DNA of 33,419 nucleotides, from the NCBI GenBank assembly GCA_003644925.1, contig QNDS01000007.1:1-33419 (forward strand), written 5' to 3'. The position numbers and the translations under genes were made by a program. Within the stretch, counting starts at the first letter, position 1. Each line of letters opens with the position of its first letter. The DNA comes from Candidatus Fermentibacterota bacterium. GTDB lineage: Bacteria; Fermentibacterota; Fermentibacteria; Fermentibacterales; JCC-6. Below are positions 1 through 33,419 of this stretch, in pieces. Below the pieces are notes generated by a model. It had not been told where the DNA came from. It was given only the letters and a program-made list of their open reading frames with translations, and searched no databases.

Positions 1-1
1 T

Positions 2-1120
2 ACGGCTGGTAATCATTTGGATGTCAGGGAAATAGACGGGGCAAGCAACAGAGGAATAGATCAGATAAGAGATCTCAGGGAAAAGGCGCGTTATGCTACC
101 GCTTCGGGAAAATACAAAATCTACATTATTGATGAAGTCCACATGCTTACGAATGAAGCATTCAATGCTCTCCTGAAAATCCTGGAGGAACCACCGGAAT
201 CGGTCGTTTTTATTTTCGCGACAACCCAGCCGAGAAAGGTCCCGGACACGATTCTCAGCAGATGTCAGCGGTTCGATTTCAGGCGTATTCCCGTATCCGA
301 TATGTCGGAGTATCTGAAAAATGAAGCTGCAACCGAGGGGATTACTCTGGACAATACTGCACTCAGCCTGGTCTGCAGGGCAAGCGGAGGAAGTATGCGG
401 GATGCCCTTTCACTCATGGATCAGCTTGTCAGCTTTACCGGTAATGATATCAAGGGTGAAGAAGTTTTGAAATTATTCGGTATGGTGAAAACAGAACTGC
501 TTGCGGATATCACATCGAGCATACTTGCGGGGAATACTGCAGCTGCAATTGATCATGTATCAGGTGCCCTTGCAGAGGGATACAGTGTGGATGAGCTTCT
601 GGATGCACTGATTATTTTTCTCCGGAATCTCCTGCTGATCACAACCGGTGCTCAGAACAGTCTTGGTGATGTTCCGGAATCTGAACGAAGATTTCTTGTG
701 AAACTGGCGAAGAACCTCCCCGATGTTGCTGTACTCAATATCCTGAGGATATTCAGCAATACTGCTGTTGAGGTTAAGAGAAGCAATCTGCCCCGAGTAA
801 CACTGGAAACGGCTGTAATGACAGCATCGAAGCTATCCCGGGTGTTTTCGATCAAAGACATGCCTCCGGTAGCAGAAAAGGTTGCTGAGACTTGTATGCA
901 GGCGGAGCAGGAAGCATCACTTGAGGAAGAGCCGGCAGAAACAGAGCCGGTCAACCCCTCCGTGGAAGAAGAGCAGGCTTCTGCGGAAGCTGCTGCAAAT
1001 AGTGAAACAATTGAAGAAACGACCGTTTCAGCAGAAGTAGATTCTGCCGATGATGAAAACGATGAAGAGAAGGAGAAGGAGACGTCCCGGGAAATTCTGG
1101 GACTCTTTGATGCCGTTTGA
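2..1120 (+). CDS. dnaX: DNA polymerase III subunit gamma/tau (5' end cut by window)
   Basis: ATPase subunit of the clamp loader that places the sliding clamp on primed DNA. The reading frame is open from base 2 and begins inside the AAA+ domain: the visible residues include EIDGASNRGIDQIR, the Walker B-like YIIDEVHML, LLKILEEPP and the sensor-1/arginine-finger region FATTQPRKVPDTILSRCQ. By comparison with the family, about 100 N-terminal residues (zinc module and P-loop) lie upstream. After the collar domain comes a Glu/Ala-rich low-complexity segment of about 60 residues, ending in REILGLFDAV, which resembles the short LFxG-type end of many DnaX proteins. There is no long tau-type domain V. 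It is followed by ybaB and recR, the classic dnaX-ybaB-recR order. The TTG at 17 is an internal Leu codon, not the start. Confidence 0.96.
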   Translation, partial: TAGNHLDVREIDGASNRGIDQIRDLREKARYATASGKYKIYIIDEVHMLTNEAFNALLKILEEPPESVVFIFATTQPRKVPDTILSRCQRFDFRRIPVSDMSEYLKNEAATEGITLDNTALSLVCRASGGSMRDALSLMDQLVSFTGNDIKGEEVLKLFGMVKTELLADITSSILAGNTAAAIDHVSGALAEGYSVDELLDALIIFLRNLLLITTGAQNSLGDVPESERRFLVKLAKNLPDVAVLNILRIFSNTAVEVKRSNLPRVTLETAVMTASKLSRVFSIKDMPPVAEKVAETCMQAEQEASLEEEPAETEPVNPSVEEEQASAEAAANSETIEETTVSAEVDSADDENDEEKEKETSREILGLFDAV

Positions 1121-1155
1121 TCAGCGATGCCTGATATGACACCAGGGGAGGATCA

Positions 1156-1470
1156 ATGAATCAGAAACAGTTACAGAAGATGATGGCACAGGCACAGAAA
1201 ATGCAGGCCGGGGTAATGAAGGCGCAGGAAGAACTTGCCGATTCGAGAATAGCAGGAGAAGCTGCCGGCGGGCTGGTCAGAGCTGTAGTTACAGGGCAGG
1301 GAGAGCTTGTTGAACTGTCGATAGCACCGGAAGCTGTCGATCCGGATGACATTGAGATGCTTGAAGATATGATCCTTGTAGCGGTGAAGAATGCGGTTGC
1401 TGCAAGTCGGGAACTCTCCGATGATAGAATGCAGTCACTGGGAATACCCGGTATGGGGGGTCTACTGTGA
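1156..1470 (+). CDS. ybaB: YbaB/EbfC family nucleoid-associated protein
   Basis: Small DNA-binding protein of 104 aa, the usual size for the family, thought to act as a dimer that coats or bends DNA near the recombination and replication machinery. The N-terminal Gln/Met-rich helix (MNQKQLQKMMAQAQKMQ) and the central VRAVVTGQGELVELSIAPEAVDPDD stretch are typical; the end is Met/Gly-rich (GIPGMGGLL). The ATG is preceded by a good Shine-Dalgarno sequence, GGGGAGG at 1145-1151. It lies between dnaX and recR as in most bacteria, and its stop overlaps the recR start as GTGA, so translation is probably coupled. Confidence 0.95.
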   Translation: MNQKQLQKMMAQAQKMQAGVMKAQEELADSRIAGEAAGGLVRAVVTGQGELVELSIAPEAVDPDDIEMLEDMILVAVKNAVAASRELSDDRMQSLGIPGMGGLL

Positions 1471-2054
1471 GCTCTGACCTTTTTGACAGGCTCACCGAGC
1501 AATTTCAGAGGCTTCCCGGCATTGGAAGAAAAACCGCAATGAGATTAGCATTCAGTATCGTTGATGATCGCGAACTTGCAAGGGATCTCTCCGAAGCTCT
1601 CGGTATGGTCTGGCAGAAAGTCGGTGAATGCTCTGCATGCAGGAATATCACAGAGCATGAAATTTGTGATATCTGTTCAAGCAGCTCCCGCCACGATTCA
1701 ATCTGTGTGGTTCATAATCCCGCTGATATGAGATCGATAGAGGATGCAGGGCTCTATAGGGGTAGATATTTTGTGCTTCATGGATTTCTTGCCCCGCTTG
1801 ACGGGATCGGTCCCGATGAATTGGGAATTGACAGATTGAGAAAAATGATCGACAGATTAGACGTTGATGAAGTTATACTTGCGCTTGATTCAACTGCAGA
1901 TGGAGAAGCCACGTCTACATATATCGCCAGAATACTGGAAATGCATCATGTAACAATTACGAAGCTTGCCAGAGGACTTCCTCCCGGAGCCTCCGTTGAG
2001 TTTGCCGATTCTCTCACGCTGAGCCAGGCCTTTGCGGGGCGACAGAAAGTCTGA
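1467..2054 (+). CDS. recR: Recombination mediator protein RecR
   Basis: Works with RecF/RecO to load RecA on SSB-coated single-stranded DNA during gap repair. The 195 residues hold the family domains in order: a helix-hairpin-helix (RLPGIGRKTAMRLAF, about residues 15-29), a four-cysteine zinc finger (C55, C58, C67, C70), a Toprim domain from about residue 78 (ICVVHNPADMRSIEDAG), and the C-terminal region with GLPPGASVEFAD. Length matches the family (about 200 aa). The start is GTG at 1467, overlapping the ybaB stop by four bases. Confidence 0.97.
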   Translation: MSSDLFDRLTEQFQRLPGIGRKTAMRLAFSIVDDRELARDLSEALGMVWQKVGECSACRNITEHEICDICSSSSRHDSICVVHNPADMRSIEDAGLYRGRYFVLHGFLAPLDGIGPDELGIDRLRKMIDRLDVDEVILALDSTADGEATSTYIARILEMHHVTITKLARGLPPGASVEFADSLTLSQAFAGRQKV

Positions 2055-2064
2055 TAGGGTGCAA

Positions 2065-2664
2065 TTGAACTGGCCGAACCGTTTAACCATACTCAGAATA
2101 CTGTTAAGCCCTCTTTTCATGATCCTTCTGATCGACAACAGGCAGGAATCGAGAATTGCTGCTCTTGTAGTATTTGCAATAGCCTCCCTGACCGATCTTT
2201 ACGATGGATACCTTGCAAGAAAATATGGATGGATCACCAACCTTGGCAAATTTCTTGACCCCCTGGCAGACAAATTGCTGGTGGCTCTGGCACTGATCGG
2301 CCTGAACCAGATAGACCTTGTCCCAGCATGGGCTTTGTATCTTATTATAGGAAGAGAGCTTCTGGTTACAGGTCTCAGGTCCATCGCCGCTTATGCAGGA
2401 GTGCTTATTCTCCCTTCCCGTATGGGGAAATACAAAACATCCTCACAGATGCTTTCAATGTTCGGCTTTCTGTTATTCTCCGTGCTGGGTAATACAGGAA
2501 GAGCTGCTTTTCTCCAGGGTAGCGGCACTGACCTATCGGTGGGAAGGAATCTTCTGCTGTTCTCAGCTGACATTCTTCTGCTTATATCTGTCCTCCTTAC
2601 CATCATCTCGGGAGTGGATTACTTCTGGCGCAACAGATCTGTACTGAAAAGGCTTGGTCTGTGA
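2065..2664 (+). CDS. pgsA: CDP-diacylglycerol-glycerol-3-phosphate 3-phosphatidyltransferase
   Basis: Integral membrane enzyme making phosphatidylglycerophosphate from CDP-diacylglycerol and glycerol-3-phosphate, the committed step to phosphatidylglycerol. The full CDP-alcohol phosphotransferase signature is present: DLYDG, AR, G, then D and D (residues 44-69 from the chosen start), plus several hydrophobic segments. The start at TTG 2065 gives MNWPNRLTILRI, matching the family N-terminus, with AGGG at 2056-2059 upstream. GTG 2059 or TTG 2032 are alternatives; the latter would overlap recR by 23 bases. The next gene, pgpA, performs the following step and overlaps as GTGA. Its substrate is made by cdsA at 12481-13302. 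Confidence 0.93.
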   Translation: MNWPNRLTILRILLSPLFMILLIDNRQESRIAALVVFAIASLTDLYDGYLARKYGWITNLGKFLDPLADKLLVALALIGLNQIDLVPAWALYLIIGRELLVTGLRSIAAYAGVLILPSRMGKYKTSSQMLSMFGFLLFSVLGNTGRAAFLQGSGTDLSVGRNLLLFSADILLLISVLLTIISGVDYFWRNRSVLKRLGL

Positions 2665-3128
2665 AGAGCTCTGAATTTTCCCCCGGCACGATCGTAGCTA
2701 CGGTTTTCGGCGCCGGTTATGTCCCGATTGCTCCGGGAACCGCCGGCAGCCTGGTATCTGCGGGGCTCTTTCTTGCGCTTCGGCAGACAGTATTCATTAA
2801 CAGTGTGCTCTGCGTTTGTTTTCTTCTTCTCGGCTACTGGGGCTGCTGCGCTGGAAGGAAGCGATGGGGTGAGGACCCGCAAAAGGTGGTGGTCGATGAA
2901 TTTGCAGGGTGCTGGATAGCCTGCATGGCTGTTCCGGCAGGCTGGGGAGTTATCGGTATTGCCGCGGCCTTCGTGCTCTTCAGGATTTTTGATATTTTCA
3001 AACCATGGCCAGTCTATGTTTTTGACAGGATGAAATCAGCCGCCGGGATACTCCTGGATGATGTCGCGGCCGGAATCATAGCGGCACTTATTATTCTGCT
3101 TGGAAGTGTGCTCCATGGAGCTCTATGA
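2661..3128 (+). CDS. pgpA: Phosphatidylglycerophosphatase A
   Basis: Removes the phosphate from phosphatidylglycerophosphate to give phosphatidylglycerol; a membrane protein. The 155 aa sequence shows the PgpA motifs: GAGYVPIAPGTAGS (residues 17-30), DPQKVVVDEFAGCW (72-85, acidic pair D79/E80), FRIFDIFKPWP and LLDDVAAG. Hydrophobic helices separate them. The start is GTG, overlapping the pgsA stop (GTGA). It directly follows pgsA, so the two steps of phosphatidylglycerol synthesis are encoded together. Confidence 0.95.
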   Translation: MKSSEFSPGTIVATVFGAGYVPIAPGTAGSLVSAGLFLALRQTVFINSVLCVCFLLLGYWGCCAGRKRWGEDPQKVVVDEFAGCWIACMAVPAGWGVIGIAAAFVLFRIFDIFKPWPVYVFDRMKSAAGILLDDVAAGIIAALIILLGSVLHGAL

Positions 3129-3609
3129 AATTGAGCTTGTAAAGCGTATAGGAAACATTATGCTCAAAGCAGGGATAACACTCTCAGCGGCGGAATCCTG
3201 TACTGGCGGAATGGTCGGAATGCTTCTGACTTCTGTACCCGGATCCTCAGGATGGTTTATGGGCTCCGTAACAGCATATTCAAATATTTTAAAGACGACC
3301 GTTCTTAATATTCCCTCCTCTCTGATTGAAGCGGAAGGCGCCGTAAGCAGAGAAACTGCTCTGGCCATGGCCGCAGGCGTAAGAGAGCTTACCGGGAGTG
3401 ATTTTTCGATTTCAGTCACCGGGGTCGCCGGTCCCGACGGCGGTTCGTTGGAGAAACCCGTGGGTACGGTATGGATGGCTGTCTGCAGCAGCCAGACAAT
3501 GTCCGCTGAAAAGAAAAGATTTGCAGGAGACAGGGATGTGGTCAGAAAGAAAGCGGCTGACTATCTTCTTGAGAAGTTATACTGCCTGCTTGCAAAAGAG
3601 GTGAAGTGA
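3115..3609 (+). CDS. pncC: Nicotinamide-nucleotide amidase (CinA C-terminal domain protein)
   Basis: Stand-alone CinA C-terminal domain, which deamidates NMN to nicotinate mononucleotide in NAD recycling. Family motifs seen are AESCTGG (residues 26-32, containing the proposed catalytic Ser), the SVTAYSNILK stretch and SVTGVAGPDGG, followed by KPVGTVWMAV. The N-terminal MoCF-like (COG1058) half of full CinA is absent. ATG 3115 was chosen because GGAAG lies at 3102-3106, eight bases before it; TTG 3100 and GTG 3106 are alternatives. The gene overlaps the end of pgpA and its stop overlaps thpR as GTGA. The pncC-thpR-recA order occurs in many bacteria. Confidence 0.93.
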   Translation: MELYEIELVKRIGNIMLKAGITLSAAESCTGGMVGMLLTSVPGSSGWFMGSVTAYSNILKTTVLNIPSSLIEAEGAVSRETALAMAAGVRELTGSDFSISVTGVAGPDGGSLEKPVGTVWMAVCSSQTMSAEKKRFAGDRDVVRKKAADYLLEKLYCLLAKEVK

Positions 3610-4130
3610 GGATATTTGCCGCCCTGGAGCTGCCGTTGCAGGTGAGAAGGGAGATTGCAGCCTGGCAAAAACCGCTGAAAGCACTTTACCCTTCCCTGAA
3701 ATGGATACAGGGAGACAGGCTGCATCTTACACTCCGGTTCTTTGGTGATATTTCCCAATCCGAAGTTGAGAGGATATGTGATATTCTATCATCCTGGCAT
3801 CCCGGATCCCTCGCATTCTCTCTTGACAGTATCGGCTTTTTCGGGAATAGACAATCACCATCGGTGTTCTGGCTTGGAGGGAGTTTCCCTGAGGATATAT
3901 CCAGAGTAGCCAGCTCCCTTGGGAGTATCCCCGATGAAAGGGGAAAGAAGGGCGTGCAGAGGTTCGTTCCGCATCTGACATTTGCGAGGAGGAGGAATTC
4001 GACTCCCCTGACGAAACTTGATCCGCCTGATGAGATAAGGGGAGTGTTTAAAGAAGCAGCTGTCATTAACAGCAGATTGACCTCCGGTGGTCCGGAGTAT
4101 ACGTTTATTGAAAGATACGATTTACACTAA
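3606..4130 (+). CDS. thpR: RNA 2',3'-cyclic phosphodiesterase (2'-5' RNA ligase family)
   Basis: 2H phosphoesterase that opens 2',3'-cyclic phosphates on RNA; the family was first described through 2'-5' tRNA half-molecule ligation. Both catalytic HxT motifs are present, HLTL (residues 40-43) and HLTF (123-126), in a protein of 174 aa, the normal length. The N-terminus MRIFAALELP and FFGDI are also typical. The start is GTG overlapping pncC by GTGA, and recA begins 17 bases after the stop. Confidence 0.94.
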   Translation: MRIFAALELPLQVRREIAAWQKPLKALYPSLKWIQGDRLHLTLRFFGDISQSEVERICDILSSWHPGSLAFSLDSIGFFGNRQSPSVFWLGGSFPEDISRVASSLGSIPDERGKKGVQRFVPHLTFARRRNSTPLTKLDPPDEIRGVFKEAAVINSRLTSGGPEYTFIERYDLH

Positions 4131-4147
4131 GCTGAAAGGTTGACTCA

Positions 4148-5197
4148 ATGGCTGATAAGAAGACCAGTTCCGGTGAAAAGGATAAGGCGCTCAAGGCTGC
4201 CTTCCATCAGATTCAGAAACAGTTCGGTCAGGGAGCCATCATGAGGCTTGGAGAAAACACTCACATGAAGGTGGAGATCATACCCACCGGTTCCATCGCG
4301 CTTGACGCGGCACTTGGCATAGGAGGCATTCCAAGGGGAAGAATTACCGAGATATACGGAGCCGAAGCATCAGGCAAGACAACACTCGCGCTGCATATTC
4401 TCGCCAGCGCCCAGAAACTGGGTGGAGAGGTTGCCTTCATTGATGCGGAACATGCGCTTGATCCGGTCTATTCGGAGAAACTTGGAGTAGATATCGATGC
4501 TCTTCTTGTATCCCAGCCATCCAACGGTGAACAGGCGCTTGAGATAACGGAAATGCTGGTCAGGAGCAATGCGATCGATGTTATCGTGATAGATTCGGTA
4601 GCAGCCCTGGTTCCAAGGGCTGAAATAGAGGGTGAAATGGGCGACAGCCATATGGGTCTTCAGGCACGCCTGATGTCTCAGGCCCTGCGGAAGCTCACAG
4701 GTATTGTTTCACAATCCAAGTGCGCCGTAGTATTCATCAACCAGATCCGTATGAAGATAGGGGTTATGTTCGGAAATCCTGAGACCACAACCGGGGGAAG
4801 AGCTCTGAAGTTCTACAGCAGCGTGCGCCTGGATGTACGGCGGATTGCTTCGATTAAAGAGGGTGATCAGGTAATCGGCAGCCGGACAAGGATCAAAGTG
4901 GTTAAGAACAAGCTTGCCCCTCCGTTCAGAAACATCGAGTGCGAGATCCTTCACGGCTTCGGGATTTCCCGGGAGGGTGAACTCATTGATTTAGGGCTGG
5001 ATAACGATCTGGTTACGCGCAGGGGTACATGGTACTCCATGGGAGATACTCAACTGGGTCAGGGCCGGGAAAAGAGCAGGCAGTTCCTTGTGGATAATCC
5101 TGAGATTGCTGAAGATCTTGAAACGGAGATCAGGAGGATCCTGGAAATACCCGGTTCGGACAGTGCTTCTGAGAAGAATCAGGAGGAGAAGGAATAG
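4148..5197 (+). CDS. recA: Recombinase RecA
   Basis: ATP-dependent strand-exchange protein for homologous recombination and SOS induction. The 349 aa are full length. The Walker A is GAEASGKTT (residues 71-79), a variant of the common GPESSGKTT; the Walker B is [12 protein letters not shown]. The MAW-like and L1 region [20 protein letters not shown] and the L2 region [21 protein letters not shown] are conserved. The C-terminal tail is short and acidic (EKNQEEKE). No SOS box or promoter is visible in the 17-base gap before it, so it is probably transcribed with the genes upstream. The last codons contain AGGAGG, which probably serves as the ribosome-binding site for recX. Confidence 0.99.
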
Positions 5198-5826
5198 CTG
5201 AGCTTTCCGTCGAGGAGATCGGCAATGTCAGAAAAGGATGGCAGCTTGTAATCACCGGTAAGGGTTGCTGGCTGCTTCGGGCGGAGAGTGTAAACGCCCT
5301 GGATCTGCATGCCGGTTCAATCGTTGAAGCCGGTGAGATCGAAGAGGCAGCCTATCGGGAACAGCTGCCTTTTGCCCGCAGTGATACAGAAAGGTATCTG
5401 TCTTTTTCTGAACGCACAACGCTTCAGCTCAGATCCTATCTTGCCTCCAGAAAATACCTTGAAAGGGTAGCTGATGATATGCTTAAGTGGGCTTGCACCT
5501 GCGGTCTGGTGGATGATAGACGTTACGCTTCTATTTACATCCGCAGTCACTCGGGAAATTCACCTATGGGGAATTTCAGGATAAGAATGGAGCTGAAGAA
5601 GAGGGGCATCTCCGAGAGCATCTCGGATGATGTACTTGCAGAACGTGATGAACACGATCTGTATCAAACACTCGTGAAAACTGTTAAGAAAAAGTACGGC
5701 TGCCTGGAAATACAGACGGGCTTGCGAAGGGCAAAGGGGTATCTGCAGAGGAGAGGCTTTCAATACGACCTTATCGGCAGAGTCTTAAATGAGGTTTTTC
5801 AGGATTCGGAGGAACATACGTATTGA
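5194..5826 (+). CDS. recX: Regulatory protein RecX, apparent ATA start
   Basis: Regulator of RecA filaments. The C-terminal part shows RecX three-helix modules: [31 protein letters not shown], then [12 protein letters not shown] and [11 protein letters not shown]. The frame is open from 5173, but the first in-frame ATG is at 5479, in the middle of the first module, and no GTG or TTG occurs upstream. The coding extension to 5194 reads [19 protein letters not shown] and resembles the N-terminal beta region of longer RecX proteins. AGGAGG at 5181-5186 sits seven bases before ATA 5194, which overlaps the recA stop, so ATA is the most likely start (210 aa). A -1 frameshift from recA or a base error in the assembly are alternatives. 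Product call is firm; the start is uncertain. Confidence 0.85.
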
Positions 5827-6332
5827 AGAACAGATGGTATCACTTCTTCTGGACTGAACTTGGTCGAAGAATAACCGGTACGGAAACAGACCTTCCGGAT
5901 CATCTCCCCGGCTGCATGGCTGAAGTTCTGCATACCGGATCATTTGTTTCCGGAGAGTGCGATCTTCAATTGAATTCCAGACTCTCTTCGCGGATGTCCA
6001 GAAATATTTATGGTTATACGTGGAATATTCTGCGCGAACACGGTTTCAGCCGCTCACTCAGACTGAAGCCCTGGCCTGGAATTACCATGCTTATCCCTTT
6101 CTACAGAGACGGTATCGGAATCTCTCCCCAGTCATTTTCAAGAAGAATACCGCCTGACAAAAGAGCCTTTTCTCTCGTGGGAAGGTCGGCCGCTGCTCTT
6201 GGAGCAGGTTACAGTCTATGGATCGTTCCAGCTGACTGGAACGATGATATACTTACTATTTTCAGTGCCGGTGGTGTGAAAGCCTGTTCTATGGATAATC
6301 TGGCTGATGTCTGCAGGAAGGGATTCTCTTGA
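5823..6332 (+). CDS. Hypothetical protein between recX and yidD
   Basis: A 169 aa protein I do not recognise. No signal peptide or clear membrane helix is visible. It contains many aromatic residues early on (WYHFFWTELGRR), then a middle stretch with LKPWPGITMLIPFYRDG, and a more hydrophobic region with GRSAAALGAGYSLWIVPADW. The final part (LTIFSAGGVKACSMDNLADV) could form a small alpha/beta unit. The gene is supported by its start at TTG 5823, overlapping the recX stop as TTGA, with GGAGGA at 5808-5813 nine bases upstream, and by the same TTGA overlap with yidD. Function unknown. Confidence 0.8.
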   Translation: MKNRWYHFFWTELGRRITGTETDLPDHLPGCMAEVLHTGSFVSGECDLQLNSRLSSRMSRNIYGYTWNILREHGFSRSLRLKPWPGITMLIPFYRDGIGISPQSFSRRIPPDKRAFSLVGRSAAALGAGYSLWIVPADWNDDILTIFSAGGVKACSMDNLADVCRKGFS

Positions 6333-6685
6333 AAATTCTATCAATTATCCTGCTGACAGTTCTCCTGTCTGCAGCTGCGCAGGATGCAGCTATTCGGGAA
6401 AACAGTATTTCCGATATTCTGTTCATTCAGTACAGAGGATTATTCAGAGATCTTCTCGCCAGAAGGTGCGTATATTACCCGAGCTGTTCCCATTACGGCC
6501 AGGAGGCTGTTCAATCGCAGGGACCCTTGCTGGGTCTCATGATAACCCTTGAACGGTGGACCAGGTGTACTTCTGCAGCTTTCAGCCATGGGGACTACAG
6601 GATTACTGAAGGAAACAGACTCGCAGATCCATTGAACTCTGGAGAGGAATTGATATGCTGGGGACGATTCTTGCTGCCCTTCTGA
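6329..6685 (+). CDS. yidD: YidD-like membrane protein insertion efficiency factor with signal peptide
   Basis: YidD family proteins are small and are linked to membrane-protein insertion alongside YidC. The hallmark region is CVYYPSCSHYGQEAV (C47, C53) followed by LGLMITLERWTRC, matching the family CxxxPSCSxY...RxxRC pattern. Unlike most YidD proteins, it starts with a hydrophobic signal-like segment (MKILSIILLTVLLSAAAQ), and it is not next to rnpA or yidC here. Its 118 aa exceed the usual 70-90. The start is TTG 6329 with AGGAAGGG just upstream, overlapping the previous stop (TTGA). Its end overlaps the next gene by 31 bases. Confidence 0.85.
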   Translation: MKILSIILLTVLLSAAAQDAAIRENSISDILFIQYRGLFRDLLARRCVYYPSCSHYGQEAVQSQGPLLGLMITLERWTRCTSAAFSHGDYRITEGNRLADPLNSGEELICWGRFLLPF

Positions 6686-7497
6686 CCGTATTTCCCGGTC
6701 TTGATGTTGATGAGGGCTTTGCAGATTACCTTTACAGACTCGGGGAATACAGTATGGCTTCCGAGGAATACCTGAGGATAATCTACTCGTATGGTGAAGA
6801 TACTCTGGCGTGTCCCCTGGTATCTCTTCGCCTGGCGAGATGCTGGCAGGAGCTCGGACGTGGGGAAGATGCTTTCTCTCTCTATACATTTCTCCATAGA
6901 AATCTATCCGATGCCGATCTCAGAGCCGGAGCGATGATGGGTGCGGGGTCGGTACTTGAAGAATCCGGAAACCTCGGTTATGCAAGAGAGCTTTTTGCGG
7001 ACGCAGCAGCTACGTCAGAAGATGCAGAAACAGCGGCTAGAGCTGGTATCATGGCGAGTCTTATCAATGCCAGGATGGGTAACTGGGCTGCTTCAGCCGA
7101 GGAGCTGGGAATACTGTCATCAACAGGAGGGTCCTTCTCCGATCTTTCTGCAAGCCTTGCCCGTAAGGTAGCCGAAGGACAATTCCTTTCCAGGCGCAGC
7201 CCGTTATGGTGTGGAATTTCCAGCGCTGTGCTCCCCGGTTCAGGTCAGATGATCTCCGGTCACTATACCGATGGGATAATTGCGTTAGGTATAAATGGAG
7301 CATTGGCCTGGCTATTCGTTGAATCACTGAATGAGGGTAACACGACAACCTCGGTACTTCTCGGATGGCTTAGCTTATCTTTTTATGGGGGCAATATTTA
7401 CGGCGGTTCAAGGGCTGCGGTCACTTACAATTCCGCAAGAAGAAGAGAGCTCCTGGATGAGGTTACCGGTATTCTGGAGGATGAGCATCGGTTCTGA
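6655..7497 (+). CDS. Secreted/membrane TPR protein with C-terminal hydrophobic domain
   Basis: A 280 aa protein. The start (MLGTILAALLTVFPG) resembles a signal peptide. Residues of about 20-190 contain TPR-like helix pairs (YLYRLGEYSMASEEYLRII, LRLARCWQELGRGEDAFSLY, AARAGIMASLINARMGNWAASAEELGIL). The C-terminal third has hydrophobic stretches with LPGSGQMISGHYTDGI, a pattern common in DUF5683-like and similar membrane proteins of unknown function. GGAGAGG at 6641-6647, seven bases before ATG 6655, supports this start despite the 31-base overlap with yidD. It is the last gene of the first operon-like run. It may act as an envelope assembly partner of the YidD-like protein, by association only. 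Confidence 0.85.
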   Translation: MLGTILAALLTVFPGLDVDEGFADYLYRLGEYSMASEEYLRIIYSYGEDTLACPLVSLRLARCWQELGRGEDAFSLYTFLHRNLSDADLRAGAMMGAGSVLEESGNLGYARELFADAAATSEDAETAARAGIMASLINARMGNWAASAEELGILSSTGGSFSDLSASLARKVAEGQFLSRRSPLWCGISSAVLPGSGQMISGHYTDGIIALGINGALAWLFVESLNEGNTTTSVLLGWLSLSFYGGNIYGGSRAAVTYNSARRRELLDEVTGILEDEHRF

Positions 7498-7721
7498 CCT
7501 TGACTTTCTGTGTAAATTCTAACAGTTTAGCGGTTCCCTTCAGTATTCTCTCAGTCGATGATCCCTGATGCGTTGCGGAGATTATCGATTACGGAGAAAA
7601 CAGGGTTGGTGCAGCTTTCGATCCGAATGGAGCTGTCTTAGTAAATAGTTGTATTCCATATATATCCATCTCACGGATTGCTGGAATGATAAAGCATGAT
7701 TCTTAGTGGAGGTCCAGAAAA
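7498..7721. promoter_or_regulatory. Intergenic region and 5' leader before rplM
   Basis: The 224 bases between the TPR gene and rplM contain no gene I can support. This is the first real gap in the run and so the likely site of the rplM-rpsI promoter. A weak sigma70-like candidate is TTAGTA at 7638-7643, 17 bases, then TATATC at 7661-7666. TTGACT at 7500-7505 has no good -10 partner. The ribosome-binding site GTGGAGGT at 7706-7713 precedes GTG 7722. No clear terminator was found. Confidence 0.4.
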
Positions 7722-8150
7722 GTGAAGACATATACGGCCAAAACCGGAGAGATAGAGAGAAAATGGTGGCAGATCGATGCTGCCGGACATTCTCCCGGAA
7801 GATTGGCTTCCAAGATAGCCATGATCCTTCAGGGCAAAAACAAGCCGGTATACACACCTCATATCGATACCGGGGATTTTGTTGTGGTGATAAACGTTGA
7901 AAAATTGAATTTCACAGGCAGAAAGCTCGATCAGAAGGAGTATGGACGCCATACAGGGTATCCCGGTGGAAGAAAGACTACAAGCATGAAGGTAATGCTG
8001 GAAAAGCATCCCGACAGGATTCTGAGAAAGGCTGTTCGGGGCATGATGCCAAGGAATAGAATAGCTAGAAAACAGTTGAAAAAGTTAAAAATATTCGCTG
8101 GAAACGAACATACGCATGCGGCACAGAACCCACAGGTTCTGGAAGTCTAG
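7722..8150 (+). CDS. rplM: 50S ribosomal protein L13
   Basis: Large-subunit ribosomal protein of 142 aa. Typical features are the start MKTYTAKTGEIERKWWQIDA, GRLASKIAMILQGKNKP, YTPHIDTGDFVVVINVEK, the GYPGG motif, and AVRGMMPRNRIARKQLKKLKIF. The start is GTG with the Shine-Dalgarno sequence GTGGAGGT eight bases upstream. It is followed after 17 bases by rpsI, the conserved L13-S9 pair. Confidence 0.98.
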   Translation: MKTYTAKTGEIERKWWQIDAAGHSPGRLASKIAMILQGKNKPVYTPHIDTGDFVVVINVEKLNFTGRKLDQKEYGRHTGYPGGRKTTSMKVMLEKHPDRILRKAVRGMMPRNRIARKQLKKLKIFAGNEHTHAAQNPQVLEV

Positions 8151-8167
8151 CGATCAAGGGTGGTGAG

Positions 8168-8554
8168 ATGAAACAGCATATAGGTGTCGGCAGACGAAAG
8201 AGCGCTACAGCAAGATGTTATCTGAAAGCTGGAAATGGTCAGATCCAGATCAATCATAGGGATCCGAAGGAGTACTTCTGTGATCTATGGCAGTTGGAGC
8301 ATGCCTTTGAACCTCTGGAGACTGCTGGAGTATTAAAGGATTATGATGTTAAGGTCAACGTTCGCGGTGGAGGATTAACCGGACAGGCTGGAGCCATAAG
8401 ACTTGGAATAGCAAGAGCCCTGGTGGATATTAATCCTGATTTCAGGCCTGCCCTGAAAGCTGAGGGTATGCTCAGTCGCGATCCAAGGATAGTTGAGCGT
8501 AAGAAATACGGTCAGCCCAAGGCAAGAAAAAGATTCCAGTTCTCCAAGAGATAG
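8168..8554 (+). CDS. rpsI: 30S ribosomal protein S9
   Basis: Small-subunit protein whose C-terminal tail reaches the P-site tRNA. The 128 residues have the family start (GVGRRKSATARCYLKAG), the NVRGGGLTGQAGAIRLGIARAL core and the invariant C-terminal basic tail ending in SKR. It pairs with rplM upstream, with GGTGAG before the ATG. Confidence 0.98.
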   Translation: MKQHIGVGRRKSATARCYLKAGNGQIQINHRDPKEYFCDLWQLEHAFEPLETAGVLKDYDVKVNVRGGGLTGQAGAIRLGIARALVDINPDFRPALKAEGMLSRDPRIVERKKYGQPKARKRFQFSKR

Positions 8555-8685
8555 AATAACTGCGCACTTTCTGTACATTGTGCGTTCAATACACACGGTT
8601 GGTGGTGATAAGCCCCGGTGTTTCCATCTGAAAGTGGAAATGGGTTTGATCAAGCCGGCCGGAGGATAACCGAAAGGAACAATCC
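8555..8685 (+). promoter_or_regulatory. Leader region before rpsB with hairpins
   Basis: A 131-base gap between rpsI and rpsB. It contains a weak hairpin (CGCAC and GTGCG at about 8563-8583), a clearer one with arms TTTCCA 8621-8626 and TGGAAA 8635-8640, and a near-palindrome GGTTTGATCAAGCC at about 8643-8656, just before the ribosome-binding region (GGAGGAT at 8661-8667). In many bacteria S2 regulates its own operon through an rpsB leader RNA, and this region may do the same. The structure has not been matched to a known leader motif, and no convincing promoter was found. Confidence 0.4.
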
Positions 8686-9882
8686 ATGAAAATACCTTCC
8701 ATGAAGGAAATGCTTGAGGCCGGAATACATTTCGGTCACCAGAAGAGTCGATGGAACCCAAAGATGAAGAATTATATCTTCATGGCTCGTAATGGTATAC
8801 ATATCATTGATCTGAAAAAGTCGCGAGCATTGCTTGAAGATGCGGCAAATCTGGTTGCGAAAACAGTTGCCTCAGGGAAAAGCGTTCTGTTTGTGGCCAC
8901 AAAAAAGCAGGGAAGAGAGTGTCTGAAAGAGCATGCTATCAGATGCGGTCAGTATTACGTTACCGAGCGCTGGATGGGCGGAATGCTTACTAACTTCAGA
9001 ACGATCTCAAAAGGTATCCAGACTCTGATCGAACTTGAACAGGCAGAGAAGGATGGATACCCCGCAAGCCTCACAAAAAAAGAAATCCTGAGGAAGAAGA
9101 GACACAGAGAGAAGCTTGAGAAAGATCTCACAGGTATCCGTCACATGAAAAATCTTCCCGGAGCAATTATTGTTGTCGATATCAAGAAGGAACAGATAGC
9201 TGTCAGGGAAGCAAGAAATCTGAAAATACCATGCATAGGTATAGTTGATACAAACTGCGATCCGACAGAGGTGGATTATCCCATCCCCGGCAACGATGAC
9301 GCGATTAAATCCATATCCATGATAGTGGGAACTCTGGCGGATTACGCGCTTCTTGGTGCTGAAGGCTCCACTTCGGAAGCTGCGGATGCTGCAGCCCTGC
9401 AGGAGATGTCCAAAGAATCGACCGAGGAGAAACCGAAGGAAGCCGCCTCGAAGGTTTCCGAAAAGATCGAGAAAGAACCGGTTCCAGATAAACCGGTAGT
9501 GAAAGCTGCTCCTGAGAAGAAAGCTGCTCCTGAGAAGAAAGCTGCTCCTGAGAAGAAAGCTGCTCCTGAGAAGAAAGCTGCTCCTAAGAAGAAAGCTGCT
9601 CCTGAGAAGAAAGCAGCCGCTGAGAAGAAGGCAGCCGCTGAGAAGAAGGCTGCCCCTGAGAAGAAAGCAACCGCTGAGAAGAAGGCTGCTCCTGAGAAGA
9701 AAGCAGCCGCTGAGAAGAAGGCTGCCCCTGAGAAGAAGGCTGCTCCTGAGAAGAAAGCAGCCCCTAAGAAGAAGACTGCTGCTAAGAAAACAACAAAGAA
9801 AGCTGCAGACAAGGATACCGTTTCGGACAATCCTGCTGAAGAAGTGGATAATACCGAAGAGGGAAAGGAATCGGGTGAATAA
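8686..9882 (+). CDS. rpsB: 30S ribosomal protein S2 with long Ala/Lys/Pro-rich repeat tail
   Basis: Residues 1 to about 225 form a normal S2: MKEMLEAGIHFGHQKSRWNP, FMARNGIHIIDLKK, VLFVATKKQ, ERWMGGMLTNF, GAIIVVDIKKE, IPCIGIVDTNCDPTEVDYPIPGNDD and the ADYALLGAEG end. The remaining 170 residues are disordered and charged: an acidic/basic linker, then about 15 copies of a hexapeptide close to AAPEKK, then an acidic end. Ordinary S2 is about 230-260 aa, so the tail nearly doubles it. The tail resembles eukaryotic histone H1-like and AlgP-like repeats; it may bind RNA or DNA, which is inference. It overlaps tsf by one base (TAATG). Confidence 0.96.
   Translation: MKIPSMKEMLEAGIHFGHQKSRWNPKMKNYIFMARNGIHIIDLKKSRALLEDAANLVAKTVASGKSVLFVATKKQGRECLKEHAIRCGQYYVTERWMGGMLTNFRTISKGIQTLIELEQAEKDGYPASLTKKEILRKKRHREKLEKDLTGIRHMKNLPGAIIVVDIKKEQIAVREARNLKIPCIGIVDTNCDPTEVDYPIPGNDDAIKSISMIVGTLADYALLGAEGSTSEAADAAALQEMSKESTEEKPKEAASKVSEKIEKEPVPDKPVVKAAPEKKAAPEKKAAPEKKAAPEKKAAPKKKAAPEKKAAAEKKAAAEKKAAPEKKATAEKKAAPEKKAAAEKKAAPEKKAAPEKKAAPKKKTAAKKTTKKAADKDTVSDNPAEEVDNTEEGKESGE
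9505..9774 (+). repeat. Tandem 18-bp coding repeat in rpsB (15 units)
   Basis: Fifteen in-frame 18-base units, consensus gctgctcctgagaagaaa, encoding AAPEKK with variants AAPKKK, AAAEKK and ATAEKK. The first four units are identical at DNA level, and the later ones mix gcagcc/gctgcc and aag/aaa codons, which suggests older copies plus recent expansion at the 5' end. A sixteenth degenerate unit follows (9775-9792). Copy number may vary between strains. Confidence 0.95.
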
Positions 9883-10478
9883 TGGCTATCAATGTTGATG
9901 ATCTGAAACTGCTTAGAAAAGCCACCGGAGCAGGAATGCTTGACTGCAAGAAAGCACTTGATGAGAGTGGCGGCGACATGGAGAAAGCTATTACGATCCT
10001 CCGCGAAAAAGGTATAAAAGTAGCATCCAAGAAAGCTTCAAGAGATGCGGATGAGGGCCTTGTAGTATCGTACATTCATCCCCCCGGAAAGCTTGGAATT
10101 CTTGTCGAGGTGAACTGCGAAACGGATTTCGTGGCCAAGACAGAGGATTTCCAGGATTTCGCAAAGAAAATTGCCATGCATATCGCAGCTTATCCTCCAA
10201 TTGTCGTATCCCGGGATGATTTGCCGAAGGAAGATATCGAAGCAGAGAAAAATGTACTCCTTGCCCAGCTTGAAGATTCGGGCAAACCGGCTGAAATTAT
10301 CGAGAAGATAATAAACGGTCGTTTGGAGAAGTTCTATTCAGATACATGTCTGCTTGACCAGGAATGGTCTGACGATCCGGATGTCGGAGCCGTTAAGGAT
10401 GCGCTTACCGATCTTATCGGAAAGCTTCGCGAAAACATTGTGATCCGCAGATTCGCAAGGTTTTCGATAGGTAACTGA
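9882..10478 (+). CDS. tsf: Elongation factor Ts
   Basis: Nucleotide exchange factor for EF-Tu. The N-terminal UBA-like domain has LLRKATGAGMLDCKKAL, and the core has GKLGILVEVNCETDFVAK, the key EF-Tu-binding TDFV motif. At 198 aa it is the short form, with one core subdomain, as in many non-enterobacterial species. The ATG overlaps the rpsB stop by one base; the stop overlaps pyrH in the same way (TGATG). Confidence 0.98.
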   Translation: MAINVDDLKLLRKATGAGMLDCKKALDESGGDMEKAITILREKGIKVASKKASRDADEGLVVSYIHPPGKLGILVEVNCETDFVAKTEDFQDFAKKIAMHIAAYPPIVVSRDDLPKEDIEAEKNVLLAQLEDSGKPAEIIEKIINGRLEKFYSDTCLLDQEWSDDPDVGAVKDALTDLIGKLRENIVIRRFARFSIGN

Positions 10479-11209
10479 TGAAAGAGGCTGACCGGTCGTT
10501 GCCCCAGAGGGTACTTCTCAAGCTAAGCGGAGAGGTTCTGGCAGGTGAAGCCGGTCATGGAATAGATCCTGATTTCACGAGTGAACTTGCCCGAGCCGTT
10601 CTTGAGCTTGCTGCCTCAGGCTGCCGTGTCGGAATAGTTACAGGTGGAGGAAATTTCATCCGGGGAAGGGATCTCAGGTCGATTGACCGGATCACCGGAG
10701 ACCAGATGGGAATGCTGGCAACACTCATAAACGGACTTGCATTCAGAGATGCGATAAGGAAGCGCGGAGGCTCCGCTGTTGTGCTTTCATCCATACCTGT
10801 GGAAGGCATCTTCGAAACCTTTTCTCCGGAAAAGGCCGAGGAATACCTCAGCCGGGGAGACGTAGTCATATATGCGGGCGGAACAGGAAACCCGTGTCTC
10901 ACTACTGATACCGCGGCTGCACTGAGAGCCGTGCAGACAGGATGCACAAGACTGCTCAAAGGTACGAAGGTTGATGGAGTTTACGATTCAGACCCAGCTC
11001 AAAACCCTGAAGCGCAGCGATTTAAGACACTAACTTATGATGAAGTGCTCAGGCTTGATCTGAAGGTGATGGATGCCGCTGCAATTGCCATTTGTCGAGA
11101 TGCAGGGCTTCCTATTAGTGTTTTTGATATATGGGACCCAGAAAATATTCTCAGGGTATTCAAAGAGCCTTCGATCGGAAGCCAGATAGGGGGAATGAAC
11201 CATGATTGA
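10478..11209 (+). CDS. pyrH: UMP kinase
   Basis: Phosphorylates UMP to UDP in pyrimidine synthesis; a cytosolic hexamer of the amino-acid-kinase fold. Seen are RVLLKLSGEVL, GIVTGGGNFIRGR, GDQMGMLATLINGLAF, GGTGNPCLTTDTAAALRA (usually GNPFFTTD, so a Cys-Leu variant), KVDGVYDSDP and VMDAAAIAICRDAGLPISVFD. Length is 243 aa, normal. It sits between tsf and frr as in most bacteria and overlaps frr by eight bases. Confidence 0.98.
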   Translation: MKEADRSLPQRVLLKLSGEVLAGEAGHGIDPDFTSELARAVLELAASGCRVGIVTGGGNFIRGRDLRSIDRITGDQMGMLATLINGLAFRDAIRKRGGSAVVLSSIPVEGIFETFSPEKAEEYLSRGDVVIYAGGTGNPCLTTDTAAALRAVQTGCTRLLKGTKVDGVYDSDPAQNPEAQRFKTLTYDEVLRLDLKVMDAAAIAICRDAGLPISVFDIWDPENILRVFKEPSIGSQIGGMNHD

Positions 11210-11759
11210 TCAGATTCTGAACGATCAGAAGAGTAGAATGAAAAAGGCAGTTGAGAACACCGCAAGGGAGATGGCTGTAATCAGGACCGGTAAGGCAAGC
11301 CCAGCCCTTCTGGACAATATCCGTGTCGAGTGCTGGGGGGGGCTGCATCCTATAAAGCAGGTTGCCGGAATATCTGCACCGGAGCCTCGGCTTATCGTAA
11401 TACAGCCCTTCGATCCCTCGACATCAGATGCGATTGTTCGCGCAATACAGAAATCGGATCTTGGTCTCAGGGCTGCAGCAGACGGACCGGTAGTAAGAAT
11501 TCCCGTTCCTAAGCTCTCCGATGATCGCAGAAAGGAACTCAGCCGGCACGTCAAGAAGCTTGCTGAATCGGGAAGAACCGCCATAAGGAACATCAGAAGA
11601 AGCGGCAACGACGAACTGCACAAAGCCAGCAAAGCCAGTGATATCACTGAGGATGAGGAGTACAAGACACTCAGCGATATCCAGGATGCCGCAAATGAGG
11701 CGATCGCCGAAATCGACAAATATCTCGAATCAAAAGAAGCCGAAATACTTGAGGTTTGA
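11202..11759 (+). CDS. frr: Ribosome recycling factor
   Basis: Splits post-termination ribosomes together with EF-G. The 185 residues show the typical start with MKKAVENTAREMAVIRTGKASPALLDNI, the IQPFDPSTSDAIVRAIQKSDLGL segment, and the helical DDRRKELSRHVKKLAESGR with the EDEEYKTLSDIQ C-terminal part. The usual VxYYG is replaced by VECWGG. ATG 11202 overlaps the end of pyrH. Confidence 0.97.
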   Translation: MIDQILNDQKSRMKKAVENTAREMAVIRTGKASPALLDNIRVECWGGLHPIKQVAGISAPEPRLIVIQPFDPSTSDAIVRAIQKSDLGLRAAADGPVVRIPVPKLSDDRRKELSRHVKKLAESGRTAIRNIRRSGNDELHKASKASDITEDEEYKTLSDIQDAANEAIAEIDKYLESKEAEILEV

Positions 11760-11764
11760 CAGTC

Positions 11765-12484
11765 TTGGCTGTTGATAACTGCCTGACCCATGTCGCTATC
11801 ATCATGGATGGGAACGGACGCTGGGCAAGGTCTCACGGTCTGAAACGGATAGATGGGCATAAAGCTGCAGAGAAAGCTATTCACGATGCTGTGCAGTACT
11901 GCGGTGAAATGGGTGTTGAATACCTGACGCTATATGCATTCTCAACCGAGAACTGGAAGAGGCCGAAAGCTGAGGTTCTTTTCATAATGACGCTCCTGAA
12001 AAGCTTCATTAAGCGCAATATTGATGACCTTGACGGAAACCGGGTTAGAATAAGAGCTACCGGCCGGCTTGATGATCTGCCTCGCGGACCATTGAAAGAG
12101 TTGCGGAATGCGATGATACGAACCGGTTCAAACGAAGGTCTGAACCTGATTCTTGCCCTGAGCTATGGAGGAAGAGCGGAGATAACTGATGCAATGAGAA
12201 AGATCGCTCTGGATATCAAAGCGGGACGGATGCAAACCTCCGACATCACTGAAGATACTATTACTTCCTGTATGTATCATCCGGACGTACCCGATCCGGA
12301 CATCATCATACGGACCAGTGGTGAACAGAGGCTGTCAAATTTCCTGCTGTGGGAATCCGCCTACTCTGAGCTTTACTTCACAGATGTTCTCTGGCCTGAT
12401 TTCAGAAGAGTAGACCTTGAAGAGGCTTTCAAAGATTACAGGTCGAGGCGAAGACGGTTCGGCGATTTAGATTCCGACCGATGA
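11765..12484 (+). CDS. uppS: Polyprenyl (undecaprenyl) diphosphate synthase
   Basis: cis-prenyltransferase that builds undecaprenyl diphosphate, the lipid carrier for peptidoglycan and polysaccharides. Motifs are HVAIIMDGNGRWARSHG (catalytic Asp and P-loop-like region), the GxxYLTLYAFSTENWKRP segment, LNLILALSYGGRAEI and the PDPDIIIRTSGEQRLSNFLLWESAYSELYF region. TTG 11765 is preferred because GAGG (11751-11754) lies ten bases upstream; TTG 11756, overlapping the frr stop, is the alternative. It is coupled to cdsA by ATGA. Confidence 0.96.
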   Translation: MAVDNCLTHVAIIMDGNGRWARSHGLKRIDGHKAAEKAIHDAVQYCGEMGVEYLTLYAFSTENWKRPKAEVLFIMTLLKSFIKRNIDDLDGNRVRIRATGRLDDLPRGPLKELRNAMIRTGSNEGLNLILALSYGGRAEITDAMRKIALDIKAGRMQTSDITEDTITSCMYHPDVPDPDIIIRTSGEQRLSNFLLWESAYSELYFTDVLWPDFRRVDLEEAFKDYRSRRRRFGDLDSDR

Positions 12485-13302
12485 AATCATTCAATTCCCT
12501 TGCAGTCAGAGTGGCGGTGGCAGTTCCCGGTATAGGATTGTTCGCAGCCGTAGCGTTTCTTGATATACGTTATCTGACAACTGGATTTTTCGCGCTCATT
12601 GCCGCATTCTGCGCTGCAGAAGCGGTTACTCTGTTCAGACCCTGCTCCGGTATCAGAATGAAAGCCCTGCTTGCTGTAATGGTGGCAGGCTCATCTGCTG
12701 CGGTTGCTCTACTGGAACCCGCTGTTTCAATAGTTCTGATCCTGCTCCCCGGAGCACTCATTTCAACGGTATGGATACTTGGTGACGGGGTAAACAATGC
12801 ACGAAGGAAAACTGCCGGAATCACAGGCATATCCGTTGCGCTTGCACTGGGCTTCGGCCTTCTGGCAAGGTTGAGACTGGATTTTCAATCACCCTGGGTC
12901 GTATTCATACCTCTGCTGATCTGCTGGCTTGGGGACTCACTGGCTTATTTTGCGGGAAGCGCCTTCGGACGGCACAAAATGGCGCCCTCCATCAGCCCGG
13001 CCAAATCCTGGGAGGGTTTTTTCGCCGGGGTAGCAGGCGCCGTAGGCGGAGCTCTCCTGGCGGGCACCGTCGGTGCTGGATTTCCACTGATTATCATGGT
13101 AGTGATCGGGGCGGCTGGAGGCATAGCCGCCGTCACTGGAGACCTCCTGGAATCCGCGATGAAGAGAGATGCGGGAGTTAAGGATTCCGGCGCATTTCTT
13201 CGGGGGCACGGCGGGTTTCTTGACAGGTTCGACAGTATTCTCGCCGTTGTTCCGGTTGTTTGGGTTCTTCTGTTCCTCTTCCGCCGGGTTGTGGCATTAT
13301 GA
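12481..13302 (+). CDS. cdsA: Phosphatidate cytidylyltransferase
   Basis: Membrane enzyme making CDP-diacylglycerol, the precursor used by pgsA at 2065-2664. The 273 residues contain about seven hydrophobic helices. The C-terminal CDS signature is GDLLESAMKRDAGVKDSG followed by LRGHGGFLDRFDS (normally PGHGG). SPAKSWEGFF matches the family SPxKTxEG motif. It starts at ATG 12481, overlapping the uppS stop, and its end overlaps the dxr start by four bases. Confidence 0.96.
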   Translation: MKSFNSLAVRVAVAVPGIGLFAAVAFLDIRYLTTGFFALIAAFCAAEAVTLFRPCSGIRMKALLAVMVAGSSAAVALLEPAVSIVLILLPGALISTVWILGDGVNNARRKTAGITGISVALALGFGLLARLRLDFQSPWVVFIPLLICWLGDSLAYFAGSAFGRHKMAPSISPAKSWEGFFAGVAGAVGGALLAGTVGAGFPLIIMVVIGAAGGIAAVTGDLLESAMKRDAGVKDSGAFLRGHGGFLDRFDSILAVVPVVWVLLFLFRRVVAL

Positions 13303-14405
13303 GGAAGGTTGCAGTACTGGGAAGCACCGGTTCGATAGGGACTCAGGCTCTGGAGATCATACATGCGAATCCGGAACTTGAGCTTCATTCATTACTTTGC
13401 GGAAGCAACCTTGATCTTCTTATGCAGCAGAGGGAACAGTTCTCCCCATCTGTAACCGCCATCGATTCTCCGGGCGGGGAATGTCCCGGCGGTATAATAA
13501 CCGGTCAGGATATTCTTCAGAAAACTATTGATGGGGCTGATATGGTTCTCAATGCCATTGTCGGAAGTGCTGGCCTGCGAGCCAGTCTTATCTGCAGGGA
13601 GAGGGGGATTAAGCTGGCTCTGGCCAACAAGGAAAGCCTTGTTGTAGGCGGCGAATTACTCAGCGATCATATCCGCGCCGGGGGCATCATCCCCGTTGAC
13701 AGCGAGCACAGTACGATATTCAGATGCCTGCATTCCGAACCGCGCCCGGTGAGGAGCATTACGCTGACGGCGAGTGGAGGGTCTGTACGGGATCTCCCCA
13801 TTGAAGAACTTAAAAATGCGGGTGTCGATGATATTCTGAATCACCCAACCTGGAATATGGGAGCAAGAATAACGGTTGATTCGGCGACCATGGTGAATAA
13901 AGCCTTCGAGGTCATAGAAGCCCGATGGCTGTTCAGCGGTATAAATATCGATGTGGTCCTGCACCCCCAGAGCATAGTCCATTCCTTTGTAAGGCTTGAG
14001 GATGGTTCCTGGAAAGCACTTCTGGGTAAGCCCGATATGAAAGTGCCATTGCAGTACGCCCTGCAGTATCCGGGCCGCGAGCTTGAACTGATATCCGATG
14101 ATTGCCCCCTTGACTGGGGAACACTCGAGTTCAGCGAGCTTCCAAGGCAGAGGTATCCCGCTTTCGATTTGATCGTGCGGGCCGGACAGGATGGAAAAAC
14201 CTTTCCTGCGGCAGCGAACGCTGCAGATGAAATAGCTATTGCGGCATTTCTTGCCCGGAAGATCAGTTTTGGAGATATAACGGTGGTCATCGAGGAGGTG
14301 CTTAAAGGGCACGAAGCTCTGGAGGTAAGTGATTTTCAGACCGTTATGGAAGCTGACAGGGTATCACGGATTGATGCTGAAAGGATTGTGAGAAGACTAT
14401 GCTGA
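13299..14405 (+). CDS. dxr: 1-deoxy-D-xylulose-5-phosphate reductoisomerase
   Basis: Second step of the MEP isoprenoid pathway, producing MEP with NADPH; it feeds uppS. The start at ATG 13299 (MRKVAVLGSTGSIG, the NADPH motif) overlaps the cdsA stop as ATGA. Conserved segments are LALANKESLVVGG, DSEHSTIFRCL, LTASGGSVRDLP, the HPTWNMGARITVDSATMVNK metal and substrate region, and VVLHPQSIVHSFV. The 368 aa are slightly shorter than E. coli (398). Confidence 0.97.
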   Translation: MRKVAVLGSTGSIGTQALEIIHANPELELHSLLCGSNLDLLMQQREQFSPSVTAIDSPGGECPGGIITGQDILQKTIDGADMVLNAIVGSAGLRASLICRERGIKLALANKESLVVGGELLSDHIRAGGIIPVDSEHSTIFRCLHSEPRPVRSITLTASGGSVRDLPIEELKNAGVDDILNHPTWNMGARITVDSATMVNKAFEVIEARWLFSGINIDVVLHPQSIVHSFVRLEDGSWKALLGKPDMKVPLQYALQYPGRELELISDDCPLDWGTLEFSELPRQRYPAFDLIVRAGQDGKTFPAAANAADEIAIAAFLARKISFGDITVVIEEVLKGHEALEVSDFQTVMEADRVSRIDAERIVRRLC

Positions 14406-15634
14406 GTATTCTAGCAATAATCTTCGGGCTCGGTGTGATAGTGTTTTTTCACGAGATGGGACATCTTCTCATGTCCAAGGCACTCGGACTTGATGTTCCA
14501 CGCTTTTCCCTTGGCTTTCCGCCACATATTCTTAAAAGAAAAATAGGTAAAACGGAATACTGCGTAGGAGTGGTACCCCTGGGCGGATACTGCAAGGTTA
14601 ATCTCGGTACTACTGGCGAACCGGTTACGGATGTCTCATGGTTCCGGCGGGTTCTTGTGGCACTTGCAGGTCCCTTCGCTAACCTTGTGCTCACCGCGCT
14701 GATACTTATAACCGTATACGGTATTGTCGGGTGGGATGTAGATATCACTCCTGCAGTTGTAGGTAATTCTGACAACTCCCTCGGCCTGGGTGTAGGGGAT
14801 ACTGTCCTCTCTGTGAACGGTTATCCTATTGCGGACTATTATGGGATGCTGGGCATGATGTATTCGTCTACTACTGGAACAATGACCGTAGGAACAGCTG
14901 CTGGAGTACTTGAGATGAGTTATTCCCTGTCGGTGGAAACTATTCCTTTCTATGCCATGGTACCTGTAGTAATAGGGGAAGCCATGATAGGCTTTCCCGC
15001 TTACGAATCCGGTTTAAGAGCGGGGGACAGGATAATTGCTGTTGATAGTAAACCTGTATCCATTTGGCATGATTTCCAGTCAATAGTGACAGGGGATACT
15101 GAAGAACTGGCAATTGAGTTCGCACGAAACGGCATCATCGATACAGCTTATGTAACCCCTGGCGTATACGACGGCAATATTATGACCGGTGTTACTCCTC
15201 TGGTGCCTACGGAGAGGGTAAGACTCCCGATCTTTAGAGCTGTTGTTGAGGGTGTTAGATCGGCGGGTGAGGGTACCGTATACGTATGTACCACACTTTT
15301 TAGACTGTTTCAAAAACCTGCTGAGCTGGCCGAGAGTTCAGGAGGCCCCATTTATGTTGCCGAAACCCTTGGACAGCAGGCCCGGTCAGGGTTACCCAGT
15401 TACCTGTATACTATCGCAAGCATATCCATGGCGATAATGATATTCAATCTTCTTCCGATTCCGGTCCTTGACGGGGGACACGTTGTCATCCTTGTCATCG
15501 AGGGAATCAGGGGGAAACCTATTTCAAAGAAGAATGTTCAGATAATCCAGCAGACCGGCATGATAATCATATTGCTTATATTCCTGCTGATTGTCTTCAA
15601 GGATATTTCCAGAGTTATAACACGCGTGCGCTAG
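14399..15634 (+). CDS. rseP: RIP metalloprotease RseP (site-2 protease)
   Basis: Intramembrane zinc protease that cleaves anti-sigma factors in envelope stress. HEMGH (residues 18-22) in the first transmembrane helix is the zinc site. The N-terminal half continues with LGGYCKV and a second membrane helix. A PDZ-like region follows at about residues 180-260 (ESGLRAGDRIIAVDSKPV). The third metal ligand lies in NLLPIPVLDGGHVV near the end, followed by a last helix. The order uppS-cdsA-dxr-rseP is conserved in many bacteria. ATG 14399 overlaps dxr by seven bases. Confidence 0.96.
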   Translation: MLSILAIIFGLGVIVFFHEMGHLLMSKALGLDVPRFSLGFPPHILKRKIGKTEYCVGVVPLGGYCKVNLGTTGEPVTDVSWFRRVLVALAGPFANLVLTALILITVYGIVGWDVDITPAVVGNSDNSLGLGVGDTVLSVNGYPIADYYGMLGMMYSSTTGTMTVGTAAGVLEMSYSLSVETIPFYAMVPVVIGEAMIGFPAYESGLRAGDRIIAVDSKPVSIWHDFQSIVTGDTEELAIEFARNGIIDTAYVTPGVYDGNIMTGVTPLVPTERVRLPIFRAVVEGVRSAGEGTVYVCTTLFRLFQKPAELAESSGGPIYVAETLGQQARSGLPSYLYTIASISMAIMIFNLLPIPVLDGGHVVILVIEGIRGKPISKKNVQIIQQTGMIIILLIFLLIVFKDISRVITRVR

Positions 15635-15649
15635 CTGGGGTTGCCAGCT

Positions 15650-15722
15650 GGGGTCGTATCTTGAATTTTGGCATTTGATTTGTTATGGGATTAACGAATG
15701 CCAAAATTCAAGATACGACCCC
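15650..15722. repeat. Perfect 26-bp inverted repeat (large palindromic element)
   Basis: Left arm 15650-15675 and right arm 15697-15722 are exact reverse complements over 26 bases, with a 21-base loop. Both arms carry GGGGTCGTATCTTGAATTTT or its complement. A shorter hairpin (GCTGG 15634-15638, CCAGC 15644-15648) lies just upstream, with a direct repeat of AGCTGGGG. It lies between two convergent genes, so it could act as a bidirectional terminator, but there is no T-run after it. The ends match the GGGGTCG/CGACCCC ends of the palindrome at 32223-32249, which suggests a dispersed family such as REP- or MITE-like elements. Confidence 0.85.
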
Positions 15723-15725
15723 AAA

Positions 15726-16040
15726 TTACTGCTGACATGCTGGTAATGGAGGTTCCAAAGTAGCTATGGTGTCTGCTATACAGCTGTAAAGGTAGGCCCA
15801 TGCTTCCGGATTCGATTCGCAGGATTGTATCAGAGAGAGTAATTCAGTGTCCTCCGGTTTCCCGGGGCTGAGGCTGTCACCTGGAGGTAGAATCCAGTAC
15901 CTTGCGAGGATTCCCGCCCATTCACGAAGTTCGCTTTTCATATTATCTGAAATAGCGCTGTAGGAATCTGGTTCATCACAGGAAGTCAGTGTAATAAGAG
16001 CGATCATGAGCGGAATCATGACATTTAAGTATATTCGCAT
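15726..16040 (-). CDS. Small predicted lipoprotein (minus strand)
   Basis: A 104 aa protein with a signal peptide and lipobox: MRIYLNVMIPLMIALITLTS then Cys21 (LTSC), followed by Asp at +2, which in E. coli favours inner-membrane retention. The mature part is about 84 residues, acidic, with two Cys and many Trp/Tyr (REWAGILARYWILPPGD, ESNPEAWAYLYS). AGGAGA at 16045-16050 on the complementary strand sits four bases before the ATG. No family recognised. It is the only clear minus-strand gene here, divergent from the peptidase gene and convergent with rseP. Confidence 0.75.
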   Translation of the reverse strand: MRIYLNVMIPLMIALITLTSCDEPDSYSAISDNMKSELREWAGILARYWILPPGDSLSPGKPEDTELLSLIQSCESNPEAWAYLYSCIADTIATLEPPLPACQQ

Positions 16041-16117
16041 TGTATCTCCTGTTCGAGCGGGAACCCTGGCAGTATAGTCGAACTACGAATGCCTGAACAG
16101 TGTTATCTGGAGGTCAA

Positions 16118-19100
16118 ATGAAAAAGGCATTGATTCTGTTCCTTCCTGTTTTATTCTCGATCTGTTTCGCAACTTCCTATGGACGCAACAAGGTTCAGGT
16201 AGGAGACCAGGAATGGTGGGAGATTCACGGAAGGCATTTCACCATATATTTTCCTCAGGGTGGAGAAATACCGGCTGAGACTCTTTTAGTACATACAGAA
16301 AGAGAATTGCTGAAACTATCCGAGGAATTCGATTACGTGCCGACGGAACCGATACCTATCGTTCTTTATGTATCTCCCGGCGACTTCAGACAGACCGATA
16401 TCAATCCATACGAAATATCACAGGCAGTCGGGGGATTCACGGAGTTCTACAAAGGCAGAGTTGTAATCCCCTTCACAGGTTACTGGTCGGAGTTCCGCCA
16501 TGTGATAGCCCATGAGCTTAACCATGCTTTTATCTTTGACATGCTTTACAGGCGCTCCCTGCTTAACATCATTACCGGAGGTACACCTCTGTGGATGATG
16601 GAGGGTCTTGCAGAATATACGTCCATAGGTTGGGATGCAGCTTCTGAAGCAGAATTCAGAGATATGGTCATATCATATCAGATCGTTTCAATTGATCAGC
16701 TTTCCAGAAGAAATGACTACCTTGTTTACCGCGAAGGTCAGGCGATCTACCATTTCATGAACGAAAGATATGGAGAGGAGAAATACAGGGAATTCGTGCA
16801 GCGTCTCAACATTCGGAACAGCAGAGATTTTGATACAGGCACTGAATCGAATGGTTCTTCAGATGCAGAGCGAAGATCCGGAGACCCCTTCAACGCGGTA
16901 TTCGACATGTCCAGTGCTCAATTCAGTGAAAAATTCCTGGAGTGGGCCCGGGAAACCTACTGGTCCGAGCTGGCCTGCGGCGAGAGTCCCAATGACATTG
17001 CAAATGCCATTTACAGGGATGATGAAAGAATAATGCAGATAAATTCTGTAGTATCTGCTAACGGAAGGCTAATTGCCGGTGTCGAATATCATCATGCTCA
17101 CCTGGCAGTGACCGTAAGGTCGGCTGTAACGGGTGAGGTGGAGGAAAGATCTTTTGTATCCGGAGGGATCTCTGATGTCTCAGTATCACCAATGTACCGG
17201 GTATGCAGTTTCTCCCCGTCTGCTGATTCCATAGTTGTAGCCGCGCAATACGTTTCCGGAGATCAGCTGATCATCTGTTCTGATGGAAAGCAGGAAAATC
17301 TTCCCTTTGAACTTGAGCTGATACGTGATCCGGCCTGGTCTCCCTGCGGCAGGTACATCGGATTCGCAGGTATGATGGGCGGTCTGCTGAATATCTATGT
17401 CTGGGATATTCAGGAGCAGGAATTGTCCCAGATAAACGATGATATATCAGGTGAACGGGACCTGTCCTGGATCGATGACAGGATCCTTTGCGCTGCTGAA
17501 TCATCCGATGGAGAAACGAGAGTAATCGAATACACTCTAGAGGGTGAATCCGTTACTGTACTGGCTGATTCCTCGGAAATCAGATATCCCATCAGCGTCC
17601 CGGATGGGATTATCTTCATGTCAAATATGAGCGGCTTCCCTGATCTCTACCTGCTTTCGGATGAAACAGGTGAGATTGTGCGCCTTACAGCCCTTTACCG
17701 GACCATCGATTCGCCCTCCTGGGCTTCTTCCACCAATATTCTGACTTTCGTATCAAGTGACTGGAACGGAAGCGGTGTTTTTCTTGCATACGACATTACT
17801 GACAGAAGGGTTATTGCATGTGAACATGGATCATATCATGTAACCACTGCTGACGTGGAAAACAGGCTCATTCCTGAGTACTATCCAATTGACGACTCGA
17901 CATCAGAACAGAGTGTTCGATCGGTATCCAGGATTCCGACAGCTTTTTCTGAGCTTTCCAATGAAGCTGCTTTACCAGATGAGGATGTGCCTGTTCCCTG
18001 CATCGAGGATGAGTTCCTGTGCAGTATTACCCCATACTCACCAAGATTGACCATAGATTACGCCAGCGCTATGGCAGCATACGACTCTTATCTTGGTGTT
18101 GCCGGTTATTTTCAGTTCATTCTCAGTGACATTCTCGCTCACCACCAGATCGCGGTTAATACTAATCTGAACGGAGGCAGTCTCAGCGATGTGGATGTGG
18201 CTGTATTCTATGGCTATCTCCCCCATCGCACCGATTATGTCTTCGGTCTTATGCGGCAATCCTACAGGCATCTGTTCAGGTTTTCCGATGGTCATTACGA
18301 AGAGGTTCGAGATGTTGATATGGGCGGATTTGCTATGGTCAGGTATCCGTTCAGCCCGTCACTGCGGATCACCGGGTCTCTGGAGTACAGGCATTTAAGT
18401 CGAACCGGAACCTGGAATTCTACCGCTGATATTGATGAGGATATTCTTTCCATGCAGGCCGGGATCGTCTTCGATAACGCCCTCTGGGGAAGTGTGGGAC
18501 CGCGGGTCGGAAGCAGATTCAGCATCGTAGCTGAATATGCCCCATCTATCTCAGGATCAGCTAGTTACGGTACGATATTATTTGATCTCAGGAATTATTT
18601 ATGGGTGTCCCAGCGAGTGACATTCGCCACAAGGCTCGCCGGTGGAACAAGCTGGGGGCAGGATGCACAGGTATTCTTTCTTGGAGGCGCGATACCTCAC
18701 AGGCTGTTGTGGGGAGAAGTTGATACTATAGATGAACTGCTTGGTTTTTACTCAAACCAGGGTGATATCCTCAGGGGGTACGATTACGCCACTATTCAGG
18801 GACGCAGATATGGCATCTTTACAGCTGAGTTGAGAGTGCCCTTCGTGAATACTCTTGCGCTTGATGCCCCTCTTCCTCTTGTTTTCAGAAATGGAAGAGG
18901 TGTTCTGTTCTTTGATCTGGGGTGTGCCCTCGATGATATTTCCAATTTTCATGGAGCTTCCACCTCGGGAGGTTTCCATCTTGATGATCTGAAGATGAGC
19001 CTGGGAACCGGATACAGGATCAACTTCGGTTACTTTCTTCTGAAACATGATATCGCATGGCGTACGGATCTTCGCGGTATTTCCCGCAAGCCTGAATACA

Positions 19101-19126
19101 ATGTTACTATCGGGGCTGAATTCTGA
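16118..19126 (+). CDS. Secreted gluzincin peptidase with TolB-like propeller and C-terminal beta-barrel
   Basis: A 1002 aa protein beginning with a signal peptide (MKKALILFLPVLFSICFA). The N-terminal domain is a peptidase-MA-like zinc protease: RHVIAHELNHAF (HELNH at 132-136) and PLWMMEGLAEY, whose Glu162 is the probable third ligand. Residues of about 320-600 are repeat-rich with WSPCGRYIGFAG and related motifs, typical of a TolB/WD40-like beta-propeller. The last 350 or so residues alternate aromatic and polar residues and end in a Phe (VTIGAEF), as in outer-membrane barrels of the BamA/surface-antigen type. GGAGGT precedes ATG 16118. Its substrate is unknown. The upstream in-frame TTG 16100 is not needed. 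Confidence 0.85.
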   Translation: MKKALILFLPVLFSICFATSYGRNKVQVGDQEWWEIHGRHFTIYFPQGGEIPAETLLVHTERELLKLSEEFDYVPTEPIPIVLYVSPGDFRQTDINPYEISQAVGGFTEFYKGRVVIPFTGYWSEFRHVIAHELNHAFIFDMLYRRSLLNIITGGTPLWMMEGLAEYTSIGWDAASEAEFRDMVISYQIVSIDQLSRRNDYLVYREGQAIYHFMNERYGEEKYREFVQRLNIRNSRDFDTGTESNGSSDAERRSGDPFNAVFDMSSAQFSEKFLEWARETYWSELACGESPNDIANAIYRDDERIMQINSVVSANGRLIAGVEYHHAHLAVTVRSAVTGEVEERSFVSGGISDVSVSPMYRVCSFSPSADSIVVAAQYVSGDQLIICSDGKQENLPFELELIRDPAWSPCGRYIGFAGMMGGLLNIYVWDIQEQELSQINDDISGERDLSWIDDRILCAAESSDGETRVIEYTLEGESVTVLADSSEIRYPISVPDGIIFMSNMSGFPDLYLLSDETGEIVRLTALYRTIDSPSWASSTNILTFVSSDWNGSGVFLAYDITDRRVIACEHGSYHVTTADVENRLIPEYYPIDDSTSEQSVRSVSRIPTAFSELSNEAALPDEDVPVPCIEDEFLCSITPYSPRLTIDYASAMAAYDSYLGVAGYFQFILSDILAHHQIAVNTNLNGGSLSDVDVAVFYGYLPHRTDYVFGLMRQSYRHLFRFSDGHYEEVRDVDMGGFAMVRYPFSPSLRITGSLEYRHLSRTGTWNSTADIDEDILSMQAGIVFDNALWGSVGPRVGSRFSIVAEYAPSISGSASYGTILFDLRNYLWVSQRVTFATRLAGGTSWGQDAQVFFLGGAIPHRLLWGEVDTIDELLGFYSNQGDILRGYDYATIQGRRYGIFTAELRVPFVNTLALDAPLPLVFRNGRGVLFFDLGCALDDISNFHGASTSGGFHLDDLKMSLGTGYRINFGYFLLKHDIAWRTDLRGISRKPEYNVTIGAEF

Positions 19127-19179
19127 TGGGGATGGATTATATTCCATAGCATCATGAAATAGTACGGAGGAGTATCGAT

Positions 19180-20034
19180 TTGAAAGTGATATATTTATTA
19201 TTTACTCTGGTATCAATTATTTCCGCATGGACCTGCCCCGCATGCAGTATAGAAAACGACGGAGAATTCTGTACCGATTGCTATCTCCCCGTGCCCCCTC
19301 CGGGTATGGAGTATATAGCTCCCGCAACCGTCATTATTGACGGGGATAGTATCCATGTCGCCCCCTATTTTATTGATAGAGAACCCGTCATCTGCAGAGA
19401 TATTCTCGACTGGTTCGCAGAGGAGATATCCTACGTAGAACAGATCCCGATCTACATCACCGGACAGGAAGAACTGCTGATGCCCGGTGAGAACATGGGA
19501 GAAGATTTCAGGAATATCGTTTTCGTCAGGTACACCCCTTGGGTTATTTACAAGAACGCTCAAAACGGAGTAACCGGCGTTACAGTTCAGACCGGGTGTT
19601 TTGATATCCCTGCTACATCAGTGACGTTCGATGCTGCAAGGCTCTACCTTGGTGATAATGGAAAAAGGCTTCCTACAAGGGTGGAAATAGCAGCCGCTGT
19701 GGAGGCCGGAGTAATTGGAATTGAAGATACATGGGAAGTCATGAACGCTTATTCCGATTTCATATCGATGACCCTTTCGGGCATCATAGGAACATCTCCT
19801 GCAAGATTGGCCATGTTCTCCGAAAATCAGGCACCTGAGGATCGTATAATGTGGGAATGGACGCGCGATGCATGGGAGCAGCCTCCCGATACGATCCCGA
19901 ATCTGCAATCACCGTACGCACTGATACTGAAGCCCCTTGATCCTCCTTTTAAGGGAACAGCGCTGAGGGAGGGCGGATATTACAATGTAATTTTCCGGGG
20001 AGTGGTTCCGATACCCTGGATGGAACAGATTTAA
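19180..20034 (+). CDS. Secreted SUMF1/formylglycine-generating-enzyme fold protein with zinc ribbon
   Basis: A 284 aa protein with a signal-peptide-like start (MKVIYLLFTLVSIISAW), immediately followed by a four-cysteine zinc ribbon (C19, C22, C31, C34). The rest resembles the FGE-sulfatase domain: FIDREPVICRDILDWFAEE, PATSVTFDAARLYL, GKRLPTRVEIAAA, MWEWTRDAW and the ending YNVIFRG. The catalytic cysteine pair of formylglycine-generating enzymes is not visible, so it is probably a non-catalytic binding relative; this is inference. The start is TTG 19180 behind GGAGGAG. It may be co-transcribed with the upstream peptidase gene. Confidence 0.75.
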   Translation: MKVIYLLFTLVSIISAWTCPACSIENDGEFCTDCYLPVPPPGMEYIAPATVIIDGDSIHVAPYFIDREPVICRDILDWFAEEISYVEQIPIYITGQEELLMPGENMGEDFRNIVFVRYTPWVIYKNAQNGVTGVTVQTGCFDIPATSVTFDAARLYLGDNGKRLPTRVEIAAAVEAGVIGIEDTWEVMNAYSDFISMTLSGIIGTSPARLAMFSENQAPEDRIMWEWTRDAWEQPPDTIPNLQSPYALILKPLDPPFKGTALREGGYYNVIFRGVVPIPWMEQI

Positions 20035-20057
20035 ACTTAAACCGAAAGGAATAGAGT

Positions 20058-20660
20058 ATGAGTAATTTATTGAAGATCCTCGCGATTTCTGCTGTAGCTG
20101 TGCTTATTATCGGTTGTGGAGGCAGAGACGTTACCCGGACCGATCCGGACACGGTAACCGATCTCAGCGGTTACTGGAACGAAACCGATGCCCACATGGT
20201 GGCCGATTCAATGGTCATCCAGTGCCTGGACGGTGTATGGCTTTCGGAGTTCTCATCAAGGGCAGGCAGCGGGGCTTCACAGGCTAGACCTGTCATTGTT
20301 GTAGGCGGAATCTACAATCAGAGTTCGGAACATATAAACACAGATATCTTCATGAATGCGATAGAACAGTCTCTTCTGGAATCAGGAAAGGCTCAGATAG
20401 CAGCCGGCGGAGACAGCAGAGGGGAAGTCAGGACTGAAAGAGCGGATCAGACCATTTTTGCCTCACCTGCAACTGCTGCAGCATTCGGCCATGAGATCGG
20501 TGCAGACTTTGTGATGACAGGAAGTGTTGGATCAATAGTCGATGAAGAAGGCAGTACGAGAAGTATTTACTACCAGATCAGCCTTGAACTCATAGATGTC
20601 GAAACTGCACTTAAGTCCTGGATAGGCAGTCTCGAGATCAAGAAGATGATCGAGTGGTAG
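20058..20660 (+). CDS. lpoB: Penicillin-binding protein activator LpoB
   Basis: Outer-membrane lipoprotein that stimulates PBP1b peptidoglycan synthesis in E. coli. Features are a lipobox (AVLIIGC, Cys20), then DLSGYWNETDAHMVADSM, the characteristic LpoB stretch, and an alpha/beta domain with RPVIVVGGIYNQSSEHINTD, FMNAIEQSLLESGK and GADFVMTGSVGSIVDE. Length is 200 aa. The following gene is another lipoprotein commonly found next to LpoB, and the two probably act together. Confidence 0.9.
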   Translation: MSNLLKILAISAVAVLIIGCGGRDVTRTDPDTVTDLSGYWNETDAHMVADSMVIQCLDGVWLSEFSSRAGSGASQARPVIVVGGIYNQSSEHINTDIFMNAIEQSLLESGKAQIAAGGDSRGEVRTERADQTIFASPATAAAFGHEIGADFVMTGSVGSIVDEEGSTRSIYYQISLELIDVETALKSWIGSLEIKKMIEW

Positions 20661-20723
20661 GAACTCTTCTCCGGGTACTCGGAGTTTCTGAATGAACTGT
20701 CCTGTAGTGGAGATGCCGGAATC

Positions 20724-22046
20724 ATGATCAAACCAGCCTGGTTGTTTACCACTGTCGCGATTGCGTCAGCAGTTCTGATCTCCGGTTGTGCAACTGATTA
20801 TACAAGAGAAATGAGGCCGGTGACCTCAAGCCTCAGGATGGACAGGCCTGATCTTGCCATAGAGGAATTCAGGGAGAATTTCACTGATTCCACCGGCAGG
20901 GACAGGCTTCTCTACCTTATGGAGCTTGGCAATCTCATGCGGCTGACAGGTGATTTTGCGGGTGCGGAGAATCTGCTGCTTCAGGCGGACAGATTGAGTG
21001 ATCAGCAGCGCGGAATAGAGCTGGGGCAGGAAATAGAGGCGTTTTTAAGCAGTGATCTGGCTCTTGAATTCAGAGGGGCAGATTACGAAAAGGTTTTTAT
21101 AAATTACTGTTTAGCGGTAAGTTATGCTTCACAGAACAATATGGAAGATGCCCTGGTTGAATGCAGAAGGGTTAACGACAAACTGCGGGTGCTAAATCAG
21201 AATTATGAAGAAAACAGCAACAGGTACGGTGATGATGCGTTCATCAGATACTTCATGGGGATTCTCTACGAGAATGCGGGAGATCTTAATAACGCTCTGA
21301 TAGCTTACCGGAACAGTGCCTCGGTATACGATTCCTCGTATGCGGCGGATTACGGACTCCCGGCTCCCCGGCGTGTAAGATCTGACATTCTCAGGTTATC
21401 CAGCGCACTTGGCATGCAATCGATCTATCAGGATTACGCCTCGCAATGGCCCGGGGTCAGCTGGGAGAACGATGGCCCGGATCAGGATCACGGAGAAGTC
21501 GTTGTTATCCTCGAAGCGGGAATGATCCCTGCAAGAGTAGAAAAATCCTATACCTTTGTTCTCAACGATCGGGTATACAGAGTCTCTCTTCCGGCTATAG
21601 CGTCCCGGCGGCGTGAGTCCTGGTCTGTGACCCTTTCTTCTGGAAACGCGCAGGTTTCCGGGTTCCTTGCCGAAGATCTTACGGGAATTGCCAGAAAGAA
21701 TCTTGAGGACCATGCAGGACGCGACATAGCAAGAGCTGTTGCCAGGCTGGCTGTAAAGGCAGGTGCGGCAGAGGCAGGGGAGCAGCTTGTAGAGGAGCTG
21801 ACAGAAGAGAACAGTGGAATTTCCCAGGTTACCGGCCTCCTTCTGAGCATTGTCGGGGCAGTTACCGAACGGGCGGATCTGAGGGCGTGGCTGACACTGC
21901 CCTCCCAGATATTTGTAGCCCGCCTGAGGCTTCCAGAAGGAGAACATCCGGTCAGGGTTGAAGTTAACGGTCGGATCGTTTTCAGTGATGAATCCATGTC
22001 TATTGATTCTGGCGAAATCAACCTTCTGTTTCTTCGGGAAGGTTAG
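20724..22046 (+). CDS. COG3014-like lipoprotein with TPR-like helices
   Basis: A 440 aa lipoprotein (signal peptide, lipobox LISGC, Cys22). The N-terminal half has TPR-like helix pairs (LLYLMELGNLMRLTGDFAGAENLLLQADRLS, FIRYFMGILYENAGDLNNALIAYRNSASVY); the C-terminal half has GEVVVILEAGMIPARVEKSY, a Ala-rich helical region and a final PSQIFVARLRLPEGEHPV beta segment. This matches the COG3014 type found beside lpoB in other bacteria, a role in peptidoglycan regulation being inferred from that context. The ATG at 20724 follows a 63-base gap. Confidence 0.85.
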   Translation: MIKPAWLFTTVAIASAVLISGCATDYTREMRPVTSSLRMDRPDLAIEEFRENFTDSTGRDRLLYLMELGNLMRLTGDFAGAENLLLQADRLSDQQRGIELGQEIEAFLSSDLALEFRGADYEKVFINYCLAVSYASQNNMEDALVECRRVNDKLRVLNQNYEENSNRYGDDAFIRYFMGILYENAGDLNNALIAYRNSASVYDSSYAADYGLPAPRRVRSDILRLSSALGMQSIYQDYASQWPGVSWENDGPDQDHGEVVVILEAGMIPARVEKSYTFVLNDRVYRVSLPAIASRRRESWSVTLSSGNAQVSGFLAEDLTGIARKNLEDHAGRDIARAVARLAVKAGAAEAGEQLVEELTEENSGISQVTGLLLSIVGAVTERADLRAWLTLPSQIFVARLRLPEGEHPVRVEVNGRIVFSDESMSIDSGEINLLFLREG

Positions 22047-22050
22047 TTCT

Positions 22051-22704
22051 TTGACCCGATCAGAACTCGCATCACTTATCGATCACACACTTCTGGTACC
22101 AGATGCTGTTTCAGGCGATATAGAAAGGCTGTGCGGGGAAGCGATCAGTTACGGATTCTATTCCGTTTGTATTAATCCTCTATGGGTACCTCTCGCTTCA
22201 CAGATCCTCAGGAATGAAAGGTCGATAGTCTGTTCTGTCATCGGCTTTCCCCTCGGCGCTACAAACTGTATGGGACAGGAAGCTGCAGAAGCCGTGGCTC
22301 TTGGAGCCGGTGAGCTGGATATGGTAATCCCGATAGGGTATTTGAAGGACGGCAATATCCCGGAAGCATCAGCCTCTATCCGGGAAGTAGTCCATTCATC
22401 CGCTGACAAACCAGTTAAGGTTATTATTGAGACTTGTCTCCTGACGGATGAAGAGAAGATCCTTGCCTGCAGGATTGCTATGGACAGCGGTGCTTCCTGG
22501 GTTAAGACTTCCACCGGCTTCAGCACCGGTGGAGCAACCGTGTCTGATGTAACTCTCATGCGCGATACTGTAAGGCAAACCCTTGGTGTTAAGGCTTCAG
22601 GCGGGATCAGAACTCTTGTAGATGCTCTTGTGATGATAGAGGCGGGAGCCTCCAGGCTGGGGTGCAGCAGAAGTATCGATATAATCGAGGCTCTGGATGT
22701 CTGA
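22051..22704 (+). CDS. deoC: Deoxyribose-phosphate aldolase
   Basis: Reversibly cleaves deoxyribose-5-phosphate to glyceraldehyde-3-phosphate and acetaldehyde. The 217 aa have LIDHTLL at the start, GAGELDMVIPIGYLKDG, and WVKTSTGFSTGGATVSDV, whose Lys forms the Schiff base. GIRT and GASRLGCSRS phosphate-binding motifs follow. The real start is TTG 22051, with GGGAAGG at 22036-22042 eight bases upstream, rather than an upstream in-frame codon within the preceding gene. It gives triose phosphate to the sugar-phosphate genes downstream. Confidence 0.96.
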   Translation: MTRSELASLIDHTLLVPDAVSGDIERLCGEAISYGFYSVCINPLWVPLASQILRNERSIVCSVIGFPLGATNCMGQEAAEAVALGAGELDMVIPIGYLKDGNIPEASASIREVVHSSADKPVKVIIETCLLTDEEKILACRIAMDSGASWVKTSTGFSTGGATVSDVTLMRDTVRQTLGVKASGGIRTLVDALVMIEAGASRLGCSRSIDIIEALDV

Positions 22705-22731
22705 TGGTACCGTTCGAACCTGGATATTAGC

Positions 22732-22764
22732 GCAGGCAACTGGAGGGGTCAACCAGTTGCCTGC
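22732..22764. terminator. 12-bp hairpin after deoC (possible terminator)
   Basis: Arms 22732-22743 and 22753-22764 (GCAGGCAACTGG and its complement) are perfect over 12 bp, with a 9-base loop AGGGGTCAA. It lies 28 bases after the deoC stop, before the helicase gene, and probably ends or attenuates transcription, although there is no T-run. The loop contains GGGGTC, as in the other palindromes of this window. The rest of the 277-base gap holds a promoter at 22903-22931 and no supported gene. Confidence 0.55.
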
Positions 22765-22902
22765 TCGTATCCTGGACCACAATATGCTCTCTACAGCCGG
22801 TCAGGGAGGGGATCAGACCGGCAGTATAACGAGAGTAAAAGCCGGCACAACAACCACTGCGAGAGTGACGATCAGCCAGTTTTTCAATCCAGGTATCTCC
22901 AT

Positions 22903-22931
22903 TTGAAAATATTCCAATACTTTTGTATTTT
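22903..22931 (+). promoter_or_regulatory. Predicted sigma70-type promoter for the helicase gene
   Basis: TTGAAA at 22903-22908, a 17-base spacer, then TATTTT at 22926-22931, in an AT-rich region. The helicase ATG is at 22982, so a leader of about 45 bases is expected. No strong Shine-Dalgarno sequence precedes the start. Based on consensus similarity only. Confidence 0.6.
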
Positions 22932-22981
22932 CTACCGAACACTTTAAAGAAAGCAAGATTCTTGCCAATTAGAAATATTTT

Positions 22982-25156
22982 ATGAGTGAAGATCAAATGA
23001 ATCCCAGACAGAGGGAAGCTGTAGATTATACAGGAGGCCCTCTTTTAGTACTCGCTGGAGCCGGAAGCGGCAAAACCAGGGTTCTTACGGCGAAAATAGC
23101 GCACATTATCGAGAAGGGTTATGCGGAACCATGGGAAATTCTTGCCATGACCTTCACGAATAAAGCCGCACAGGAAATGAGAGAACGCGTTGAAAACATG
23201 CTCCCGGGAAAAGGTTCCAGAGTAAGACTGGGAACATTCCACTCCATCTGTGCCTGGATTCTCAGACGTGAAGCCCACTGTCTCGGGTACAATGAGAATT
23301 TCGTTATTTACGACGCGGACGATCAGAAAACCTTGATCAGAAGGCTTCTGAAAGGAATGAGTTTCTCTACAAAAATCACCCCCGGCCTGGCAAAAGGATA
23401 CATCTCAAGGAATAAGAACGAATGTATTGCGCCGGAGGAAGCGGCCCTCCAGGCATCACGCCCTGCTGAGGTTGATCTTGCCGAAGTCTATCTCAAATAT
23501 CAGGAGCGTTTGAAATCTTCCGGGGCGTTCGATTTTGACGATTTATTGACGGGAGTTTTGAGCATATTTCGTCAAAATAGTGACATAAGGAAACTCTATT
23601 CTTCCAGATTTTCATACATTCTGGTTGATGAGTATCAGGATACCAATAAAGTGCAGCATGAGCTGCTGAAAGAACTTTCCAGTGATGGTGCGGGAGTCTG
23701 TGTAGTAGGTGATGACGATCAATCCATCTATGCGTGGAGGGGAGCCTGTGTAGAGAATATTCTTGAATTCTCTGAGGATTTCCCCGGTACCAGGATCATT
23801 AGACTGGAAGAGAATTACAGATCCAGCGGAAATATTCTACTGGGTGCCTCTGCACTGGTGAACCACAATTTCAGAAGACATGGGAAAACCCTCTGGACAA
23901 AGAAGGATGCAGGACATCCTATAACCGTCAGATCTCTTTACAATGAAATCGAAGAAGCCGAGTGGATACTGAAGGAGATAATGGAACTGATGGAGGACGG
24001 CTCATGCCCATCCGATTCGATTGCGGTACTCTACAGGACGAACGCTCAGTCACGTCAGTTCGAGACCGTATGCAGAAAGCACGGCGTGAACTACGAAGTT
24101 GTGGGATCCCAGAGATTCTATGAGCGGATGGAGATCAAAGATATTATCGCTTACCTGAGAGTTGTTATTAACCATGACGACCGCCTCAGTCTGGAACGGA
24201 TAATCAACAAACCTGCAAGGGGGCTTGGAGCAAAAGGCAGAGCATCCTTTTTTTCGTTCGTGGATTCGAAGGGAATGGATCCTGTGGATGCGATGCTTAT
24301 CTCCGGCAGTATCAGCGGTATCGCGCCGAGGGCGGCGAAGGAGCTTAAGAGGCTTGGAGAATGGTTCAGACAGGCCGGTGAGAATACTGCAGGCGGCATG
24401 TCCGCTTCCGAAATTGTCGACAGCCTTATTGATGCTACGGGCCTTGCAGCGCAGTACGAAACGGATGATATCACGGATCAGACCCGCCTTGAGAATATCG
24501 CTGAGTTCCGAAGAAGTGTATCTGAATACGATCAGGCCGTTCAGGAGGGAAACCTGCCCGGTTTCATGACGGACATCAGCCTGGCAACAACTGTTGACGA
24601 GTACGAGGGAGAGAACAGCGGCAAAATCGCCCTTATGACACTTCATTGCGCAAAAGGTCTTGAATTCAGCGTTGTTTTTGTTGCCGGGCTGGAGGAGGGG
24701 ATGCTCCCGTTCATCAGACCTGGAGAATACGCTCCGTCCAACATGGAAGAGGAAAGAAGACTCCTGTATGTTGGGATGACAAGAGCCCGCGAAAGGCTGG
24801 TACTGACATGTGCTCTGAACAGAAGAAGAGCGGGAGTATCGCAATCGGGCCCATCCCGGTTCATAGCTGAGATCGCAAGCGGCGAGAACAGGATACAGCC
24901 ACAGAAGGCTGAGTTCACTTCGGAAACCCCGGAGGATAACATCACGGATGCGAATGACAGCAGCATTACTTACAGCAGCGGTAATCTCATAAGGCATCCA
25001 AGGTACGGCAGAGGACTTGTGAAAAAAGCGGTGAGGAACGGATCTGAATGGAGGATAACAGTCGATTTCGGATTTGATGAACCGAAGACACTGGTAACGG
25101 GATATGTACCTATTCCCGTGATTAAACAGAAAGGGTCAATAACAGACCTCGATTGA
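22982..25156 (+). CDS. pcrA: UvrD/PcrA-type ATP-dependent DNA helicase
   Basis: SF1 3'-to-5' helicase in nucleotide excision repair, mismatch repair and filament removal. Conserved motifs: Walker A AGAGSGKT (residues 25-32), the [10 protein letters not shown] and [14 protein letters not shown] stretches, [41 protein letters not shown] and [18 protein letters not shown]. The C-terminus ends with a Tudor-like segment ([22 protein letters not shown]), as in PcrA. Length 724 aa. ATG 22982 is assigned; ATG 22997 is a possible second start. No strong ribosome-binding site is seen. Confidence 0.95.
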
Positions 25157-25166
25157 AAGGGAGATC

Positions 25167-25802
25167 ATGCAACTGTTTCTTGATACAGCGAACGTTGAGG
25201 AGATCAGGGAGATCGCTGCCTGGGGTATACTGTCCGGAGTAACGACGAACCCATCGCTTATTGCCAGGGAGGGCAGGGATTTCAGAGAAGTCATCGGCGA
25301 GATATGTGATATTGTGGATGGCCCCATAAGCGCTGAAGTTATAAGCACGGAGAGGGAAGGAATGCTGAAAGAGGCAAGGGAAAATGCCGGGTGGCACGAA
25401 AACGTTGTCGTCAAGATACCCATGGGGAAAGAGGGTCTGGCGGCAGTATCAATTCTTGAGAAGGAGGGAATACGGTGTAACGTTACTCTGGTATTCTCTG
25501 CGGCTCAGGGGTACACAGCAGCCCTCGCGGGTGCTTCCTTTGTCAGTCCCTTCGTTGGAAGACTGGACGATATCGGAATCCCCGGTATGGAGATTGTAGC
25601 CGATCTTGCAGAGATATATGACCTGCATGGATTTCGGACCAGAATAATAGCCGCCAGCATCAGACATCCACAGCACGTCGAGCAGGCAGCGCTGGCAGGA
25701 GCCCATATAGCTACAGTCCCCACTGCAGTTGTAAGGAAGCTTGTGGAGCATCCCCTGACAGACATAGGACTGGAGAAGTTCCTTTCCGACTGGAATAAGT
25801 AG
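25167..25802 (+). CDS. fsa: Fructose-6-phosphate aldolase / transaldolase-like protein
   Basis: Short transaldolase-family (FSA/TalC) protein of 211 aa. The start [20 protein letters not shown] with [13 protein letters not shown] is diagnostic. The Schiff-base lysine is K83 in VVVKIPM. It also has [24 protein letters not shown] and the ending [13 protein letters not shown]. Members catalyse either transaldolase or fructose-6-phosphate aldolase reactions; sequence alone cannot distinguish. GAAAGGGAG upstream of ATG 25167. Its neighbours are the split transketolase, so transaldolase activity in the pentose phosphate pathway is likely. Confidence 0.93.
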
Positions 25803-25826
25803 TTTAGATCCTTATGAGGTTTACAA

Positions 25827-26648
25827 ATGTTGGATAACGCTCAAATGCAGGACCTGGCTCTGCAGGTCCGACTGGATGTTCTCGAGATGATAAGGGCTGC
25901 GGGAAGCGGTCATCCCGGTGGTTCATTTTCGGCGGTTGAGATACTTGTCGAGCTGTACTGGAATGTGATGAACATCCGTCCTGAGGATCCACGCTGGACC
26001 GGAAGGGACAGGTTCATTCTATCCAAAGGTCACGCCTGTCCCGCGTTGTACTCGGTTCTCGCCAGAAGGGGGTATTTCGATCCTGCAGAATTTCTGACGT
26101 TCAGGAAACTCGGGTCCAGGCTTCAGGGCCATCCCAACATGCATGTTCTCCCCGGTCTGGATGCCTCAACGGGAAGCCTTGGACAGGGTCTCTCCATCGC
26201 GTGCGGAATTGCCCACGGTATGAAGCTGGATGACAGGGAGAGCCGCGTTTTCTGCCTGCTGGGTGATGGAGAGCTGCAGGAGGGAAGTGTCTGGGAAGCG
26301 GCAATGACCGCCTCCCACTACGATCTGAATCAACTTACGGCTATTGTCGATAGGAACCGGATACAGCTGGATGGAACGGTTTCGGAGGTTATGGAGATAG
26401 AGCCGCTTGTTGATAAGTGGCTGGCGTTCGGATGGGACGTGGTAGTCGCCGATGGGCATAGTTTTCCCTCCCTTGAAAAGGCATTTGAGCACTGCGCACA
26501 AACCCCGTTTCCATCGGTTATCATCGCTGATACGGTGAAGGGAAAAGGTGTTTCATTCATGGAGCATACATGTCTGTGGCATGGCAGATGTCCGGATGAA
26601 AAGGAATATGCTGCAGCCGCCTCGGAGATCAGGGGAGGCCTTTCATGA
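25827..26648 (+). CDS. tktA: Transketolase N-terminal subunit
   Basis: The thiamine-diphosphate-binding half of a split transketolase. Seen are GSGHPGGSFSAVEILVELYW, KGHACPALYSVLA, STGSLGQGLSIA and the thiamine-binding GDGELQEGSVWEAAM followed by DRNRIQLDG, then the DTVKGKGVSFME segment. Length 273 aa matches the split form. GAGG lies six bases before ATG 25827. The stop overlaps the second subunit as ATGA. Confidence 0.95.
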   Translation: MLDNAQMQDLALQVRLDVLEMIRAAGSGHPGGSFSAVEILVELYWNVMNIRPEDPRWTGRDRFILSKGHACPALYSVLARRGYFDPAEFLTFRKLGSRLQGHPNMHVLPGLDASTGSLGQGLSIACGIAHGMKLDDRESRVFCLLGDGELQEGSVWEAAMTASHYDLNQLTAIVDRNRIQLDGTVSEVMEIEPLVDKWLAFGWDVVVADGHSFPSLEKAFEHCAQTPFPSVIIADTVKGKGVSFMEHTCLWHGRCPDEKEYAAAASEIRGGLS

Positions 26649-27577
26649 ATGATCTGAAGCCAACGAGGGAAGGGTATGTTGAAGGTATTCTGCAGGCAGG
26701 TAGAGAGAACAGCCGTGTTGTTGTTATCGAAGGGGATGTTTCCCGATCCATCGGGAGCGCTTCATTCGGAGAGGAATTTCCTGACAGGTTCTTCAACCTC
26801 GGAGTAAGCGAGCAGGATATGCTTGGTGAAGCTGCAGGCCTGGCCCTCGAGGGATTCATCCCATTCGTCGGAACGTACGGCGTGTTTTTAGCAGGCCGCG
26901 CGTGGGATCAGATCAGGACAAGTATCTGTTATATGAACCTTGATGTCCGCATAGCCGGCGCGCATGGCGGAGTAAGCGTGGGGCCGGACGGAGCAACACA
27001 CCAGGCTCTGGAGGATGTAGCCCTGATGCGTGTACTTCCCGGCATGAAGGTTCTGGTTCCGGCGGATTCCAATCAGACCAGAGCGTCGGTTATTGCATCT
27101 CTTGAAGCTGATGGTCCTGTTTATATCCGCTTTGGAAGAAATCCGGTTCCCCGGATTTACACATCTGATGATAAAGTGATTATCGGTAAGGGGAATCTGC
27201 TGAAAGATGGTTCTGATGTAACACTGGTTGCCTGCGGAGCCATGGTGAGTTTGTCCATTGAAGCGGCAGCCATTCTCAGGGGAAAAGGCATTTTAGCCGG
27301 GGTTATCGATATGATTTCAGTGAAACCCCTTGACAGGGAACTTCTTGTAGAACAGGCAGGAAAGACCGGAGCCGTTGTCGTGGCGGAGGATCACCAGGTA
27401 ACAGGCGGCCTGTTCGGGGCAGTGGCAGAGACCCTTGCACGGGAGCTGCCTGTTCCAGTAGATACCGTTGCCATGCAGAATACTTTCGGTACCAGCGGGA
27501 CTCCGGAACGTGTAATGGAAAAGTACGGGCTTACCGCAATAGCAATAGCAGAGAAAGCGCAGAGGATGCTGCAGTGA
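26645..27577 (+). CDS. tktB: Transketolase C-terminal subunit
   Basis: Partner of the preceding gene, containing the pyrimidine-binding and C-terminal domains. Seen are VVVIEGDVSRSIGS, FFNLGVSEQDMLGEAAGLALEG (catalytic Glu for thiamine), GAHGGVSVGPDGATHQALEDVALMR, VYIRFGRNPVP and the VVAEDHQVTGGLFGAVAE tail. Length 310 aa. Together with the N-subunit and the aldolase it forms a non-oxidative pentose phosphate set. Confidence 0.95.
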   Translation: MNDLKPTREGYVEGILQAGRENSRVVVIEGDVSRSIGSASFGEEFPDRFFNLGVSEQDMLGEAAGLALEGFIPFVGTYGVFLAGRAWDQIRTSICYMNLDVRIAGAHGGVSVGPDGATHQALEDVALMRVLPGMKVLVPADSNQTRASVIASLEADGPVYIRFGRNPVPRIYTSDDKVIIGKGNLLKDGSDVTLVACGAMVSLSIEAAAILRGKGILAGVIDMISVKPLDRELLVEQAGKTGAVVVAEDHQVTGGLFGAVAETLARELPVPVDTVAMQNTFGTSGTPERVMEKYGLTAIAIAEKAQRMLQ

Positions 27578-27625
27578 AAACCGCTTTCGCAGGAACGAAT
27601 AACAGTTGCGAAACACCCTCTGTTA

Positions 27626-27654
27626 TTGACTTGAATACGGCTCACCTGTAGTAT
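27626..27654 (+). promoter_or_regulatory. Predicted sigma70-type promoter for the serA-like gene
   Basis: TTGACT at 27626-27631, a 17-base spacer, TAGTAT at 27649-27654, a good sigma70 match. The transcript would start near 27661, giving a leader of about 55 bases to ATG 27716, preceded by AGGAGGAATTAA. A direct repeat GTTGCGAA occurs at 27606-27613 and 27674-27681, flanking the promoter; it could be an operator but is unproven. Confidence 0.7.
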
Positions 27655-27715
27655 GCTTGATATCTTGGAATACGTTGCGAATCCTAATTCAAATAATGAA
27701 AACAGGAGGAATTAA

Positions 27716-28624
27716 ATGGCACGAGTACTCATCTGTGACACGGTTGCACAGGACGCTCTGGATGCAATCCGAAAAGGCGGTCATGAAGTCGTTGAGAAAG
27801 TAGGCATGTCAGTCGATGAGCTGATGGAGACCGCTCCTCAGTTCGACGCTCTGGTTGTGCGCAGCGCGACAAAGGTCAGAAAGCCCGTTCTCGAAGTAGC
27901 GGCAAAAGGAAATCTTAAACTTATCGTCCGCGGCGGAGTTGGACTTGATAACATCGACCTCGATGATGCTGCTGCGCTTGGTATTTCGGTACAGAACACA
28001 CCTGCTGCAAGCAGCGTTGCCGTAGCCGAACTTGCAATGGCCCACATGCTGGCATGCAGCCGTTTTTTAGGTCCCGCGAACTGCACGATGAAAAATGGTG
28101 AGTGGAACAAAAAAGCTTACGGTAAGGGCAAGGAACTCTGGAATTCAACACTTGGTCTCATCGGGTTCGGACGCATTTCAAAGGAAGTTGCAAAAAGAGC
28201 AAAGGCATTCGGAATGAACGTTATTTTCTTTGATCCCTTTATCGATGACGAAGAGGGCGCGCGGAAGGTTGATCTGGATACTCTTTGCAAAGAGTCCGAT
28301 TTCATCAGCCTTCACATTCCCCACAACAAGGAAACACATTACCTGCTTGACGCTCCTCAGTTCGATTTGATGAAGGATGGAGTGATCGTTGTGAACTGCG
28401 CCAGAGGGGGTACGGTAAACGAAGCCGCTCTGCTCGGCGCAATGAAATCCGGCAAGGTATTCGCCGCCGGAGTCGATGTTTACGAAGAGGAACCGGCCAA
28501 AGGAAATATCCTCGCGGAATACGAAAAAACCGTGGCTACACCTCATATCGGTGCAGGAAGCGCCGCCGCTTCAAAGCGTGTGGGCGCTGAAGTGGCCCGT
28601 AAGATTAACGAATTTTTCGAGTAA
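27716..28624 (+). CDS. serA: D-3-phosphoglycerate dehydrogenase-like 2-hydroxyacid dehydrogenase
   Basis: NAD-dependent D-isomer 2-hydroxyacid dehydrogenase; the closest known role is the first step of serine synthesis. Seen are DALVVRSATKVRKPVL, IVRGGVGLDNIDLDDAAALG, NTPAASSVAVAELAMAHML, the NAD motif GLIGFGRISKEVAKRAKAFG, LHIPHNKETHYLL, NCARGGTVNEAALLGAMKSGKVFAAGVDVYEEEP (catalytic Arg/Glu) and the His in TPHIGAGS. The 302 aa lack the C-terminal ACT regulatory domain. It has its own promoter and Shine-Dalgarno sequence. Other substrates are possible. Confidence 0.85.
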   Translation: MARVLICDTVAQDALDAIRKGGHEVVEKVGMSVDELMETAPQFDALVVRSATKVRKPVLEVAAKGNLKLIVRGGVGLDNIDLDDAAALGISVQNTPAASSVAVAELAMAHMLACSRFLGPANCTMKNGEWNKKAYGKGKELWNSTLGLIGFGRISKEVAKRAKAFGMNVIFFDPFIDDEEGARKVDLDTLCKESDFISLHIPHNKETHYLLDAPQFDLMKDGVIVVNCARGGTVNEAALLGAMKSGKVFAAGVDVYEEEPAKGNILAEYEKTVATPHIGAGSAAASKRVGAEVARKINEFFE

Positions 28625-28656
28625 AGAATAAGATCATTCAACTGAAAGGTGGATCC

Positions 28657-29907
28657 ATGCGGAAAAACTGGATAGTTGTTCCAGCCCTCATGATTCTCCT
28701 TCTGCTGCCTGCTTTGTCAGTTGCTCAGGGCGTTGACGAAATCTTGACACCAGCAGCAGAAGAACAACTGGAGGAACCGGATTCCTGGCTTGATGCTCCC
28801 GGCGCTGTTACAGTGCAGGATAAGGACAACGATGCGGGAGACCAGCTGCTGGTATCTTTCGAGCAACCGCTCTATACAGATGGTATCTTCGCATACAACG
28901 TTTACCGGCGTATTGTCGGGGAGGAAAACTGGAACCTCGTCAAGGTTATCCCTGCGGATGATCCGCGGGAGTTCATCGATGGTTACGATCCCGAGTATCC
29001 GATCGAACCTGGAGTTCTGTACGAGTACAGGATTGCATCTGTAACCGTTGATGGCGAAGAATACTTCGGACCCGTCTGCGAAGCCGGTGCTGTCTCTGCA
29101 GGTGAGATCTACCATACCGGCAAAACAAGGGTTCTTATTGCAAGCATCTTATTCATTGTTCTCATCTTCTACTACTTTGGAAAAGCCCAGAGGGGTATAA
29201 AGATGTACATGCGGCCCATCGCTGGTATAGAAGCAATCGATGAGGCCATCGGCCGGGCAACCGAAATGGGGAAACCTATACTCTACGTACCCGGGATTTC
29301 CTCCATCGCAGACGTAGCAACCATCGCCAGCCTCACCATTCTGGGAAGAGTTGCCAAGAAGATAGCCCAGTATCAGACGCCGCTCATTGTACCCAACCGT
29401 GATCCAATCGTATTTACGGTTGCCGAGGAAGTGGTTAAACAGGCTTATCTTGAAGCCGGACGTCCAGATGCGTTCGATCCGGATTCGGTCTTCTTCCTCA
29501 CCACCAGCCAGTTCGCTTACGTCGCGGGAGTAAACGGCATTATGATGAGAGAGAAACCGGCCACCAATTTCTACCTCGGAATGTTCTATGCAGAATCGCT
29601 TCTGCTTGCCGAGACCGGTTCCCTCTCTGGAGCAATCCAGATAGCTGGAACCGATGCAGTTACCCAGCTGCCATTCTTCATAACCACCTGTGATTACACA
29701 CTTATTGGTGAAGAGCTCTATGCAGCAAGCGCGTACCTTGGCCGGGAACCGAAACAGATAGGCGCCCTGAAGGGACAGGATGCCTGCAAGGCTATCATAA
29801 TGGGTTTCATTACATTGGCGCTGGTTTTCGGAATTATTGACGTTGTTGCAAACACTCACATCCTGGACTGGCTTCGTGACCTTGTTGCAAGTCCTATTAT
29901 GGAGTAA
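28657..29907 (+). CDS. Membrane protein with FN3-like domain and DUF6754-like domain (cluster gene A)
   Basis: 416 aa. Signal peptide 1-23 (MRKNWIVVPALMILLLLPAL). Residues of about 48-147 form a fibronectin-III-like extracytoplasmic domain (LLVSFEQPLYTDGIFAYNVYRRIVG, GVLYEYRIASVTVDGEEYFGP). A transmembrane helix lies at about 157-174. The following domain (RPIAGIEAIDEAIGRATEMG, KPILYVPGISSIADVATIAS, QTPLIVPNRDPIVFTVAEE, TSQFAYVAGVNGIMM) looks like an alpha/beta fold, then a second transmembrane helix (377-397). It resembles the DUF6754 family, for which I know of no function. Start ATG with GAAAGGTGG upstream. It heads the four-gene cluster. Confidence 0.85.
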   Translation: MRKNWIVVPALMILLLLPALSVAQGVDEILTPAAEEQLEEPDSWLDAPGAVTVQDKDNDAGDQLLVSFEQPLYTDGIFAYNVYRRIVGEENWNLVKVIPADDPREFIDGYDPEYPIEPGVLYEYRIASVTVDGEEYFGPVCEAGAVSAGEIYHTGKTRVLIASILFIVLIFYYFGKAQRGIKMYMRPIAGIEAIDEAIGRATEMGKPILYVPGISSIADVATIASLTILGRVAKKIAQYQTPLIVPNRDPIVFTVAEEVVKQAYLEAGRPDAFDPDSVFFLTTSQFAYVAGVNGIMMREKPATNFYLGMFYAESLLLAETGSLSGAIQIAGTDAVTQLPFFITTCDYTLIGEELYAASAYLGREPKQIGALKGQDACKAIIMGFITLALVFGIIDVVANTHILDWLRDLVASPIME

Positions 29908-29931
29908 GCCCACCAGAAAGGAGAAAGAGCA

Positions 29932-30576
29932 GTGAAAAGAACTGTTCCACTTATGATTGTAATGGTGGGCGGAATACTGATGATCCTGCAGTATTTTATT
30001 CCACACCAGATATCGCAAACCATATTCGCATACTATACGGACTGGACTCCAATAATTCTTGCGTTCGCGCTTGTACTCGGAGTCGGAAGCCTCACAAGAA
30101 TTCATTCACACAAGATACGGAGAAAAGCAAAGAACTGGCAGTACAGTTATGCCGTTCTGATACCATTGTTCGGGATGCCTATCCTTGCGCACATACTACC
30201 GCAATCCCTTGGCGGAGGCATGGATTCGCCCAGTATCTTCCATTTCTTCTTCATGCACGTGCAGGTCTCCATACAGGCGACCATGTTCAGCCTGCTTGCA
30301 TTCTACATCGCAAGCGCTGCCTTCAGGGCATTCAGGGCTAAATCGGCACTCGCCACGGTGTTACTGCTTGCGGCTGTGATTGTTATGCTGGGGCAGGTGC
30401 CAGTCGGAGAACTGTTAGGCAAATGGTTACCCGAAACGGGTCTCTGGATTCTGCGATACCCGAACCTTGCGGCTAAACGGGCCATAATGCTTGGTGTCGG
30501 GTTCGGTATGCTCGCAACTAATTTAAAAATAATATTCGGCGTCGAGCGCAACTGGCTCGGCGGAGCAGGGAAGTAG
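29932..30576 (+). CDS. Multi-pass membrane protein of unknown function (cluster gene B)
   Basis: 214 aa with about six hydrophobic helices (first at 6-24, MIVMVGGILMILQYFIPHQ, then near 39-55, 72-88, 106-128, 138-152 and 184-202). Basic loops such as IHSHKIRRKAKNWQ and FRAFRAKS suggest cytoplasmic sides. It ends with GVERNWLGGAGK. The start is GTG 29932 after GAAAGGAG. No family recognised. It lies 24 bases after gene A and abuts gene C, consistent with one complex. Confidence 0.8.
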   Translation: MKRTVPLMIVMVGGILMILQYFIPHQISQTIFAYYTDWTPIILAFALVLGVGSLTRIHSHKIRRKAKNWQYSYAVLIPLFGMPILAHILPQSLGGGMDSPSIFHFFFMHVQVSIQATMFSLLAFYIASAAFRAFRAKSALATVLLLAAVIVMLGQVPVGELLGKWLPETGLWILRYPNLAAKRAIMLGVGFGMLATNLKIIFGVERNWLGGAGK

Positions 30577-31578
30577 GTGAGTGCCGTGAATATCTGGGAA
30601 AGAATGCTCAATATAGACCGGCGCTGGATCTTCCTTGGAATAGGGATAGTATCAATAGTACCGTTCTTCATCAATTTCGGACTGCCTGTGACTACTACAA
30701 TGGAGGTCGAGAGTATCTTCGACTATGTCAATGAACTTGGTCCCGATAATGCCATCTTCATCAGTTTCGATTTTGCCCCCGGAACACAGGCTGAGAACAT
30801 GCCCATGGCAGTTGGCGTAATGCGCCATGCGTTTCACAACGATGTTCCGGTTTTCATGACCGCGAACTATCCTCTGCATCATGGAATGATGCTTGCCGCA
30901 ATGGAGTATGTATTCAATCCAACTACGGTAGGATTCTATCAGGAAGTTTTCTTCGATGACTGGAGGGATCTTCGCGAGGCGGGAGTTACAGGAAAGTATG
31001 AGCTGATTGAGGCCTGGGAGAACCAGGGGAACCAGCTTCCGGATGGAGCTATGGGCTGGGTTTTCGAAGGCAGGGATTACGCAGCCTTAGGCTACGCTCC
31101 GGTCTTCAACCTTGTGATACTTGGAATGACCGTCTCCATAGAAACGCAGTACCCGGTCGATGCACATGGAAACTCCACCGGGGAAATGCCAATGCTCCGT
31201 GAACACAAGAGCCTCAGGGAAATAGACCTGGCTCTTACCAGTTCAGGCTCCGGTGCCTGCGTTTGGTGGGTCACCTATGCCCGGGAAAAGATAGGGCTGC
31301 CAATTGCTTTCGGCCTGACAGCCGTCATGGCTACGGATTACTTTCCGTACCTGCAGTCTGGACAGGTAATAGGCCAGATGGGAGGTCTGCGAGGAGCCGC
31401 CGAATACGAGGTACTTCTAACCGAGAACGGTATTACACCCACCACCGATAAGGCGTTCACCGGGATGGATGTCCAGTCAGCAGCACACATCCTTATAATT
31501 CTGCTGATCATAATGGGTAACATTGCGTTCTTTGCGGGAGGTTTTCATAAGAAGACCCTGCTTAAGGGAGGGAGTTAG
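30577..31578 (+). CDS. Two-helix-anchored alpha/beta membrane protein (cluster gene C)
   Basis: 333 aa. A transmembrane helix at about 17-37 (WIFLGIGIVSIVPFFINFG), a large soluble domain, and a second transmembrane helix near 306-326 (HILIILLIIMGNIAFFAGG). The soluble part alternates strands and helices (ESIFDYVNELG, NAIFISFDFAPG, PMAVGVMRHAF, VPVFMTANYPL, GMMLAAMEYVF; later YAPVFNLVILGMTVSIETQY, GACVWWVTYAREKIGLP). The pattern resembles the soluble domain of gene A, so the two may be distant paralogues. GTG 30577 begins directly after the previous stop; GTG 30586 is an alternative. Function unknown. Confidence 0.8.
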   Translation: MSAVNIWERMLNIDRRWIFLGIGIVSIVPFFINFGLPVTTTMEVESIFDYVNELGPDNAIFISFDFAPGTQAENMPMAVGVMRHAFHNDVPVFMTANYPLHHGMMLAAMEYVFNPTTVGFYQEVFFDDWRDLREAGVTGKYELIEAWENQGNQLPDGAMGWVFEGRDYAALGYAPVFNLVILGMTVSIETQYPVDAHGNSTGEMPMLREHKSLREIDLALTSSGSGACVWWVTYAREKIGLPIAFGLTAVMATDYFPYLQSGQVIGQMGGLRGAAEYEVLLTENGITPTTDKAFTGMDVQSAAHILIILLIIMGNIAFFAGGFHKKTLLKGGS

Positions 31579-31581
31579 GAA

Positions 31582-32211
31582 ATGTATGATACAATAGGCA
31601 TCTGGGTAGGCGCCTTTTTTACGCTTGCCATCTACTCCTTCCTTTACAAGGAGAATCCCATCTACAGGCTTGCGGAGCATCTTGTGGTGGGCATATCATC
31701 GGGATATGCAATGGCCGTTACATACCAGATAACCGTGAAACCAAGACTAATCGATCCCCTTCTTAGCGGAAATCACTGGATACTCCTCATTCCTGGAATT
31801 CTAGGACTTCTGTACATAACAAGGTTCATTCCCAAGATATCCTGGTTGTCCAGATATCCCATAGGCTTCTACATGGGAACGGCCATGGGTGTCAGTTTCC
31901 CTCTTATCATGAAAGCGAACGTGCTTCGTCAGCTGGAGGGTGCCATGGTGCCCCTGTACTCAAGTGGCATGCCCTGGACCGAGGTTCTGGGGAATATCGT
32001 AATGATATTGGGAACACTCGCGGCTCTCATCTACTTCTTCTTCTCAAAGCCGCACAAAGGGCTGTTCTTCGGTACCGGTTCGAAGATCGGTATCTGGGTA
32101 ATCATGCTCGGTTTCGGCGCCACTTTTGGTTTTACCATTATGGGCAGAATCAGCCTGCTGATTGGCAGAATACAGTATCTGCTGGGTGACTGGCTGCATC
32201 TTATAGAGTAG
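31582..32211 (+). CDS. Multi-pass membrane protein of unknown function (cluster gene D)
   Basis: 209 aa with about six to seven hydrophobic helices (starting IGIWVGAFFTLAIYSFLY, then HLVVGISSGYAMAVTYQI, HWILLIPGILGLLYIT, RYPIGFYMGTAMGVSFPLIM, VLGNIVMILGTLAALIYFF, KIGIWVIMLGFGATFGFTIM). Conserved-looking loops include YKENPIYRLAEHL and PHKGLFFG. ATG 31582 is preceded by GGAGGGAG and lies only three bases from gene C. Last gene of the cluster, followed by a palindrome. Family not recognised. Confidence 0.8.
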   Translation: MYDTIGIWVGAFFTLAIYSFLYKENPIYRLAEHLVVGISSGYAMAVTYQITVKPRLIDPLLSGNHWILLIPGILGLLYITRFIPKISWLSRYPIGFYMGTAMGVSFPLIMKANVLRQLEGAMVPLYSSGMPWTEVLGNIVMILGTLAALIYFFFSKPHKGLFFGTGSKIGIWVIMLGFGATFGFTIMGRISLLIGRIQYLLGDWLHLIE

Positions 32212-32222
32212 CGTAGAAGAAA

Positions 32223-32249
32223 GGGGTCGGGCCTGAAAGACCCGACCCC
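32223..32249. repeat. Palindromic hairpin with GGGGTCG ends
   Basis: Arms GGGGTCGGG (32223-32231) and CCCGACCCC (32241-32249), perfect over 9 bp, with a 9-base loop CCTGAAAGA. It begins 12 bases after the last cluster gene, so it may terminate its transcript, but no T-run follows. Its ends are the same as those of the palindrome at 15650-15722 (GGGGTCG and CGACCCC), suggesting the same repeat class. Confidence 0.75.
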
Positions 32250-32259
32250 GATTCACAGC

Positions 32260-32288
32260 TTGACCTTTTGAATCTGTTTTCGTAAATT
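32260..32288 (+). promoter_or_regulatory. Predicted promoter for tRNA-Phe
   Basis: TTGACC at 32260-32265, a 17-base spacer, TAAATT at 32283-32288. The tRNA 5' end is 12 bases past the -10, a normal distance for transcription starting just before the mature tRNA. Confidence 0.7.
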
Positions 32289-32300
32289 GGCTCTTCCGGT

Positions 32301-32376
<76 letters not shown>

Positions 32377-32471
32377 TTTCGGTTATAATCTTCCGAACTT
32401 CCCATTCCCGACAGCCTGCTATAGATTTATATGTGAACTGTTCGATATCAATTTGATCCATTCTGGATTCC

Positions 32472-32480
32472 GGGGGGGGG
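32472..32480 (+). repeat. Run of nine G before the glycosyltransferase start
   Basis: Nine consecutive G bases (32472-32480) lie six bases before the TTG start codon at 32487, in the 110-base gap after tRNA-Phe. Such a run could change length by slipped-strand replication and alter expression, or it may partly serve as the ribosome-binding region. A weak hairpin (TTCGG 32378-32382, CCGAA 32393-32397) lies just after the tRNA; no other feature was seen in the gap. Confidence 0.8.
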
Positions 32481-32486
32481 AACCGC

Positions 32487-33419
32487 TTGAGGATATTTCA
32501 GATAATCAATAATCTGCATATGGGCGGAGCAGAAAAACTTGCCCTGGGTCTCCATCAGCGATACCTTGAGCGGGATCATGACAGTATTCTTCTTTCCCTT
32601 GCAGGGGAAGAAAGAGGATGGACGGAGAAGGGTGCATTCTCTCTCGGGTTCAGTACACCCTACAATCCTTTCGTTGTTCCATCTCTATTGGATCTGAAGG
32701 ATGAGTTGGACCTTTGTGAAGCCGATATCCTTCATGCACACCTTTTTCCATCGCAGTTTATTACAGCTTTTCTTCCCGAGGCAATGTCCCTCAGGGCACA
32801 GTTAGTAACAACCGAGCACAGTACGGCCAACAGGCGAAGAGGAACGCTATTCGGCAGGCTTGTCGACCGATGGTTCTATAAGCAATTCAGCGGGATTATC
32901 TGTGTAAGCAGCGCAGCTGCTTCCGAACTTGCACGCTGGATTCCGGAGGTATCAGGTAAACTGGAAGTGATTTTCAACGGAATTGATCTGAATGAGTTCA
33001 GCGGGAAACCTCCCCCGCAGTATAATGACCGGAAAACCGTCCTTTCAGTCGGAAGGCTGACGGAAGCAAAGAATTATCACACAGCAATTGAAGCTTTTTC
33101 TCTTCTGTGCACCAGAAGCCAATTTGATCTGCAGTACTTTATTGCAGGCGCAGGTAAGCTTGAAATGATGCTGAAAAACCATGCTCAGGAGCTTGGCGTT
33201 TCGGAAAGAGTAAGATTCTTAGGGGAGATCAGCGATATCCCAACCCTGATGAAACAGGCTGATGTATTCTTCATGCCTTCAGCAAGGGAGGGTTTCGGGA
33301 TAGCAGCAGTCGAGGCCATGGCTTCAGGGCTGCCCGTCGTTGCCTCGAGGCTCCCCGGATTAGCTGATGTAGTTGGACGGGACCAGCATTGCGGCATTCT
33401 CGTTGATCCCGCTTCCCCA
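32487..33419 (+). CDS. GT4-family glycosyltransferase (3' end cut by window)
   Basis: 311 codons, open to the window end. GT4-type retaining glycosyltransferase, probably acting in cell-surface polysaccharide or lipid glycan synthesis. The start MRIFQIINNLHMGGAEKLALGL is typical of the donor-family N-terminus (GGAE). Later there are LHAHLFPSQFITAF, TTEHSTANRR, IICVSSAAASELARW, VIFNGIDLNEF, the nucleotide-sugar region with VLSVGRLTEAKNYHTAIEAFSLL and the EX7E catalytic motif EGFGIAAVE within SAREGFGIAAVEAMASGLPVVAS. Start at TTG 32487; no ATG or GTG nearby fits better. The G9 run lies just upstream. Confidence 0.92.
   Translation, partial: MRIFQIINNLHMGGAEKLALGLHQRYLERDHDSILLSLAGEERGWTEKGAFSLGFSTPYNPFVVPSLLDLKDELDLCEADILHAHLFPSQFITAFLPEAMSLRAQLVTTEHSTANRRRGTLFGRLVDRWFYKQFSGIICVSSAAASELARWIPEVSGKLEVIFNGIDLNEFSGKPPPQYNDRKTVLSVGRLTEAKNYHTAIEAFSLLCTRSQFDLQYFIAGAGKLEMMLKNHAQELGVSERVRFLGEISDIPTLMKQADVFFMPSAREGFGIAAVEAMASGLPVVASRLPGLADVVGRDQHCGILVDPASP

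Follow-up and report, generated by a model that had tools for sequence, protein, structure and literature searches.

The window, the whole stretch of 33,419 nucleotides analysed here, encodes a 1002-residue protein in which a metallopeptidase domain, a TolB-like β-propeller and a predicted Omp85-type β-barrel are joined in a single chain. PTB is used as the working label for this peptidase-propeller-barrel protein. Its gene and the neighbouring genes have the following features.

14399-15634, + strand: rseP (M50 site-2 protease), upstream of PTB; Peptidase_M50 and PDZ domains, TIGR00054
15726-16040, − strand: open reading frame for a small predicted lipoprotein with an LTSC lipobox, between rseP and PTB
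16118-19126, + strand: PTB gene, 1002 aa, POTRA-less Omp85-superfamily protein; open reading frame, Pfam and NCBIfam domains, full-length homologues in many phyla
16118-16171, + strand: signal-peptide-like N-terminus of PTB, MKKALILFLPVLFSICFA, from the sequence; expected cleavage near residue 18
16304-16807, + strand: Peptidase_MA_2 metallopeptidase domain of PTB (Pfam), residues 63-230
16511-16525, + strand: HELNH, predicted zinc-binding and catalytic motif of PTB (HExxH), residues 132-136
16601-16615, + strand: EGLAE motif of PTB, residues 162-166, from conservation in the 57-sequence alignment
17318-17767, + strand: TolB-like β-propeller core of PTB, residues 401-550 by profile (TIGR02800, E 1.9e-9)
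18020-19123, + strand: predicted C-terminal Omp85-type β-barrel of PTB, residues 635-1002, from NF047779, hhalign and BamA structures
18773-18781, + strand: RGY motif of PTB, residues 886-888, which fits the Omp85 RG(F/Y) loop-6 motif in the alignment
19180-20034, + strand: open reading frame for a secreted zinc-ribbon and FGE/SUMF1-fold protein, 284 aa, TTG start; PF03781 in homologues
19234-19281, + strand: CxxC-x8-CxxC ribbon (C19, C22, C31, C34; Cys census), directly after the signal peptide
19351-19719, + strand: FGE-sulfatase domain core (PF03781), residues 58-180, with a GKRLPT motif
20058-20660, + strand: LpoB homologue with a lipobox, downstream in the conserved cluster; PF13036, E 6.7e-33, conserved order
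20724-22046, + strand: TPR lipoprotein, fourth gene of the conserved cluster; TPR_2, conserved order

The three domains assigned to PTB by the initial annotation were borne out by profile matches. The N-terminal hydrophobicity is retained in relatives. The peptidase domain matched Peptidase_MA_2 (PF13485) in Pfam with an E-value of 2.3e-8 (34.5 bits against a cut-off of 32.4), and 30 of the 32 cross-phylum members sampled matched the same family ahead of the propeller. HELNH is intact, as had been claimed, and H132, E133 and H136, together with E162 of the EGLAE motif, showed no variation in the 57 aligned full-length proteins; G163 was likewise kept in 57/57 and E166 in 55/57. E162 is probably the third zinc ligand. 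PTB thus contains HExxH and the downstream Glu that are the hallmark of the Peptidase MA clan metallopeptidases. The matches of the domain to the PDB were marginal, with collagenases at E 0.04, so the fold assignment is taken from Pfam and the motif. The entire propeller spans about residues 297-560; residues 404-563 matched solved TolB structures (E 1.5e-7), and TolB was the best propeller match in the comparison with the cross-phylum profile (E 2.6e-27). The full score against TolB of the Tol-Pal system was 37 bits against a cut-off of 343, the propeller alone being in common.

The predicted outer-membrane barrel is supported by several sequence comparisons. The Omp85 model NF047779 matched residues 773-970 (E 7e-9), and the cross-phylum barrel profile aligned nearly end to end with POTRA-Omp85 proteins (hhalign probability 98.9), which points to homology with the barrels of BamA, TamA and TamL, and it also matched BamA structures (E 7e-7). 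The RGY motif was aligned with the RGY of BamA (R886 in 56/57 and G887 in 53/57), and an aromatic C-terminal residue (F/Y/W) ends 53 of the 57 proteins. PTB differs from BamA, TamA and TamL in lacking POTRA domains, which were found neither in PTB nor among the Pfam families matched by the 32 cross-phylum members. AlphaFold2 with 17-row alignments gave a pLDDT of 39.7 for PTB and 37.6 for the zinc-ribbon protein, too low for use, so the evidence for the barrel is that of the profiles.

The distribution of this architecture was analysed in a panel of 290 genomes, comprising 42 Fermentibacterota and 248 from outside the phylum. By profile search, every one of the 42 Fermentibacterota genomes carries it, as do about 72 of the 248 others. 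The single-chain arrangement had been called unusual, a description that did not hold, since it is present in many distantly related bacteria. The 59 cross-phylum loci that were fetched yielded 55 full-length homologues, and the sole relative from a search of plasmids was a peptidase-propeller protein of Salinibacter ruber covering half of the query. None of the panel's 16 POTRA-negative genomes contained PTB (E<=1e-25), but POTRA was found in the other 274 of 290, so their co-occurrence is weak evidence.

In Fermentibacterota, PTB is followed by the genes for LpoB and the TPR lipoprotein and, in the loci reaching that far, preceded by rseP; homologues of the LTSC lipoprotein hold the same position in many of these loci. 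The gene rseP also lies upstream of PTB in 5 of 55 other genomes, and the association occurs at no fewer than four separate places on the PTB tree. The gene tamB is directly upstream of PTB in three genomes (G175, G235 and G248) and far from it in most; the gene order in G175 is dxr-rseP-POTRA/Omp85-tamB-PTB-uvrD. In G196, mlaE is directly downstream. Outside Fermentibacterota, rseP, tamB and mlaE adjoin PTB in a minority of genomes, and the housekeeping genes murA and radA do so nearly as often. In E. coli, bamA is located after rseP, a position that the position of PTB resembles. The assignment of PTB as the BamA of this genome was nevertheless rejected, because contig 62 of the same genome encodes a separate 743-aa BamA-type protein with four POTRA stretches and Omp85.

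The neighbouring secreted protein begins with a signal-peptide-like N-terminus, followed by CPACSIENDGEFCTDC and then by an FGE-sulfatase domain. The placement of a four-Cys ribbon straight after the signal-peptide-like N-terminus was confirmed, with both CxxC knuckles invariant in 17/17 homologues and the ribbon still recognisable in less closely related families of the order. Against curated profiles the ribbon gave weak matches, to DUF7577 in 12/17 (best E 0.003) and to DZR_2 in 7/17 (best E 0.006). Its cysteines are predicted zinc ligands, which the periplasm could oxidise to disulfides. The proposed SUMF1 fold also stood, as PF03781 was matched in the window protein (E 3.9e-5, 23.9 bits against a cut-off of 23.3) and in all 17 homologues, and the structures of SUMF2 (E 5e-5) and FGE (E 1e-3) were matched too. 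The protein thus has the FGE-sulfatase domain in common with the formylglycine-generating enzyme (SUMF1) and FGE-like proteins, from which it differs by the extra N-terminal ribbon and by the lack of Cys in the C-terminal region that holds the catalytic pair of FGE; no Cys was found after residue 140 (numbering of the window protein) in 17/17 homologues. Because this catalytic pair is missing, its identification as a formylglycine-generating enzyme was rejected.

As judged from its predicted domains, PTB fits the sparsely studied WD40-Omp85 subfamily. Members of this subfamily likewise have a TolB-like propeller before an Omp85 barrel and no POTRA, but the main text of Heinz and Lithgow (2014) names no peptidase in them, whereas PTB has one (PMC4104836). 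Omp85 proteins with WD40-like domains are conserved and not well characterised (PMC11116518). In the main texts of the open papers searched, no peptidase was reported in WD40-Omp85 proteins, and the literature yielded no experiments on any member of the PTB family. PF00149 denotes a calcineurin-like phosphoesterase rather than a protease. It defines the "Metallo" Omp85 subfamily, which resembles PTB in carrying an enzyme-like domain ahead of the barrel, although the domain is different and a propeller is not described (PMC4104836). PlpD, a patatin-Omp85 protein, also has an enzyme domain fused to the barrel, but this domain is patatin-like (lipase-type) and is accompanied by one POTRA and no propeller (PMC11116518). 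The metallopeptidase BepA (M48), a periplasmic HExxH enzyme of outer-membrane protein quality control, acts on clients at BAM, which is the mode proposed for PTB; since BepA is soluble, stands alone as a protein and belongs to a different peptidase family, the comparison is an analogy only (PMC8423444).

We give about even chances to the proposal that PTB is a periplasm-facing protease of outer-membrane assembly or quality control, combining in one chain loose analogues of a BamA barrel, BamB/TolB and BepA. By analogy with other Omp85 proteins, the barrel would sit in the outer membrane and the peptidase and propeller would face the periplasm, in the place of POTRA domains. Clients or partner lipoproteins would most likely be recruited by the propeller. 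The peptidase would most likely trim or destroy envelope proteins maturing or stalled at the outer membrane. The barrel would anchor the device and may join in insertion. PTB would work beside a separate POTRA-bearing BamA-type protein. If so, many diderm phyla have a single-chain protein in which proteolysis and the function of an outer-membrane barrel may be united; in E. coli this task is divided between the BAM lipoproteins and separate proteases. The invariant active site and the recurrence beside rseP, POTRA-Omp85 and tamB provide a testable hypothesis for the poorly characterised WD40-like Omp85 proteins. A broader proposal is tentative and rather doubtful, namely that PTB represents a phylum-spanning, uncharacterised class of machines of the outer membrane, whose Omp85 barrel gained a built-in metallopeptidase and a client-binding propeller in exchange for its POTRAs, with outer-membrane protein assembly and proteolytic quality control joined and linked to an RseP/BamA/TamB module and, in Fermentibacterota, with the zinc-ribbon protein serving as periplasmic partner.

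The pair had been suggested to form a surface proteolysis or assembly unit, of which assembly fits better. The signal-peptide-like N-terminus, the intact peptidase and the barrel would suit a protein whose barrel exports the peptidase or displays it outside the cell, and TpsB proteins, which have the Omp85 fold, do translocate passengers. Surface or secreted proteolysis is still quite improbable, because the N-terminal domains of characterised Omp85 proteins are on the periplasmic side, including the enzyme domain of PlpD, for which an earlier claim of export was overturned (PMC11116518), and because the neighbours of PTB include rseP, POTRA-Omp85, tamB and mlaE, genes of envelope biogenesis; in addition, some 600 residues folded into two domains would need to cross. 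If the periplasmic reading is right, PTB-like proteins should not be taken for surface proteases. The positions of tamB and mlaE described above, as well as the matches of 19/32 members to the TamL model and of 15/32, weakly, to the BamA model, are consistent with a TamA/TamL-like role, in which the barrel would be the outer-membrane partner of TamB or of Mla-type conduits for lipid and protein, with the peptidase and propeller mainly docking or binding in replacement of POTRAs. This role is unlikely, since HExxH and its downstream Glu are strictly conserved, which argues for catalysis, most genomes have tamB at a distance from PTB, and G175 carries its own POTRA-Omp85 beside tamB. Several known peptidases are gated by propellers, and the Dpp5 and DPP IV N-terminal profiles matched the propeller region in many members, as would be expected if PTB digested periplasmic peptides and used its barrel as an anchor or pore, with no relation to membrane assembly. 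We consider such peptide processing improbable, as these profiles match propellers in general and TolB matched best, the retention of the RG motif and an aromatic C-terminus makes the Omp85 barrel more than an anchor, and the neighbourhood points to the envelope.

Within the phylum, the genes for PTB and the zinc-ribbon protein are a genuine pair, which lay together in 40/40 genomes whose contigs permit testing, in an order conserved over three families. We infer that the zinc-ribbon protein is a probable phylum-specific periplasmic accessory or partner of PTB. An obligate functional pair is doubtful even so, because PTB is common outside Fermentibacterota and the other phyla examined yielded no full-length partner with the zinc ribbon. 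In 5 of the 40 genomes one unrelated membrane-protein gene separates the two, and lpoB, the TPR lipoprotein gene, deoC and uvrD are equally held in the same order.

The peptidase-propeller-barrel protein (PTB) consists of three domains in one chain, and the gene of a secreted zinc-ribbon/FGE protein lies beside it.

16118-19126, plus strand: PTB, 1002 aa, with Peptidase_MA_2 at residues 63-230 (Pfam), a TolB-like propeller at 401-550 (NCBIfam) and an Omp85 barrel at 773-970 (NCBIfam)
19180-20034, plus strand: zinc-ribbon/FGE protein, 284 aa, TTG start, with an FGE-sulfatase domain (Pfam)
15726-16040, minus strand: predicted lipoprotein, 104 aa, lipobox LTSC, between rseP and PTB
20058-22046: LpoB homologue, then a TPR lipoprotein, directly downstream of the zinc-ribbon gene

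These domain matches, the additional match of the propeller to solved TolB structures, and the presence of CPACSIENDGEFCTDC directly after the hydrophobic leader of the 284-aa protein bore out what the initial annotation had read from the two sequences. Since the AlphaFold models of both proteins were of very low confidence, the barrel was examined via sequence profiles. The profile built from 14 PTB barrel regions of different lineages could be aligned to POTRA-Omp85 proteins along almost all of its length (hhalign probability 98.9, E 3.8e-17) and matched BamA structures, while the whole-protein profile matched TolB (E 2.6e-27) and, at profile positions 638-993, an Omp85 structure (E 8.5e-10). 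The homologues also conserve the RG motif of Omp85 proteins and an aromatic residue at the C-terminus. These findings support the C-terminal barrel predicted earlier.

The architecture had been considered unusual, which proved wrong. With an alignment of 17 Fermentibacterota proteins as the query against 290 genomes, PTB was matched in all 42 Fermentibacterota genomes (in one, G033, nothing better than a fragment at the end of a contig was matched) and, at E<=1e-25, in about 72 of the 248 others, as counted from the match list. The window itself belongs to a Candidatus Fermentibacterota genome, and the closest named loci to it were from Fermentibacteria, Aegiribacteria and Sabulitectum MAGs. 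Among 59 loci fetched from other lineages, 55 carried the full architecture in a single ORF, and two of the remaining four were truncated at contig ends. The homologues mostly shared 24-31% identity with the window protein. Pfam detected Peptidase_MA_2 in 30, PD40 in 29, Omp85 in 19 and POTRA in none of 32 sampled members. H132, E133, H136, E162 and G163 were invariant in 57/57 sequences. This wide spread and the conserved residues mark the architecture as an old, multi-phylum family, which none of the curated NCBIfam models searched spans as a whole. Many genomes (e.g., G115, G256, G177, G099, G213 and G231) also contained another ORF resembling PTB, ~950-1060 aa long and matched in its N-terminal part, so paralogous PTB subfamilies exist.

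The WD40-Omp85 subfamily of Heinz and Lithgow, which has a TolB-like propeller and was likened by them to a BamA-BamB fusion (PMC4104836), covers the architecture of the window protein, but the latter has an extra conserved peptidase. The word "peptidase" is absent from the main text of that paper, and its "Metallo" Omp85 subfamily rests on PF00149 (PMC4104836). WD40-like Omp85 proteins are counted among those not well characterised (PMC11116518). Since its own genome encodes separate POTRA-Omp85 proteins, PTB supplements BamA rather than replacing it. The three further Omp85 proteins of this genome are as follows.

L003, contig 62: 743 aa, four POTRA stretches and a barrel
L004, contig 138: 580 aa, one POTRA stretch and a barrel
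L005, contig 22: 361 aa, Omp85 match, no POTRA match

In Fermentibacterota the genes were ordered dxr, rseP, a small lipoprotein gene on the opposite strand, PTB, zinc-ribbon/FGE, lpoB, TPR lipoprotein, deoC, uvrD and tal. This order was mostly intact over three families of the order and maintained at protein identities as low as 35-60%. The 104-aa lipoprotein, for which Pfam returned no family, had homologues at the equivalent site in many loci; the LpoB/TPR pair was conserved in every locus extending that far and may link the cluster to peptidoglycan synthesis. The proposed pairing of PTB with the zinc-ribbon/FGE protein was real but limited to the phylum: the latter was present in 42/42 Fermentibacterota genomes, and its gene accompanied PTB in all 40 whose contigs permit the test, whereas the search outside Fermentibacterota gave short FGE-motif matches only. 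The FGE catalytic cysteines were absent, and the protein is best seen as a Fermentibacterota-specific periplasmic binding or scaffold partner, whose four cysteines might either coordinate zinc or, in the periplasm, be joined by disulfide bonds. In five of these genomes an unrelated membrane-protein gene lay between the two; its hydrophobic product of ~230 aa presumably resembles YhhQ-type queuosine-precursor transporters.

L124, 3924-4639: inserted gene
L125, 5134-5864: inserted gene
L126, 5080-5772: inserted gene
L127, 4847-5539: inserted gene
L118, 2668-3378: inserted gene

Outside Fermentibacterota, 5/55 genomes had a co-oriented rseP no more than about 10 kb upstream of PTB; together with Fermentibacterota, these genomes occupied at least four places on a FastTree phylogeny of PTB with long branches. 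Roughly 0.2 such cases per single-copy gene would be expected by chance, before correction for the many genes that could stand out; because of these, and because murA and radA each recur beside PTB in four loci, the association is supportive, not proof. Some single-genome arrangements were more specific: G175 carried an unbroken dxr-rseP-POTRA/Omp85-tamB-PTB-uvrD series, G235 had rseP, one gene, tamB and PTB, and in G248 tamB lay just upstream of a PTB paralogue. In G196 (L056, 5973-10711), only 9 bases separated PTB from mlaE on its downstream side, and an ABC ATPase gene came next, so that PTB and Mla genes may form an operon for lipid transport.

The anatomy, conservation and neighbourhood of PTB were observed, while we infer its location and mode of working. 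The barrel would sit in the outer membrane, with the peptidase and propeller hanging POTRA-like in the periplasm, by analogy with the enzyme domain of the patatin-Omp85 protein PlpD, which is periplasmic (PMC11116518). The propeller may bind clients or lipoproteins, as those of TolB and BamB do, and the peptidase may cut misassembled or immature envelope proteins, as the metallopeptidase BepA does at BAM (PMC8423444). Of the two roles suggested initially, assembly is thus favoured over surface proteolysis.

Elsewhere in the window, a 333-aa ORF (30577-31578) had no Pfam match at E 0.01. Ribosomal protein S2 (8686-9882, 398 aa) was matched by Pfam S2 over residues 9-220 only and therefore has a long C-terminal extension. 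Transketolase (25827-27577) was encoded by two adjoining genes for its N-terminal and C-terminal halves.
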